Origin: Pleurocapsa sp. PCC 7319
Lineage (GTDB): Bacteria > Cyanobacteriota > Cyanobacteriia > Cyanobacteriales > Xenococcaceae
Reading direction: 5' to 3'
Length of the DNA: 64,000 nt
Assembly: GCF_000332195.1 (NCBI RefSeq)
Contig: NZ_KB235922.1
Coordinates: 5,925,322-5,989,321, forward strand
The notes below the pieces were generated by a model. The model saw nothing but the letters and a program-made list of their open reading frames with translations, was not told where the DNA came from and ran no database searches. Position 1 is the stretch's first letter. Each line of letters starts with the position of its first letter. This document shows positions 1 to 64,000 of the stretch, piece by piece. A program made the translations under genes and the position numbers.

Positions 1-1
1 T

Positions 2-1444
2 TGTATCTCTCTAGAGCTTAAAACCCACGCCCTGCCCTATCGTCCTCAATGCCCTACCTGTGGCAATCCGAAACTACTGCACCAACGGGGCTTTGAACCG
101 ATTCAACTTCGTTCTCGCCTCAAGCAATTTACTAGTGATGGCGGTCATCGGGCTGTAACCCCCAGCCAAACCGTAGAGAAGCATCGACATTTAATTAGCC
201 CAATTTCGGGAGTTGTAACCGAGTTGGTGCGAATTTCTGACCCTAGCAATCCGTTGGTGCATACCTATCGAGCCAGTCATAGCTTTGGTAATGCTACTTC
301 CCTAAAGGGTTTGCGTCATGCTCTACGCTATAAAAGTTCTGGTAAAGGAAAAAGCGATCGCCAGTCCCAAGCCAGTGGTTTTTGCGAGGCAGTAGAACGC
401 TATTCTGGTATCTATCAGGGAGATGAGCCTCGGATTCGGGCAACCCTAGCCGAGTTAGAGGGAGCAATACATCCCGAACAATGTTTGCTGTTTAGCGATC
501 GCCAGTACGCCAACCGCGAGATTTTAAATCAACAAAAGACCGTCGCTCACGACTGGATACCCCAACGGTTCGATCCGACTCAGGCGATCGACTGGACACC
601 AGTATGGTCGCTGACAGAACAGGTTCACAAGTACTTACCTACCGCTTTTTGTTATTATGCCTATCCCTTACCTAAAGACCATCGTTTCTGCAAAGCCGAC
701 TCTAACGGTAATGCTGCTGGCAATACTTTAGAAGAAGCAATTTTACAAGGATTTCTGGAACTGGTAGAACGGGATAGCGTAGGTTTATGGTGGTACAACC
801 GTCTACAGCGACCCCAGGTAAATTTGGCTAGCTTTGACGAGCCATACTTTTTACAACTACAAGAATTTTATCGGCAAAACAACCGCGAACTTTGGGTATT
901 AGATGTAACTGCCGATTTAGGGATTCCTGCCGTTACTGCCTTGTCTCGCCGTACCGATGGCAACACAGAGCGAATTATTGCTGGGTTTGGTTGCCACCTC
1001 GATCCTAAAATTGCTATTTTACGAGCCTTGACTGAAGTAAACCAACTCGGTCTAGAGTTAGACAAAATTCCCGCAGAGGAACTAGGGGCAGAATTCAAAC
1101 AGTGGATGCTGAGCGTAACTCTAGAGAATCAGCTCTATCTCGCTCCCGATACCACCGTTCCAGTGAAGACTGCTCAGGATTATCCTCAAAGCTGGAGCAA
1201 TGATATTTATACAGATGTCATGACCTGTATCGAAATTGCTCGGCAAGCGGGGTTAGAAACCCTGGTGCTAGATCAGACGCGACCCGATATTGGTTTGAAC
1301 GTAGTCAAGGTAATCATTCCAGGAATGCGCCACTTTTGGTCGCGGTTTGGTGCAGGGCGACTGTATGACATACCCGTAAAGCTGGGCTGGCGGGATACAC
1401 CATTACCAGAAGCACAAATGAATTCAATTCCGATGCCTTTTTAA
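2..1444 (+). CDS. Cyanobactin YcaO-type cyclodehydratase (PatD/TruD-like), 5' end outside window
   Basis: The frame is open from base 2, so the gene begins upstream; an internal GTG at 224 is not the true start. Near the left edge the translation shows a CPTCG zinc-binding motif, then GGHR and a HLISPISGVV stretch, which together mark the start of the YcaO domain of TOMM cyclodehydratases. Further on come SGKGKSDRQSQASGFCEAVERY and ALTEVNQ-type nucleotide-binding segments, and the protein ends in the Pro-rich tail IPMPF, as expected for the C-terminal PxPxP-like motif needed for catalysis in this family. Known role: ATP-dependent conversion of Cys (sometimes Ser/Thr) in the precursor core to azolines. 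It lies 134 bp upstream of three precursor genes on the same strand, so its substrate is almost certainly encoded next door. The E1-like N-terminal half expected for PatD/TruD cannot be seen here. Confidence 0.9.
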   Translation, partial: CISLELKTHALPYRPQCPTCGNPKLLHQRGFEPIQLRSRLKQFTSDGGHRAVTPSQTVEKHRHLISPISGVVTELVRISDPSNPLVHTYRASHSFGNATSLKGLRHALRYKSSGKGKSDRQSQASGFCEAVERYSGIYQGDEPRIRATLAELEGAIHPEQCLLFSDRQYANREILNQQKTVAHDWIPQRFDPTQAIDWTPVWSLTEQVHKYLPTAFCYYAYPLPKDHRFCKADSNGNAAGNTLEEAILQGFLELVERDSVGLWWYNRLQRPQVNLASFDEPYFLQLQEFYRQNNRELWVLDVTADLGIPAVTALSRRTDGNTERIIAGFGCHLDPKIAILRALTEVNQLGLELDKIPAEELGAEFKQWMLSVTLENQLYLAPDTTVPVKTAQDYPQSWSNDIYTDVMTCIEIARQAGLETLVLDQTRPDIGLNVVKVIIPGMRHFWSRFGAGRLYDIPVKLGWRDTPLPEAQMNSIPMPF

Positions 1445-1578
1445 CGAACGGTTTTTGCAGCCACTTTATATACGCTTCAAATAATGCTGCTGACAAGCTT
1501 CTTCCCAAATAAGAAGGAGAGGTTAGACCCACCTATAAGCGGTCAGATTAAACTAACACTCTCTTTGGAGAAAATTTT

Positions 1579-1776
1579 ATGGATAAGAAAAACATCATCC
1601 CCCAACAGGCACAGCCCGTACAACGATCTACTCAGGGAACTAAAGCCGACTTACTCGCTGAATTAACTGAAGAAAACCTCGGCACTGTAGCTGGAGCAAC
1701 TGCTTCTATGGTGACAGATAAAGTCTCAATGGCTTGCTATTGTGCTTGTTCCTATGACGGTGATGAAGCGGAATAG
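1579..1776 (+). CDS. Cyanobactin precursor peptide 1 (PatE-like)
   Basis: This 65-residue peptide begins MDKKNIIPQQAQPV, very close to the MxKKNIxPQxxQPV leader start of PatE and trichamide precursors. Residues in the LLAELTEENLG stretch match the leader recognition helix (LAELSEEAL in PatE). A GATAS segment sits where PatE has its N-terminal protease site (GLEAS). The predicted core is MVTDKVSMACYCAC, followed by the macrocyclase recognition tail SYDGDEAE, which is nearly the trichamide tail SYDGDDE. The core ends in Cys, which would become the C-terminal azoline needed by PatG-type macrocyclases, and has three Cys in CYCAC spacing. A GGAG Shine-Dalgarno (TTTGGAGAAAATTTT) precedes the ATG. 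Product structure is inferred only. Confidence 0.93.
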   Translation: MDKKNIIPQQAQPVQRSTQGTKADLLAELTEENLGTVAGATASMVTDKVSMACYCACSYDGDEAE

Positions 1777-1801
1777 CTGTTAGTGCTACGTTTCATGAAA
1801 T

Positions 1802-1846
1802 CAGAGAAAGCCCCAATTTTAACTGTTAAAAGACGGGGTATCTCTG
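1802..1846 (+). promoter_or_regulatory. Long hairpin between precursor genes 1 and 2
   Basis: Three nested complementary blocks are visible: CAGAGA with TCTCTG, CCCC with GGGG, and a perfect TTTTAAC-T-GTTAAAA centre. There is no U-tract after it, so it looks more like an RNA-processing or stability hairpin than a simple terminator; partial attenuation is possible. Confidence 0.6.
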
Positions 1847-1980
1847 GCAAATAATGTAGAACTTAAAGCTCGATTATATACGGTAGCCAAGTTGTTTGGG
1901 TAACATCCATTCGCTTAGAGCAAACCCGATGTTAGTCAAATATCTGGCTTCCGCGATCGGCTCAAACAAAGGAAAAACTC

Positions 1981-2175
1981 ATGGATAAGAAAAACATCAT
2001 TCCCCAACAGGCACAGCCCGTACAACGATCTACTCAGGGAACTAAAGCCGACTTACTCGCTGAATTAACTGAAGAAAACCTCGGCACTGTAGCTGGAGCA
2101 ACTGCTTCTATGGTGACAGATAAAGTCTCAACGGCTTGCTATTGTGCTTGTTCCTATGACGGAGATGAAGCGTAA
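1981..2175 (+). CDS. Cyanobactin precursor peptide 2 (PatE-like)
   Basis: Leader identical to precursor 1; the predicted core MVTDKVSTACYCAC differs by a single residue (Met8 to Thr). The tail is SYDGDEA and is one residue shorter because the final GAA codon of copies 1 and 3 has become TAA here, immediately followed by the TAG used by the other copies. The ATG is exactly 402 bp after that of precursor 1. GGAAAAACTC precedes the start, a weaker ribosome site than that of copy 1 and shared with copy 3. A Ser/Thr to azoline change at the new Thr is possible but cannot be judged from sequence. Confidence 0.92.
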   Translation: MDKKNIIPQQAQPVQRSTQGTKADLLAELTEENLGTVAGATASMVTDKVSTACYCACSYDGDEA

Positions 2176-2203
2176 TAGCTGTTACTGTTTCGTTTGACGA
2201 AAT

Positions 2204-2248
2204 CAGAGAAAGCCCCAATTTTAACTGTTAAAAGGCGGGGTATCTCTG
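2204..2248 (+). promoter_or_regulatory. Long hairpin between precursor genes 2 and 3 (second copy)
   Basis: Same three paired blocks as the hairpin at 1802-1846 (CAGAGA/TCTCTG, CCCC/GGGG, TTTTAAC/GTTAAAA). A difference (AAAGGC in place of AAAGAC) falls in an unpaired position, so stem pairing is kept. No equivalent exists after precursor 3. Confidence 0.58.
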
Positions 2249-2382
2249 ACCAATAATGTAGAACTTAAAGCTCGATTATATACGGTAGCCAAGTTGTTTG
2301 GGTAATATCCAATTCCTTAGGGCAAACCCGATGTTACTCAAATATCTGGCTTTTCTAATCGGCTCAAACAAAGGAAAAACTC

Positions 2383-2580
2383 ATGGATAAGAAAAACATC
2401 ATTCCCCAACAGGCACAGCCTGTAGTGAGGGTAACTCAGGGAACAAAAGCCGACTTACTAGCTGAGTTGACCGAAGAAAATCTCGGCACTACAGTTGGAG
2501 CGACTGCTTCACTAGTTACAAATAACGTAACCTTAGCTTGCTATTGTGCTTGTTCCTATGACGGAGATGAAGCGGAATAG
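2383..2580 (+). CDS. Cyanobactin precursor peptide 3 (PatE-like), diverged core
   Basis: Same leader start and LLAELTEENLG recognition segment, but with changes in the linker (QPVVRVTQ instead of QPVQRSTQ; GTTVGATAS instead of GTVAGATAS). The predicted core LVTNNVTLACYCAC differs from copy 1 at positions 1, 4, 5, 7 and 8, while V2, T3, V6 and the ACYCAC end are invariant. The tail SYDGDEAE is unchanged. This is the usual cyanobactin pattern of conserved leader and recognition sites with a varying core, and it suggests that ACYCAC is structurally essential. ATG lies 402 bp after that of copy 2 with the same upstream GGAAAAACTC. Confidence 0.92.
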   Translation: MDKKNIIPQQAQPVVRVTQGTKADLLAELTEENLGTTVGATASLVTNNVTLACYCACSYDGDEAE

Positions 2581-3011
2581 TTAGCTACTGTTTCGTTTGA
2601 TTGATTCCAGGTTATCAAAAAGCTTTTAGCCGTTAGCTATTAGCTATTAGCTATTAGCTATTAGCTTCAATTAAATAGAGTCTTAAACTATACCTGGTAA
2701 CTAAGCAGCAAACTCTTAAGAGTTTACGAAACTGGTGCGTTAGCTAATCACTTTAACGCACCATAAAGGGCTTCGCCCCAGCTATAGGCTATAAACTTCA
2801 ATCAAATCAGCATGGAGTTTTAGATCCCAACTGATTGACGGACAAAGTATAGACGCGCTTGGTATTAACCCCTTTGAGCTTTTTAAGTTTTTGACAAGCG
2901 AAAGAGCATTAATAAGTATCAGCTTGGAGCTTAAGGCTTAGAGCTAAAAGCTTTTGATAAACACTAATGATTTTCAGGTTTTACAAGCAATTTCCAGCGA
3001 GATAGGGCATT
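2581..3011 (+). other. Non-coding gap between precursor 3 and the PatG-like gene
   Basis: No convincing gene. It contains a heptanucleotide tract (2633-2667) and degenerate AGCTTAAGGCTTAGAGCT-type repeats near 2926-2955, a motif family seen again near 38080-38115. Nothing resembling PatF (prenyltransferase-like) fits here. Confidence 0.7.
2633..2667 (+). repeat. Heptanucleotide tandem repeat (TTAGCTA)4 TTAGCTT
   Basis: Four perfect TTAGCTA units plus a fifth ending TTAGCTT. The reverse complement TAGCTAA is the unit of the tract at 45165-45199. This matches the STRR (short tandemly repeated repetitive) class known from cyanobacteria. Confidence 0.9.
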
Positions 3012-6000
3012 ATGCTAGATTACGGCAATTTAGAAGTAGGGACATTAGCGATCGCCATACCAATGGTAGACACAGCAGAATTAAACGCGATCGCGCCTGA
3101 TTGGAGCGAAACTGCGGTTAGTTTATCTCGCTTTGCTTATCAACGCCAATACGATGGTGAAATGGTGCTAGAGTCCCCCCTATCTAAATTCCGCATTAGG
3201 TTGTTGGACTGGCGGGCTAGCGGTTTATTGGCTCTTTTGGCTCAACCCCAGTCAATTGCTACTCTTACCGCCTTTGCGGATTTATCTCCTGAAATTATCC
3301 AACAATTTTTACATCTACTATGGGCGACACAGTTTCTGACTACCGAATCAGAACCGCGTAACGAAGTCATGCCGTCAGGCTTATCGCTTCAGGTTTGGGA
3401 ATTTCATAATCTTCTGTTTCACAGTCGCAGTCGTTCGGGTCGTCACGATTATCCTCTGACTCACGGAGAGCAATTTACCGATTTACTGCCTCAAATTTCA
3501 GCGGTGAAACCACCAATGAGCGATAAAGTCGTCCCTTTACCGCGACCCAATTTAGCAATTATTACTCAAGGAGATTTAACTTTAACCGAGGCGATCGAGA
3601 CGCGACAGTCGATTAGGGAATACGACGATACTCATCCCATAACTTTAGAACAATTAGGTGAACTGCTATATCGTACCGCTCGTGTTAAAGATATTTATCA
3701 ATTAGATGAATCGCAACTAGACTGCGAGCTTACCCATCGTCCTTATCCTAATGGAGGTAGCCTCTACGAACTAGAAATTTACCCCGTGGTGCGTCACTGT
3801 GAAGGACTCGAATCGGGTCTTTATCACTACGACCCCCTCAATCATCAGCTAGAAAAACTTACAGACAACAATGCCCACATTGATTCTTTGATTACTCACG
3901 CATATAAAACTAGTGGCGAACACGATAAGCCTCAAGTGCTGCTGGTAATGACAGCCCGTTTTGAACGACTATTTTGGAAGTATGCCTTTGGAGCTTATGC
4001 CTTAATAGCAAAGCACGTTGGCGTACTGTATCAAAATCTCTATCTGGTAGCCAATAGTATGGGGTTAGCTTCCTGTGGGTTAGGCAATGGGGATAGCGAG
4101 TGCTTTGCCCAAGCCACAGGCTTAGACTATATCCAAGAATCTTCCGTGGGCGAATTTATGTTAGGTTCTCTACCCCGTCGGGATACCACTAAACCCGAAA
4201 CAGAAACTACTGTCACCAAACCTATTGCACTACATCCCCACGACCTCGACGATCGCCTACCAGGACTTGCCAATTTACGCGATCGCACTTTAGGCGATTC
4301 TCGTGTTACAGTGGTAATTCTCGACAGCAATCCCAACAACCAACTGTCTTGCTTTGAGGGGGCTAACCTTTCTAAAGTATTTCCCCATTGGCATGAAGCT
4401 CCAGAGCCTATTTCTGCCGAAGCTTACGCCATTTATCGAGACATTGATAATAGCGACCTCAAAAAAGAGGAAAAGCTGGCAAAAATTAGGGCTGTTCTGC
4501 CTGAAGAGATCATCAATCGGATCAAAGGAGATCATCATGCGTCCCATATCACCAGCACCATAGTGGGTCAGGAAAATACCCCAGCTCCTGGTATCGCTCC
4601 CGATTGTCGCGTTATTAATATCCCGCTCAACACTACAGGTGACAACGAAGAATTTATTTCGGTTCTTAACTTAGCTCGTGGCTTTGAGCTAGGCCTAGAA
4701 TTAGGCGCAAACATCATTCACTGTGCAGCTTGTCGTCCTACCCAAACAGGTGAAGCTCAGGATTTACTAAAACAGGCAATTAAAAAATGTTTAGACAACA
4801 ACATTTTAATAGTTGCGCCAGCGGGGAATAATAAAGGCGAATGCTGGTGTATTCCCGCAGTGCTGCCAGGAGTTTTAGCCGTAGGGGCAATGAAAGATAA
4901 TGGTAAACCGTTTAAGTTTAGTAATTGGGGCGGTAACTACCAACTTGAAGGTATTTTAGCTCCTGGGGAGAAGATTTTAGGGGCGCAACCAGGTACAGAA
5001 GAACCCAAACGGCTAACGGGAACAAGTATGTCTGCACCAGTAATGACGGGTATTATTGCACTGCTGATGAGCTTGAAACTACAACAGGGTAAGCCGATTG
5101 ATGCTGAAGCGATCCGCGCTGCTTTGCTTAACACGGCAATTGTCTGCGATGCTCAAGAGGTTGAAGAACCAGAACGCTGCCTCAATGGTAAGCTCAATCT
5201 CCCTGGAGCAATGAATTTGTTATTTGGGCAACCTTCGGTCAGCATTTCCTTTACAGGCAACAGCGTTACTCGCATTGATGACGGTCATTTTATCGCAGCT
5301 TCTGGTAAAAACGAGGATTTAAATAACGCTCCACCCCTCAATCCCAATTTGCCAGCTACTCCTTATCTACCTTCAAGTGTAAGTGGTTCGGCAGCTCCCA
5401 TTTTATCTAATTCGCCCATTCCAGAAAGTGCTTCGGTTCGAGTAGAACCTGACTCAGCATCCAACCCTCAAGCCCAAATTACACCATCGTCCATCACCGT
5501 AGCCCCATCTGGTGTAACTCCTAGCACCGCTCACAGCGGACAGATCTACGCCCTTGGCACTCTTGGTTATGATTTTGGTAGCGAAGCCCGACGGGATTCT
5601 TTCAAACAACTCATGTCCGCCGTCAATGTGGATAGTCTACTGGTTCCAGCTAATCCCTATGACGCATGCCAAATGGTGGATTATTTAGACCGCAATCCGT
5701 CTGAAAGTCGCTCTTTGATCTGGACTGTAAATATGGATTTAACTCCCATTTACGCCATCGAACCTCAAAATCCTTTCGGAGCGGAAATTTACGAAATACT
5801 TCTAATGCTGCTTGCAGGACAAATAGAGCCAGAAGATAGCGACGAGTTTGTGGAGCGAGTTAGCATTCCCGCCCGTCTTACTTCGCGCACTGTCGAGTTG
5901 TTTTCGGGTCAGGTAGTGCCTGTGATCAAATTACGTAACCTCCGAGGCATCTATGGCTGGAAGGTAAATACCCTGGTAGATGCAGCACTAGCAACAATAG

Positions 6001-6365
6001 TAGAATCAAGCGAGGTAGATGATATACGGCGATCGCTCTTTAGTTTTCTCAATCGAGTCTACTACGACCTGCGTAACTTAGGACAAACTTCCCGCGATCG
6101 CGCTTTAAACTTTGCTGCTACCAATGCTTTTCAAGCTGCCTCTGTATTTGCTCAAGCGATCGCTGAAGGACGGGAGTTAGACACCATCGAAGTGGAAAAA
6201 AGTCCGTATTGTCGTTTACACAGTGATTGTTGGGATGTCAAACTCAAATTTTTCGATCCCGAAAATAGTCGTCGCGCCCGTAAACTATACCGATTCACCA
6301 TTGATGTAGCAGATTGGGTTCCTGTGACTCTAGGTGAAGTGAAATCCTGGTCAATACCCAATTAA
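3012..6365 (+). CDS. PatG-type cyanobactin protein: azoline oxidase fused to subtilisin-like macrocyclase
   Basis: At 1117 residues it has three parts. Residues about 1-400 are a SagB/ThcOx-like nitroreductase (FMN azoline oxidase): ETRQSIREYDD, NGGSLYELEIYPVVR and FWKYAFGAYALIAKHVG are typical. Residues about 425-720 are an S8 protease domain with Asp438 (VVILDS), His509 (HASH) and Ser672 (GTSMSAP). Asp-His and His-Ser spacings of 71 and 163 residues are close to those of PatG, and the long Asp-His interval with helical sequence (AEAYAIYRDID onward) fits the capping insertion that converts this protease to a macrocyclase. A Pro/Ser-rich linker (about 780-835) leads to the conserved PatG C-terminal domain of unknown function. 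Known role: oxidise azolines to azoles, cleave before SYD, and close the ring. Start ATG at 3012; the preceding GGGC is a weak ribosome site. Confidence 0.93.
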   Translation: MLDYGNLEVGTLAIAIPMVDTAELNAIAPDWSETAVSLSRFAYQRQYDGEMVLESPLSKFRIRLLDWRASGLLALLAQPQSIATLTAFADLSPEIIQQFLHLLWATQFLTTESEPRNEVMPSGLSLQVWEFHNLLFHSRSRSGRHDYPLTHGEQFTDLLPQISAVKPPMSDKVVPLPRPNLAIITQGDLTLTEAIETRQSIREYDDTHPITLEQLGELLYRTARVKDIYQLDESQLDCELTHRPYPNGGSLYELEIYPVVRHCEGLESGLYHYDPLNHQLEKLTDNNAHIDSLITHAYKTSGEHDKPQVLLVMTARFERLFWKYAFGAYALIAKHVGVLYQNLYLVANSMGLASCGLGNGDSECFAQATGLDYIQESSVGEFMLGSLPRRDTTKPETETTVTKPIALHPHDLDDRLPGLANLRDRTLGDSRVTVVILDSNPNNQLSCFEGANLSKVFPHWHEAPEPISAEAYAIYRDIDNSDLKKEEKLAKIRAVLPEEIINRIKGDHHASHITSTIVGQENTPAPGIAPDCRVINIPLNTTGDNEEFISVLNLARGFELGLELGANIIHCAACRPTQTGEAQDLLKQAIKKCLDNNILIVAPAGNNKGECWCIPAVLPGVLAVGAMKDNGKPFKFSNWGGNYQLEGILAPGEKILGAQPGTEEPKRLTGTSMSAPVMTGIIALLMSLKLQQGKPIDAEAIRAALLNTAIVCDAQEVEEPERCLNGKLNLPGAMNLLFGQPSVSISFTGNSVTRIDDGHFIAASGKNEDLNNAPPLNPNLPATPYLPSSVSGSAAPILSNSPIPESASVRVEPDSASNPQAQITPSSITVAPSGVTPSTAHSGQIYALGTLGYDFGSEARRDSFKQLMSAVNVDSLLVPANPYDACQMVDYLDRNPSESRSLIWTVNMDLTPIYAIEPQNPFGAEIYEILLMLLAGQIEPEDSDEFVERVSIPARLTSRTVELFSGQVVPVIKLRNLRGIYGWKVNTLVDAALATIVESSEVDDIRRSLFSFLNRVYYDLRNLGQTSRDRALNFAATNAFQAASVFAQAIAEGRELDTIEVEKSPYCRLHSDCWDVKLKFFDPENSRRARKLYRFTIDVADWVPVTLGEVKSWSIPN

Positions 6366-6499
6366 ATAAAATTCTCAAAGAGAAAATTTAATCATGATCT
6401 GAGAAACAATCAAACAATTCTTTGCCAATGCTCTAAAAAAATCCAACTATAGAACAGATATCGATTATTAAAAACATTTAGCTTTTCAGGAATAACACC

Positions 6500-8803
6500 A
6501 TGACTAACAAAAATAAGATTCAAACAGTTGTTAAATTCGACGATACCTTCTATCTCAAAAATAAAAGCGGTCAATACTTAATTGCTGCCGATAATGGACG
6601 CTATTTTTTTCCTCAGTTAGATCGTAGTGGTCAAACAAAGCTACAGCTTAAAGGTAAGACGGGAGAGCTTCAGCACAATGACAATATAAAAATTAGGTCT
6701 TTAGAAACGCAGTTAGGCGATCGCAATATTTTAGGTGCTTTCAGCGATAGTCGTAACTGTTATTACTGGGATGATGGTTACGACGAAGACAAACAAAACT
6801 GGAAGATTACCAACGCGTCTGGCGAAAGAGGTAAGATACGTTATGGAGATGAAGTTTACCTAACTAACGTTCATTACGACAATCAGACTTTAGCTATCGA
6901 TCCCAAGAATCCAGGTTATCTAACTACCGTTAAAAATGCTAAAGAAGTCTGGATTTTAGAAACTACCCAGAAGCAGAGTCCTACTGTAGTATCTAGCACT
7001 CCCAAATCTAGTGTATTTGGTTTGTCAGTAGCATCAGGCGATCCGACACCTACAGGGGTAATCCTTTGGACGAGAATTAATCCTGAAGCTTGTGACGGAA
7101 ATATTACCTTAAAATATGAAGTTTCTCGCCAGAGAGAATTTAAAGAAACCGATATTGTCATTTCAGAAGATATTCCTAACTCAAAATTTGGCAAAGAAAC
7201 CGACTATACGGTCAAGGTAGATTTAGATACAAAGCTAGAGCCAGATCGGACTTATTTTTATCGCTTTATTTATGGTGAAGCAACCAGCCCCATTGGTCGT
7301 TGCAAAACCCTTCCTAGAGAAAATGAGCGAATCGAAAAGCTCCGCCTAGCAGTTATAACCTGTAACGATTACAGCACTGGTTACTTTAACGCTTTTTATC
7401 ATTTAGCAGAAGAAGATGTTGATTTTGTAGTTCATTTGGGGGACTTTGTTTATGAATATTCCCAATATCCTCCTAATTATGGAGAGGTCTACCGTAAAGA
7501 TATTTACTGGGAAGAAGACGATTACGGACAATCTTCTTCAGAAACTCAAAGAGCCACATCATTAGAAAACTTCCAGCAAATTTATCGTACTTATCGTCAA
7601 GATCTTGCGCTTCAGGCTGCGATGGAACAGCATACCTGGATGATAACTTTAGACGATCACGAAGTCGCCGATAACTGGTATTGGGATCGAGAGGCTGAAA
7701 CCATAAGTGTAGATGGACACCCTGTTGCGGAAAAGACAAAAGACGAAAGTCTTGAAAAGAAAAGAAAAGCAAGGGCTAAACTCTATAACAGCGCGATTAA
7801 AGCGTGGATGAATTATGTTCCTGCTCGACTCCAAAAAGCTGACACTAAAGAAGTAGAATCAAGTAACACCCAAGAACCAGAAATACTCGAAGGACTCGAA
7901 CTTCATAAGAACCTAATCTATAGACGGTTCCGCTTTGGCTCATTGGTCGATTTTTTCCTAACCGATAGCCGTAGTTTTAGAAGTAAGCCCGATCTAGACT
8001 CCGACAATCCAAATCCTCAAGCAACTATGTTGGGTAAAAATCAAAAAAAATGGTTGATCGAGGGCGTTAAAAATTCCAATGCTGCCTGGAAGGTGTGGGG
8101 AAATCAAACACTTTTAGCAACTGCATGGTTCAATGCTTGGTATAAGCCCGATTTAATTGACGACTGGCAAGCATACATGGGTGAACGTCGTGAGATTTTG
8201 CAAGCCGTCAAAGACAGTGAAACCAAAAAACACAACACTAATAAAGCAAGTCGTTTTGTGGTCTTTACGGGAGATATGCACACTTCGATGATTTCCTATC
8301 TGAAGACTGATTTTGAAGGAAAAAGAAACAAAATTAACATGGATTATAGCAAACTTGCTGGTGTAGAATTTATGACTCCAGCCTTAACTTCACCAGGAGT
8401 ATCAGAAGGAGCTCGCTCAGAAATAGACAAGTTTGTATCTACTGTGGCAGGTGCTACCGAAATTACCTCTGATATTGCTAAAATTGCTGAAAAATTGCCC
8501 AATTTACCTTTTTTCTCAAATGACAGCAGTGATGATGCTGGTGAAGGAAGTAAATTGCATAAAGCGTCTATAGCAGAGTTGACCAAGCGTTTTAGTCCCC
8601 ATATCGAACACTATGACTCATCAATTAACGGATATGCGATCGCTGAGTTCACACCTTCCGAAATGAGATGGGAAGTATTTGCAATCAACAAGTCAGATTA
8701 TGATGTCGCAGACGATGGTCGCAACATATCCAAAAGAGGAGCGCGTAAGCATCTTGCCAAATCGATGAAATATTATCCAGATACCATCACGCTGGATGAT
8801 TAA
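6500..8803 (+). CDS. PhoD-like alkaline phosphatase/phosphodiesterase with N-terminal beta-trefoil-like domain
   Basis: The protein has 767 residues. Residues about 10-155 form repeated strands of the type FYLKNKSGQYLIAADN, WILETTQ, resembling fascin/ricin-like beta-trefoil repeats. Residues 165 on are PhoD: VASGDPTPTGVILWTRINP, the metal-binding HLGDFVYEY (Asp315), LDDHEVADNWYWD (Asp385, His387), VWGNQTLLA, and TGDMHTS (Asp592, His594). PhoD enzymes hydrolyse phosphate mono- and diesters with Ca/Fe. Unlike classic PhoD there is no Tat signal peptide, so location is unclear. The start ATG follows AGGAATAACACC. The frame continues for 48 codons past the TAA (see 8804-8950). It sits in tandem with the DUF2853 and lipase genes. 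Confidence 0.85.
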   Translation: MTNKNKIQTVVKFDDTFYLKNKSGQYLIAADNGRYFFPQLDRSGQTKLQLKGKTGELQHNDNIKIRSLETQLGDRNILGAFSDSRNCYYWDDGYDEDKQNWKITNASGERGKIRYGDEVYLTNVHYDNQTLAIDPKNPGYLTTVKNAKEVWILETTQKQSPTVVSSTPKSSVFGLSVASGDPTPTGVILWTRINPEACDGNITLKYEVSRQREFKETDIVISEDIPNSKFGKETDYTVKVDLDTKLEPDRTYFYRFIYGEATSPIGRCKTLPRENERIEKLRLAVITCNDYSTGYFNAFYHLAEEDVDFVVHLGDFVYEYSQYPPNYGEVYRKDIYWEEDDYGQSSSETQRATSLENFQQIYRTYRQDLALQAAMEQHTWMITLDDHEVADNWYWDREAETISVDGHPVAEKTKDESLEKKRKARAKLYNSAIKAWMNYVPARLQKADTKEVESSNTQEPEILEGLELHKNLIYRRFRFGSLVDFFLTDSRSFRSKPDLDSDNPNPQATMLGKNQKKWLIEGVKNSNAAWKVWGNQTLLATAWFNAWYKPDLIDDWQAYMGERREILQAVKDSETKKHNTNKASRFVVFTGDMHTSMISYLKTDFEGKRNKINMDYSKLAGVEFMTPALTSPGVSEGARSEIDKFVSTVAGATEITSDIAKIAEKLPNLPFFSNDSSDDAGEGSKLHKASIAELTKRFSPHIEHYDSSINGYAIAEFTPSEMRWEVFAINKSDYDVADDGRNISKRGARKHLAKSMKYYPDTITLDD

Positions 8804-8950
8804 TATCCTTTATCAGACAAGATCTTTAAACCAGAGACTTTTTCTGATGTGGGTTGGGAAATTATTCAAAACACCAAAACGGTAGACGATCTAGTTAATC
8901 GTAACGTTCCTTCAGGCGATTGCGCCTACAAAGTTACCTTTAATCGTTAA
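8804..8950 (+). other. In-frame coding-like extension after the phosphatase stop codon
   Basis: Directly after TAA (8801-8803) the same frame stays open for 48 codons to a second TAA at 8948-8950, reading protein-like sequence such as FSDVGWEIIQNTKTVDDLVN and SGDCAYKVTFNR. No start codon or ribosome site precedes it, so it is not an independent gene. It could be the former C-terminus of the phosphatase, cut off by a nonsense change, or the relic of another gene. Confidence 0.5.
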
Positions 8951-8954
8951 AACT

Positions 8955-9293
8955 ATGACAGTACAAAAATTAAGCATCAGCGAATACGCCAGTAACATTC
9001 AAAAATATACCGAGAATGTCAGTGAAGAGGTAGTTAAAGGAATTGTCAAACATTTAGGCATTGCTTTGACCAACAGAGATGCCTCCTTAGTTTCCTGTAG
9101 CGATAAAACAGAGTTAGATCGCGTTCGAGAAAAGTTTTTGAAAAAGAAATTACAGCTTACTGCTAGCGATGCAGATTTAGATCGGGCGATTAATGAAGTC
9201 TGTACCACGATGAAAGATACCAGAAATAAGTCTCGCGTCACCTTCTACTATTTGCTGGCGGAGAAATTTGACAAACTATCTTTATTTAAATAG
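8955..9293 (+). CDS. DUF2853 family protein
   Basis: This 112-residue protein fits the small helical DUF2853 family: an N-terminal YASNIQKYTENVSEEVVKGI, a central GIALTNRDASLVSCSDKTEL, then FLKKKLQL and the highly conserved end NKSRVTFYYLLAEKFDKLSLF. Length is as expected. No catalytic residues are known for this family and its role is unknown. It ends 12 bp before the lipase gene, so the two are probably co-transcribed. Confidence 0.8.
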   Translation: MTVQKLSISEYASNIQKYTENVSEEVVKGIVKHLGIALTNRDASLVSCSDKTELDRVREKFLKKKLQLTASDADLDRAINEVCTTMKDTRNKSRVTFYYLLAEKFDKLSLFK

Positions 9294-9305
9294 GAGGAGA
9301 TAATT

Positions 9306-10202
9306 ATGACCGTTGAATCGAATTCACAAATTAATTTCGCGGAAATATTTAATCCCGATGCTCAAGGTTTCAGTGCAGCAAACATGGCTTATCTAGCGCA
9401 CTGCGCCCAAGCGATCTATAAACCTGACTCTGAATGTACTGAAGCGATCGCCAATATTGATAGCGAAATAGCCAAAAACATCAGATACTTTAACTCTCGT
9501 CAAACTGGTACAGAAGGCTTTATTACAGGAGATAACCATAAAATCATCATGGCATTTCGCGGAACTAGCGATAAAAAAGATTGGTTAACTGATGCAGCTA
9601 CTATTCAAAAATCTTGGTCTTCTGTTACCAACATTGGTAAAGTCCATAGCGGATTTTTTCAAAGCCTCAACTCGGTTTGGTCGGTGGTTATCGAACATCT
9701 TGAAGAACTACAAACCAACGAACAACCAGTCTGGATTACTGGTCATAGTTTGGGTGGGGCTTTGGCTGCGCTAGCTTATGCTACCTTAAGACTGCAAGAA
9801 CCAAAATACGAACTAGCTGGTGCTTATACCTTCGGACAGCCTCGTATTGGCGATGATGTTCTTTGTAAGAATTTCGATGCAGATTCCAAACATCGCTTTT
9901 TTCGAGTAGTAAACAACAATGATATTGTGCCTCGCGTACCCTCTAAGGTAGTCAGACAAGGTGCAAGTATCCTAACTATGGCGGCTAAAGCCATCCACGA
10001 TATCAATTCCTACGAACACATGGGAACTCAACTATATTTTGATGCTAACGGCAAACTAATCCATGATGCTACGTTTATGGATCGTTTAATTGGTCGTTTT
10101 GAAGGTTATAAAAATAATCTTTTTAATGGCAAGCTCGATTTCGACAGCATTGAAGACCACAGCATGGACGACTATAAAAACTTATGTATGTCGTTGTTGT
10201 AG
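9306..10202 (+). CDS. Class 3 lipase (fungal lipase-like alpha/beta hydrolase)
   Basis: The 298-residue protein carries GHSLGGALAALAYATL with the nucleophile Ser148, preceded by IIMAFRGTSDKKDWLTD, the usual oxyanion-hole strand of Lipase_3 proteins. NNNDIVPRVP supplies the likely acid and SYEHMGTQLYF the likely His. No signal peptide is visible. A strong ribosome site, AGGAGGAGATAATT, precedes the ATG. Substrate is unknown; family members act on triacylglycerols or other acyl esters. It ends a short same-strand run beginning with the PhoD-like gene. Confidence 0.87.
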   Translation: MTVESNSQINFAEIFNPDAQGFSAANMAYLAHCAQAIYKPDSECTEAIANIDSEIAKNIRYFNSRQTGTEGFITGDNHKIIMAFRGTSDKKDWLTDAATIQKSWSSVTNIGKVHSGFFQSLNSVWSVVIEHLEELQTNEQPVWITGHSLGGALAALAYATLRLQEPKYELAGAYTFGQPRIGDDVLCKNFDADSKHRFFRVVNNNDIVPRVPSKVVRQGASILTMAAKAIHDINSYEHMGTQLYFDANGKLIHDATFMDRLIGRFEGYKNNLFNGKLDFDSIEDHSMDDYKNLCMSLL

Positions 10203-10268
10203 ATTGAATTAAGGCGATCGCCATATTGTCCCCCTGCGTTTATCACAAGAATATCAACCCAGTAATAA

Positions 10269-10622
10269 CTATTCTCCATATTCTTGTTTCAAGTTTTCAT
10301 AATATTTTCGTTGAGCTTTTTCTACTAACTTCGGGTCTTGCCTTCGTCTAGCAATAGGTTGCGTTAGATCCGAACTTTCCACCACGCGAATTTTGATTTC
10401 ATCCCCTATTTTCAAATGACGTTTAATCCAATCTAAATGCTCGTCATCGTGTCTGGCGTGATGAAGCAAACCGCCTACCTGTAGCTCAATACTATCTAAG
10501 TTTTCATTCTTATCTCTCAAAGCATTGTGGTAACAAAGGATAAAGGAAAGTACTGAAATTTCCTCCATTCCAGCAACAATTTTTGTCTCGTCATTGATGG
10601 CTATTTCAAATGCAATACCCAT
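10269..10622 (-). CDS. Hypothetical protein, 117 residues
   Basis: I do not recognise this protein. It begins MGIAFEIAINDETKIVAGMEE, has a central HHARHDDEHLDWIKRHLKIGDEIKI segment rich in His/Asp, and a charged helical C-terminus (ARRRQDPKLVEKAQRKYYENL). The DEHLDWIKRHLKIGDEI pattern suggests a small alpha/beta domain, and the codon use is normal. It converges with the lipase gene and lies downstream of the toxin-antitoxin pair on the same strand, about 70 bp away, so it might belong to that unit. Confidence 0.55.
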   Translation of the reverse strand: MGIAFEIAINDETKIVAGMEEISVLSFILCYHNALRDKNENLDSIELQVGGLLHHARHDDEHLDWIKRHLKIGDEIKIRVVESSDLTQPIARRRQDPKLVEKAQRKYYENLKQEYGE

Positions 10623-10691
10623 ATTTTTAGCTAGTTACAGTATGGCGATCGTCCATCTTAACAAGTTTCTATTAAGAGTTAAACTTTGAAA

Positions 10692-10961
10692 TTAGAGATT
10701 ATCGTAAATTTCCTGACGATGCCCCACACGAATTATTACAATTAGCAGAACGTTATCCTCAACCGTATAGATAACTCTGTAATTGCCAACTCTAATTCTA
10801 AAATACTCGTTATTTTCCCCTTTTAATTTTTTACAACCAAAAGGTCGAGGATTTTCGGCAAGTTTTGCTATTGCCATTTTGATTCGTTGTATTTCTTTAG
10901 CAGAAATCGAGCGCAAATCTTTTTTAACACGGCGATCAAACTCGATCCGATAGCGACTCAC
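10692..10961 (-). CDS. RelE/ParE-superfamily toxin
   Basis: This 89-residue protein has the RelE-like layout: YRIEFDRRVKKDLRSI at the N-terminus, the basic FGCKKLKGENNEYFRIRVGNYRVIY core with the conserved RVGNYRVIY strand, and IIRVGHRQEIYDNL at the end. Members usually cleave mRNA on the ribosome. The start is GTG at 10961; an ATG two bases upstream is out of frame and reads straight into TGA. The start is one base from the antitoxin stop, which implies translational coupling. Confidence 0.88.
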   Translation of the reverse strand: MSRYRIEFDRRVKKDLRSISAKEIQRIKMAIAKLAENPRPFGCKKLKGENNEYFRIRVGNYRVIYTVEDNVLLIVIIRVGHRQEIYDNL

Positions 10962-10962
10962 A

Positions 10963-11226
10963 TTAGACCTCTAATTCCGAGAAAAATTCGTCAAAACTCA
11001 ATCTCTCTTGTTTTGAATCAGTCATTCGCAGTTCTGCTTCTTGAATATCGGCTCGATCTTCTGCTTGCTGTAAAAGTTTTTGAAATAATTCGTAGTCTTT
11101 AGCTGGAATCATATAAACAGGCTCTTTCCCAGAACGCTTGATCGCAATATGCTCTGAACCATAAGCTACATGATTCAGTGTATCGGCAAAATGATTTCTC
11201 GCTTTTCCAGAAGATAGGGAACGCAT
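10963..11226 (-). CDS. Phd/YefM-type antitoxin
   Basis: The 87-residue protein starts RSLSSGKARNHFADTLNHV and continues HIAIKRSGKEPVYMIPAKDYELF, the Phd/YefM DNA-binding fold; the acidic C-terminus (LSFDEFFSELEV) is the likely toxin-wrapping segment. It precedes the RelE-like toxin, and a near-perfect palindrome lies just upstream of its ATG, as expected for autoregulation by the antitoxin or the complex. Confidence 0.87.
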   Translation of the reverse strand: MRSLSSGKARNHFADTLNHVAYGSEHIAIKRSGKEPVYMIPAKDYELFQKLLQQAEDRADIQEAELRMTDSKQERLSFDEFFSELEV

Positions 11227-11238
11227 AATTTAAACTCT

Positions 11239-11260
11239 GTACTCTATGTACATAGTGTAC
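11239..11260 (-). promoter_or_regulatory. Palindromic operator of the toxin-antitoxin operon
   Basis: A 22-bp palindrome centred on CTATGTACATAG and flanked by GTAC at both ends; only one base pair is mismatched. It ends 13 bp before the antitoxin ATG, a position that suits autorepression. Confidence 0.65.
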
Positions 11261-11340
11261 CCTAATATTAATACTATCTTATCTTTACTACTAAAGCGAT
11301 CGCACCTCCGATATTAGAAAAGCGATCGCTATACTGTAGA

Positions 11341-13452
11341 TTAAATTTCAGCTATTTCAACAGTAGAAGTAACTGAAAAAGGTAAAGGAATATCAAAATT
11401 AGGTTCAATATCTAACTCCACAGTAATCGAGTCAGCTACATCACCAATACCCAAACCAGCATCAGTTACTAAAAATTCAGCTAGATCTTCAGTTATGACT
11501 TCCAAGAAGTCGCCATCAGCAGGATTATCAGCAAGATAATTCTCAATAGAATCAGCTATTTCTTCAACAGACAAAAACTCACTATCTTCAATGCCTGAAA
11601 CATAGTTGAGATCGAATGTTACATCAACCACTGCTTCACGTGCAGGAACCAGAAGATCGTTTAGCTCAAAAGAAATTGAGGTCGAAGTGGATGTATTTAA
11701 ATCGGTAGAAGTATCGAGGATGGTAAAGCTGGCTGCATTGACTTCCGAATCAATACCATATTCATCAGACTCGGATAAAGCAAAGCTAACGCTCTCTTCA
11801 CCTTCTGTTGTATTGTCGGCAATAATGTCATTAACTAAAGTAGCCTCGGTTGCGCCTTCTGCGAGGGTAACTAATGCCTGTTCGATTAAACCAGATTCTT
11901 CATTAATTATTAGTTCAAAGTCGGTAACGTTTTCACTACCATCGACAAAGTAAGTAATATCCCCAGGCAAAGGATCGGTGTCCTCGACTAAATCCAGTGC
12001 GACAGTCAAACCGCCTTCACCTACAGGTTCAGTAAGCTCAAAGTTCCATAGCAGTTGCGAACCTTCTTCTACTTCAGTTGGTTCTGCTACTACACTTATT
12101 GTTGGTAAGTCAGTGGAAGTATCCGCATCGGAAATAGTGGTGGTAATTTCATTTTGGTCGGGATTGATCGAATAGCCATTTCCTTCAGCGATCGCTGTAG
12201 TAAATACTTCTTCTCCTTCAGCTACATCATCACTGATAGCTTGAGAGACTAAGACTGCTTCGGTTTCTCCTTCGGCGATCGTGATATTAAAGCTTTCGGA
12301 TACACCCTCTTCAACAACAAACTCAAAATCGGCTATATTGCTACTGCCATCGATGTTATACTCTACGTCTCCTGGAGCGGGGTCATTATTAAAGGTAATT
12401 GGGAGAGATAAAGCTAAACCTCCTTCTGGTGCGGGTTGAGAAAGACTAATATTCCAGCTAAAGGTTTCTCCCTCGGTAACACTGACATTTTCTGGAGTAA
12501 TGCTTACTGTAGGTAAGTCAGTAGAGGTATCGGCATCAGTAAGAGTAGTAATTACATTATTCTGCGCAGGGTTAGCGCGGTAGTTTTCTCCATCAGCTAT
12601 TACGGTGGTAAAAACTTCTTCTCCTTCTTCAACATCATCTGCTACAACCTCAGAAACCAAACTAGCTTCTGTCACCCCCTCTGCAATAGTCAGATTAAAC
12701 CCAATAGAAACATCATCTTCAACTACAAATTCAAAGTCGCTAATGTTGCTGCTACCGTCGATGTTATATTCTACGTCCCCAGGTGCGGGGTCATTATTGT
12801 CGGTTACGGGAAGGAATAAAGTCAGTCCGCCTTCTGGTGCGGGTTGATTCAAACTAAAGTCCCAAGTAAAAGTATTGCCTTCTGCTGCGGTTGCTTCTTC
12901 CGTCACTAAACTAACCACAGGTAACTCAGTGATAATTGTAGTCACCTCATCTTGTTCAGAATCTGCTTGATAATCTTCGCCATCAGCAATAACAGTAGTA
13001 AAGCTTTCATCAGTTTCTGTTATGTCATCGCTTACCGCTTCGGATACTAAGGTTGCTTCTGTCGCGCCTTCGGTGATAGTCAGATTAAAGCCAACAGATA
13101 AGTCATTATTAGTTACGAATTCAAAATCTGAAATATTCTCGCTACCGTCGATGTTGTATTCCACATCCCCAGGTGCGGGGTCGTTATTAACTGTAATCGG
13201 CAGAAATAGGGATAAACCTCCTGCTGGTGCGGGTTGGTCTAAGCTAAAGTTCCAAGCAAAGGTTTCGCCTTCGGTAGCAATTAAAATTTCTGGAGTAATG
13301 CTAACTGTAGGGGAAGTCATATTGTCCTCAATAGTGGTAGTAATAGTGGTGGAATTAGGATCGGCAATGTAAGTTTCGTCTGGCAATAGACTCAGAGAAT
13401 AGGTTTCATCACCTTCGTCAAGATCGTCTGCGATCGCGGAAATACCAAACAT
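11341..13452 (-). CDS. Calx-beta-like repeat protein, copy A, main part (broken gene)
   Basis: 703 residues in one open frame. It holds the second half of a first Calx-beta-like module, then four full modules: three nearly identical ones with GDVEYNIDGS.NISDFEFV and ITEGxTEAxLVS motifs, and one diverged one with GDITYFVDGSENVTDFEL. A C-terminal domain follows, beginning TSTSISFELNDLLVP. Such acidic repeat proteins are usually extracellular and Ca-binding. The first module is cut by a TAA at 13456-13458; restoring one Glu codon (GAA) would fuse this frame with the upstream piece at 13456-13722. The ATG at 13450-13452 lies one codon after that TAA, so restart by termination-reinitiation is possible. 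Function unknown; probably a cell-surface or secreted protein. No signal peptide is visible. Confidence 0.72.
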   Translation of the reverse strand: MFGISAIADDLDEGDETYSLSLLPDETYIADPNSTTITTTIEDNMTSPTVSITPEILIATEGETFAWNFSLDQPAPAGGLSLFLPITVNNDPAPGDVEYNIDGSENISDFEFVTNNDLSVGFNLTITEGATEATLVSEAVSDDITETDESFTTVIADGEDYQADSEQDEVTTIITELPVVSLVTEEATAAEGNTFTWDFSLNQPAPEGGLTLFLPVTDNNDPAPGDVEYNIDGSSNISDFEFVVEDDVSIGFNLTIAEGVTEASLVSEVVADDVEEGEEVFTTVIADGENYRANPAQNNVITTLTDADTSTDLPTVSITPENVSVTEGETFSWNISLSQPAPEGGLALSLPITFNNDPAPGDVEYNIDGSSNIADFEFVVEEGVSESFNITIAEGETEAVLVSQAISDDVAEGEEVFTTAIAEGNGYSINPDQNEITTTISDADTSTDLPTISVVAEPTEVEEGSQLLWNFELTEPVGEGGLTVALDLVEDTDPLPGDITYFVDGSENVTDFELIINEESGLIEQALVTLAEGATEATLVNDIIADNTTEGEESVSFALSESDEYGIDSEVNAASFTILDTSTDLNTSTSTSISFELNDLLVPAREAVVDVTFDLNYVSGIEDSEFLSVEEIADSIENYLADNPADGDFLEVITEDLAEFLVTDAGLGIGDVADSITVELDIEPNFDIPLPFSVTSTVEIAEI

Positions 13453-13455
13453 TGC

Positions 13456-13722
13456 TTATGTAGCACCTTGAGTAATGGTCAAACTGGCGATATTTGTGCC
13501 GTCTGATTCAACCTGTCCGAAATCAACAATATTGCTAATCAGTTCGGGAAGAAATTCGGGATCGACCCCTTCACCATCGAGAGTGCCGATATTTAATTTG
13601 ACGGTTAAGCTTCCTGCTGGTGCGGATTCGCTGAGATGGAAAGTTAAATGCTGTGGCTGACCTCCTTCGGTAATTTGGGTGCGATCGGCAGTAAAGCTAA
13701 CTATGGGTAAATTTTCACTCAT
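13456..13722 (-). CDS. N-terminal piece of Calx-beta-like protein, copy A
   Basis: From ATG 13722 the frame reads MSENLPIVSFTADRTQITEG and ends TITQGAT before TAA. It is the first half of a Calx-beta-like module whose second half (AMFGISAIADDLDEGDETY) follows in the same frame after the stop. I chose ATG 13722 rather than the TTG at 13773 because the next conserved strand begins right after it and AAGAG lies just upstream. Alone it would be an incomplete fold. Confidence 0.6.
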   Translation of the reverse strand: MSENLPIVSFTADRTQITEGGQPQHLTFHLSESAPAGSLTVKLNIGTLDGEGVDPEFLPELISNIVDFGQVESDGTNIASLTITQGAT

Positions 13723-14224
13723 TACTCTTGATTGGTTACGAAATAGATACGCACTCGATCGCTTGCCATTCAAATAAGACAGCCATTACAAAGTTGACCC
13801 TCTTTTGCAAGCGTTGAAAACTAATTAAAATTGCTGCCGATGGCGATCGCTGCTATGAGTTTTATCAATTACAATTTGACAAGTATTATTGATAAAGATA
13901 TATCGCTAATTCTTGTAAAAGAATCTTATACTTATTTGCTCACATTTTTACCTAATAAATAATTAGTTTTGTCTGTAATTTAAACAAAAAGGTAATGTAA
14001 GAAAAGTAAGATAGTATAATCTTTAAAAGATAAATATTAATAAGTATACTAGTCTATCAAAAATCTATATTCGCAAAAAAACAGTTTAACTAGTAAACCA
14101 AAGATTAAAAATATTTGATTTTTGATCAAAACAAGTTTAATTTTTTATATTGTAAATCATAAACCTTAATCGATTTAAGACACAATAATAATTGCGATCA
14201 CGGAAACTGGAATAGGTTCATTTT
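13723..14224. other. Non-coding 5' flank of Calx-beta copy A
   Basis: A very AT-rich stretch without convincing genes, nearly identical to 17311-17815 (for example the TTTACCTAATAAATAATTAG region). It presumably holds the promoter of the Calx-beta gene. Its right end abuts the 3' end of the decayed sensor gene. Confidence 0.6.
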
Positions 14225-15032
14225 TTAGTTCCAGAATTCATCCAAATCTACTTCTTCAATCTCCTTTTGTACCTGCTGGAAGTAATTGCTTTTAGTCAGC
14301 ATAGCTACTTCCTTTTCTCGTTTGTTGTGGTCGATTTCGATCTTTAATTCCTTTAATTGCTTTCTTAATTCCGCTTCGCGACGTTTGCGATCGCTGATAT
14401 CTTGAACGATACCTTCGTAATAGAGAACCTGACCGCGATCGTCTTGAACCACGCGAGCATCGATTTGCGTCCAGATAATGCTGCCATCTTTGCAATAGCA
14501 GCGATATTCAAAGTCTTTAGCTTTACCTTCTTTGGTCATTAATCTCCTAAACTCGGCTCTTTTTTCGGGATCGACATAAACCTGTTCGCTAATATCGGTA
14601 ACACTCTCTAACAATTCTTGGGGCGAATCGTAACCGTATATCTTTGCCAGTGAGGGATTGACGCTTACGTAGTAGCCTTGGGGTGAAGATTGAAAGATAC
14701 CTTCGAGAGCATTTTCAAAAATACTGCGGTAGTTTTCTTCGGCAATTCTTAAAGCCTCTTCTGCACGCTTGCGATCGCTGATATCGAAGATTACGCCATC
14801 TAAATAAAGGCTAATTTATCCGAAGCATCAGAAATTCTCAAAATCGGACGAGTTACCCAACGAGCTGTAGCAATACCAATAACGATCGCTCCTATTAAAG
14901 CAGCCGAACACAACAATACTGTATTGCGGGTATTTTCATGTATCTGCGCCATAAAGTCTTTTTCTGGCACTACCACCACCGTCAACCAGTCTATACCTCG
15001 TCCATCATTTATCGGCACGACACGAGCATAAT
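14225..15032 (-). pseudogene. Decayed sensor gene: Cache end, TM, HAMP start, then PAS domains
   Basis: Read from right to left: RYYARVVPINDGRGIDWL and VVVVPEKDFMAQIHENTR are the end of a periplasmic Cache domain, followed by a TM helix (LLCSAALIGAIVIGIATA) and a HAMP start (RWVTRPILRISDASDKLA). The frame then breaks at about 14815 and resumes in another frame as LYLDGVIFDISDRKRAEEAL, the end of a PAS domain, then a second PAS (FQSSPQGYYVSVNPSLAKIY to YYEGIVQDISDRKRREAEL) and a C-terminal tail ending YFQQVQKEIEEV. An internal deletion with frameshift therefore joined HAMP to PAS. The 5' end is cut exactly where duplication copy B begins (15033). Confidence 0.82.
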
Positions 15033-15078
15033 AGCGATCGCACCTCCGATATTAGAAAAGCGATCGCTATACTGTAGA

Positions 15079-17040
15079 TTAAATTTCAGCTATTTCAACA
15101 GTAGAAGTAACTGAAAAAGGTAAAGGAATATCAAAATTAGGTTCAATATCTAACTCCACAGTAATCGAGTCAGCTACATCACCAATACCCAAACCAGCAT
15201 CAGTTACTAAAAATTCAGCTAGATCTTCAGTTATGACTTCCAAGAAGTCGCCATCAGCAGAATTATCAGCAAGATAATTCTCAATAGAATCAGCTATTTC
15301 GCCAACAGACAAAAACTCACTATCTTCAATGCCTGAAACATAGTTGAGATCGAATGTTACATCAACCACTGCTTCACGTGCAGGAACCAGAAGATCGTTT
15401 AGTTCAAAAGAAATTGAGGTCGAAGTGGATGTATTTAAATCGGTGGAAGTATCGAGGATGGTAAAGCTGGCTGCATTGACTTCCGAATCAATACCATATT
15501 CATCAGACTCGGATAAAGCAAAGCTAACGCTCTCTTCACCTTCTGTTGCATTGTCGGCAATAATGTCATTAACTAAAGTAGCCTCGGTTGCGCCTTCAGC
15601 CAGAGTAACTAATGCCTGTTCAATTAAACCAGATTCTTCATTAATTATTAGTTCAAAGTCGGTAACGTTTTCACTATCATCGACAAAGTAAGTAATATCC
15701 CCAGGCAAAGGATCGGTGTCCTCGACTAAATCCAGTGCGACAGTCAAACCGCCTTCACCTACAGGTTCAGTAAGCTCAAAGTTCCATAGCAGTTGCGAAC
15801 CTTCTTCTACTTCAGTTGGTTCTGCTACTACACTAATAGTTGGTAGAGTGGGTTCGATGGTTTCAGCAAATAATCTAACATTATCAAAGTCAACTAATTT
15901 GACATTATTATCAACTTCCAAACCAGAAGTTTCTGCAATGTTAACCAAGCGGATTTCTAATTCTTCTCCCAAGGAAGAGTGCATTTCAGGGGCAGTGAAG
16001 GTCACAGTAGAGGTTTCAAATACTCCTTCTGCAATACTGAGGCTGTTATTATCTTGAGCGAGAACTTCTCCACCTGCAACTAATTCTACTCGGTAGCCTG
16101 GGAAACCCGACAAATCCGCTCGAACAAAGGGATTTGGTGCGGGATTGCCAACATCAACCTGTAAGGTGTAGCGAGTATTGGCAGTCAACTGTTCGTCAAG
16201 AGTTTGACTTAAACCGACAACACCACTACCAACTTCATCGAGGATAAAGCTATAGCCAGCGTTTTTGCCATCAGGAGCGTCCTCTGAGTAAAAGTTACTG
16301 ACATTTGATATTCCTGCATCTGTAAAATTAACTGCACCAGGAGTAAGCGGAATACCTGTAAGCAAACCATTAGGATTATATGCTTTCCACCCTGGAACAG
16401 AATCTTGGGTAGGCGATTCTGTAACCGAAAGAAAGAAATTACCTGGCGACTCTTCAGGAGAGGGTAAAGCAGGAATTTCAAAACTGAAGTTTTCGATGGA
16501 GACAGCATTATCACCGAAGGAAGTATCTTCAATAGTGGTAGTTACTTCACTGTTCTCGGAATCGACTAGATAACCATCTCCTTCGGCGATCACTGTAGTA
16601 AATACTTCTTCTCCTTCAGCTACATCATCACTGATAGCTTGAGAGACTAAGACTGCTTCTGTTTCTCCTTCGGCGATCGTGATATTAAAGCTTTCGGATA
16701 CACCCTCTTCAACAACAAACTCAAAATCGGCTATATTGCTACTGCCATCGATGTTATACTCTACGTCTCCTGGGGCGGGGTCATTATTAAAGGTAATTGG
16801 GAGAGATAAAGCTAAACCTCCTTCTGGTGCGGATTGAGAAAGACTAATATTCCAGCTAAAGGTTTCTCCCTCGGTAACACTGACATTTTCTGGAGTAATG
16901 CTAACTGTAGGGGAAGTCATATTGTCCTCAATAGTGGTGGAATTAGGATCGGCAATGTAAGTTTCGTCTAGCAATAGACTCAGAGAATAGGTTTCATCAC
17001 CTTCGTCAAGATCGTCTGCGATCGCGGAAATACCAAACAT
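15079..17040 (-). CDS. Calx-beta-like repeat protein, copy B, with inserted jelly-roll-like domain (broken gene)
   Basis: 653 residues. The N-terminal 60 residues and one module (GDVEYNIDGSSNIADFEFV) match copy A, as does the C-terminal module plus end domain. Between them is a domain of about 230 residues absent from copy A: it begins VSIENFSFEIPALP, contains DSVPGWKAYNPNG, NTRYTLQVDVGNPAPNPF, and ends VKLVDFDNVRLFAE, the pattern of a galactose-binding-like or PEP-CTERM-associated beta-sandwich. As in copy A the frame starts one codon after a TAA (17044-17046) that interrupts the first module. Likely extracellular; function unknown. Confidence 0.72.
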   Translation of the reverse strand: MFGISAIADDLDEGDETYSLSLLLDETYIADPNSTTIEDNMTSPTVSITPENVSVTEGETFSWNISLSQSAPEGGLALSLPITFNNDPAPGDVEYNIDGSSNIADFEFVVEEGVSESFNITIAEGETEAVLVSQAISDDVAEGEEVFTTVIAEGDGYLVDSENSEVTTTIEDTSFGDNAVSIENFSFEIPALPSPEESPGNFFLSVTESPTQDSVPGWKAYNPNGLLTGIPLTPGAVNFTDAGISNVSNFYSEDAPDGKNAGYSFILDEVGSGVVGLSQTLDEQLTANTRYTLQVDVGNPAPNPFVRADLSGFPGYRVELVAGGEVLAQDNNSLSIAEGVFETSTVTFTAPEMHSSLGEELEIRLVNIAETSGLEVDNNVKLVDFDNVRLFAETIEPTLPTISVVAEPTEVEEGSQLLWNFELTEPVGEGGLTVALDLVEDTDPLPGDITYFVDDSENVTDFELIINEESGLIEQALVTLAEGATEATLVNDIIADNATEGEESVSFALSESDEYGIDSEVNAASFTILDTSTDLNTSTSTSISFELNDLLVPAREAVVDVTFDLNYVSGIEDSEFLSVGEIADSIENYLADNSADGDFLEVITEDLAEFLVTDAGLGIGDVADSITVELDIEPNFDIPLPFSVTSTVEIAEI

Positions 17041-17043
17041 TGC

Positions 17044-17310
17044 TTATGTAGCACCTTGAGTAATGGTCAAACTGGCGATATTTGTGCCGTCTGATTCAAC
17101 CTGTCCGAAATCAACAATATTGCTAATCAGTTCGGGAAGAAATTCGGGATCGACCCCTTCACCATCGAGAGTGCCGATATTTAATTTGACGGTTAAGCTT
17201 CCTGCTGGTGCGGATTCGCTGAGATGGAAAGTTAAATGCTGTGGCTGACCTCCTTCGGTAATTTGGGTGCGAGCGGCAGTAAAGCTAACTACGGGTAAAT
17301 TTTCACTCAT
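17044..17310 (-). CDS. N-terminal piece of Calx-beta-like protein, copy B
   Basis: Same as the piece at 13456-13722 apart from two substitutions (PVVSFTAARTQ instead of PIVSFTADRTQ). It reads MSENLP to TITQGAT and stops at the TAA shared with copy A. ATG at 17310 chosen as in copy A. Confidence 0.6.
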   Translation of the reverse strand: MSENLPVVSFTAARTQITEGGQPQHLTFHLSESAPAGSLTVKLNIGTLDGEGVDPEFLPELISNIVDFGQVESDGTNIASLTITQGAT

Positions 17311-17844
17311 TACTCTTGATTGGTTACGAAATAGATACGCACTCGATCGCTTGCCATTCAAATAAAACAGCCATTACAAAGTTGACCCTCTTTTTCAAGC
17401 GTTGGAAACTAATTAAATTTGCTGCCGATGGCGATCGCTGCTATGAGTTTTATCAATTACAATTTGACAAGCATTATTGATAAAGATATATCGCTAATTC
17501 TTGTAAAAGAATCTTATACTTATTTGCTCACATTTTTACCTAATAAATAATTAGTTTTGTCTGTAATTTAAACAAAAAGGTAATGTAAGAAAAGTAAGAT
17601 AGTATAATATTTAAAAGATAAATATTAATAAGTATACTAGTCTGTCGAAAATCTATATTCGCAAAAAAACAGTTTAACTAGCAAACCAAAGATTAAAAAT
17701 ATTTGATTTTTGATTAAAACAAGTTTATTTTTTTATATTACAAACTATAAATCTTCATCGATTTGAGACACAATAATAATTGCGATCACGGAAACTGGAA
17801 TAGGTTCATTTTTTAGTTCCAATTAATTATTTATTGATTAAACT
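17311..17844. other. Non-coding 5' flank of Calx-beta copy B and upstream region of the ATPase gene
   Basis: Duplicate of 13723-14233 with scattered substitutions, followed by only 23 bp (17822-17844) before the ATPase ATG. Any promoter of the ATPase must therefore lie in duplicated DNA or be very short. Confidence 0.6.
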
Positions 17845-20550
17845 ATGTGCGATCATACCTATCAAGTGGGAGGTAGTTTACCGGAAAATGCACCGAGTTA
17901 TATAGTAAGGTCTGCCGATCTAGAACTTGCCAATGCTCTACAACAAGGGGAATTTTGCTATGTGCTAAATTCTCGACAAATGGGTAAATCTTCTTTATTG
18001 GTGCGTACTTTTTATAAATTGCAAGCTCAAGGAAATGTTTGTGTTGGTATCGATTTAACCTATTTAGGTAGTGAATTTGTTACTCCATTACAATGGTATA
18101 AAGGTTTGGTTGCTCAATTATGGACGGAATTAGATTTAACTAAAACAATAAATTTAAAAGAATGGTGGCAAGAGCAAGAATTATCCCATGTACAGAAGTT
18201 AGGCGAATTTATCAAATTACTCTTAAATTTCTTCCCGAACCAAAAATTATTTATTTTCATTGATGAAATTGATCGCATCCAAAGCCTTAATTTCTCTGTT
18301 GATGATTTTTTTGCTTTAATTCGTTATTGCTATAACCAAAGAGCAATTAATTCAAATTATAAGCGGATTGCTTTTGCTTTGTTTGGAGTAGCTGCACCAT
18401 TCAATTTAATTCTAAATAAAGAACTTACTCCTTTTAACATTGGTCGAGCGATCGCTCTGGATGGTTTTAAACTGGGAGAAGTTCAACCATTAATTGCAGG
18501 ATTGAGTTCTAAATTTGTCAATGCCCATCGCATAATGCAAGAAATTCTAGCTTGGACAGAAGGACAACCTTTTTTAACTCAAAAGCTTTGTAAGTTATCT
18601 GTAAGTAAAGTTCGCGAACAACCTTTAAAAGCAGAAGATTTTATCAATAATATTGTACGAGAATATATCATTAAGAATTGGCAGTTTCAGGACGAACCAG
18701 AGCATTTAAAAACTATACGCGATCGCCTATTATATAATCCTAAAAACGCAGGCAGATTACTAGGTATTTATCAACAAATTTGGCAATTTAGGTCGGTAGC
18801 CAGAGACAATAGTAAAGAACAAACTGAACTGTTATTATCTGGTTTAGTTGTGGTCGCTCAAAATCACCTGAAGATCAAAAACCGCATCTATCGAGAAGTT
18901 TTTAACCTTCGTTGGGTAGAACAACAGTTAGCTAGTTTACGTCTTTATGGAGTTAACTTTGATGCTTGGCTAAAAGATGAAAATGAGGCGCATTTATTAA
19001 GGGGTTTAGAATTAAAAGAAGCTCTAGCATGGGCGGAAAATAAACAGCTAAGTGACCTAGATTATCGCTTTTTAGCTGCAAGTCAAAAACTCACACAACA
19101 AGAAACCGAACTAGACTTAGCCCGTGCTGAAATAGAAAAAGAAAAAGCGCAGTTTGCATTATACGCAGTACGAGAAGCCAATCGTTTGTTAACCGTAGCG
19201 CGACGAAATGCTAGCCAAAAAATTAAGCAACAACGTTTGTCCAAAAGCTGGATTGGGATAGTGGCGATCGCCCTTACTGTGTCTGTTATTGCGCTACGTT
19301 TTACGGGAATTTTACAGGGATTAGAATTAACAGCATTCGATCTTTATACTCAACAGCGTCTCATAATAGATGCTCCATCTCGTGTAACAATTATTACAAT
19401 TGATGAATCTGACATTCAGAATATCGGACAATTTCCCCTATCAGATCGGCTCGTAGCGCGATCTCTTAATAATTTAATTCGCCATCAGCCCAGAGTAATT
19501 GGACTAGATTTATATCGAGATTTACCCATACCGCCAGGGAATGAAAAACTACAAAAGTTGTTTGCAGCTACATCCAACCTCATTGGAATTGAAAAAGTAG
19601 TCGGTGTAAAAATTTCTCCACCACCTTCGTTAGATAAACTGAACCAGATCGGCTTTGCAGATTTAATATTTGATCGCGACGGTGCAATTCGCCGTGCTTT
19701 ACTGTCTGTACGCAGCGATAATGGCGTTGACTATAGTTTTGCTTTAAGATTGGCTTTGGAATATTTACAAGTAGAAGATATTACGCCGAAACCTTTAGCT
19801 AACAATAGTTCTCAGATTAAGTTGGGCAAAACCATTTTGATTCCCTTGCAACCGAATGATGGCGGTTATGTTCGCGCCGACGCGGGAGGTTATCAGACTT
19901 TAATTAATTATCGCGGTACTTTAGATCGTTTTACTCACTATTCCTTATCCGATTTATTAGCAAATAATGTTCCTGCTAAGATAATTCGCGATCGCGTTGT
20001 CTTAATTGGTTCGACAGCAGCGACAATTAGCGATCTGTCTCCAACTCCCTATAGTCGTTTTTTATCTGGATCTAATCATCAAATGGCATGGGTAACGATC
20101 CACGCTAATATTGTGGCTCAATTATTAGATGCAGCAATTGATGGTGAGACGATGCTATATACAATATCGGAAACTAAAGAATGGTTGTATATTTTTATCG
20201 GTGCAGTAGCTGGAGCATATATAGGCTGGTGGGTAAGAAGATTCTGGCTCAGAGCAATTGTGGCGATTTTTAGCGTTACCATCACGGTTGTCAGTACATA
20301 TATAGCTTTTTTACAAGGTTGGTGGTTGCCTGTCGTGCCGATAGCGATCGCTCTTATTTTAGCGACAGTAGCGATCGCAGTAATCACCCCAAGACTGTTA
20401 GCTAGAATGCGGTTAATTGAAACCGTCAAGCAACTTAGTTTAATTTGCGCTCGGCAACCTACTGTGAAGAAAATTGCTCTGGAATATCTTAAGCAAGGAG
20501 AAAGTCAGAAAAATAAAGTGTTGATTGGAAGAATAGTTAGTCGTTATTGA
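17845..20550 (+). CDS. AAA-like ATPase fused to a CHASE2 sensor domain
   Basis: 901 residues. The N-terminus (YQVGGSLPENAPSYIVRSAD) and Walker A (NSRQMGKSSLL, residues 42-52) plus Walker B (LFIFIDEIDRI, about 132-142) belong to the AAA-like (AAA_35) family common in cyanobacteria. A helical/coiled region (about 400-460) leads to a TM segment (IGIVAIALTVSVIALRF), a CHASE2 domain (ITIDESDIQNIGQFPLSDR, VIGLDLYRDLP, LIGSTAATISDLSPTPYS) that should face the periplasm, and two or three C-terminal TM helices (YIFIGAVAGAYIGWW, LPVVPIAIALILATVAIAV). It probably couples an outside signal to an NTPase. Known cyanobacterial neighbourhoods pair it with CHAT, DUF928 and hemagglutinin-like genes, as here. 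Confidence 0.88.
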   Translation: MCDHTYQVGGSLPENAPSYIVRSADLELANALQQGEFCYVLNSRQMGKSSLLVRTFYKLQAQGNVCVGIDLTYLGSEFVTPLQWYKGLVAQLWTELDLTKTINLKEWWQEQELSHVQKLGEFIKLLLNFFPNQKLFIFIDEIDRIQSLNFSVDDFFALIRYCYNQRAINSNYKRIAFALFGVAAPFNLILNKELTPFNIGRAIALDGFKLGEVQPLIAGLSSKFVNAHRIMQEILAWTEGQPFLTQKLCKLSVSKVREQPLKAEDFINNIVREYIIKNWQFQDEPEHLKTIRDRLLYNPKNAGRLLGIYQQIWQFRSVARDNSKEQTELLLSGLVVVAQNHLKIKNRIYREVFNLRWVEQQLASLRLYGVNFDAWLKDENEAHLLRGLELKEALAWAENKQLSDLDYRFLAASQKLTQQETELDLARAEIEKEKAQFALYAVREANRLLTVARRNASQKIKQQRLSKSWIGIVAIALTVSVIALRFTGILQGLELTAFDLYTQQRLIIDAPSRVTIITIDESDIQNIGQFPLSDRLVARSLNNLIRHQPRVIGLDLYRDLPIPPGNEKLQKLFAATSNLIGIEKVVGVKISPPPSLDKLNQIGFADLIFDRDGAIRRALLSVRSDNGVDYSFALRLALEYLQVEDITPKPLANNSSQIKLGKTILIPLQPNDGGYVRADAGGYQTLINYRGTLDRFTHYSLSDLLANNVPAKIIRDRVVLIGSTAATISDLSPTPYSRFLSGSNHQMAWVTIHANIVAQLLDAAIDGETMLYTISETKEWLYIFIGAVAGAYIGWWVRRFWLRAIVAIFSVTITVVSTYIAFLQGWWLPVVPIAIALILATVAIAVITPRLLARMRLIETVKQLSLICARQPTVKKIALEYLKQGESQKNKVLIGRIVSRY

Positions 20551-20602
20551 CTACTAATTCTATTTTTATTGATAAATATTTTTTAAAATTTTGCAAATAT
20601 AA

Positions 20603-21361
20603 TTAATTGTTTAACTCCAATTCCAAAACTTGTTGCCAATCATCCTCTAAAACGTTCGCGGAGCGTTGCCTCAGGCTTATCGCATCTAAAAGATCGTACC
20701 AGTAACCATATTCACCGAAATATTGAATTTGTTCTTTGGTGGTTTTATTGTTTAACTGTTTTTGAATAGCTGTTGCTTCTACTCTTTGTAACCAACCTGT
20801 AAAAGTAGGATCGCCTGGTTTCAGATGTTCGCCACAGACAACCGAGATTTTCCACTGATAGTTTTTACCTGCTTGGAGAGTCATTTTGTTTTTAGGTAAG
20901 GAAAAACTAGCGATACCTAAATTAGTTTCGATAGGCAAAAAAGCTCTAGCGTATTCGGTACCTGCTTCATCTTGCATCGCTAAAACAGCTTGGGTAGCGG
21001 ATGTTTGTGGTAAGTGGAGATAAATAGAGGGTTGTTTTCTAAGAGTTAGTCCAAAATTACCTTTTGGCATCAAAGCTCGTATCGGTTGTTCGTCTGCGTT
21101 GCATCTCAGCCCATCGCGAGAACCACCAGCACCAGTATCTTGGGGTTTATCATCACCTGGAGGTTCAAAATTATCTACAAAAACAATTTTTGCTTCAGAA
21201 TCAGAATTTGTTTGTTCCTTATTTGATTCTGCTTTAACTGTTGTTAGTAAAAATGAAATCGAACATAAGCCAATAACTAAGCTTATCAATCCTTGAACAA
21301 GACACGACTTGGAAGGTTTCTCCGAAATCTTTGCACAAAGAGGATTTTGAGAATAGAACAT
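20603..21361 (-). CDS. DUF928 family protein, probably exported
   Basis: After a positively charged start there is a hydrophobic signal-like segment (LISLVIGLCSISFLLTTVKA). The mature part has the DUF928 landmarks: RALMPKGNFGLTLRKQPSIYLHLP, FLPIETNLGIASFSLP, AGKNYQWKISVVCG, FTGWLQRVE, and the C-terminal GYWYDLLDAISLR. A TTG lies one codon upstream of the ATG at 21361; I prefer the ATG. Function of DUF928 is unknown; it occurs beside CHAT and AAA/CHASE2 genes, suggesting a periplasmic partner of that system. A 16-bp inverted repeat spans the start (see 21303-21427). Confidence 0.85.
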   Translation of the reverse strand: MFYSQNPLCAKISEKPSKSCLVQGLISLVIGLCSISFLLTTVKAESNKEQTNSDSEAKIVFVDNFEPPGDDKPQDTGAGGSRDGLRCNADEQPIRALMPKGNFGLTLRKQPSIYLHLPQTSATQAVLAMQDEAGTEYARAFLPIETNLGIASFSLPKNKMTLQAGKNYQWKISVVCGEHLKPGDPTFTGWLQRVEATAIQKQLNNKTTKEQIQYFGEYGYWYDLLDAISLRQRSANVLEDDWQQVLELELNN

Positions 21362-21427
21362 CAATACTATTTTGACGAAAGTACGTTGTTTTAGCGGTGG
21401 ATGAATATGCTAACCTTCCAAGTCGTG
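21303..21427. repeat. 16-bp perfect inverted repeat across the DUF928 start codon
   Basis: CACGACTTGGAAGGTT at 21303-21318 (inside the coding region) is the exact reverse complement of 21412-21427 (upstream). GAACAAGAC occurs next to both arms. The arms enclose 93 bp that include the start codon and the first 14 or so codons. Confidence 0.7.
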
Positions 21428-21596
21428 GAACAAGACTTAATTTGTTGAATTTGTCTGTTATTCGTGCTTGCTTTTCTTACTTTTAAGACTTTTTTAAAGC
21501 AAACAATTATGTTAAAGATAAATAATATCAATTTAAATGATATATAGATACTTAGCATAATACAACAAACTTACTATTTACAGTTTATTAGCCATA

Positions 21597-24500
21597 ATGA
21601 AGTGCGATCGCTCAAACTTCGCTCTAATTTGCAGTTTTACTAATGTTTTAATTGGTACAACTCTGTTTTCTTCTGTTGTTAAAGCCCAGACTATTCCTGA
21701 CGATACATTAGGAGAAGAAAGTTCGGTAGTTACCCCACTACAGCTACGTAATCTGATTGAAGCAGGTGCAATTCGGGGCGAAAATCTGTTTCATAGCTTT
21801 AGTGAGTTTAGTATACCTGAAGGGCAACAGGTTTATTTTGCCAATCCAGACAATATTACTAACATTCTGACTCGCGTTACGGGAAATAATGTTTCAGAAA
21901 TCTTTGGTACGTTGGGGGTAGATGGCGCAGCAAATTTATTCCTACTCAATCCTAACGGAATTGTTTTTGGCGAAAATGCCAGTTTAGATGTAGCGGGTTC
22001 GTTTACGGCTACTACTGCTGAGAGTTTGATTTTTGACGATCGCGAATTTAGTGCGATTAATCCCGATGCGCCACCTTTATTAACTGTAAACATTAATCCT
22101 GGTTTACAGTATGGCAATATAAATCCTAATAGTGAAATAAGCAATCAAGGAGTTTTAGCTGTCGGCAACGGACAAAATTTATCTCTAGTAGGAGGTAAAG
22201 TAACACAGGCGGGTTCTTTAATCGTTCCTAATGGATTTACTGAAATTTCTGGTGCAGAAATAGACTTTACGGGGGATGTAGATACTCGATCGCCCGATGG
22301 AAATGTCGGAACTTTTTTACTGGATTCTAATAATATCTCAATCGGATCGGCAGAAACTATTAGCGGAGAATCGATTTCTCAGGCTTTGGCTAATAGTAAT
22401 GTAGTGTTGCAAGCAGATAACGATATTACTGTCGATGATAATATTACCAGCCTGACTGATAATAATCTTACCTTTCAAGCAGGGCGATCGCTCTCAATCT
22501 CAGACAACTACACTATCTTTCTAACTGGCGGGGATTTTACTACTCAGTTTAGCGATGCAGCTTTAGGGAGTAACGGAAATACTGAAATAGCTAGCTTTAC
22601 GATGAACCCTACTTCGGCGATTATTACCAATGGGGGAGATGTCACAGTTCAAGCGGGAATTAGCAATAACAGTCAAATAAATATGGCTGCCGACAGCACA
22701 ATAATTACGGGAAATCCCAATGAAAACGGAGGCGATATTACTCTTTCTGCATCGGGAGATATTACTACAGGGTTTCTAGTTAGCGGGTTTATCAATAATC
22801 CTGGCGTAGCTTTGCAAGTTAGCGATTTTGTACCGATTAACACTCTACCTGGTACGGATAAGGCGGGAGATATCAATGTAATCAGTAGCAATGGTGCAAT
22901 ATCTTCAACTAATTTCGTACTGGCAAATGCTTTAGGAGAAGGGGGAAATATCACCTTTAATGCTGCGGGAAATCTTACTTTTACCGCCCCTGGCGAACTA
23001 AGTAGAATTGGTAATCTTAGTTCCGTTGGGATGTTAGCAGGAGAAATAAATCTTACCAGTAGTGAAACTTTGCTGTTTGATGATGTAAGGATACTCAATC
23101 GTATTGGTGGAGATGGAGAACCGAAAAATATTACTTTAACGGGTAAATCGATTTTAGTCGAAAGTTCTTCAATTATTACTCTAACTAGAGATGAAACCCA
23201 GTCGGAATTAGGAGAAATACAAAACGCTAGAGGCGGAGATGTTATCGTACAGGCTACAGATGATGTAATTGTACGCAACGGCAATATTTCTACCAGGGCA
23301 GATTTTGGTACTGCCGATGCGGGAGATTTGATTTTAAATGCCCGTAGCGTCAAAGTGATTAAAAATGAAGAACTTCCTGAATTTCTTGAGGATTTTTCCA
23401 GCATCTCTACTACGGCAGGAGATAATACCAGTGGAGATGGAGGGGATTTAACTATTAATGCGTCTGAGTCTGTAGAAGTTATTGGCGATCGCCCTGGAGT
23501 TTTTGTAGCTAATAGCCCCGAAGACTTGGTTGTCTTAGAAGGTGCATTGATTGCTACCAGTACTCAAGAGTCGGGAACATCGGGGGATTTAACTATCAAT
23601 ACACCGCGTTTGCTAGTAAGAGATCGCGCTACAGTTACCACCTTTCCTTTTGTCGGTGAAGGAGGAAATTTAACCATCAACGCGGAAGAAATATTTTTAC
23701 AGGGTAAAGCTAGCATCAGTACAGGAACTTTAGGACAAGATGCAGGAGATTTGAAGCTAGAAAGCGAACACCTTACCTTGAGAGATGGAGGCAGAGTCGG
23801 TACGACTACTTTCGGGAGAGGAGATGCAGGAAACTTTAATTTGAAGGTAAATGAATTAAGTATTGGTGCAAATTCCTCTATTGGTACAAATAGTTTTGGC
23901 GCGGGAGATGGCGGGATATTAAGTATTGAATCCGATCTGATTGAGATAATTGGTACTTCTACCAATAGTCTTATTTCCAATGGGATTAATGCCACTTCTT
24001 TTGGTACGGGGAATGCAGGAGATATCGAGATCAAAAGCGATCGCATTACCTTAAGTCAGGGAGGAGAAATTACTACTGCAACTATTAATGGAGGATCGGG
24101 AGGTAATATCGATCTTGATACGGGTACTCTACAACTAAACAACGGTAGAATTAACGCCTCTACTGTCACTGCTTCCCCTGGTGGAAATATAACCATTCGC
24201 GCTACTGATTTTGTCGATGTTGAAGGGGCGGGATTTAATGCTTTACTAGAAAATATTGTCAATCCTAGTTTTACAGGTGCGATCGGCTTTGAGAACTTTA
24301 CTCAAGGCATCTATACCATTAGCGCGGGTGAGGGTACAGCAGGCAATGTATCTATTGAAACGCCTAATTTTTCTCTTAGTAACGGTGGCTTAATTTCTAC
24401 TACTACTTTAGGCGCGGGATCGGGAGGCAATATTACTGTTGATGCTAGCAACACAATTGATTTAGAAAACTCTTTACTCGCTACGGGTACGTTTACCGAT

Positions 24501-25526
24501 GCAGCTTCGGGAGATATTAACCTCAATGCCCGTCAACTTAACGCTACGGGAGGGGCACAGGCAATTACCACTACCTTTGGTGCGGGTACGGCAGGAAATC
24601 TAACGGTTAACGTTACTGAAGAGATTAACCTGATCGATCCGACAGAGACGGGTATTGCTTCAGGCTTATTTGCTTCTTCCTATTTAACGGCTTCGGGTAC
24701 GGGAGGCGATATTACTATTACTACAGGGGAATTAAACATTACCGATGGGGCTGCGGTTTCCGTCAGTGGAGAAGGGGAAGGCAATGCAGGGGATATTAAT
24801 ATTGCTGCTGCTTCCATATTCTTAGACAATGGTTCGATTATCGCCCAAAGTAATTCTGGAGAAGGGGGTAACATTACCCTACAGATAGCAGACAATTTAA
24901 TTTTAAATAACAACAGTCAAATTTCTACCCGTGCGGGTACGGAAACTACAGGAGGTGGCGACGGTGGTAATATTAACATTACAGCTGATTTTATCATTAC
25001 CGCTCCTACAGAAAACAGCGATATCACTGCTAATGCTTTTGCTGGTGACGGGGGAAACATCAACATTACTACCCAACAACTATTTGGCTTAGAATTTCGC
25101 CCCGAACTTACCCAGTTTAGCGACATTACTGCCTCTTCCGAATTTGGTATCGATGGCAACATAGAAATTGAAATCCTCGAATTCGATCCTACCAATAGCT
25201 TGGTAAAACTCCCCGAAACTTTAAACGATTCTAGTAACCAAATCGTCGTAGGATGTCCCGCCGATACTGGTGCGAACTTTACCGTTACGGGAAGAGGTGG
25301 GTTGCCCTATAATCCCCGTCAGGAAGTAGCAGAAGAAATAATCTTACAAGCGTTTGAAACAGGTACGAGTAGGGGCGAATGGCATTCGCCCATAACTAAA
25401 AATACTCAACCTTCTATTGTTGAGGCTCAAGGCTGGATCGTTAACGAAAGAGGCAAAGTAGAACTAGTAGCAAGTTCGATGAATAATGTAAATATTAGGC
25501 AAGAGAGTCTGAATTGCGATCGGTAG
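21597..25526 (+). CDS. Two-partner secretion exoprotein (filamentous hemagglutinin-like, TpsA)
   Basis: 1309 residues with a signal peptide (FALICSFTNVLIGTTLFSSVVKAQ) and the TPS domain at about 35-170: IRGENLFHSFSEFSIPEGQ, NILTRVTGNNVSEIFGTLGV, NLFLLNPNGIVFGENASLDV. The rest is a long beta-helix of imperfect repeats of the type GGNITI, GAGTAGNLTVN and SISTGTLGQDAGDLKLES, ending with a Cys pair (VVGCPADTG and SLNCDR). TPS proteins cross the outer membrane through a dedicated TpsB pore and act as adhesins or contact-dependent factors; no TpsB gene is present in this window. It follows the divergent DUF928 gene by about 235 bp, within the CHAT-associated island. No toxin-like C-terminal domain is evident. 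Confidence 0.9.
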   Translation: MKCDRSNFALICSFTNVLIGTTLFSSVVKAQTIPDDTLGEESSVVTPLQLRNLIEAGAIRGENLFHSFSEFSIPEGQQVYFANPDNITNILTRVTGNNVSEIFGTLGVDGAANLFLLNPNGIVFGENASLDVAGSFTATTAESLIFDDREFSAINPDAPPLLTVNINPGLQYGNINPNSEISNQGVLAVGNGQNLSLVGGKVTQAGSLIVPNGFTEISGAEIDFTGDVDTRSPDGNVGTFLLDSNNISIGSAETISGESISQALANSNVVLQADNDITVDDNITSLTDNNLTFQAGRSLSISDNYTIFLTGGDFTTQFSDAALGSNGNTEIASFTMNPTSAIITNGGDVTVQAGISNNSQINMAADSTIITGNPNENGGDITLSASGDITTGFLVSGFINNPGVALQVSDFVPINTLPGTDKAGDINVISSNGAISSTNFVLANALGEGGNITFNAAGNLTFTAPGELSRIGNLSSVGMLAGEINLTSSETLLFDDVRILNRIGGDGEPKNITLTGKSILVESSSIITLTRDETQSELGEIQNARGGDVIVQATDDVIVRNGNISTRADFGTADAGDLILNARSVKVIKNEELPEFLEDFSSISTTAGDNTSGDGGDLTINASESVEVIGDRPGVFVANSPEDLVVLEGALIATSTQESGTSGDLTINTPRLLVRDRATVTTFPFVGEGGNLTINAEEIFLQGKASISTGTLGQDAGDLKLESEHLTLRDGGRVGTTTFGRGDAGNFNLKVNELSIGANSSIGTNSFGAGDGGILSIESDLIEIIGTSTNSLISNGINATSFGTGNAGDIEIKSDRITLSQGGEITTATINGGSGGNIDLDTGTLQLNNGRINASTVTASPGGNITIRATDFVDVEGAGFNALLENIVNPSFTGAIGFENFTQGIYTISAGEGTAGNVSIETPNFSLSNGGLISTTTLGAGSGGNITVDASNTIDLENSLLATGTFTDAASGDINLNARQLNATGGAQAITTTFGAGTAGNLTVNVTEEINLIDPTETGIASGLFASSYLTASGTGGDITITTGELNITDGAAVSVSGEGEGNAGDINIAAASIFLDNGSIIAQSNSGEGGNITLQIADNLILNNNSQISTRAGTETTGGGDGGNINITADFIITAPTENSDITANAFAGDGGNINITTQQLFGLEFRPELTQFSDITASSEFGIDGNIEIEILEFDPTNSLVKLPETLNDSSNQIVVGCPADTGANFTVTGRGGLPYNPRQEVAEEIILQAFETGTSRGEWHSPITKNTQPSIVEAQGWIVNERGKVELVASSMNNVNIRQESLNCDR

Positions 25527-25570
25527 CTATTTTTGTAAAAAGCGATCGCCTTGAGTTGAATAACATTTTG

Positions 25571-26860
25571 TTACAAAACAACGAAATCACTTTCAGTAAG
25601 AGTAGTGGTATCAGTTCCCGTCAAGACTGCTAGAGTTTCAGTGCCCAAGACGATCTCGTTCCCAGAGAAAGATAAATCATCGTAAGTCAAACCATCAGTC
25701 AAGCCCAATAAATCGGGGTTACTAAAATCAGTAATAGTATCAGTACCTTCTCCTGCTGCCAAAATAAATGTATCTCTACCGTTACCGCCTGTAAGAAGAT
25801 CGTCTCCAATTCCACCACGGAGAGTATCCGCACCGTTTTCTCCGCTTAAAGTATCATTTCCTCTGCCACCATTAAGTTCGTCTTTGCCATTGCCTCCATC
25901 GATAACATTACTTTCAAAATTCAAATCGACGAAGTCTGCCATATCTTCACCGATAATTTCGTGTACGCGACGGGTGGGATGATACTCGTCCCAAAAATAA
26001 TACTCGTCGGGATTATCGCAGGGAGGTTCGACGGGAAAAACAGGTTGACAGGGAGCGTCTACGTTCGTCAAACCGTAATTTTCGGGATTAGAACGAATTT
26101 CATCGCTAATAGCAACATGGTCGTAAAGTTCGATATCGATGGCTAATTCTGATTCTAGAGTTTCTAATTCTTGAGGCAGAAGATTGTTAACTTCCTCCGT
26201 AAACAAGGTCGCTTCCTCAACCTGACCGAACTCAATAACACCAGGTAAAATACCAAGGTCAGAAGAGTTAACCACCAGAAATTTTTCCGCACCTAGTTCG
26301 GCTAAATCGGATACGCTCTCAACAATATTCTCTACAGTTTGTTCTGCCAACTCTTCGACTGTTCCAGGTAAACCGAAATCGGTATATTCAAAAAGATCGT
26401 TTGCCGAAGCAAAGATAAAGTAAAGCGCATCAGAATCCGCAGGTTGTCCTGCAAGTTCGGCGGTAAATCGGTCTACTTGACCAAATGCCCCCGTATTTTG
26501 AAAAGAATCTAACCAACTGTAATAATTACCATCGCCACTTTTAGCACCGCCGACTGCATAATCGGTTAAATCTACCCCCAGGTTTTCCGATAATACTTCA
26601 ACGGCTGTCAGTCCGTTAGTCCAACGTCCTGATTCATCGTAAAGTCCCAATTCGGGATCGGCTGGCAGGATAAAAGAATCTGGTACTCCCGCCTCTACCG
26701 CAGCGGTCGAAATTTCCAAGGATAGTCCGTCATCGGAATAACTATCTCCAAAAGCATAAATTTGAGAAATTGATTCATCATTAGTAGTTGCCAATTTAAA
26801 AGTTTTTCCTGCGGTGGTGATTAAAGTTTCTGGAATCAAGCTAACTTCAGATAAACTCAT
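25571..26860 (-). CDS. GDSL/SGNH esterase with C-terminal RTX calcium-binding repeats
   Basis: 429 residues. The nucleophile motif is IYAFGDSYSDDG (Ser40), followed by VGGAKSGDG, FIFASANDLFEY (Asn of block III) and the WDEYHPTRR Asp-His block V, the layout of thermolabile-hemolysin/phospholipase-like GDSL enzymes. From about residue 318 come nonapeptide repeats GGNGKDELN, GGRGNDTLS, GGIGDDLLT, GGNGRDTFI that bind Ca outside the cell. No N-terminal signal is visible, so type I secretion via a C-terminal signal is likely. Substrate could be phospholipid or another acyl ester. Confidence 0.87.
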   Translation of the reverse strand: MSLSEVSLIPETLITTAGKTFKLATTNDESISQIYAFGDSYSDDGLSLEISTAAVEAGVPDSFILPADPELGLYDESGRWTNGLTAVEVLSENLGVDLTDYAVGGAKSGDGNYYSWLDSFQNTGAFGQVDRFTAELAGQPADSDALYFIFASANDLFEYTDFGLPGTVEELAEQTVENIVESVSDLAELGAEKFLVVNSSDLGILPGVIEFGQVEEATLFTEEVNNLLPQELETLESELAIDIELYDHVAISDEIRSNPENYGLTNVDAPCQPVFPVEPPCDNPDEYYFWDEYHPTRRVHEIIGEDMADFVDLNFESNVIDGGNGKDELNGGRGNDTLSGENGADTLRGGIGDDLLTGGNGRDTFILAAGEGTDTITDFSNPDLLGLTDGLTYDDLSFSGNEIVLGTETLAVLTGTDTTTLTESDFVVL

Positions 26861-27118
26861 GTTGTTTTAAATTATGCTAATTGTAATAGCTGAACTATGA
26901 TTAATACTATGTTAAGTAGTTTTTAATCATGGACTACATGTAGAAAGATTATATATTTATTAATTTGTTTTTTAACTTTTGAGTTAGTTATTTTTGTCTG
27001 TAATCTGACTAACAAATAAAAACTAAAAAATGTCAGAAAGTAAGTTTTTCTTGGTTAAGTCCGTGGGAATAAAAAACTTAATAATGACAGCTAAAGCTAT
27101 TACTAGAAAAAATTAATA

Positions 27119-29611
27119 ATGCTTGTCAAACTTCGTCATTTAATACTTATTTTGATTGTTGCGATCGCAATTATTAGCACCTCCATCGCTACGGCAAAAG
27201 ATATCGATAGTTATTTAATTCAAGGCAAACAATATTACGATCGCGGTCAATATTCTGAAGCGTTACAGTTATGGCAACAGGTAGTTAATCAAGATGACGA
27301 TATAGAAAATAAGATTATTGGTTACAATTATCAAGCGATCGCCTATCAAGATTTAGCAGAATGGGAAAAGTCGGCAGGAGCGATTGAACGCGCTTTTGAT
27401 TTACTAGAAAATGTCAATAATTCTTTTTTATACGCTCAAGTTTCTAATACTAAAGGTAGCTTAGAATATAAAACTGGCGAGGTAGAAGATGCTTTGCAAA
27501 CATGGCAACAAGCAGAAGTAATTTATCGAGATTTGAATGGAGCAGAACCTTTACTACGTTCTCAAATAAATCAAGCTCAAGCATTACGTTCATTAGGATT
27601 TTATCCCAGAGCTAAAAACACTTTAGAAACAGCTAACGAAGATTTAAATAAGTTACCAGATTCTTTATTAAAAGCTAAAGCTTTACAAAGTTTAGGTGTA
27701 ACTTTGAGAGCGATGGGAGATTTATCTGAATCTGAAAAAGTATTAAAACAAAGTTTAAATATTGCTAGCCAAATTAATGCACCAACTGAATCAATTAAGC
27801 TTAGTTTGGCTAATACCGCAAAAGTCAGACAAGATTATCGAACCGCACAAACAATCTATAAACAGATAAGAGTTAAAACCAGCGACTTACAAACGAAAAT
27901 AAAAGCATCTTTAGATTTACTAGATTTATTAATTACAACCGAACAAACCGATGTTGCTAGAGAATTGTTTCCTGCAATTGCATCCGAGATAGATAGTTTA
28001 TCTTTAAGTTTAAATAAAATATACAATCGCGTAAATTTGGCACACAGCTTTATTGGTCTGGATAAATGGCATTCGCATCAAATCAATTATTCAAACGAAA
28101 TCAAAAATATTTTAATCGCAGCTAAAGCAGAAGCAGAAAAATTAAATAACGACCGCGCTAAATCTTATGTACTGGGAGAATTGGGTTATTTTTACGAACA
28201 ACAGCAACAGTGGATAAAAGCGTCAGAATTTACCCAACAAGCAATACTATTGGCTCAAAATATTCGCGCTACCGATATAGTTGCTAATACCAATTGGCAA
28301 CAGGGGAGAATACTCAAAGCTCTAGGAAAAATTGAATCTGCGATCGCAGCATACCAACAAGCAGTAAATAATTTACAATCTTTGCGTCAAGACTTAGTTG
28401 CAGTTAGTCCCGATGTCCGCTTTGATTATCGCGATGAAGTCGAACCAGTATATCGTCAGCTAGTTCAGTTACTATTACAGGATGTAGATAGTTTACCTCA
28501 AGAAAAAAAACAGGAATATCTCCAAAAATCTAGAGAGGCGATCGAAGCTTTGCAGTTAGCTGAGTTGGAAAACTATTTCCGCCAAGCCTGTGTCCTCAAT
28601 CAACCGAGAGAAATAGAAGAAATTGACCCCGAAGCAGCAGTTATTTATCCTATCCTGCTAGAGGATCGTTTGGAGGTAATTCTTTCTTTACCCAACCAAC
28701 CCCTACAGTATTACGGTAGCAATCTTACAACCAGTCAAAAAGAGCAAATTTTCCGCGACATCAATCAAACTCTCAATCCCGTTTTTCTTCCCGATGAAAT
28801 CTTGCCCCCCGCCCAACAGCTATACGACTGGTTAATTCGTCCGGGGAAGGCAAGTTTGGAACAGCAGGAAATTAAAACTTTGGTGTTTGTTTTAGACGAT
28901 TTGCTGCGTAATATTCCCATGTCGGTGTTACACGATGGCGAAAACTATTTAATCGAACAGTATGACATTGCTTTGACTCCTGGTTTGCAACTATTAGCAC
29001 CTGCCCAGGATTTAGCTGAATACAAAACGCTTACAGGAGGACTAACCATAGCGCGTCAGGGTTTTCCGCCTTTACCTTCTGTCAAACAAGAACTAAAACA
29101 GATAAACACCATTATTCCAGCCCAAGTTCTGATCGACGAAGAATTTACCCGCAGCGATTTTCAAACTCGAACAGAACGAGAAACTTTTTCTACTATACAC
29201 TTAGCCACACACGGACAGTTTAGTACCCAAGCGGAAGATACATTTTTATTAACCTGGGCGGATAGAATTAACGTTAAAGATTTAGATAGTGTACTACGAC
29301 AACAAGGGGATAAGCCCTTAGACCTCTTAGTTCTTAGTGCTTGTGAAACTGCCGAGGGGGACAACCGCGCAGCCTTAGGTATGGCAGGGGTAGCGGTGCG
29401 TTCTGGTGCTAGAAGTACCGTTGCGAGTCTGTGGACGGTAGAGGATGACTCTACAGCTTTGCTGATGAGGGAATTTTATCGCAATCTGATTCAAGCCAAA
29501 CTTACCAAAGCCGAAGCTTTGCGTCAGGCGCAGTTATCTTTGTTAAATAATCCCCAATATAATCATCCTTATTATTGGTCGTCCTTTGTCTTAATCGGAA
29601 ACTGGCTATGA
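27119..29611 (+). CDS. TPR-CHAT domain protein 1
   Basis: 830 residues with a signal-like N-terminus (LILILIVAIAIISTSIATA). Residues about 30-420 are TPR repeats (GKQYYDRGQYSEALQLWQQ, IAYQDLAEWEKSAGAIERAF). The C-terminal third is a caspase-fold CHAT domain with His698 in HLATHGQFS and Cys742 in LSACETAEGDNRAALGMAG, so the catalytic dyad is intact. Known relatives act as peptidases in cyanobacterial HetF-like and CRISPR-linked systems; the target here is unknown. The exported N-terminus implies a periplasmic or surface role. It is followed 76 bp later by a paralogue. Confidence 0.88.
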   Translation: MLVKLRHLILILIVAIAIISTSIATAKDIDSYLIQGKQYYDRGQYSEALQLWQQVVNQDDDIENKIIGYNYQAIAYQDLAEWEKSAGAIERAFDLLENVNNSFLYAQVSNTKGSLEYKTGEVEDALQTWQQAEVIYRDLNGAEPLLRSQINQAQALRSLGFYPRAKNTLETANEDLNKLPDSLLKAKALQSLGVTLRAMGDLSESEKVLKQSLNIASQINAPTESIKLSLANTAKVRQDYRTAQTIYKQIRVKTSDLQTKIKASLDLLDLLITTEQTDVARELFPAIASEIDSLSLSLNKIYNRVNLAHSFIGLDKWHSHQINYSNEIKNILIAAKAEAEKLNNDRAKSYVLGELGYFYEQQQQWIKASEFTQQAILLAQNIRATDIVANTNWQQGRILKALGKIESAIAAYQQAVNNLQSLRQDLVAVSPDVRFDYRDEVEPVYRQLVQLLLQDVDSLPQEKKQEYLQKSREAIEALQLAELENYFRQACVLNQPREIEEIDPEAAVIYPILLEDRLEVILSLPNQPLQYYGSNLTTSQKEQIFRDINQTLNPVFLPDEILPPAQQLYDWLIRPGKASLEQQEIKTLVFVLDDLLRNIPMSVLHDGENYLIEQYDIALTPGLQLLAPAQDLAEYKTLTGGLTIARQGFPPLPSVKQELKQINTIIPAQVLIDEEFTRSDFQTRTERETFSTIHLATHGQFSTQAEDTFLLTWADRINVKDLDSVLRQQGDKPLDLLVLSACETAEGDNRAALGMAGVAVRSGARSTVASLWTVEDDSTALLMREFYRNLIQAKLTKAEALRQAQLSLLNNPQYNHPYYWSSFVLIGNWL

Positions 29612-29687
29612 TTATTATTGGTTCTGGATCGGCACACACCACGAGTATGATGCCTTGCTAGGGTAGATTAGATTTTTCGTCTTAAAT

Positions 29688-32366
29688 ATGAAACAATGGT
29701 GGCGATTTTTGATTATTGTATTTCTAGGATTGAGTCTTAGCCTGGGATTTAAACAAAGTTTGACGGCTCAGGTTTTACCATCACAATTGGTGCAACAAGC
29801 TCAAAAATACTATCATTCAGGAAATTTTAAACAATCTATTAATCTATTAGAGCAAGCAAATCGAGTTTACCAAAGCCAAGAGCAAAATCTGCAACAAGCT
29901 CAAGTGCTATCTTTAACCGCTCTAGCCCAACAACAGCTCGGTGCTTGGAAACTAGCCCGCCAGAATATTATTGCTAGTTTTGCTTTGGTCAAGTCTATAG
30001 CACCAAGTAAATATAAAACTCAAGTACTAGCTCAAATTTGGAATAGTAAAGGTCATTTTCAGCTTGTAACAGGACAAAATAATGAAGCTTTGAGTAATTG
30101 GGAAAAAGCCGAAGAGCTATATCGTGAAATAGATGATCGCTTGGGAATTTCGGGAACTTTACTAGGTCAAGCACAGGCTCTAGAAAAAATGGGCTTTCAT
30201 CGTCGTTCTTGTAATAGAGTATTAGAGGCGTTTAACCAACCAGACTATAACTGCGCTAATTTAACTGCAACTCAACTCGCGACAATTGTTCATCAGGTGG
30301 AAAGTCAAGCTGATGATTGGCAACTAGAAGGTTTAATTAGTATCAGTAATAGCTTGTTATCGATGGGTAAGTTATCCCAAGCTCAAGTGTTTATTGAGGC
30401 CAGTCAAATTATCAACCAAAGTTTAGCTCATCCTTCTCCCCAAGTTGAAGCAAAAATTTTATTAGGCTTAGGCAATATTAATAAAGCGATCGCCCTTAAA
30501 GAAAGAGAGCAAGAAAATGAGCAAAGCTTTACCTATCATTCAGAAAAAGCAATTGATTACTATCAAAAACTGAATAACTTTTCAGCAGCCTCTCATCTTA
30601 ATAATAGATATCGGCTTTTAGCACAGTTAAACCAGTTATCTTTACTGATTAATACTAAAAAATGGACAACAGCCCAGAAGCTAGCCAACAAAATTGAATT
30701 AAATTTCGAGCGTCAATTCCTCAAACCAAATCTCTATGCTGAGGTAAAATTTGCTCGCAGTCTGGAATTACTCAAGCAGGAAAATATCCCCCTAAAATAC
30801 TCTTGGCAGGATATTGCTGATATTTATCTCGATGCGATCGCACAGGCTCGAGCAACTAAAAATCATCGCATTGAATCTTATGCTCTGGGGTATTTAGGTA
30901 ACTTACAACAACAAAGAAATACTCTAGAGCTAGGAGTTGCTCCCCAACAACTAATTGAACAAGCTCTTAATTTAGCTCAAACAATTCATGCTCCAGAGAT
31001 TGCCTATCGTTGGCAATGGAAATTAGGCAGAATTTACCGTCAACAGGAAAAAAGAAAGGAAGCGATCGCCAGTTATCAAGCAGCGCTAGCTAATCTGAAT
31101 GATTTACGTAGTGATCTAGTTGCTCTAACTAGAGAAATTCAGTTTGATTTTAGCGAACAGATTGAACCAATATATCGAGAATATGTCGATTTACTATTGG
31201 ATAGCCAATTTCCCTCGGATCTTGACTTAGAATCAGCTCGCAACGTAATTGAGGCCTTGCAAGTAGCTGAATTAGATAATTATTTTCAAGATGCTTGTTT
31301 AACGTTTGAGGAAAAAAGTATTGAGAAAATAGATAATGATGCGGCAATTATCTACACAATTATTTTGCCAGACCGACTAGAAGTCATTATGGCAATGGGT
31401 AACAGCCAAAAAACTCCCTCAGGTCAGGTATTTCATCATCATTCCTATGCAATCTCTCAAGAGCAACTAAGAATTACAGTTGAACAACTCCGTCAATATA
31501 TTACTGAGCCCGATCGCCTGAGAGAAGTGCAACAGTTGTCGGCTCAAATCTATGATTGGTTGATTAGACCTCTTACAGCAGATTTAGCTAGCCAACAACC
31601 GAAAACCCTAGTTTTTGTGTTGGATAGCATTTTACAAAATATTCCTATGTCGGTTTTATATGATGGAGAACAGTATTTAGTCGAAAAATATGCGATCGCG
31701 CTAACCCCTGGTTTACGGCTACTAAATCCCCAAGTGAATTCTCAGCCAGCACAATTTTTAGCCGGGGGTATAAGTGAACCACTAAAAGTTGCTAATCAGC
31801 AGTTTTCCCGTCTCAGCAGTGTAGCCAATGAGCTAAATATTTTTACCAAATTTGACAGTAGTTCCGTTCTTTTGAATGCTCAATTTACGGCCACAAACTT
31901 ACTCCAAAAACTTAATTCTACTTCCGCCTCTGTTATTCACATCGCAACTCACGGGCAATTTAGTTCGAATCCGAACCAAACTTTTTTACTTCTCTGGCAA
32001 AAATTATTGACTATTCAGGATTTTAGTAATCTCTTGCAAAGTCGAACCAATATAGTTTCTAATCCAATCGAGCTGTTGGTACTTAGTGCCTGCGAAACAG
32101 CCTCTGGCGATCGCCGTGCGGCATTAGGATTGGCCGGTGTTGCAGTTAGAAGTGGCTCTTTAAGCACATTAGCAACTTTATGGCGGGTTAATGATTATTC
32201 TACGACTGTATTGATGGAAAATTTCTATCAGCAATTAAATAACAAGCAATTAAATAAAGCAGAAAAGTTAAGACAAGCCCAACTAAAACTGTGGCAAACA
32301 GTAGACAAAGATTGGAAAGTACCAGCCTTCTGGTCAGCTTATATCATGATCGGCAATTGGCATTAA
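29688..32366 (+). CDS. TPR-CHAT domain protein 2 (paralogue)
   Basis: 892 residues with a signal peptide (FLIIVFLGLSLSLGFKQSLTAQ), TPR-like helices (AQKYYHSGNFKQSINLLEQA) and a CHAT domain with His755 (HIATHGQFS) and Cys802 (LSACETASGDRRAALGLAG). Domain order and many motifs match protein 1 (for example NIPMSVLYDGEQYLVEKYAI versus NIPMSVLHDGENYLIEQYDI), so the two arose by tandem duplication and then diverged strongly. It ends 4 bp before the convergent hrcA gene. Both dyads being kept argues for two separate substrates or partners. Confidence 0.88.
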   Translation: MKQWWRFLIIVFLGLSLSLGFKQSLTAQVLPSQLVQQAQKYYHSGNFKQSINLLEQANRVYQSQEQNLQQAQVLSLTALAQQQLGAWKLARQNIIASFALVKSIAPSKYKTQVLAQIWNSKGHFQLVTGQNNEALSNWEKAEELYREIDDRLGISGTLLGQAQALEKMGFHRRSCNRVLEAFNQPDYNCANLTATQLATIVHQVESQADDWQLEGLISISNSLLSMGKLSQAQVFIEASQIINQSLAHPSPQVEAKILLGLGNINKAIALKEREQENEQSFTYHSEKAIDYYQKLNNFSAASHLNNRYRLLAQLNQLSLLINTKKWTTAQKLANKIELNFERQFLKPNLYAEVKFARSLELLKQENIPLKYSWQDIADIYLDAIAQARATKNHRIESYALGYLGNLQQQRNTLELGVAPQQLIEQALNLAQTIHAPEIAYRWQWKLGRIYRQQEKRKEAIASYQAALANLNDLRSDLVALTREIQFDFSEQIEPIYREYVDLLLDSQFPSDLDLESARNVIEALQVAELDNYFQDACLTFEEKSIEKIDNDAAIIYTIILPDRLEVIMAMGNSQKTPSGQVFHHHSYAISQEQLRITVEQLRQYITEPDRLREVQQLSAQIYDWLIRPLTADLASQQPKTLVFVLDSILQNIPMSVLYDGEQYLVEKYAIALTPGLRLLNPQVNSQPAQFLAGGISEPLKVANQQFSRLSSVANELNIFTKFDSSSVLLNAQFTATNLLQKLNSTSASVIHIATHGQFSSNPNQTFLLLWQKLLTIQDFSNLLQSRTNIVSNPIELLVLSACETASGDRRAALGLAGVAVRSGSLSTLATLWRVNDYSTTVLMENFYQQLNNKQLNKAEKLRQAQLKLWQTVDKDWKVPAFWSAYIMIGNWH

Positions 32367-32370
32367 AGAT

Positions 32371-33450
32371 TTATATTACTTGAAAAGGATTAGAAAGATA
32401 GTTAGCCGTATTTTCTACCAAAGCGATCGCATTTTCATATAGCATTCTGGTCGGTCCAATAATACCTACGGTACCCACTGGAGTATCATCTTGATAATAA
32501 TTAGCTGATACTAGGGTACAGGAATGCATTGGTTCGAGGGAATTTTCCGTCCCAATTTTAATACTTACTCCCTTGAGGGAATTGTCCTTTTCGGGGAAAG
32601 TAAACTTCACTGGGAGAAGTTGATCTGGTTGATCCTCCAATAAAGCGAGCAGAGTTTGTACCTGTTGAAGTCGAGAAAATTCTGGCTGACGCAAAAATTC
32701 AGCTACACCGTGAATAACTATGGGACTAGAATTGCTAGTCTGGAAAGAAAGTTTTAATTGTTCTGATAGTATTTTTAAAAAATCAGTATACTGAGCAAAT
32801 TCACGATCTATTTCTGACCAGTTTAGGGATGAAATTTCTCTTAAAGATCGTCCTTTAAGTTCCCGATCTAAAAAATTAGATAAAATTTGCAACTCACGAT
32901 CAATAAGAGACTCATCTACATCGTCACTTTGTATGGGAGACTCCATCAAAATTGACTGAGTTTGGTAGGATTCAAGTACAATAATCAGTATGACCTGAGT
33001 TGCAGTCACTCGCATTAGCTGCAAATGGCGCAAAGTACTATCGAGATTTTGCGGAAAAGTAATTAAAGCGATATAACCACTTAAAGCAGCCAGAATTTTC
33101 GCTGCTCGCTGTAATAAAGCGGCAAAACTAGCTCTGGCTAGCTGTAATTCTTGTTGGAGAGATTGTTGTATCTTCTTGTTAATCTTGCGATCAGGAATTA
33201 TTAGATGGTCAACGTAGGTGCGATAGCCTGAATCGGAGGGAATTCTTCCCGCCGATACATGTGGTTGATAGAGTAATCCAGCCTCTTCTAAACGTCCCAT
33301 CGCGTTACGAATAGTAGCCGAACTGACATTAAAATTGTATTCTTCAGCTAAAGTCTTAGAACCAACTGGTTCAGCTGTAGCTATATAGTGTTCTATAGTG
33401 GCTTTGAGGATATTTTGATGTCTTGCACTCAGATGAGGTTGATGTGCCAT
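32371..33450 (-). CDS. hrcA: Heat-inducible transcription repressor HrcA
   Basis: 359 residues. The N-terminal winged helix (HQNILKATIEHYIATAEPVGSKTL, SSATIRNAMGRLEEAGLLYQPHVSAGRIPSDSGYRTYV) is diagnostic. The GAF-like dimerisation part and the C-terminal SANYYQDDTPVGTVGIIGPTRM, YENAIALVENTANYLS complete the family pattern. HrcA represses groE/dnaK operons through CIRCE elements; none of those targets or a CIRCE site is evident in this window. Full length expected. Confidence 0.96.
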   Translation of the reverse strand: MAHQPHLSARHQNILKATIEHYIATAEPVGSKTLAEEYNFNVSSATIRNAMGRLEEAGLLYQPHVSAGRIPSDSGYRTYVDHLIIPDRKINKKIQQSLQQELQLARASFAALLQRAAKILAALSGYIALITFPQNLDSTLRHLQLMRVTATQVILIIVLESYQTQSILMESPIQSDDVDESLIDRELQILSNFLDRELKGRSLREISSLNWSEIDREFAQYTDFLKILSEQLKLSFQTSNSSPIVIHGVAEFLRQPEFSRLQQVQTLLALLEDQPDQLLPVKFTFPEKDNSLKGVSIKIGTENSLEPMHSCTLVSANYYQDDTPVGTVGIIGPTRMLYENAIALVENTANYLSNPFQVI

Positions 33451-33557
33451 TAATATATGTCATTAATATAATTATGTAAATCGCGATTGCGAATGGCAAT
33501 TTTTGGGTAAAGTATAGCTTCTAAAGTATGGCTTTTAAAAGTAAATTAGTAACTAAA

Positions 33558-33908
33558 CTAGTATCGTTGGATGCTGGAATCGACTAATCGTGAATAAGCA
33601 TCTATACCTCCGATCACATTCTGGACATTACTAAAGCCTCTTATTTTAAGCCACTGGCAGAGTTGAGCCGAACGCATACCATGATGACATATAACTATGG
33701 TTTCTGTCTCTGGGTCAAGCTTAAGCAATATTTCTGATGACCATTGTTCAAACTCGCTGAGGGGAAACACCTCAAAACCCTCGATGTAGGCGATCGCAAC
33801 CTCATTTTTTTCTCTTACATCAATTAATTGCAGAGATGGAGACGATTCGGCCAATCTAACAGCTAACTGGTTAACATCGATTTCAGGAATTGCAGAATAT
33901 TCAAACAT
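33558..33908 (-). CDS. Single-domain rhodanese-like sulfurtransferase
   Basis: 116 residues: an N-terminal LQLIDVREKNEVAIAYIEG strand-helix and the active-site loop ICHHGMRSAQLCQWL with Cys74, then NVIGGIDAYSRLVDSSIQRY. The loop CHHGMRS is the six-residue type that binds persulfide sulfur. It lies about 110 bp upstream of hrcA on the same strand; a common transcript is possible, functional link unknown. Confidence 0.9.
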   Translation of the reverse strand: MFEYSAIPEIDVNQLAVRLAESSPSLQLIDVREKNEVAIAYIEGFEVFPLSEFEQWSSEILLKLDPETETIVICHHGMRSAQLCQWLKIRGFSNVQNVIGGIDAYSRLVDSSIQRY

Positions 33909-34454
33909 TTTTGGTACAGGATTATTGTTGAAAAAATTTACTATAAATTAATTTTCTCTCAGATTTATCTCAATAAATTGTTTTTTTTTAACCGAAAATC
34001 TTGGGTCTAAAGCCTCGTTCTAGAAGGACGACTTCTAGATACACTTTCAAAACACAATCTTTATATAACAATGGTTATAGCCGCTGTATTATATTCATAA
34101 GCAACCTAATAAAGTTGAAGTATGGGGTTCTAAAAGCGAGTCTTTTGGGTAAAACTTCGAGCAACACTTGGAAGCGTAGCTAAATAGTTTAACTGGGCAA
34201 ATAAATCGCTAGGGGTAAAATCCAAGATTTAAATTCTACAAAGCCTAAAGGAAAAAAACCAGTTCTGGTAGTTTGGATTTATCCAACTAGAGAGGGCATT
34301 GTCTAGTGGGAGAGCAAATGTTAGACAGTCTTGAACTGCAATTTGCGCCAGTATCCCAGAATCTTCTAGCTTCAGCTAGAGGAGTATGTCAATAATCTAA
34401 CAATATCTATAATATTACCCACGACCATAATTCATATTACTTGGCACTTATTTG
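33909..34454. other. Non-coding gap with mobile-element-like hairpins
   Basis: No gene is supported; a short open frame at 34001-34183 has no recognisable content. The region holds two hairpins resembling IS200/IS605-type ends (see 34011-34393) and otherwise AT-rich sequence upstream of the DUF3352 gene. Confidence 0.6.
34011..34393 (+). mobile_element. Possible transposase-less IS200/IS605-like remnant
   Basis: Left: AGCCTCG followed by a perfect hairpin TCTAGAAG-GACGA-CTTCTAGA (34019-34039). Right: GAATCTTCTAGC-TTCA-GCTAGAGGAGTATGTCAA (34359-34392), an 8-bp stem followed by GGAGTATGTCAA; hairpins of this form sit at the right ends of many cyanobacterial IS200/IS605 elements as I recall them. 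No tnpA or tnpB coding remains between them. Boundaries are uncertain. Confidence 0.33.
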
Positions 34455-35585
34455 ATGAAATTTCGTTCTTTTTTCTGGACCATAGCAATTGGAGCGGTAG
34501 TTATATTTCTCGTGGCTGTTACTAGTTTAGGCTGGATTGCAACTCAAAGCTCGATCAATCTTTTTCGGGGTGGGGTTAACGGTTTTCCCCAAGGAGCAGC
34601 ATTTATTCCTAAACAAGCTCCCGCGATGATTTCTTTGCTAACTAATCCGGAGAAGCTGTATGCCCTAAGGCAAGTATCTTTGCCTCTCAAGCGTCGTCAA
34701 AGCGATCGCCAAGAATGGCAGCAATGGGAAACAAATTTACTAAGCAAAATAGGACTTGATTATCGACATGATCTTAAGCCTTGGTTGGGAGACGAAATCA
34801 CCTTTGCGATTACCAGTCTAGATTACGATCGCAATCCACAAAATGGAGCGCAACCAGGATATCTATTGGCAACTGAAACTAAAAATCAGCGATTAGCTCA
34901 TAAATCCTTGGAAAATTCATTTGCCGAGCAGGATAATACCATTACCGAACAATATAGGGGAGCAAAGATCATTTCTCTTGCTTCAGAAAATACCGATGCT
35001 AACCCACCTCTATGGGCCAGTGCAGTCGTCGGCAATTTTGTCTTATTTGCCAATCAGTCTTCAATTATTAAAGAAGCAATTAATCAAGCCCAAGCTGTTA
35101 ATCTAAATTTAGAACATTCAGACGACTTTCAAACAGCTTTAAACAATCTCAAACCACCTCATGTAGGAATAGCTTATCTCAATATTTTGAGAACATCAGC
35201 TTGGTTGGATAAATCACCAGTATTGCCCAAGCTCAAGACAGAACAGATTTTAAGTGCATCTTTATCGATTTACCGATCTGGACTAGCAGCTGAAACTGCT
35301 CTAATTGGAATTGATGAACCCAAAACTAACTCTCAAACATATCAATCTTTTCTCAATAAACCTGAATTACAGCAAATTTTTAATTCCCTCCCCTTTGATC
35401 GTCATAACTCTGCTTATATAGATATCAAAGATGGAGTATCTTTATTGGCAGAACAGATTCCCCTGTACAAAGTCCTAAAACTGGCAATACAGTCTTTATT
35501 TCCTCATTTAAAGGCGATCGCTATCAAGAATTCAAGCAAGGAAGACGGTATTAATCGCGCCAATATCTTATTTAAATTAGACTAA
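34455..35585 (+). CDS. DUF3352 family membrane-anchored protein
   Basis: About 376 residues. An N-terminal signal anchor (FFWTIAIGAVVIFLVAVTSLGWIAT) is followed by QGAAFIPKQAPAMISLLTNPEKLYALRQ and LGLDYRHDLKPWLGDE-type motifs typical of cyanobacterial DUF3352 proteins. A TTG at 34452 sits directly before the ATG at 34455; I use the ATG. Function unknown; the bulk should lie in the periplasm or thylakoid lumen. Confidence 0.82.
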   Translation: MKFRSFFWTIAIGAVVIFLVAVTSLGWIATQSSINLFRGGVNGFPQGAAFIPKQAPAMISLLTNPEKLYALRQVSLPLKRRQSDRQEWQQWETNLLSKIGLDYRHDLKPWLGDEITFAITSLDYDRNPQNGAQPGYLLATETKNQRLAHKSLENSFAEQDNTITEQYRGAKIISLASENTDANPPLWASAVVGNFVLFANQSSIIKEAINQAQAVNLNLEHSDDFQTALNNLKPPHVGIAYLNILRTSAWLDKSPVLPKLKTEQILSASLSIYRSGLAAETALIGIDEPKTNSQTYQSFLNKPELQQIFNSLPFDRHNSAYIDIKDGVSLLAEQIPLYKVLKLAIQSLFPHLKAIAIKNSSKEDGINRANILFKLD

Positions 35586-35605
35586 GTTACTTGATAAATT
35601 AAATG

Positions 35606-36607
35606 TTAAATGTCAGGCATTGACGCAACAGGAATATCGATATTGAGTTTGAGTGCCGGATTATTTTCCCAGCGATCGGCTACGTGAGCATAGATGGAGG
35701 TAGTACGAGGATCGCTATGTCCCAATAAATCCTGTACTTGACGCAATTCCGAACCAGAACGTAGAGCTAAGGTACCAGCCGTATGTCTAAGACTATGAGC
35801 AGAAATAGTTCTACCAGGAGTATGCTTGAGGGATGCTTGCTTAAGATATTGATCGACAACTGAACGAATACCACGACGGGAAATTCTTTTGCCCCGAGAA
35901 TTATTGCCTGTGGCAATAAATAATGGTCTCGCTGGCTTTAATACTTCTCCTCTAGTTTCCCTTAAATGCAAATAATTAACCAAAAGATTAGCAATATCGG
36001 GGGTGAGAGGAACAACTCGAATACTTCTTTTACCTTCAACTCGAACACCAATATTTCTACCTTGTCTGACTAGACTAGAGATATTTGCACGGTGTAATTC
36101 AATAGTGCGTGTTCCTTCTAGTGCCATAATTGCCAACATGGCTTTGTCCCTAGCAGATTTTAGCTTGCCATCATTGGGGATAGTAGCCAACAAGGTTTCC
36201 ACCTCTACCTGTTCTAAATAGGTTATTTTTTCTGCGGGGTCTTGTTTTTCTCGGGGTGGTTTAACTCCCGCAGCTGGATTAATGGGAATCAAACCTTTTT
36301 CTACCGCAGCTTGATAGAAGCGGCGAACAACGGCTAATTTGAGGGCAATAGTGGCTGGCTTGTATCCTTTTTGCTCGATCATCCAGCGACGGTACTTTTT
36401 GATATCATTTTTAACTATTGCTACTGGATTTAACTGACGGCGATCGCACCAAGCCAGAAATTGCTGTAATTGCCGTGTATAGGTTTTGAGGGTATCCATC
36501 GCTGCATCTCCAGCGCTTACATCTAGATCGAGAAACTCAGCAAAAACTACCAATAAATTGTTAGTGGTAATAGTGCTAATTTTTGAGGAGTCAGTAGCAG
36601 CAAACAT
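35606..36607 (-). CDS. Tyrosine recombinase (XerC/D-like site-specific integrase)
   Basis: The N-terminal SAM-like domain ([20 protein letters not shown]) is followed by the catalytic domain with Arg in [21 protein letters not shown] (His-x-x-Arg), [16 protein letters not shown] (His and nucleophile Tyr). All catalytic residues are present. An upstream TTG at 36652 would add 15 residues, but the ATG at 36607 matches the usual start near the core-binding domain. No phage genes, tRNA or att repeats are close by, so it may be a housekeeping Xer-type enzyme or a lone integrase. Confidence 0.9.
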
Positions 36608-36807
36608 AAGTTTTTGACCAAAGTTCGGCACGATTATAACATTGACCAACAATCAATAATGCCATTATTACTTTTGCCAAGAGGCAGTAGTATTCTGTCA
36701 ATTAAAAATTGACGGGAAAAGGGAAAAGGTTAAAGGATAGTTTTTAACTTTAAAAATATATCCATCATTAATTAGTTGACGCAGCAGTAGTAAGTAAGTA
36801 ACATCAA

Positions 36808-37869
36808 TTAGTGATAGAGAGGTACAAAGCCAGACTTTTCGATGATTGGCTGTCCGAGGTCTGGTGAAGTCAGATAGGCGACGAACGAATTAACCATGTT
36901 TTGAACTGGACCATTTATCCCTTCTTTCTGTATCGCATACATCATTCTGGTCTGGGGATACTGTCCATTGCTAAAAGCCTCCTGATTTGGGATGCCATCG
37001 ATAACTGGAGACACAATTTGATTTTCTTGATTCTTCAGAGAAATGATATTTACGTCCTTTTCGATCGCTGCCAGAGTTGCTGAAGTATAGAAAAGAGCAC
37101 CTGACTCTTTCTTGAGAATGGACATAGCCTCTTGTCGATCCTGGACATACATTGTATTTTTACTTAATTCTTGTAGAGATAGAAACAAAGTATTTCTTCC
37201 TAGACCCGAAAGTAGTATAGGGGTGATTGTTTTATTTTCTCCTCCAACTTGTTGCCAATTAGATATTTTTCCTTCATAGATGGCTTTTAATTGCTTAATG
37301 TTCAGAGATTCAACGTTTGTTTTCTTATTCGTTATATAGGCAATCCCGTCAATGGCATAAGGAGTTCCTGTTAATTTAAATCCTTTCTTTTGCGCCATTT
37401 CATTATGTTGATCTAGAAACGGTTTTTCAGAAAGAACCAAAAATAACTGATCGTCAAGCAGTTCCTCTATGGGATCTTTATTTTCATCATTATCTGTTAA
37501 CCTCAGCCTAAAATCAGGATGGTCATGTTTAATTTCAGTAGCAATTTTATGAGACATCAACCTTACACTACAAGGAGGTCCCCAGTAAGGAAGAAGACCA
37601 GTAGGAAGTTCTTTGGTCTCGCTTGTTTGAGCAACAGATCTCGTAAAACTGTATAGAACTGCCCCTAACCCCATCATTAAAATAGCAGCAGCAATCAAAT
37701 TTATCTTAATTTTATTATTTTTACTAACGTTACTAATCTTTTTCTTAGGGCGGCTAGCTTTGACCTTGAATTTACTTTGATCGAGGCTTTTTCCACATAA
37801 TTCACAATTTTTGGCTCGTAATTCATTATAGGAAAATTCGCAATTATGACAAATTTTATATTGTTTCAT
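36808..37869 (-). CDS. Zinc-ribbon/PstS-like substrate-binding fusion protein
   Basis: 353 residues. The N-terminus has a zinc ribbon (CHNC at about 8-11, CELC at about 22-25), then a basic stretch, a TM helix (INLIAAAILMMGLGAVLYSF) and a periplasmic-binding-protein-like domain (PYAIDGIAYITNKK, LKAIYEGKISNWQQVGGENKTITPILLSGLGRNTLFLS, GFVPLYH). The latter matches PstS-like phosphate-binding proteins. No ABC transporter genes are adjacent. The cytosolic zinc ribbon joined to an external binding domain suggests sensing or anchoring rather than simple transport; this is inference. Confidence 0.8.
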   Translation of the reverse strand: MKQYKICHNCEFSYNELRAKNCELCGKSLDQSKFKVKASRPKKKISNVSKNNKIKINLIAAAILMMGLGAVLYSFTRSVAQTSETKELPTGLLPYWGPPCSVRLMSHKIATEIKHDHPDFRLRLTDNDENKDPIEELLDDQLFLVLSEKPFLDQHNEMAQKKGFKLTGTPYAIDGIAYITNKKTNVESLNIKQLKAIYEGKISNWQQVGGENKTITPILLSGLGRNTLFLSLQELSKNTMYVQDRQEAMSILKKESGALFYTSATLAAIEKDVNIISLKNQENQIVSPVIDGIPNQEAFSNGQYPQTRMMYAIQKEGINGPVQNMVNSFVAYLTSPDLGQPIIEKSGFVPLYH

Positions 37870-38196
37870 TTTAAATCAACAAAAAATTTTATAACGCCTA
37901 AAAAATCCATTAATCAGTAAAGCGGCAGAGCCGCAGCTATAAGCTGTAAGCTGTAAGCTGTAAGCCAATTATAAGAGGCTTTAACCTCTTCCTAATTGTA
38001 GACCACCAAACTTCGTTTGCTGGGGGCATTAAACCCGATAGCTATAAGCTGTTAGCCGTTTACCAAGCGTAAACTTTAGAGCTTAAAGCTTAAGGCTTAG
38101 AGCTTAAAGCTTTTTAAGGTAAAATGACAGGTAATTAACTTCAGTAACTATTAAGGTATTGATTGTATTTAATCAGCCTTTAGGATCCTTTGATAA
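37870..38196. other. Repeat-rich non-coding gap
   Basis: Contains (AGCTGTA)-type heptanucleotide repeats at 37935-37966 and AGAGCTTAAAGCTTAAGGCTTAGAGCTTAAAGC-like AT-rich palindromic repeats at about 38078-38115. No gene seen. Confidence 0.7.
37935..37966. repeat. Heptanucleotide tandem repeat AGCTATA (AGCTGTA)3 AGCC
   Basis: One AGCTATA and three AGCTGTA units in phase, then a partial unit. Same 7-bp periodicity as several other intergenic tracts in the window. Confidence 0.88.
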
Positions 38197-39375
38197 TTAA
38201 AGCAATGTGCCTTTTAAGTCATTTCTTCCAAATTCCTGAGCAAGCTGAATAAATATTTGAGAGCAAAATTTTTGAGTAAAAGGCTCTAATTTCCTTAGAA
38301 AAGTATTTTCAATTTTATTAGTTGTAATACTACCAGAAGCTCCCCATTTATGTAGCGAATGACCAAGTTCTTGTTCCATTTCATGACGTAATTTAGCTAT
38401 ATTTATTCGATTCAACATTTGCTCTAAGAGAAGTGGCGAAAGAGAATGAATATCTCTATTACTTACAGTGCAAAAGTCATCTCTAATTTGAGTTAAAAAG
38501 GAACAAGTATTATTCAAATCATAAATACAAAGTTGATTTAGTCTCATAATATCTTTCAAGGCTTGACCAGCTCGACAATATATTTCTGCTTTAAGTTTAA
38601 AAGTATATAAGTTCGACAACGCCTTTATAGATATGTTGTAGTTCCAGTCTAGATTTTCTCCGGAATTCATTGCTAATACGCACTTATTGTAAACTTTCAA
38701 ACAGCCTCTCTCTTTGAGAATACATTCTTTTCTTTTCTCTGAAAATTGTCCAATAGATTTAAATAAAAAAAGTTCAAGCATTTTCAAATGCTCTAAAATT
38801 GATGTCAGAGATGTATGATGCCAAAAAGAACCAATTAAACTTTGATATCTTTTCTTTAATTCGTCTCTTAATATGATTGAATTTCTCTTTAAAATAAAGG
38901 TACAAGTATTTTGTCTATCTAATAATTTATTACCTTTATACCATTGAATAGTATTCTCTTCTAGATATTTAAGAGAATCAAGAGAAACTGGTAAATTTTT
39001 AAATAAATATTTGAATCTTGTTTCTAATATCTCAAATAAATCTAATTTCTCAGTATTGCTTTGTATTAATGTATTGATACAATCGAATTCCAATTTATTA
39101 ACAATAGAAAAATCATCCAGATTATTGTTAAGTTGAATTGTAATTCCTAAAATTTTTAAAGTATTTTTGAAATCAAGATTGTGCTGGTGATTTATTAACC
39201 AAAAATTAATTATTTCTGCTGCTAAGAGATAGTTGCAATTTTCTATAAAAGAAAATTGCTCGGTTGCGATTTTGTCACTAAATTCTTGTGAACTCAGTTC
39301 AAAGCGATCGCTAGTTGCTACCGTATCAATCGTAGTTATAAAATCTGTCTCTGAAGATCTTCTCCTTAGTACCAT
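38197..39375 (-). CDS. Hypothetical protein, 392 residues
   Basis: I do not recognise a family. The sequence is mainly helical, rich in Leu, Asn, Ile and Lys, with no signal peptide or TM segment. Possible landmarks: QWYKGNKLLDRQNTCTFIL, WHHTSLTSILEHLKMLELFLF, and near the end LRHEMEQELGHSLHKWGASGS. Codon use is AT-rich compared with its neighbours clpC and hrcA, which could mean recent acquisition. It is isolated by repeat-rich DNA on one side and a 450-bp gap on the other. The frame is uninterrupted over nearly 1.2 kb, which supports it being a gene. Confidence 0.65.
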   Translation of the reverse strand: MVLRRRSSETDFITTIDTVATSDRFELSSQEFSDKIATEQFSFIENCNYLLAAEIINFWLINHQHNLDFKNTLKILGITIQLNNNLDDFSIVNKLEFDCINTLIQSNTEKLDLFEILETRFKYLFKNLPVSLDSLKYLEENTIQWYKGNKLLDRQNTCTFILKRNSIILRDELKKRYQSLIGSFWHHTSLTSILEHLKMLELFLFKSIGQFSEKRKECILKERGCLKVYNKCVLAMNSGENLDWNYNISIKALSNLYTFKLKAEIYCRAGQALKDIMRLNQLCIYDLNNTCSFLTQIRDDFCTVSNRDIHSLSPLLLEQMLNRINIAKLRHEMEQELGHSLHKWGASGSITTNKIENTFLRKLEPFTQKFCSQIFIQLAQEFGRNDLKGTLL

Positions 39376-39829
39376 AATTGCTCCTGGACTACAGCTATAT
39401 CAAATCTATCTGCACAGCAGTTTGAAACAACTATCCTTAATAGTACAGTGCCTTCTAGTTGTTATCTTATAGAGCAGCAATTTCATTGATAATTTCCAGG
39501 TTCATAAGTACTATATTTGCTTAAATCTACCCTACTTTTTCTGATACTACTTACCTACTTCTATTAATTCCAACTCTTGTTTTATGTGAAATTGAAATAG
39601 CTTGACTTAATGTGAGCAAGTACTAGTGAAATTGTATAATTTATTCTCTAACAAATGTGTGCTAAATATATATATTTTGTAAACTAGGCATGAAGAATTT
39701 GCCATTTTTAGCTCATAGTAGGCATTCGCGATCGCCGAGGAGCTCCATAGTCTTCTATTGAAATTAAAAAAGGTGAGCTTTTGCCCACCTTTTTTATTTA
39801 TTTAGCTAACTTTAATTAACGAACTTTAA
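39376..39829. other. Non-coding gap between hypothetical gene and clpC
   Basis: AT-rich; no gene seen. It holds the clpC terminator (39766-39795) and presumably the promoter of the minus-strand hypothetical gene in its left part. Confidence 0.6.
39766..39795 (-). terminator. Rho-independent terminator of clpC
   Basis: AAAAAAGGTG pairs with CACCTTTTTT around the loop AGCTTTTGCC. It lies 35 bp past the clpC stop; read on the minus strand the stem is followed by the T-run. The structure is symmetrical and could act in both directions. Confidence 0.8.
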
Positions 39830-42196
39830 TTAACGAGTTGCCTCTACTAAAACTTGTTCCTTTACTGCTGAGACAGTAGTGTTACCATTTTCATCGATAT
39901 CAACGAGAGCATTATCACCATCATTGACTCGACCTGAAAGAATTGCTTCAGCAAGACTATCTTCTAGTAGACGCATAATTGCCCGACGTAGTGGTCTAGC
40001 ACCATAACTAGGATCGAAGCCAGCTTCAATTACTTTATCTTCAAAGGAAGTTGAAACCCCAAGATTAATATCACGTTGATGTTTTAGTCTACTAGACACT
40101 TCTTGGAGCAAGATATTGGCAATTTGTCTTACTTCGGGTTTAGTTAATTGACGGAAGACTATAATCTCATCTAAACGGTTAATAAATTCAGGACGAAAAT
40201 AGTTTTTCAGTTCCTGGTTAACCAAATCTTTGATGCGATTGTATTGTGCTTCATCTTGATCGCCAGAGAAATCAAAGCCTAAGCCACTGCCACCTTTCTC
40301 GATAACTTTCGAGCCAATATTGGAGGTCATAATAATCACAGTATTTTTAAAGCTAACTGTGCGACCGTGAGCATCAGTAAGACGACCATCGTCAAGCAAC
40401 TGGAGCATCAGATTAAAGACATCGGGATGAGCTTTTTCAATTTCATCAAACAAAACTATCGTGTAAGGCTGACGACGTACTGCTTCAGTTAGCTGTCCAC
40501 CCTCGTCATAACCGACAAACCCTGGAGGAGAACCAATTAACTTGGAAACGGTGTGAGATTCCATGTATTCAGACATATCCACTCGCACAATTGCTTCTTC
40601 TGAACCAAACATTTGCGTTGCTAAGGCTTTAGCTAGTTCGGTTTTACCTACTCCAGTAGGACCAGAGAAAAACAAGCTAGCAATAGGGCGATTGCGATCG
40701 CCTAATCCAGAACGAGAGCGACGTAGTGCCCGCGAGACAGCCTTAACTGCTTCGTCTTGACCGATGACCCGTTCATGGAGATTATCTTCCAGATAAAGCA
40801 AAGCTTCTGATTCAGTTTCCGTCATTTTGGTAACGGGAACACCTGTCCAAGCCGCAACAATCTTGGCGATCGCTTCTTCATCGACTACTGGAGTTAAAGC
40901 CTGAGGATTAATTGTGGGCACATCAGTTTGAGTTTCTTCTTTGCCTTGTTGTAAGCAATGGTTGAGATGAGTTCGAGAACCAGCCTCATCAATTAAATCG
41001 ATTGCCTTGTCAGGTAAAAAGCGATCGGTAATGTATCTTTCAGAGAAAGTTACTGCCGTTTCAATCGCTGCATCAGTATATTTGACTTTATGAAAATCTT
41101 CATAGGTTTTACGCAGACCTTGAAGTATGGCGATCGCATCTTCAACAGAAGGTTCACCGACCATTACCCGTTGAAAACGACGTTCCAAAGCAGCATCACG
41201 CTCAATGTGTTGACGATACTCATCTAAGGTAGTGCTACCAAGACATTGAATTTCACCTCTAGCTAGGGCAGGTTTGAGCATATTAGCAGCATCCATTGCG
41301 CCACCCATTGCCCCTGCGCCAACGATATTGTGGATTTCATCGATCACGAGAATAATGTTGCCCGCTGCACGAACTTCCTCCACAATTGCTTTGAGACGTT
41401 CTTCAAATTCCCCTCTAAATTTAGTTCCTGCCAAAAGCGAACCCATGTCAAGACTAATCACTTCTTTATCGGTTAACAGAAACGAAACATCGCCATTAAC
41501 AATGCGCTGGGCTAACCCTTCGGCGATCGCGGTTTTACCAACACCTGGCTCTCCAACCAAAATAGGATTATTTTTCGTTCGTCTGCCTAAGATTTGAACA
41601 ACTCTTTCAATTTCTGGAGATCTACCGACTACAGGGTCGAGTTTACCTTCTCTAGCTAGTTCGGTCAGATTAATACTGAACTCCTTTAACTTAGCTGATT
41701 TTTCTCTACCACCACCAAAACCAAAAGGACTATCTTTACTAGCAGCAGCAGTAACTACCTCAGCTTCGCCTAATTTTTTAATTAAATCTGTCCGTAGCTG
41801 TCTAAGGTCGACATTTTGATTAGTCAACAGCTTAGCTGCCATATTATCTGTTTGCTTAACAATTGCTAATAAAATATGTTCTGGACTGATAAAATTACTT
41901 TTTAGCTGACGTGCTTCATTAAAAGCTTGCTCTAAAATTCTTTTGGCTTTAGGTGTAAAGGGAATATTAGCGGGGATAAATCCAGAACCTTTACCGATAA
42001 TTTCAATCGCTAGCTCTCTAGTTTTGTCTAGCTCGATACCTAGATTTGCTAATAATTCTGCCGCTGTGGATGTTCCCTCCCCAATCACCCCCAGTAAAAT
42101 GTGTTCCGTCCCCACAAGATTATGTCCCGTGTTTCTAGCCTCCTCTTGAGCAAGGACAACATTCTTAATTGCTTTTTCGTTGAAATATTCAAACAT
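39830..42196 (-). CDS. clpC: ClpC-type AAA+ chaperone lacking the middle (UVR) domain
   Basis: 788 residues. Clp_N repeats (res. 1-140), first AAA+ module with Walker A GEPGVGKT (215-222), second with GPTGVGKT (512-519), and a ClpP-binding loop GLGFDF. It partners ClpP in protein degradation. Unusual: between the sensor-2 helix end (AGSR, about 408) and [11 protein letters not shown] (about 437) there are only about 29 residues, [16 protein letters not shown] and so on, where standard ClpC has a coiled-coil M-domain of about 70 residues with a UVR motif. That domain mediates adaptor binding and the resting decamer. This therefore looks like a second, differently regulated ClpC; a canonical copy would be elsewhere. 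Confidence 0.92.
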
Positions 42197-42347
42197 CTTT
42201 AAGAAAACTCCTCTTCTTGTTAATATTTCTTTATCTTCAGTATTTAATGTATCTTTTTTTGTTACCCATATACAGTGGTAAAAGCCGTAATATTTACCAG
42301 ATTTTCCACTAAATAAATTGTAATATCTGTAATTTTCACTACGCCTT

Positions 42348-42962
42348 ATGATTGACGAAGGCTACATTAAATATCAATGTCATTGGCATCAGCAACCTGC
42401 AATCACTGATGGAGACATCGTTGAGTTAAACCATTGGCGCACTAAGTTATATCAATTGGGATTAATTGGCGAGTACGACAATGGGATTGGCTTTGGCAAC
42501 ATTAGTATTCGTATTCCTCAGTCTCAGCAATTCATAATATCTGGAACACAAACAGGGGGAATTCCTGAGCTTACAGTACAGCACTATACCAAAGTTACTG
42601 ATTTTGACTGGCAAAAAAATTACGTTACTTGCGAAGGATTAATTAGGGCGTCTTCCGAGACTTTAACCCATGCTGCGATTTATGTTGCCGAACCTCAAGT
42701 AAATGCGGTAGTTCATGTTCATCATGCCAATCTATGGCACAAATTATTAGAGCGTGTTCCAACTACAAACCCAGATTGCGCTTATGGTACACCTGAAATG
42801 GCAGCAGAAATTATTCGATTATGTCAACAACAAGAAACTCAACAGCAAAAAATTATTGTTATGAGTGGACATGAAGAGGGAATTCTCACTTTTGGCAATA
42901 GTCTAGACGAGGCAGGAAATACTTTGCTCAGTTATTTTTCACGGGTTCAGCAGAATCTCTAA
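42348..42962 (+). CDS. Class II aldolase/adducin family protein
   Basis: 204 residues. [24 protein letters not shown] is the substrate-phosphate region, [11 protein letters not shown] and [11 protein letters not shown] carry the glutamate and the zinc His pair, and [12 protein letters not shown] supplies the third His. Members include fuculose-1-phosphate aldolase and methylthioribulose-1-phosphate dehydratase; the exact substrate cannot be set from sequence alone. Divergent from clpC. Confidence 0.85.
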
Positions 42963-43024
42963 GTTCGTCTATCACCAAAAAATAAGGATACCTATATTCT
43001 CAATCATCTCATTGAAAAAATTAT

Positions 43025-43050
43025 AACTCCTAACTCCTAACTCCTAACTC
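43025..43050. repeat. Heptanucleotide tandem repeat (AACTCCT)3 AACTC
   Basis: Three perfect AACTCCT units plus a partial one, between the convergent aldolase and response-regulator genes. Confidence 0.88.
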
Positions 43051-43057
43051 ACTTTAT

Positions 43058-43738
43058 TTAATTTTCAATCTTGTTTAGTCGATATCCCAAGCCGTGAACA
43101 GTTTCAATAAAATCTCCTGAAGCACCAGCCGCTTTTAATTTTTGACGTAAGCTTCTGATATGCACTTTTACCGTGTCTTCATCGGGGGGATCTTCGAGGG
43201 ACCATATACTGTCGATCATCACTGAGCGGCTAAGGACTCGTCTGCCATTTCTGATTAATAGCTCCAAAATACTATATTCTTTGGGAGTTAAACGTAGTGG
43301 TTGTTCAGAATAGCTTACTTCATAGGTGCTGGGGTTAAACTGTAGTTCTCCCCATTCTAATATTGGTGGTGCGGAAGTACTGCCTCGGCGTAATAAGGCG
43401 CGAATCCGAGCCAACAATTCTCCTAGATCGACTGGTTTAATAATATAGTCATCTGCTCCGGCATCTAGTCCCGTGATTTTATCGCTAACCGTATCTAGAG
43501 CAGTAATCATCAGTATAGGCATCTGATGACCCTGCGATCGCAATTTGTGGCAGAGATCGATCCCGTTAAGATCAGGTAGCATGACATCGAGGAGTATTAG
43601 ATCGTAATCTAGAGCTTTAATATAATCCAGTGCGGACTCGCCATCGTTAGCGACATCAACAACGTATCTTTGGTCAGTAATTGCTTCTGCCAGAGTCTCT
43701 GCTAAATTAAAATCGTCCTCAACTAAAAGAATTCGCAT
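43058..43738 (-). CDS. OmpR-family response regulator
   Basis: 226 residues. Receiver domain with acidic pocket EDD (8-9), phospho-acceptor Asp51 in LILLDVMLPD, and the Lys in IIKPVDLGEL; winged-helix DNA-binding domain with LRLTPKEYSILELLIRNGRRVLSR and DTVKVHIRSLRQKLK, ending GYRLNKIEN. Cognate kinase is not adjacent; the kinase at 45201 is a candidate only by distance. Start ATG at 43738. Confidence 0.94.
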   Translation of the reverse strand: MRILLVEDDFNLAETLAEAITDQRYVVDVANDGESALDYIKALDYDLILLDVMLPDLNGIDLCHKLRSQGHQMPILMITALDTVSDKITGLDAGADDYIIKPVDLGELLARIRALLRRGSTSAPPILEWGELQFNPSTYEVSYSEQPLRLTPKEYSILELLIRNGRRVLSRSVMIDSIWSLEDPPDEDTVKVHIRSLRQKLKAAGASGDFIETVHGLGYRLNKIEN

Positions 43739-44282
43739 TCTAGAATATTGCCATCACCAAATTAAACCAGACTTTGTTATGTAAAACAAAGATATCTTCA
43801 AGCAACCAGTTCTAACTTACAAGAAAAGTAGTTATGTTTTGGAGTTGTGACAAAAAAATTCTTGATCGTACAAAACTTGATCTTGGGATTATTAGCTATT
43901 AATTTGAGTTATTTGGCTAGATTCAGATAATCAACTAAATCCAAGATTCAAAAGATAATTTCCTTTCGACTCTCATCCTACGAACAGAGCGCGGAAGACT
44001 AATAACTAATAACTAGTAACTAATAACTGATAAACTCAAAAACTTTCCGATTTCTTTACCCTTTCCTCAGTAGTTTACTTACTTCTAGTTTGTTAGTGTT
44101 CTAGGTAATAAGGCTTAATAGGGTGCAGCTATTAATTCTGATATCAGTATCTAAAAGCTTTTAGCTAGCAGCTTCCCGCGACAATAGCTTAAATGAGGTT
44201 GAGATTTCCCTCGCCACGCTTAGTCGCGCTTTTTAGGTTTAAGATCCCTTGCTAAAATCAGAGATTTAAAAAAAGTAATAAT
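43739..44282. other. Non-coding gap upstream of cpcL
   Basis: No gene seen. It contains a degenerate heptanucleotide tract (43998-44032) and an AAAAGCTTTTAGCTAGCAGCTT repeat-like stretch near 44152-44174. The cpcL promoter presumably lies in the right third. Confidence 0.6.
43998..44032. repeat. Degenerate heptanucleotide tandem repeat (ACTAATA)n
   Basis: Five in-phase units: ACTAATA, ACTAATA, ACTAGTA, ACTAATA, ACTGATA. Confidence 0.85.
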
Positions 44283-45029
44283 ATGGCAATTCCTTTACTA
44301 GAATATTCCCCTTCGAGTCAAAACCAGCGAGTTCTAAATTACGAAATTCCTGGTGATGAGCAGTCTTGGATTTATAATGCCGAAAACCTTCTTTCTGATT
44401 CCGAGATTCAAGATCTAATCTGGGCAGCATATCGACAGATTTTTAATGAGCAGCAGATTTTAGCTAGTAATCGCGAGAAAGGTTTAGAATCTCAACTAAA
44501 GGCTGGTCAAATCACCGTCAGAGAATTTATTCGAGGTTTATTGCTTTCAGACACTTTTAGAAAACGTAATTATGAGCCCAATAGTAATTATCGTTTTGTC
44601 GAAATGTGCGTTCAAAGAGTGTTAGGACGCAACGTATATAGCGATCGCGAAAAACTGGCTTGGTCAATTGTGTTGGCAACAAAAGGGTTAGCAGGATTTA
44701 TTGACGATCTATTAGATAGTGAGGAATATATTAATAACTTTGGTGATGATATTGTTCCTTATCAAAGAAGACGTATCCTACCTCAACGCACAGTGGGCGA
44801 ATCTCCTTTTGCCCGAATGCCCCGTTACGGAGCAGATTACCGCTCCAAACTAGAAGCAATTGGCTATTTTGCCCATAAAGAGGGAGATTATGGTTGGGGT
44901 AGTCAACCTTACTATCCACCAGAGCGAGTTTTGTTGGTTGCCAAGATTTTAGCCTTTGCTGGAGCAGGTTTTTTAACTTTGTTAACCTTAGCAGTTGCAT
45001 TAGCCGCTTGGGGCTTAATTAGCATTTAG
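44283..45029 (+). CDS. cpcL: Membrane-anchored phycobilisome rod linker CpcL (CpcG2 type)
   Basis: 248 residues. The linker domain (Pfam PBS_linker_poly) spans about 20-150 with [46 protein letters not shown] and [12 protein letters not shown]. The C-terminus is a hydrophobic helix ([22 protein letters not shown]), which distinguishes CpcL from the core-bound CpcG1. Known role: attaching phycocyanin rods without a core to the thylakoid membrane, feeding photosystem I. No cpc operon genes are nearby. A terminator follows at 45084. Confidence 0.92.
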
Positions 45030-45083
45030 CTAAGCAACTTTTGACAACTTTTAATTGAAGATTACTCAACTTGATTCCTCCCC

Positions 45084-45118
45084 AGGACTGTGCGTGACGA
45101 AACAGTCCTGTTTTTTTT
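45084..45118 (+). terminator. Rho-independent terminator of cpcL
   Basis: AGGACTGT (45084-45091) pairs with ACAGTCCT (45102-45109), followed by G and eight T residues. Confidence 0.88.
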
Positions 45119-45164
45119 AAGACGTTGCTGATTTAATGTGTGACACTGCAAGTAATATTATTCG

Positions 45165-45199
45165 TAGCTAATAGCTAATAGCTAATAGCTAATAGCTTC
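45165..45199 (+). repeat. Heptanucleotide tract (TAGCTAA)4 TAGCTTC abutting a start codon
   Basis: Four perfect TAGCTAA units and a fifth TAGCTTC; the ATG of the histidine kinase begins at 45201, one base after the tract. The tract thus occupies the ribosome-binding position and no purine-rich Shine-Dalgarno is visible. Confidence 0.88.
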
Positions 45200-45200
45200 T

Positions 45201-47894
45201 ATGTTTGATCGCCAAGTTAATCTTATTTTTAATAGCTTGCAATTCTTGCCTCCACTGTTTAGTTTTGGCTCAGGTTTGATAATTTTATTTGGTTTTTATT
45301 ATCTTATTTGCCGAGAAATTATTCGTCGTCGTCAGGCAGAGATTTTTCTCTGGAAACAAAGTGAACGAGAAAGAGTAATTAATCAAATTACCCAACAAAT
45401 CCGACAATCCCTAAATCTGGATGAAGTATTAAGCACAACCGTAAAAGAAGTCAGAAAATTTCTCGATTGCGATCGCGTTTTGATTTATCGTATTAGGGAA
45501 GATGGGACAGGTAGTACGATTACAGAAACGGTATTATCTCCCTACCCCGCTATTTTGGGACAAACATTTCCCGAAGAAGTATTTCCTACCGAATACCATC
45601 AAGCATACATTCAAGGCAAAAGTCGTACCATCACCAATATCGAACAAGATGATGTTGAGGAGTGTTTAGCAGATTTTGTTAAACAATTTGGGGTTCAGGC
45701 AAAGTTAGTTGTTCCCATCATTCAAGAAACCCGAGATATTTCTCTGTCAGAAGAGAAACAAACTACCGCTCCTTATCTTTGGGGACTTTTAATTGCCCAT
45801 CAATGCAGTCAGACCAGACAATGGCAACCTTTAGAAGTGCAATTAATGCAGCAGTTAGCCACTCAAGTTGCGATCGCAATTCAACAATCAGAACTTTATA
45901 CCCAATTACAGCAACTCAATACAGATTTAGAAAATAGGGTTCAATGCCGTACCCAGGAATTAGCTAGAACTAATCAGGCATTAAAAGATGAAATAGTCGA
46001 GCGTCAACGCACCGAACAAGCTTTAAGGCGCACTAATCAAACTCTTCAATCTTTAATTGCCGCTTCCCCCCGTGCCATTTTTACTCTAGATTTAGAAGAA
46101 CGAATAAAAATCTGGAATCCTGCTGCGGAAAGAATGTTTGGCTGGCAAGAAGCGGAGATATCTGGTCAACCCAACCCTGTAATTAACACCACCGAAGTTC
46201 ATCAATATCATGAACTTCGGCAAAAAATTCTCCAAGGAGTTACCCCACCCAGTTTAGAAATCAGACGGCCAAAAAAAGATGGTGTGGAAATTGACATTGT
46301 CTTCTCTGCTGCACCATTAAAGGATACTGAAGATCGAGTTAGTGGTATCGTAGCAGTCGTAGCGGATATCAGCGAACAAAAGCAGCAAGCTGAACAAGTA
46401 CGTTTATTACAATCGGTGGTTGTCAATACTAACGATGCCGTTTTAATTACAGAAGCCGAACCCATTGATGAACCAGGACCGAGAATTATTTATGTTAATG
46501 AGGCTTTTACTCGGACTACAGGTTATACCCTAGAAGAAGTTTTAGGCAAAACTCCTCGCATCCTCCAGGGACCAAAGACAAACCGTCAAGCCTTAGCTAA
46601 AGTTAGAAAGGCTCTGGCTAAGTGGCAACCTATAACAGTAGAGACGATCAATTATCGCAAAGATGGTTCAGAATTTTGGGTCGAATTTAGTATTGTTGCC
46701 GTTGCTAACAAACAAGGTCTTTATACTCACTGGATTTCAGTCCAGCGGGACATTACAGAACGCAAACGCACTGAACAAGCACTAAGAAGAAGTGATGAAC
46801 GCTTTCGCCGAGTGGTGGAAAATGCCCTGGATATTATTACGATTATTGATACTGAAGGATATATTTACTACGCAAGTCCTTCCGTTACCACGGTCATCGG
46901 CTATGCTCCTGAAGAATTAATTGGTCAAAACTTTTTTGATTATATTCATCGTGATGATTTAGGTAAAGCCTCTCATGGGGTAGTTGATGTCTGGCAAAAT
47001 TCCACCACAGTCCTACCAATTGAATTCCGTTATCGACATCATAATGACTCATGGCGAGTTTTAGAAGCAGTTAGTCAGAAATTTATTGATGATGCCCCAG
47101 AACCTAGGATTTTGGTTAATTCTAGAGATATCACCGAACGAAAACGTCTATCAGAGATGAGTCTAGCGTTGGAAAGAGAAAGAGAATTAAGCTCGATTAA
47201 AACTCGTTTTTTTTCCATGGCATCCCATGAGTTCCGTACTCCTTTAAGTACCGTGCTAGCAGCAGCTCAGCTCATGGAAAATTCTCCTAGTGTCTGGCAA
47301 GATGCTAATAAGCGATCGCGTAATCTGCTAAGGATTCAAAACTCAGTTAAAAATATGGTGCAGTTGTTAGACGATATCTTAACAATTAATCGAGCAGAGA
47401 CAGGTAAACTAGAATTTAATCCCAAAATGCTGCGCTTGGAAAAGCTAATTCGTCATTGTGTTGAAGAAATACAGCTTAGTGCCGGGAGCGAACATCAAAT
47501 TACTTTTGACTGTCCTCAGCAGGGAGTCAGAATATGTCTAGATGAAAAATTAATGCGCTCAATTATGGCGAATTTATTATCTAATGCCATCAAGTATTCG
47601 CCCCAAGGTGGAGAAGTTAAAGTCTTACTCAAATTCTTTACAGATCGAGTTCAAATTCAAATTACAGATAATGGGATTGGTATTGCTCCAGACGATCTAA
47701 AACAGTTATTTGAACCTTTTCATCGTGGTCAAAATGTCCGTCGCATCCCTGGGACGGGACTAGGATTAGTCGTGGTCAAAAAGTGTGTTGATCTTCATGA
47801 CGGTCAAATTGATTTATTTAGTCAACTAAATTTAGGAACAACAGTTAAAGTTACCTTGCCCCTCATAACCCCTAAAGTTAGTTGTGAAAATTGA
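45201..47894 (+). CDS. GAF/PAS sensor histidine kinase
   Basis: 897 residues. One TM helix (LFSFGSGLIILFGFYYLIC, about 19-37), a GAF domain with DCDRVLIYRIREDGTG (about 60-225) of the kind found in phytochrome-like and cyanobacteriochrome proteins, a coiled coil, three PAS/PAC units (about 270-400, 400-525, 530-650; each ending in a DI(S/T)E(Q/R)K-type PAC motif), HisKA with phospho-His676 (MASHEFRTPLS) and an HATPase (ANLLSNAIKYS, DNGIGIAPDDL, GTGLGLVVVKK). Whether the GAF binds a bilin is unclear; the canonical Cys could not be placed with confidence. No receiver domain. A repeat tract sits in place of the ribosome site. Confidence 0.92.
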   Translation: MFDRQVNLIFNSLQFLPPLFSFGSGLIILFGFYYLICREIIRRRQAEIFLWKQSERERVINQITQQIRQSLNLDEVLSTTVKEVRKFLDCDRVLIYRIREDGTGSTITETVLSPYPAILGQTFPEEVFPTEYHQAYIQGKSRTITNIEQDDVEECLADFVKQFGVQAKLVVPIIQETRDISLSEEKQTTAPYLWGLLIAHQCSQTRQWQPLEVQLMQQLATQVAIAIQQSELYTQLQQLNTDLENRVQCRTQELARTNQALKDEIVERQRTEQALRRTNQTLQSLIAASPRAIFTLDLEERIKIWNPAAERMFGWQEAEISGQPNPVINTTEVHQYHELRQKILQGVTPPSLEIRRPKKDGVEIDIVFSAAPLKDTEDRVSGIVAVVADISEQKQQAEQVRLLQSVVVNTNDAVLITEAEPIDEPGPRIIYVNEAFTRTTGYTLEEVLGKTPRILQGPKTNRQALAKVRKALAKWQPITVETINYRKDGSEFWVEFSIVAVANKQGLYTHWISVQRDITERKRTEQALRRSDERFRRVVENALDIITIIDTEGYIYYASPSVTTVIGYAPEELIGQNFFDYIHRDDLGKASHGVVDVWQNSTTVLPIEFRYRHHNDSWRVLEAVSQKFIDDAPEPRILVNSRDITERKRLSEMSLALERERELSSIKTRFFSMASHEFRTPLSTVLAAAQLMENSPSVWQDANKRSRNLLRIQNSVKNMVQLLDDILTINRAETGKLEFNPKMLRLEKLIRHCVEEIQLSAGSEHQITFDCPQQGVRICLDEKLMRSIMANLLSNAIKYSPQGGEVKVLLKFFTDRVQIQITDNGIGIAPDDLKQLFEPFHRGQNVRRIPGTGLGLVVVKKCVDLHDGQIDLFSQLNLGTTVKVTLPLITPKVSCEN

Positions 47895-48052
47895 GAATTA
47901 AATAGCTTAAATTATTCTATATTTATTTTACGTCTGGTGTGAATTAAAGTCGCTTCACTGGTAGCTATTAGCCAATAGTTTAAAAAATCGCCATGAACGA
48001 GCTAGTTTACATAAGGCGTATTTAATTAAACTGATTGGGTATATCTCACATA

Positions 48053-48523
48053 ATGACAGACTCCAAACGAGGCTTATTTGGGTTGATTAAGGAAGTTACT
48101 AAGGATAGAAGCTATCTTAAATTAATTCACTGGATCGAAAATTTTGTTGCCAAAACATTATCTTTGACGTTATCGATAATTATCTTAATTGCTGTGGCAG
48201 ATTTAGTGGTTCTTTTGATTAAGGATATAATTAGCGAGCCTCTAGGGTTTTATAGAAAGAGTCTAATCGAATTATTTGGTTCATTTTTAAATATTTTAAT
48301 CGCTTTGGAATTATTAGAAAATATCACTGCCTATTTGAAAAAGCATATTGTTCAACTGGAATTAGTGATCGTTACGTCCCTAATTGCTGTAGCTCGCAAA
48401 ATAATTATTTTTGATTTTCAAAAGTACTCTAACCTAGACTTAATGGCTTTAGGAATAGCCATTGTTTGTTTGGCTGCCAGTTATTGGTTAGTTCGCAGAA
48501 TCAATTTGCAAAATAAATCTTAA
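48053..48523 (+). CDS. PsiE-like membrane protein
   Basis: 156 residues from ATG 48053; a TTG at 48035 is possible but less likely. Four hydrophobic helices (LSLTLSIIILIAVADLVVLLI, LIELFGSFLNILIALELLENI, VIVTSLIAVARKIIIFDF, ALGIAIVCLAASYWLV) match the phosphate-starvation-inducible PsiE family. ARKIIIFDF is a conserved motif. Physiological role unknown. Confidence 0.82.
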   Translation: MTDSKRGLFGLIKEVTKDRSYLKLIHWIENFVAKTLSLTLSIIILIAVADLVVLLIKDIISEPLGFYRKSLIELFGSFLNILIALELLENITAYLKKHIVQLELVIVTSLIAVARKIIIFDFQKYSNLDLMALGIAIVCLAASYWLVRRINLQNKS

Positions 48524-48551
48524 ATCTTTGTTTGTGTTGAGAAACGCTTAT

Positions 48552-49784
48552 TCAATTGTTGGCTAATTGATTTCTGTATAAACTCCAAGCTAAAAATCTC
48601 TCCGTGTAATATAGAGCAAGCTGATTACTTACACCAGAAAAAACAACATCAAAAGCGTGTTCTGCCCATGGAATTGTCAACAATGCTGCACAATTATTCG
48701 TAATTTGTAACCTCTCATAGAGAAGCTTGCCATATTTTGCCTCCACTAAATGATCTCTCTGAGCATAAATCAATAGAGATGGAAGTAGATTAGGCTTGAG
48801 GTATTTAATCGGCGAAGCCTGTTGATAGAGCTTTAGTTTGGTTTCTGGTGTACCACCTAAAAAATCTTCCAGAACCTGACGAGTATCAATCGGATCAGGA
48901 GAAGGTGGATTACGATATCCATATACTAAATTTACTGGACCATAGTAGTTGATAATCGCTTGAAACTTAATCTGAGACTGGTTTTGATAAGCGACTATGC
49001 TAGCTAATTGTGCTCCTGCCGATCGCCCGATTATGGCAACCCGTTGTAGATCTATTTCCAGTTCATCAGCGCGATCGCTAATAAAGTTTAGAGCAGTCTG
49101 CACATCTTCTAGCTGTGAGGGAAACTGGTATTGGGGAGCATGACGATAATCGATCGCAATCACAGAATAGCCTTGAGCGGCAATATAACGACTAAAATAT
49201 TCGTAATCACTGGGATTTCCCTGTCTCCAAGCTCCTCCGTAAATAACAATTAGACCAGGATATTTGCCTGAGCTTAAAGGTCGATAAACATTAAGTTTTA
49301 ATTCTTGACCATCGGGATTAGCAAATTGAAGATCACGCTCAATCCTTACTTCTTGAAGAGTAACACCACGAAAGACATCAGCTAAAACTAAAGGTTGGGG
49401 ACGCATTTTGGCCCTTAAAGTTGGAGGAATTTGCTGAAGATAGTCTTTGCCTAACACATTTTCGATTTCTGACTGAAAACGAGTATTAGCTGCGGAGAAC
49501 TGAATTAAAGGCAAAAGACTCAGGGCAAGAGCAATCAGAGTTATTACTAAAGTTAAAGCATTGAAATAGTTGAGCTGAAACCTAACCAGAATTAACATTA
49601 AGGCGATCGCATTTAGCCCTGTCACCCAAGGACTAAGTTCTGGTACACCGACACCAAAAACCAACAAAGAAAAAGTAGGAGCAGGAACTATAATCCAGAG
49701 ACTGAGGAAAAATCCGAAGCCAGTTAAAAGCAAGGGGATAAATTGCCATAATTGACTAAACTTTAATAAGTGAATTGAAGACAT
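48552..49784 (-). CDS. Membrane-anchored alpha/beta hydrolase (esterase/lipase)
   Basis: 410 residues. Two to three hydrophobic segments at the N-terminus (FIPLLLTGFGFFLSLWIIV, ALTLVITLIALALSLLPLI) anchor an alpha/beta hydrolase with the oxyanion strand IVIYGGAWRQG, the nucleophile elbow GRSAGAQLAS, acid in YAQRDHLVEA and His in WAEHAFD. YGGAWR replaces the HGGG/HGGAW of typical hormone-sensitive-lipase-like enzymes. Its 5' end overlaps the 3' end of the Fic fragment by 22 bp. Confidence 0.86.
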   Translation of the reverse strand: MSSIHLLKFSQLWQFIPLLLTGFGFFLSLWIIVPAPTFSLLVFGVGVPELSPWVTGLNAIALMLILVRFQLNYFNALTLVITLIALALSLLPLIQFSAANTRFQSEIENVLGKDYLQQIPPTLRAKMRPQPLVLADVFRGVTLQEVRIERDLQFANPDGQELKLNVYRPLSSGKYPGLIVIYGGAWRQGNPSDYEYFSRYIAAQGYSVIAIDYRHAPQYQFPSQLEDVQTALNFISDRADELEIDLQRVAIIGRSAGAQLASIVAYQNQSQIKFQAIINYYGPVNLVYGYRNPPSPDPIDTRQVLEDFLGGTPETKLKLYQQASPIKYLKPNLLPSLLIYAQRDHLVEAKYGKLLYERLQITNNCAALLTIPWAEHAFDVVFSGVSNQLALYYTERFLAWSLYRNQLANN

Positions 49785-50056
49785 ATGGGGCTGAACTGGA
49801 AACTAAGATTAATCCGTTCAATACAAATAACTGTAATTAGAACAATGAAGGAAAATAGCGTTCGATGTCCCTCGATGAGATTGCTGTAATAACAATTTAT
49901 TGAGCGCACTAGTTTACCTAGTTCTTGTCTCAAGATCGGATGTACACTTTGATTTAATCTGGCGGCAGCGGCAATTAGTTCCGATGCCAAATTTTCTAAT
50001 TTTTTGTTGCCAGCCGGTGGCATTAGTGGCTCTAATAAAGAAATTGACTCAGGCAT
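49763..50056 (-). pseudogene. Truncated Fic family protein (N-terminal fragment)
   Basis: The first 66 residues (ISLLEPLMPPAGNKKLENLA, LNQSVHPILRQELGKLVRSI, YYSNLIEGHRT) match the Fic_N region that ends in the inhibitory/flap segment; in intact proteins THPRDIERAL-like sequence and then the HPFxxGNGR AMP-transferase motif follow. Here homology stops at EGHRT and the tail (LFSFIVLITVICIERINL) is unrelated. The catalytic domain is lost, so the fragment is presumably non-functional. Confidence 0.75.
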
Positions 50057-50305
50057 TTTGCCGTTTGTTTTGATGCTTATATCATATGAATGATAACAGT
50101 TATAGTTACTTTATCTACCTTTTTTTGCCGCCTTAAATGCCGTTCAATGAATAAAGTATTTTCAGTCTTAAGGCGTTGACAACTATAGCCGTACAAAGTT
50201 GTATTAGGACAAGTTTATTTAATGAATCGGTATTCTAGAAACTAAGACTACGAGAACCACGACTGATAAAATAAAAATTCTGGAATTTTACCCAAGGAAA
50301 TAACA

Positions 50306-52108
50306 ATGCGACTAAACGAGATGCTGTTTGTGACACTGCGAGAAACTCCGGCAGAGGCAGAAATACCCAGCCATCAGTTGTTACTTCGTGCTGGCTATAT
50401 TCGTCGTATTGGTAGTGGTATCTATGCTTATATGCCTTTGATGTGGCGAGTGTTGCAAAAAGTTTCTCAGATTGTGCGAGAAGAAATGAATGCCACAGGG
50501 GCGCAAGAATGTTTATTACCACAATTACAACCTTCACAACTCTGGCAAGAATCAGGACGTTGGGATACCTATACCAAAGCAGAAGGAATTATGTTTTCCC
50601 TGACTGATCGCGGTGAGCGGGAATTGGGATTAGGACCTACCCACGAAGAAATTATTACTACTATTGCGCGGGAAACCATTCGTTCATATCGTCAATTGCC
50701 TTTGAACCTATATCAGATCCAAACTAAGTTCCGTGATGAGATTCGTCCTCGTTTTGGGTTAATGCGCGGTCGAGAATTCATTATGAAGGATGCTTATTCG
50801 TTTCATCCCGATGAGGAAAGTTTGAAAAAGACTTATCAAGCAATGGATCGAGCCTATCGCAATATTATGACTCGTTGTGGTTTAAAGTTTCGCCCTGTAG
50901 AGGCAGATTCTGGAGCAATTGGCGGCTCGGGTTCTCAGGAGTTTATGATTTTGGCGGAAGCGGGAGAAGATGAAATTCTCTATACCGAAGATGGCAGCTA
51001 CGCAGCAAATATTGAAAAAGCAGTTTCCCTGCCACCAGATGTTGAACAATCTCCATTTAACAGTTACAAAAAGCTCGCTACTCCTGATACAGAAACTATT
51101 GCTAAGCTCGCCGAAGTAGTCAACTGTTCTCCTACGGTAATCGTTAAAAATGTTTTATACGAAGTTGTCTATGACAATGGCATGACAGTTTTAGTCTTGA
51201 TTAGTATTCGTGGCGATCGCGATGTTAATGAAGTCAAAATAACCAACGAACTAACTAAACTGGCACCTCAGTATCAAGCTAAGACAATTATTTCTCTCAC
51301 TGTACCTGATGCTACTGCCCAGCAGAAATGGGCGGCAAAACCACTTCCTCTAGGTTATATCGCCCCCGATCTCGATGATGATTATATAAGTGCTTCTAAA
51401 AACGTAGTTAAGAAGTTTCTGCGTCTAGTGGATCGAACCGCAGTAGATATTAAAAACTTTGTTACTGGGGCAAATGAAGTTGGCTATCATGTCGTCGGGG
51501 CAAACTGGGGAGATAATTTTGTGCTACCTGACTTAAAAGTAGATATTCAAGAAGCTAAAGCAGGCGATCGCGCTATTCACGATCCTAGTCAAACTTTGAT
51601 GAGTGCGCGGGGTATTGAAGCGGGGCATATTTTCCAGTTAGGAACAAAATACTCCGAAGCGATGGGGGCAAACTTTACTAACGAACAGGGTAAGACAGAA
51701 CCTTTATGGATGGGTTGCTACGGTATTGGAGTATCAAGATTGGCTCAGGCAGCAGTAGAACAGTCTTATGACAAGGATGGTATTATTTGGCCTGTAGCGA
51801 TCGCACCCTATCACGTAGTCGTGATAGTTCCCAACATCTCTGATGCCGAAAAAATGGCTGCGGGAGAAAAACTATATGAGGAATTTAAACAAGCTGGAGT
51901 AGAAGTTCTACTCGATGACCGTAAAGAACGAGCAGGGGTTAAGTTTAAAGATAGTGAACTAGTGGGTATTCCCTATCGAGTAGTTACAGGGCGATCTCTG
52001 GCTGAAGGAAAAGTGGAAGTTGTTAAAAGAGCCACTAAAGAATCTCAAGACATACCCATTGGAGAAGTGGTATCAACCGTTAAAAGATGGATTGAAGAAA
52101 ATATTTAG
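50306..52108 (+). CDS. proS: Prolyl-tRNA synthetase
   Basis: 600 residues, bacterial type. Class II motifs: [24 protein letters not shown], motif 2 [26 protein letters not shown], motif 3 [17 protein letters not shown]. The editing (INS) domain is present at about 225-405 ([36 protein letters not shown]). The anticodon-binding C-terminus ([34 protein letters not shown]) is complete. Start ATG at 50306 after AAGGAAATAACA. Confidence 0.97.
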
Positions 52109-52229
52109 TATCCTACGAAATTGAATTGTAAGGGTGAATCACGATTTGCCTTTACAAGATTTGTCTTTTTATTAGTCATTAATAACATGAAATAGTTTCA
52201 TCTTACCTAATAGATTAAATATTTTAAAT

Positions 52230-52904
52230 ATGCCCATTAACAAAGTATTTTTATACGTTCCAAATATTATTGGCTATGTCAGATTTATTTTTTATCTAAT
52301 CAGCTTTATTAGTCATAGTTTAGGTAACTGGCAATTGTGTATTAGCTTTTATGCAATCGCCTTTATTTTAGATGAATTTGATGGGCGTGCTGCCCGTGCT
52401 TATAACCAAAGTAGTAATTTTGGAGCAGCTCTAGATATGGTGGCAGATCGCTCTGCTACAGCAGGTTTGTGTTTGATTTTGGCGCAATTGTATCCCAAAT
52501 ATTTGTTATTTTTTATTGTCGCGATCGCTCTTGATATTAGTAGCCATTATTATTTAATTTACGCTACAGGAATGCTCGGCAAAGCGAGTCATAAAGACTC
52601 ATCAGAGTGGGCAACCAATGGACTGATGAAACTTTATTATGGCAATAAATCATTTATGGATATTTTGATTCTTGGAAATGAATTATTTTATATGCTGTTA
52701 TATCTGAATTTTTATCTCAATGGGCTGAGTTTCACTTTGAATGCTTGGAGCTTCGATATTTGGCAATTACTCATCATAATTTGCTTACCAATTTATTTAT
52801 TAAAACAAGCTACTAATATTCTACAGTTACAAAATTCTGCACAAGAAATAGCTATTTTGGATTTGAATAATAAAATTGAAAATAATCAATTTATAGAAAA
52901 GTAA
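52230..52904 (+). CDS. CDP-alcohol phosphatidyltransferase resembling eukaryotic phosphatidylinositol synthase
   Basis: 224 residues with several TM helices. It carries the complete CDP-alcohol phosphotransferase motif D48-x2-D51-G52-x2-A55-R56-x8-G65-x3-D69-x3-D73 (DEFDGRAARAYNQSSNFG then AALDMVADR). Beyond this motif it has features that I recall from eukaryotic PI synthases: the start VFLYVPNIIGYVRFI, LYPKYL after the motif, LDISSHYY followed by SHKD, LMKLYYGNKSFMD, and GNELFYMLLYL. Expected reaction: CDP-diacylglycerol plus myo-inositol to phosphatidylinositol and CMP. No inositol-phosphate synthase gene lies in this window. It sits between proS and the olefin synthase with no clear operon. 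Confidence 0.85.
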   Translation: MPINKVFLYVPNIIGYVRFIFYLISFISHSLGNWQLCISFYAIAFILDEFDGRAARAYNQSSNFGAALDMVADRSATAGLCLILAQLYPKYLLFFIVAIALDISSHYYLIYATGMLGKASHKDSSEWATNGLMKLYYGNKSFMDILILGNELFYMLLYLNFYLNGLSFTLNAWSFDIWQLLIIICLPIYLLKQATNILQLQNSAQEIAILDLNNKIENNQFIEK

Positions 52905-53473
52905 TAATCTGAAAACTTAATCTAATGAATCGATTTAGTAATATAAAAATATATAGCGTTTCTCGTATTTAACGAGATAAGTCCTGGTTCTTTTGGGAAT
53001 AGTGAATAGTGATTGGTGCTACCGTCTATTGCGAGACCGCCGCGGCTGACAACTCAGAGTTCAGTCTTCTGGACCTAAAGGCTTGCTTTCGGCGCTACAA
53101 GTACGTTGAGGAGGTCTTGAAATTACTTCCGCAAAAGCCCAACCCAATTTCTTTGGCGCAGATCTTGGTCAAAGTTGCTAATCTAGGCGCTGTACACCCT
53201 AGACAACCCACTGAAACTCCTTAATGATTTGGCGAAGGCATTGTACAGTATCATTACTTTAGGATATGTACTTGCTCTAACGCCCTAAGAGTAATAACTT
53301 CATCTATTTTATCCATCTTTCTTTTTCTACCTTTTACTGTATTTTTCTACCTTTATCGGTTATTCTTTGTCTGAGATATCTTTAATTAATTAGCGAAGGT
53401 AACAAACATACCTCGCTTTTGGATAAGCTAGTTAAATGTATCTAGCTTAGTGGGTGGCAAAGAGAGGAATCGA
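52905..53473 (+). other. Gap between the PI-synthase-like gene and the olefin synthase
   Basis: Mostly non-coding. It contains one short open frame with higher GC (53009-53224), described separately. Bases 53225-53473 are T-rich and presumably carry the olefin synthase promoter. Confidence 0.6.
53009..53224 (+). pseudogene. Possible relic ORF, 71 codons, GC-richer than surroundings
   Basis: GTG-started frame with ACFRRYKYVEEVLKLLPQKP and SLAQILVKVANLGAVHP. The last part recalls the LGGFLGR-type region near the C-terminus of IS4-like transposases, but the match is weak. Composition differs clearly from flanking AT-rich DNA, suggesting a fragment of a mobile element. No ribosome site is evident. 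Confidence 0.25.
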
Positions 53474-56400
53474 TTGAGCAAGCAAACGACCCTAATAGAA
53501 CGATTACAAGAACAAGCAAGTAAACAGCCTCACAAAAGAGCATTTACTTTCTTAGCTGATGGTGAAACTGAGATTGATAGTCTTACCTATCACCAACTTG
53601 ACGAAAAAGCTAAGGCGATCGCCTCTGTGTTACAGGAGGATAATGCTCAGGGACAAAGAGCGTTATTACTTTACCAACCAGGGCTAGAATTTATCACGGC
53701 TTTTTTAGGGTGCTTATATGCAGGAGTCGTAGCTGTACCAGTGTATCCACCCCGAGCCAATCGTTCTCTTGACCGTCTACTAGCAATTATTGCTGATGCT
53801 GAGGCTAGTTTAGCTCTTACTACAAATTTAATTCAAGAGCAAATTACCAGCAAGTTACCGAGTAATCATGGTACCGAAAAAATTAAATTTATCGCCACTG
53901 ATACCTTTGAACTAAATATAGCTTCAGGTTGGCAGCATCCAGGAATCACTAAGGATCATTTAGCTTTTCTGCAATATACCAGTGGTTCAACAGGGACACC
54001 CAAAGGCGTGATGGTTAATCACGGCAATTTACTGGCTAATTCTGACACCATCAATTATTGTTTCCAAAATAGTCGGGAACATACCGCCGTATCCTGGCTG
54101 CCTCCTTATCATGATATGGGTTTAATTGGCTGTATTATTCAGCCGATGTACATTGGATTGTCGATGTATTTGATGGCTCCCGTTACTTTCTTGCAGCGGC
54201 CGTATCATTGGCTAAAAGCAATTTCTCGCTACCAAGGAGTTACCAACGGAGGTCCTAACTTTGCCTATGATCTCTGCGTTGAGCGAATTACCCCAGAACA
54301 AAAAGCAACCCTCGATCTGAGCTGTTGGGAGCTGGCTTTTTCTGGAGCCGAACCAGTTAGAGCCGAAACTATTGAACGCTTCAGTCAATATTTTCGTAGC
54401 TGTGGTTTTCGTCGTCAGGCTTTTTATCCATGTTATGGCATGGCAGAATCTACCCTGATGATTACAGGGGGAGATAAACATAAGGAGCCGATTACTGCTA
54501 CTTTTGACAGTAAAGAGTTAGAACAAAATCGTGCCGTTGCTCCAGGTAATGAAGATAGTAAAGTTACTCTTGTTAGTAGTGGTAGCAATATACCAGGACA
54601 AAGTATTGTAATTGCTAATCCTGAAACCCAAACTCAATGTTCAGAGGGAGAAGTCGGTGAGATTTGGGCAAAAAGTGATAGTGTAGCTCAAGGTTATTGG
54701 AATCGACCTGAATTAACTAGCTCTTGCTTTAATGCTGTCTTAGCTGATACTAAAGAAGCTGGGTGGCTTCGCACTGGCGATTTAGGATTTTTACAGAGCG
54801 GAGAACTGTTTGTTACTGGGCGTTTAAAAGATTTAATCATTATTCGCGGACGCAATTATTATCCTCAAGACATTGAACTAACTGTAGATAATGCCCATGA
54901 GGCTATTCGAGCAGGTAACTTAGCAGCTTTCGCCCTAGAAGTAGCAGGAAAAGAAGAACTGGTTATTACTTCAGAAATCAAGCGGACTCATCTGCGTAAA
55001 CTCAATGTTGAAGAGGTTACTAAAGCTGTCAGAAAAGCGATTTCTCAAAACCATGAACTGCAAACCCACGCCATAGTATTGCTAAAAACAGGTAGTATTC
55101 CCAAAACTTCTAGTGGTAAAATTCAGCGTCATGCCTGTAAAGCAGGATATTTGAATGGCAGTTTAAATACTGTTGGGGAATATAAGGCAGAAGTGAGAAA
55201 TCAGAAGTCAGAAGTCATTGCTCAAGACAAAGCGGTCTTTTCCCATCCACAATTGAATGAAAAACAGCATCTTATCCAAAGCTGGCTAGTGGAGAATCTA
55301 GCCCGGCGTTTGGGAATATCTACTTCAGAAATAGAGATCAATGAACCTTTTGCTAGTTCAGGTTTAAATTCTGTTGATGCTATTAGTCTTTCCGCTGATT
55401 TAGAAGACTGGCTGGATATTAAACTATCACCCACTATCGTTTACGACTATCCCAATATCGCCGAACTTGCTGCATATTTAGCAGATAGTCAATCTCACAC
55501 CTCAACACCCAAAACCCAAAAGCTGAAACCTAACGCACAGTCAGACATTGCCATCATTGGTATTGGATGTCGTTTCCCTGGGGGCAACAATCCTGAGCAA
55601 TTCTGGCAATTATTACGAGACGGTAAAGACGCAATTACCAAGAGCGATCGCTGGCAAGAAGAGAGTTGGGGTGGATTCATTGAAAACGTCGATCAATTTG
55701 ACCCTCAGTTTTTTGGGATCACTCCTCGGGAAGCTCAAAGCATTGATCCCCAACAAAGACTCTTGTTAGAAGTTAGCTGGTCTGCTTTGGAGAATGCGGC
55801 GATCGCCAATGATAATTTAGCAGGGAGTAACACTGGTGTCTTTATTGGCATGAGTAGTAGCGACTATTCCCAATTGAGATTTCACTATGGGGTAGATGTT
55901 GATGCTTATGCAGGAACGGGAAATGCCCATAGTATCGCTGCTAATCGCCTTTCCTATCTATTAGACCTTAAAGGACCTTCTCTGGCTGTAGATACCGCTT
56001 GTTCTTCCTCTCTGGTGGCAGTTCACCTAGCTAGTCAAAGTCTGAAAACAGGGGAATGTGACCAGGCGATCGCTGGTGGAGTTAATTTGATGTTATCACC
56101 CGAATTGACTCGAACTTTCTCCTTAGCAGGAATGATGGCGGAGGATGGACGCTGCAAAACTTTTGATGCTGCTGCCGATGGTTATGTAAGGGGAGAAGGT
56201 TGTGGGGTAGTGATTCTCAAACGATTGGAGGATGCTCAACAAGATGGCGATCGCATTTTAGCGGTAATTAAAGGCTCGGCTATCAATCAAGATGGGAAAA
56301 GTAATGGTTTAACTGCACCTAATGGACTGGCACAACAAGCCGTAATTCGTCAGGCACTAGCTAATGCTAATCTTACTGCCGCAGAGATTAGCTATATTGA

Positions 56401-59400
56401 ATCTCATGGCACTGGGACATCTTTGGGCGACCCGATTGAAGTCAATTCCCTTAAGGCTATACTAGACCAAGAAAGCGATCAATCTCAATCTTGTTATTTA
56501 GGTTCCCTTAAAACCAATATTGGGCATTTAGAAGCAGCAGCAGGTATTGCTGGATTGATCAAAACTGTTCTCTGTCTTGAGCATCAAGCAATTCCCCCTA
56601 ATTTGCACTTTAAGCAGCTCAATCCCCTCATAGATTTATCAGATTCAGGAATTTCTATACCCAATCAATTACAGCCCTGGCAAACCTTAGATAAAAATAA
56701 ATATGCTGGAGTTAGCTCCTTTGGTTTTGGTGGCACTAATGCCCACTTAGTAGTAGGGGAAGCGACTGGTTTGCCTAAGAACAAGAGGGACTTAGGGGAA
56801 TCGGGTAATGGGAAGAGAACAAAAATACCTGAACGCCCTTTACACCTGTTAACCTTGTCCGCAAAAAGCGAAGCTGCATTAGCGGATTTAGTTTTGAGAT
56901 ATAAAAACTATTTGCAAGATAACTCAGCAGTAAACTTAGCCGATATTTGCCATACCGCTAACACTGGACGTATTCATTTTAATCATCGTCTGGCGATCGC
57001 AGTTGATTCCCCTGCCCAACTTCAGTCACACCTAGCTGACTTGACCACGGGAAAACTAAACGCAAGTATTGTTAATGGAGAAACTATCCAAGATAGCAAT
57101 AATCAAATAGCCTTTTTGTTTACAGGGCAAGGCTCACAATATGTGAACATGGGTTATCAACTGTATCAAACCCAACCTGTCTTTAAAAAGGCAATTGACC
57201 AGTGTGCAGAGATCCTAGAATCATATCTAGATGAACCTCTCCTCCACGTCCTTTATCCTGATTCCTCATCCCTTATCCCTCATCCCTCATCTCTTCTCAA
57301 TAAGACTGTTTATACCCAGCCAGCAATCTTCGCTTTGGAATATGCCCTAGCCCAAATGTGGCTCGATTGGGGTGTCAAACCAGCAGCCTTAATTGGTCAT
57401 AGTGTAGGAGAGTATGTGGCTGCTACCGTTGCAGGAGTATTTAGTTTAGCTGATGGCCTAAAACTAGTGGCGACAAGAGGTAAATTGATGCAGAATTTAT
57501 CCCATGAAGGGGAAATGTATGCGGTATTTGCTAATGAAGCTACTATTACATCTGTAATTGAACCGTTTGGCGAGCAATTAGCGATCGCAGCCATAAACAG
57601 CCCGCAAAGTATTGTGATTTCGGGAGCCAAAATCGCGGTAGAAGAAGTAATTAGTAAGTTTGATCTTCAGGGGATTAAGAGCAAACAATTAACGGTTTCT
57701 CATGCTTTTCATTCGCCGTTAATGAATCCTATTTTGGCAGAATTTAGTCAGGTTGCAGAGTCAGTTAGTTATAACCTGCCCCAAATTAAAGTCATTTCCA
57801 ATGTTACCGGTCATATAGCAACAACAGAAATTTCTAACCCTACCTATTGGGTAAATCATGTAGTTGCCCCCGTACGCTTTGCTGACGGCATACAAACTTT
57901 ACAGCGAGAAAACTGTCAAATCTTTTTAGAAATTGGCTCTAAACCTATTCTATTAGGCATGGGACGTTCGGCATTAGCAACTGATAACAAGCAACCGAAT
58001 CAAACCAAGATTGAATGGTTGCCCAGCTTACGTCCTAGAAAAAAAGATTGGCAGCAAGTTTTACAAAGTTTGGGCTGTTTATATACACGAGGGGTAGCGA
58101 TTGATTGGCATGGTTTTGACCAAGGTTACAACAGACAGAAGCTAGCTTTACCCACTTATCCTTTTCAAAGACAAAGCTACTGGTTAACTAGAAACACTAA
58201 GTCTATTAACAGTAAAGTTGAAGTGTTTTTACCATCTGCCAACAAATCAGAGTCTAAACAACCTGATTTTTATCAAATAGAGTGGCAAGTTGAGCAAGAG
58301 AAATTAAATACTAAATCTGTAAAGTACAAAAATAGTAAACCTTGGCTCATTTTTGCTGATGCTAATGGATTGGGAGCGCAAATAGCATCTACCTTAGAGC
58401 AACACCAACAAAATGTCATTTTATATGGCGATTTATATAGCAATCCCAAGGCTAGCAAAGCTAATCGCCATGTAAATCTTGACCAACTTACTCAGTTATT
58501 TAAACAACACCCAGAACTAGCAGGAATTATTTATTTAACAGGTTTAGATAATACTCCTGAGCCAACTATTACAGAAATCAACAACTATCAACAACAACAC
58601 TGTACTAACGTCTTAAATATAGTTCAAGCTTTATATCAAAACTCTGTAAATACGCCAATCTGGTTTGCCACCAGAGGATACCAAGAGATTGATAATAGTT
58701 TGGATAGTAGTGCAGTTGCTTCAAGCTGTATCTGGGGATTGGCTAATGCGATCGCCATCGAACATCCTGAATATTGGGGCGGAATTGTTGATTTGGCTAA
58801 GGAACCTGATGCCAAGGAAGCGGAACGTTTGCTGGGGATAATTGCCGCTCAGAATCAAGAAGATCGTGTCGCCATTCGCCAGGATGAAGTTTACGTTCCT
58901 CGTCTTCAAAAAACTGCACCTTTAAATCCAGTTGAGACTTTAGAATTGGCAGCAGAAAATTCTTATTTAATTACAGGTGGATTAGGTTCATTGGGCTTGA
59001 AAATCGCTCAATGGCTCGCCAATAAGGGAGCAAAAAATCTCTTACTTTTAGGTAGAAGTAAACCTTCAGAATATGCTCAACAAGAAATAAACAAGCTAGA
59101 ACAACAAGGCGTTAACGTCAATGTCATTCAGGTTGATATCACCGATTATGACGTATTAAAAAATATTGTCAGAAGTCAGGAGTCAGGAGTCCTAAAGGAT
59201 ACCGCTTCGCATATCAGAAGTCAGGAGTCACAAAGGCGATTCGGTTTGCCCCATGTAGTCAGAAGTCAGAATCTAAAAGTTCAGCTCAATTCTTCTTCAG
59301 TCTCCCCATCTCCTCATCTCCCCATCTCCCCATCTCCTATCAAGGGGATAATTCATGCCGCAGGGGTCTTAGATGACGGTTTATTACAGAGACAAACTTG

Positions 59401-61966
59401 GAGCAAATTTGAGAGAGCGATCGCACCTAAAGTTGCTGGAGCTTGGAATTTGCATCGGGCAACTAAAGATATCTCTTTAGACTTTTTTGTCTTGTTTTCT
59501 TCCGTCGCTTCTCTGATCGGTTCCCCAGGACAAAGTAATTATGGTGTGGCTAATACGGGATTAGATGCGATCGCTCGTTATCGTCGTAGTCTTAATTTAC
59601 CGGCATTAAGTATCAATTGGGGTGCTTGGGGAGAAAGTGGCATGGCGGTAAAACAGGGATTTAAGCTCCAAGGATTAGATTTAATTAAACCTGAGACGGG
59701 ATTAAGCGCTTTTGAACAGTTAATCACTAGTGAATTAACTCAAGTAGGTGTCATGAGTGCCGATTGGCAACAGTTAAGTCAGAAGTTCCCTTTTCTGCGT
59801 CAATCCAATTATTTTGCGCAATTAATTGACGAACCAGGGATGAGTAAGGAGTCCGAGGCTCAAGCTGAAAATCAGATTTTGACTGAATTACTCGCTACAA
59901 AGCCAGAAAAACGACCCGCTTATTTAACTCGCTATTTACAAGAGGCGATCGCTAAAATTCTACAGATATCTCCGGAAAAACTCTCCATTAATGACAGTCT
60001 TTTGGATATTGGCATGGATTCCTTGATGGTAATGGAAGCCATTAACCAGTTAAAAACTGATTTGCAGTTGATTCTCTATCCTAGAGAATTTTATGAACAT
60101 CCTCAAATTAGTGGTTTAGCAGAATATTTGGCAGTGGAATTTGCTAAAACTCACCAAAAAACAGTCAAAAAACATTCTGGAGCTAATCCTAAACCAAAGC
60201 TTGAGGTCTTAAGAGACAAATTGCCTCCCGCTGCTTTCATTCTCTCTAGTCCTCGTTCAGGCTCTACCTTATTACGAGTCATGCTAGCAGGACATCCTCA
60301 ATTATCTTCTCCCCCAGAATTACACTTGTTGCCATTTACAACGATGTCTGAGCGGGAACAAGAATTAGGGATCTCTCAACTAGGAGAAGGTCTCAAAAGA
60401 GCATTGATGACACTCAAAGGTATTGATGCTGAAGCAAGTCAACAACTAGTTGCCAGTTTGATTGAAGAAGACCTTTCCATTGCTGAAGTTTATCAAATGC
60501 TGCAACAGCTAGCAGGCGATCGCCTATTAGTCGATAAGTCTCCTACTTATGCCAGCAAGCGCCAAACTCTCGAAAGAGCTGAGGTTATGTTTAATAATGC
60601 CAAATATATCCATTTGGTACGCCATCCCTATGCCGTAATTGAATCTTTTGCCCGGATGCGAATGGATAAGCTCATCAGCTCTGGTAATTCCGATCCCTAT
60701 CAGCTAGCAGAATTAATTTGGAAGGACAGCAACCAAAACATACTCGATTTTGCGCAGCAAGTTTCTCCTGAGCGATATCATTTGGTTTATTACGAAGACC
60801 TGGTAAGCAAACCCCAAGAGATAATGACCAGTATTTGTGACTTTTTAGAAATTCCCTTTGACCAGGCAATGTTGACTCCCTATCAGGGCGATCGCATGAC
60901 CGATGGTGTGAATAATAAGGCGATGTCTTTGGGCGATCCGAACTTCCGTAATCATCAGCAAATTAATGCCCAGCTCGGAGAAGCTTGGCGAGAAATTGAA
61001 CTTCCTTCCACATTGAATAGCTATACACAACAAATTGCTCGTAATTTGCAATATGAACTACCCCAAGAAGCTACTGCGGAGGTGGCAGAGTTACCGATGC
61101 AGGAAACTTTGCTCAATATCAGAGGTTTAAGAATTTGTCTCTGTACCTGGGGTCCAGAAGAAGGACCGATTGTGCTCTGTTTACATGGCATTCTAGAGCA
61201 GGGAGCAGCCTGGTCAGAAGTGGCTATCCGCTTGGCACAGAAAGGTTATCGAGTAATTGCACCCGATTTGCGAGGACACGGTAGAAGCGATCGCGTCGAT
61301 AAAAGTAGTTCTTATAATCTAATCGATTTCTTAGGAGATATTGATGCTATTGTCGAGAACTTAGCAGGTAAAGCTTTTATCTTGGTAGGGCATTCCTTAG
61401 GGTCAGTATTAGGGGCTATTTTTGCTACCATTAGACCTCAGAGAATCAAAAATATCGTCTTAGTTGAAACTATTCTGCCGACTGCTAGCGAAGAGGAAGA
61501 TCCTACTACCACCTTAACTAACCAGTTGAATTATATCGCTGCTCCTCCTGAACATCCCGTATTTCCTGATGTGGAAGCAGCAGCCGAACGTTTACGCCAA
61601 GCGACTCCAGCAATTTCTAAATCCTTAGCGATGTTACTTGCAGAAAGAATCACTGAACCTTGTCAGGGTGGGGTGAGATGGCGTTGGGAGCCTCTGTTGC
61701 GTACTAGGGCGGGTATTAGCTTAAATGGAATCGGGCGATCTCGTTATTTAAATCTGTTGAAAAAAATCACAGTACCAATCACTCTTGTTTATGGTGACAA
61801 GAGTAACTTTAACCGTGCCGAAGACTTAAACAAACAGCAGGAAGCCATGCCTAATGCTACTAAAGTAGTGGTTTCTGGTGGACATAATTTACCCTTAGAG
61901 GCCCCCTCCGCATTAGCCAAAATTATTAGTGGTGCAGTAGCTCTTACTAACAAACTAATTCCTTAA
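53474..61966 (+). CDS. ols: Type I PKS olefin synthase (terminal alkene formation)
   Basis: About 2830 residues with order acyl-ACP ligase (1-580; LQYTSGSTGTPKGVMVNHGN, GRLKDLIIIRGRNYYPQDIE), ACP1 (Ser633), KS (from about 690; DTACSSS with Cys843), malonyl-type AT (GHSVGEY Ser1310, HAFH), KR (LITGGLGSLG), ACP2 (GMDS Ser2183), sulfotransferase (SSPRSGSTLLRVMLAGHP) and thioesterase (GHSLGS Ser2641, GGHNL His). This matches the Synechococcus olefin synthase pathway: fatty acid loading, elongation, beta-hydroxyl sulfation, then hydrolysis and decarboxylation to a 1-alkene. Start: GAGAGG lies 6 bp before TTG 53474 and gives the family's usual N-terminus; GTG 53450 would add 8 residues. Several linker and loop insertions are heptanucleotide repeats (see separate entries). 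It converges with purM. Confidence 0.95.
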   Translation: MSKQTTLIERLQEQASKQPHKRAFTFLADGETEIDSLTYHQLDEKAKAIASVLQEDNAQGQRALLLYQPGLEFITAFLGCLYAGVVAVPVYPPRANRSLDRLLAIIADAEASLALTTNLIQEQITSKLPSNHGTEKIKFIATDTFELNIASGWQHPGITKDHLAFLQYTSGSTGTPKGVMVNHGNLLANSDTINYCFQNSREHTAVSWLPPYHDMGLIGCIIQPMYIGLSMYLMAPVTFLQRPYHWLKAISRYQGVTNGGPNFAYDLCVERITPEQKATLDLSCWELAFSGAEPVRAETIERFSQYFRSCGFRRQAFYPCYGMAESTLMITGGDKHKEPITATFDSKELEQNRAVAPGNEDSKVTLVSSGSNIPGQSIVIANPETQTQCSEGEVGEIWAKSDSVAQGYWNRPELTSSCFNAVLADTKEAGWLRTGDLGFLQSGELFVTGRLKDLIIIRGRNYYPQDIELTVDNAHEAIRAGNLAAFALEVAGKEELVITSEIKRTHLRKLNVEEVTKAVRKAISQNHELQTHAIVLLKTGSIPKTSSGKIQRHACKAGYLNGSLNTVGEYKAEVRNQKSEVIAQDKAVFSHPQLNEKQHLIQSWLVENLARRLGISTSEIEINEPFASSGLNSVDAISLSADLEDWLDIKLSPTIVYDYPNIAELAAYLADSQSHTSTPKTQKLKPNAQSDIAIIGIGCRFPGGNNPEQFWQLLRDGKDAITKSDRWQEESWGGFIENVDQFDPQFFGITPREAQSIDPQQRLLLEVSWSALENAAIANDNLAGSNTGVFIGMSSSDYSQLRFHYGVDVDAYAGTGNAHSIAANRLSYLLDLKGPSLAVDTACSSSLVAVHLASQSLKTGECDQAIAGGVNLMLSPELTRTFSLAGMMAEDGRCKTFDAAADGYVRGEGCGVVILKRLEDAQQDGDRILAVIKGSAINQDGKSNGLTAPNGLAQQAVIRQALANANLTAAEISYIESHGTGTSLGDPIEVNSLKAILDQESDQSQSCYLGSLKTNIGHLEAAAGIAGLIKTVLCLEHQAIPPNLHFKQLNPLIDLSDSGISIPNQLQPWQTLDKNKYAGVSSFGFGGTNAHLVVGEATGLPKNKRDLGESGNGKRTKIPERPLHLLTLSAKSEAALADLVLRYKNYLQDNSAVNLADICHTANTGRIHFNHRLAIAVDSPAQLQSHLADLTTGKLNASIVNGETIQDSNNQIAFLFTGQGSQYVNMGYQLYQTQPVFKKAIDQCAEILESYLDEPLLHVLYPDSSSLIPHPSSLLNKTVYTQPAIFALEYALAQMWLDWGVKPAALIGHSVGEYVAATVAGVFSLADGLKLVATRGKLMQNLSHEGEMYAVFANEATITSVIEPFGEQLAIAAINSPQSIVISGAKIAVEEVISKFDLQGIKSKQLTVSHAFHSPLMNPILAEFSQVAESVSYNLPQIKVISNVTGHIATTEISNPTYWVNHVVAPVRFADGIQTLQRENCQIFLEIGSKPILLGMGRSALATDNKQPNQTKIEWLPSLRPRKKDWQQVLQSLGCLYTRGVAIDWHGFDQGYNRQKLALPTYPFQRQSYWLTRNTKSINSKVEVFLPSANKSESKQPDFYQIEWQVEQEKLNTKSVKYKNSKPWLIFADANGLGAQIASTLEQHQQNVILYGDLYSNPKASKANRHVNLDQLTQLFKQHPELAGIIYLTGLDNTPEPTITEINNYQQQHCTNVLNIVQALYQNSVNTPIWFATRGYQEIDNSLDSSAVASSCIWGLANAIAIEHPEYWGGIVDLAKEPDAKEAERLLGIIAAQNQEDRVAIRQDEVYVPRLQKTAPLNPVETLELAAENSYLITGGLGSLGLKIAQWLANKGAKNLLLLGRSKPSEYAQQEINKLEQQGVNVNVIQVDITDYDVLKNIVRSQESGVLKDTASHIRSQESQRRFGLPHVVRSQNLKVQLNSSSVSPSPHLPISPSPIKGIIHAAGVLDDGLLQRQTWSKFERAIAPKVAGAWNLHRATKDISLDFFVLFSSVASLIGSPGQSNYGVANTGLDAIARYRRSLNLPALSINWGAWGESGMAVKQGFKLQGLDLIKPETGLSAFEQLITSELTQVGVMSADWQQLSQKFPFLRQSNYFAQLIDEPGMSKESEAQAENQILTELLATKPEKRPAYLTRYLQEAIAKILQISPEKLSINDSLLDIGMDSLMVMEAINQLKTDLQLILYPREFYEHPQISGLAEYLAVEFAKTHQKTVKKHSGANPKPKLEVLRDKLPPAAFILSSPRSGSTLLRVMLAGHPQLSSPPELHLLPFTTMSEREQELGISQLGEGLKRALMTLKGIDAEASQQLVASLIEEDLSIAEVYQMLQQLAGDRLLVDKSPTYASKRQTLERAEVMFNNAKYIHLVRHPYAVIESFARMRMDKLISSGNSDPYQLAELIWKDSNQNILDFAQQVSPERYHLVYYEDLVSKPQEIMTSICDFLEIPFDQAMLTPYQGDRMTDGVNNKAMSLGDPNFRNHQQINAQLGEAWREIELPSTLNSYTQQIARNLQYELPQEATAEVAELPMQETLLNIRGLRICLCTWGPEEGPIVLCLHGILEQGAAWSEVAIRLAQKGYRVIAPDLRGHGRSDRVDKSSSYNLIDFLGDIDAIVENLAGKAFILVGHSLGSVLGAIFATIRPQRIKNIVLVETILPTASEEEDPTTTLTNQLNYIAAPPEHPVFPDVEAAAERLRQATPAISKSLAMLLAERITEPCQGGVRWRWEPLLRTRAGISLNGIGRSRYLNLLKKITVPITLVYGDKSNFNRAEDLNKQQEAMPNATKVVVSGGHNLPLEAPSALAKIISGAVALTNKLIP
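55188..55215 (+). repeat. In-frame heptanucleotide repeat in ligase-ACP1 linker of the olefin synthase
   Basis: CAGAAGT, GAGAAAT, CAGAAGT, CAGAAGT: four 7-bp units read in frame as AEVRNQKSEV. Same repeat family as at 59168. Confidence 0.8.
56786..56822 (+). repeat. Degenerate repeat-like G-rich stretch in KS-AT linker
   Basis: AGAGGGACTTAGGGGAATCGGGTAATGGGAAGAG has loose 7-bp spacing of GGG units and is read as KRDLGESGNGKRT. It resembles intergenic GGGAATC-type repeats, but is degenerate. Confidence 0.4.
57264..57291 (+). repeat. In-frame heptanucleotide repeat in the AT domain
   Basis: CCTCATC, CCTTATC, CCTCATC, CCTCATC: four units read in frame as SSSLIPHPSSL, at a position between the AT start and GHSVGEY where family members have a short variable loop. 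Confidence 0.82.
59168..59340 (+). repeat. Repeat-derived insertion of about 57 codons in the KR domain
   Basis: GTCAGAA, GTCAGGA, GTCAGGA units at 59168-59188, a second set from about 59214, GTCAGAAGTCAGAATC at about 59258, then an octamer tract CCCCATCT/CCTCATCT (59303-59336). The protein reads RSQESGVLKDTASHIRSQES and SVSPSPHLPISPSP, between DYDVLKNIV and IKGIIHAAGVLDDG, which are adjacent or nearly so in related enzymes. Confidence 0.85.
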
Positions 61967-61980
61967 GACAATACTTGACT

Positions 61981-62994
61981 TTAGCTGCCTTCGGAGCTGG
62001 TAACTACATTACCAATTTGATAGCTAGCAATATTTTTATCTTGAAACCATTTGAGAGCTAACTCTGCTTGAGTAGCAGGTACGATTACGACAAAGCCGAT
62101 ACCCATATTGAAAGTATTAAACATTGCTTCCTGTTGCACTTTTCCTGCTTCAGCTAACCAACGAAAAATTGGTGGAATAGTCCAACTATCTAGATCAATT
62201 TCTATTGATTGACCTTGATTTAAACAACGGGGGAGGTTTTCTGGTAAACCCCCTCCAGTAATATGAGCCATACTGTGAACTTCTATTTCCGTTGCCAGAA
62301 ACTCTAAAATTGGTTTGACGTAAATTTGAGTTGGCGTAATCAATTCTGCACCCAAACTCTTCCCATTCAAAATATCGGGAGTGTCTGACCAGGAAAAATC
62401 TCCTTGCTCAATAATCTTCCTTACTAAACTAAAGCCATTGCTGTGAATCCCTGAGCTAGCAAGACCAATTGCCACGTCTCCTACCTGCACTCTTGAACCA
62501 TCCAGAAGTTTAGTCTTTTCGACTACTCCCACACAAAATCCCGCCAAATCGTATTCCCCTAGTTGATAAAAACCAGGCATCTCTGCGGTTTCTCCTCCTA
62601 GAAGAGCGCAGCCGCTTAAACGGCAGCCTTGAGCAATACCTTTAACGACCTTACTCAGTTGTTCTGAATTAAGTTTTCCTGTTGCTAAATAATCTAGAAA
62701 AAATAGAGGTTCAGCCCCAGAAGTCAAAATATCGTTAACACACATTGCTACTAGATCGATGCCTACTGTATCGTGGCAATCTAATTCCTGAGCAATTTTT
62801 AGTTTGGTGCCAACTCCATCCGTACCAGAGACTAAAACTGGTTCTTGATAACCTGATGGCATCTGAAAAAAGCCACCAAATCCTCCTAATCCTCCCAAAA
62901 CTTCTGGTCTGTTAGTACTTTCAACTTCTTGACGAATTTGAGTGACAAAGGAGCGCCCCGCTTCGACATCAACACCAGCTTCTTTATAGTCCAT
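61981..62994 (-). CDS. purM: Phosphoribosylformylglycinamidine cyclo-ligase
   Basis: 337 residues. [80 protein letters not shown] and [15 protein letters not shown] are diagnostic of PurM (AIR synthase), which makes 5-aminoimidazole ribonucleotide using ATP. Length and motifs are normal. Ends 14 bp from the olefin synthase stop in convergent orientation. Confidence 0.97.
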
Positions 62995-63388
62995 GAGTAT
63001 TTTTGCTTAAGTCAAAATAACTACTAAATATAGTGTGAGTGATGTTGTTTAAGAAATTGGCTCAAACAAACTTGATTTGCTCTTAACCGCAATCTCTACA
63101 ATTTCCTGATAACTTTACCTATCAAAGACTTCTTTGTCTGTCTATGATTATTGAATTTTAGTTCTGGTTAATCACTAATCACCAGAACATTTTACTGATT
63201 TTTATGACATTAAAAAGTTGTAATAACTAGTATTTTGTATATTTGTTTGACGAAGTTTATCGAAACTTTAAGATTGATTTAGGTATTTGTACAATTTGCA
63301 AATTAACTTTGTCAAACTTAAGATTGGCATTGACAAAAATGAAATACGTTTGACATTTTTGTCGAAATAAAGTGTGAGGATCAAAAAA
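62995..63388. other. Intergenic region between divergent purM and rlpA
   Basis: No gene. AT-rich, with repeated ACTTTAAGATTGATTT / ACTTAAGATTGGC-like segments (near 63265 and 63315) and an inverted repeat at 63332-63363 just upstream of rlpA. Confidence 0.65.
63332..63363 (+). promoter_or_regulatory. Perfect 10-bp inverted repeat upstream of rlpA
   Basis: GACAAAAATG (63332-63341) and CATTTTTGTC (63354-63363) are exact reverse complements separated by 12 bp, ending 12 bp before the GAGG ribosome site. It could be an operator or a leader hairpin. Confidence 0.55.
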
Positions 63389-63862
63389 ATGATGATTAAC
63401 TACCTTAAAAATCAAAATTTTCTAGTTTTATCAGCTCTTTTAGGTATTTTAATTAATATCGGTGGAGTTGCTTCAAAAGCGGAAGCAGTTCCCAACCAAG
63501 TTTCCGATAACAAGAGTTTGAAAATCTCAGAGCAGACAATTCCGCTCCGTGAGCAAACCATAATCGCTAATGTTTTTGGTGGGCAGGCATCTTGGTATGG
63601 TCCTGGATTCCATGGTCGCCTCACTGCTAGTGGAGAAGTATATAATCAAAACGCTTTGACCGCTGCCCATCCTAGTTTAGGCTTTGGCACGAGAGTAAAA
63701 GTGAGAAATCTCAATAATGGCCGCTCTGTTGTCCTCAGGATTAATGATCGTGGTCCCTATGCCCAAGGAAGAGTTATTGATGTATCTGCTGCTGCCGCAC
63801 AATCCTTAGGTATGATTAGCTCTGGAGTTGCTCCAGTCGAGGTAACTATTTTAGGAAGATAA
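63389..63862 (+). CDS. rlpA: RlpA-like septal ring lytic transglycosylase family protein
   Basis: 157 residues from ATG 63389, chosen because GAGG sits 9 bp upstream; a GTG at 63374 would add 5 residues. Signal peptide ([23 protein letters not shown]). The double-psi beta-barrel domain reads [60 protein letters not shown], with the catalytic-type Asp in NDRGP. No SPOR domain, unlike E. coli RlpA; this short form is common in cyanobacteria. Presumably acts on peptidoglycan. Confidence 0.9.
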
Positions 63863-63962
63863 AAAACCTTGGTAAGCAATGTTTAGTTTTTAGGTAGCAA
63901 GCTCATTTAAAATGAGAAATCGACTAACTTTAAACTAAACATTTGCAGGATACGAACCGATT

Positions 63963-64000
63963 ATGGTGCTTTTGTTAAAAACAATTCGAGAATTACGCTC
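63963..64000 (+). CDS. Start of a probable pantoate-beta-alanine ligase gene, cut by window end
   Basis: ATG at 63963 opens a frame MVLLLKTIRELR; this start resembles PanC (in cyanobacteria often fused to cytidylate kinase), which begins with a strand followed by T(I/V)xELR. Only 12 codons are visible, so the call is tentative. Confidence 0.4.
   Translation, partial: MVLLLKTIRELR

What the first reader, a model, noticed from the sequence alone, without database searches (positions are those of the whole stretch)
1579..2580. Three-precursor cyanobactin cassette with a trichamide-like C-terminus and new cores
Three PatE-like peptides carry predicted cores MVTDKVSMACYCAC, MVTDKVSTACYCAC and LVTNNVTLACYCAC before an SYDGDEA(E) tail. 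The ACYCAC end is invariant while the N-terminal half varies. The leader and tail match known cyanobactin rules, but I do not recall these cores from described products. With a fused oxidase present, up to three thiazoles in a 14-residue ring are plausible.
Basis: partly seen in the sequence, partly recalled or inferred. Interest (0 to 1): 0.75.

Follow-up and report, generated by a model that had tools for sequence, protein, structure and literature searches.

The report
Three-precursor cyanobactin gene cluster
A cyanobacterium carries an ordinary, apparently complete set of genes for making ring-shaped, sulfur-heterocycle peptides (cyanobactins), with three closely related precursor genes whose product sequences look new but whose chemistry is of a well-known kind.

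Summary
Three tandem ORFs (window 1579-1776, 1981-2175, 2383-2580; starts 402 bp apart) are cyanobactin precursors: Pfam DUF5837 E 1e-32 to 1e-34, NCBIfam patellamide/microcyclamide model over cut-off. They lie in a 10.4-kb A-B-C-C'-D-E1-E2-E3-G cluster; A to C' and the start of D lie upstream of the window. G is a fused oxidase/macrocyclase with catalytic residues and insert in register with PatG; D is closest to LynD among solved structures. No F prenyltransferase was found in the genome.

Likely products: 14-residue head-to-tail macrocycles with up to three thiazoles from ACYCAC. Ring size and heterocycle number are inferred; a shorter core is the main rival.

Qualifications: the SYDGD tail is not specific for trichamide (44 of 98 panel precursors hold SYDGD). 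ACYCAC is identical even at silent sites, which also fits recent duplication or gene conversion. CYCAC is in none of 98 related precursors, but close analogues exist (CSCSC, SYCAC, CPCVC).

Verdict: a new member of a known kind; new sequence, ordinary pathway, low to moderate interest.

The parts
1..1444 (+). 3' part of the D gene (YcaO cyclodehydratase, TruD/LynD type); the full 767-aa gene starts upstream at L004:13463 (window base 1 = L004:14323)
   Evidence: PF02624 E 1e-103, TIGR03604 over cut-off; best solved chain LynD 4v1t, 1190 bits
1579..1776 (+). E1 precursor; leader to residue 43 with LAELTEENL and GATAS, predicted core residues 44-57 MVTDKVSMACYCAC, tail SYDGDEAE
   Evidence: PF19155 E 1.1e-32, TIGR03678 E 1.4e-13
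1777..1980 (+). E1-E2 spacer with two predicted stem-loops; 91% identical to the E2-E3 spacer, no other copy in the genome at E 0.01
   Evidence: no Rfam match at E 0.5
1981..2175 (+). E2 precursor; predicted core MVTDKVSTACYCAC, tail SYDGDEA
   Evidence: PF19155 E 2.3e-32
2176..2382 (+). E2-E3 spacer with the same two predicted stem-loops
2383..2580 (+). E3 precursor; predicted core LVTNNVTLACYCAC, tail SYDGDEAE; mosaic relative to E2
   Evidence: PF19155 E 2.4e-34
3012..6365 (+). G protein, 1117 aa: thiazoline oxidase (37-380), subtilisin-type macrocyclase (about 404-745; D438, H512, S672) with macrocyclisation insert (about 465-500), PatG_D and PatG_C domains
   Evidence: TIGR03895, TIGR03605, PF22767, PF00082, PF18047, PF18065; PatG 4h6x 503 bits, CyaGox 5lq4 324 bits

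Best explanation
A complete cyanobactin cluster (A, B, C, a second C-like gene, D, E1-E3, fused Ox-G) makes two or three related macrocyclic peptides. Steps inferred from characterised homologues: D binds the leader (LAELTEENL) and converts Cys53, Cys55 and Cys57 to thiazolines. Protease A cuts after GATAS (Ser43). G removes SYDGDEA(E) after Cys57 and joins Cys57 to residue 44, giving a 14-residue ring. The oxidase part of G aromatises thiazolines to thiazoles. No prenylation is expected because no F gene was found. Shown here: the genes, their domains, catalytic residues in register with PatG, and precursor family membership. Not shown: expression, cut sites, number and oxidation state of heterocycles, ring closure, biological activity.
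For: Precursor family and leader. Maturation genes on one strand over 10,444 bp. G carries an insert that its paralogue A lacks; over that stretch it aligns with PatG with one single-residue gap at the end. D438, H512 and S672 lie in register with PatG (which His is catalytic is recalled). D is 60-71% identical to the six D proteins aligned with it. Core start: GATAS aligns with GASAS in one of two precursors of L037 and one of three of L038, the two named loci with the best D scores; GxxAS occurs in 19 of 98 panel precursors. Core end: Cys before SYDG; 23 of 98 panel precursors, trichamide's among them, have C-x-C before such a tail. F: best whole-genome hits E 0.48 (TIGR04445) and 0.42 (PF19156), both far under cut-off.
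Against: The 2015 review gives 6-11 residues for heterocycle-bearing cyanobactins and 6-20 overall, so a 14-residue heterocyclic ring lies outside the range known then. The GxxAS site is not general: the other precursors of L037 and L038 read GASAG, GISPG and GVQAS, and the next two loci by D score (L028, L039) have none. PatF is reported essential for patellamide production although patellamides are unprenylated, and none was found here; but 14 of 27 A+D+G loci of the panel also lack an F match in the fetched stretch. No promoter-like site beyond chance in 1400-3100 (3 found, 2.8 expected; a sigma-70 consensus only). No expression or mass data.
Confidence: 0.7

Rival explanations
1. The true core is shorter: a 7-residue (xACYCAC) or 6-residue (ACYCAC) ring, with MVTDKVS/LVTNNVT being leader or spacer.
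For: 7 residues lie inside the 6-11 range reported for heterocyclic cyanobactins; ACYCAC is the constant part, and E1 and E2 differ within the core only in the residue just before it. GxxAS is absent from most panel precursors (79 of 98), so cut sites vary.
Against: GATAS is in register with GASAS of relatives, whose cores would then be 11 and 18 residues; DKVS or NNVT was not noticed as a cut site in the precursors listed (read by eye).
Confidence: 0.14
2. The cluster works as described but only some cysteines are heterocyclised, or Thr/Ser of the N-terminal half too, with mixed azoline and azole; a disulfide may form from unmodified Cys. (Overlaps with the best explanation, which does not fix the number.)
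For: C-x-C-x-C array and extra Thr/Ser in the core; the review reports thiazoles, thiazolines, oxazolines and a spontaneous disulfide in known members.
Against: Nothing in the sequence decides it.
Confidence: 0.3
3. The cluster is silent or decaying and makes no product.
For: No F gene found; sporadic distribution, 0 of 26 other genomes sampled from genus and family have the precursor family.
Against: ORFs are intact; Shine-Dalgarno-like GGAG, AAAGGA and GAGATAGGG before E1, E2-E3 and G (read by eye); catalytic residues kept.
Confidence: 0.12

Closest known systems
Aesturamide (lyn) / patellamide (pat) type clusters
   Same: Oxidase fused in G; LynD is the best-scoring solved D and PatG the best-scoring solved G. 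Gene order A to G is recalled as similar.
   Different: No F gene found; three single-core precursor genes; predicted core of 14 residues. That pat and lyn precursors hold repeated cores is recalled.
Trichamide (tri, Trichodesmium erythraeum)
   Same: Single core per precursor ending CxC|SYDGD; no F match in the locus (L056).
   Different: tri has bidirectional gene order, one precursor and a separate oxidase (ox and G apart in L056); core GDGLHPRLCSC; D 60% identical.
Arthrospira and Phormidium FACHB-1136 loci (L051, L049)
   Same: Several single-core precursor genes, some Cys-rich; L049 has ...IMCSCSC|SYDGDDE and no F match in the fetched stretch.
   Different: Different leaders (TPNPQQPVDR...) and different N-terminal core halves; L051 has an F match.
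Pseudanabaenales MAG.87 (L037) and Anabaena azotica FACHB-119 (L038)
   Same: Closest D proteins among named loci (69 and 68% identity); some precursors with DLLAELSEE and GASAS.
   Different: Cores such as WVFCNADLGQC, RLTPKTCSSLFLWEVGLC, IDTGIRYGGSNCGIPYIC; no ACYCAC.

Membership tests
Cyanobactin biosynthetic cluster | PatE-type precursor | tested here: met
   PF19155 and TIGR03678 over cut-off for all three
Cyanobactin biosynthetic cluster | N-terminal protease A | tested here: met
   L004:10244-12256, TIGR03895 940 bits
Cyanobactin biosynthetic cluster | C-terminal protease/macrocyclase G with macrocyclisation insert | tested here: met
Cyanobactin biosynthetic cluster | B and C genes | tested here: met
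   TIGR04220 122 bits; TIGR04447 50 and 49 bits in two C-like ORFs
Heterocyclic cyanobactins | D cyclodehydratase and Cys in the core | tested here: met
   three Cys per predicted core
Heterocyclic cyanobactins | Oxidase (present in part of the family) | tested here: met
   PF22767 and TIGR03605 in G
Heterocyclic cyanobactins | Core of 6-11 residues (range of products in the 2015 review, not a rule) | tested here: inconclusive
   14 residues if cut after GATAS; the cut site itself is predicted, not shown
pat/lyn/tru-type clusters | F prenyltransferase | tested here: not met
   whole-genome searches with TIGR04445 and PF19156 gave no hit near cut-off
Trichamide (tri) cluster | separate oxidase, bidirectional order, one precursor | tested here: not met
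   fused oxidase, one strand, three precursors
Cyanobactin product | N-C macrocycle with azol(in)es | not testable with these tools
   needs mass spectrometry

The most novel reading that the evidence does not exclude
The cluster makes unprenylated 14-residue macrocycles with three alternating thiazoles (Thz-Tyr-Thz-Ala-Thz), larger than the 6-11 residues listed for heterocyclic cyanobactins in 2015, made without an F protein, with the variable half of the core exchanged between precursor copies by recombination while the azole half is kept.
Probability: 0.38. Interest if true: 0.4.

Novelty: new member of a known kind. Interest (0 to 1): 0.25.

Why it matters
It adds up to three predicted cyclic peptides and a natural substrate set (one enzyme set, three related precursors) from a lineage in which 0 of 26 other sampled genomes of the genus and family carry the precursor family. 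Chemically it would test whether a LynD/PatG-type pathway closes a 14-residue ring with three alternating azoles without an F protein. Mechanistically it adds nothing that the family does not already show.

Tried and rejected
Looked for the precursor by back-translated patterns in genome contigs with E1 alone: 211 pattern matches, none confirmed as a relative. Repeated with an alignment of seven D proteins: 123 relatives, the best 80 kept, 79 distinct loci. Looked twice for an F prenyltransferase in the whole genome: none. Looked for known RNA families in L004 9500-19901: none at E 0.5. Considered that the spacers are a genome-wide repeat: rejected, only the two copies here at E 0.01. Considered intrinsic terminators between the E genes: none found in 1400-3100 (1.4 expected by chance); one stem-loop is followed by a short TTTT. 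The stem-loops fold with z -3.30, -2.00, -2.79 and -3.30; a role in mRNA stability or attenuation is a guess. Considered a specifically trichamide-like cluster: rejected on oxidase fusion, gene order and D identity.

Literature for the core; 111 papers hold at least three of cyanobactin, precursor, core peptide, ACYCAC; the 40 listed, which come first if they hold all four, have no ACYCAC. CYCAC anywhere, 78 papers, 20 listed, none of those 20 on cyanobactins by title; the other 58 were not seen; at least two of cyanobactin, two core strings and SYCAC, 0 papers. Supplements and most subscription papers could not be searched, so earlier genome surveys may list these cores.

Organism: my guess of Pleurocapsa sp. 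PCC 7319 rests on recall of genome size and contig number and was not tested. In passages of three papers that name that strain I saw no cyanobactin cluster ascribed to it (passages only; in PMC7381351 the word cyanobactin occurs once, in the reference list). PMC3877893 (passages) reports no A gene by PCR in the Pleurocapsales strains tested (five strains).

The mosaic boundaries in E2/E3 (codons 12/13 and 51/52) were chosen after seeing the differences, so the Fisher values (5e-5 for all bases, 0.008 for silent codons) overstate significance.

Full report
OBSERVATION. All three match Pfam DUF5837 (PF19155) over its 63 positions at E 1.1e-32, 2.3e-32 and 2.4e-34, and the NCBIfam leader model TIGR03678 over its cut-off. 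E1 matches PatE chains of the LynD entries 4v1u/4v1t (E 2e-11 and 1.7e-10). They are the only PF19155 matches at E 0.001 in the 7.387-Mb genome.

THE CLUSTER. The window begins inside the D gene. The upstream stretch L004 shows on the same strand A (10244-12256), B (12307-12504), C (12622-12864), a second C-like ORF (ATG at 12894, to 13358) and the whole D (13463-15766). In the window follow E1, E2, E3 and G (3012-6365). Together 10,444 bp at 44.8% G+C, against 40.0% upstream and 39.3% downstream. The next gene, a PhoD-like phosphatase at 6500-8803, is not a known cyanobactin gene. The second C-like ORF joins a transthyretin-like N-terminal part (weak Pfam match, under cut-off) to a PatC-type C-terminus; its N-terminal 112 residues had no tblastn match at E 0.01 in the 86 other loci of the panel database.

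G is a three-part protein: oxidase (PF22767, TIGR03605), subtilisin-type protease, and PatG_D/PatG_C. Against solved chains the protease part scores 503 bits with PatG (4h6x) and the oxidase part 324 bits with CyaGox. D438, H512 and S672 lie in register with PatG's D, H and S (which His is catalytic is recalled). The segment 465-500, missing from the paralogue A, aligns with PatG with one single-residue gap at its end. D scores best with LynD (1190 bits), then TruD (1138), and is 60-71% identical to six other D proteins.

NO F PRENYLTRANSFERASE FOUND. Whole-genome searches with TIGR04445 and PF19156 gave only chance-level matches (E 0.48 and 0.42). The 2015 review PMC4663559 (abstract, and its sections 3, 4.1-4.3 with the head of 4 as far as part 1 of 2, 5.4, 5.7, 5.8 and 6.1 seen) says F seems present in all cyanobactin pathways but trichamide's. 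In the panel here 27 of 79 named loci hold D and separate A and G matches of over 300 bits; 13 have an F-like match and 14 do not within the fetched stretch; 24 have an oxidase match, 21 of these close before G as if fused. The F queries were two F-like ORFs, so distant F proteins or ones outside the stretch are missed; two of the 14 are from alphaproteobacteria. Lack of F is therefore not unusual.

COMPARISON OF CORES. Precursor-like peptides were collected by a regex from 79 loci (30 gave one or more) and by a leader HMM, built from those hits and two of the window's own, from 116 loci (76 gave one or more). The set leans to similar leaders and may hold a few spurious ones. It has 102 distinct peptides, 3 from this window and 1 with masked residues dropped. 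Of the remaining 98, 23 have C-x-C directly before an [SA][YF] tail, 5 have C-x-C-x-C, 1 has YCAC (L128: SDSYCAC|SFDGDEE) and none holds CYCAC before the tail. So the exact core was not found, but the style is common: IMCSCSC (Phormidium FACHB-1136), MCPCVC (Planktothrix), ICPCMC (Brasilonema), MCSCRCVC (L131). The trichamide precursor is in the panel (L056: GDGLHPRLCSC|SYDGDDE). The tail is not specific for it: 44 of 98 hold SYDGD.

WHERE THE CORE STARTS. GATAS stands over GASAS in one precursor each of L037 and L038, the named loci with the best D scores. That puts the start at residue 44 and the length at 14. Against this: their other precursors read GASAG, GISPG and GVQAS; L028 and L039, next by D score, have no such site; and GxxAS occurs in only 19 of 98. 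The review gives 6-11 residues for heterocyclic cyanobactins and 6-20 overall, so a 14-residue ring would be long for that group, and a 7-residue reading (xACYCAC) is kept as a rival.

HOW THE THREE COPIES RELATE. The E1 and E2 units are identical at 379 of 402 bases; their coding parts differ at two silent codons, M51T and codon 65. E2 and E3 are identical over codons 1-12 (0 of 36 bases differ) and 52-64 (0 of 39) but differ at 31 of 117 bases in codons 13-51, where 12 codon changes are silent and 9 are not. So E3 is a mosaic: the ends were homogenised, or the middle was exchanged. The invariance of ACYCAC extends to silent sites and cannot be read as selection alone. The boundaries were chosen after the fact. 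The spacers hold two predicted stem-loops each, have no further copy in the genome, match no Rfam family at E 0.5, and no terminator-like site was found in 1400-3100.

DISTRIBUTION. None of the other 59 genomes of the relatives sample (12 of the genus, 14 of the family, 33 of the order; some incomplete) has PF19155. 8 of 388 of the class sample (own included, 7 over cut-off) and 36 of 388 of the order sample (own included, 35 over cut-off) do. With the higher G+C this fits horizontal gain, but loss elsewhere is not excluded.

MECHANISM. Inferred from the homologues: heterocyclisation by D guided by the leader, cut by A after GATAS, cut and ring closure by G at Cys57/SYDG, oxidation by the fused oxidase. 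None of it was tested by experiment.

VERDICT. Real, correctly read, and a new member of a known kind. The exact cores were not found in the open-access full texts searched (in one search only 20 of 78 papers were listed) nor in 98 related precursors; supplements and most subscription papers were not searchable.

Noticed in passing
L004:3133-7646 (upstream of the window): PQQ biosynthesis genes pqqA-B-C-D-E beside a glucose/sorbosone dehydrogenase-like gene, about 2.6 kb upstream of the cyanobactin A gene.
   Followed up: partly
L073 and L077: Cyanobactin-type A, B, D and G matches and PatE-like precursors in contigs titled Bradyrhizobium sp. LTSP885 and Sphingomonas sp. ERG5, G+C 61.5 and 61.9%, so perhaps truly alphaproteobacterial; the 2015 review says such clusters are known only from cyanobacteria. 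One paper search listed one unrelated paper.
   Followed up: partly
L004:12894-13358: A transthyretin-like domain (weak match) fused to a PatC-type C-terminus beside a normal C gene; its N-terminal part had no counterpart in 86 other panel loci.
   Followed up: partly
window 1777-1980 and 2176-2382: Two predicted stem-loops in each spacer between precursor genes, without a terminator-like T-run by scan; function unknown.
   Followed up: partly
window 11341-13452 and 15079-17040, - strand: Two long ORFs starting with nearly the same sequence (MFGISAIADDLDEGDETYSLSLL) and sharing long stretches, apparently duplicated repeat proteins, perhaps Calx-beta-like (name recalled, not tested).
   Followed up: no
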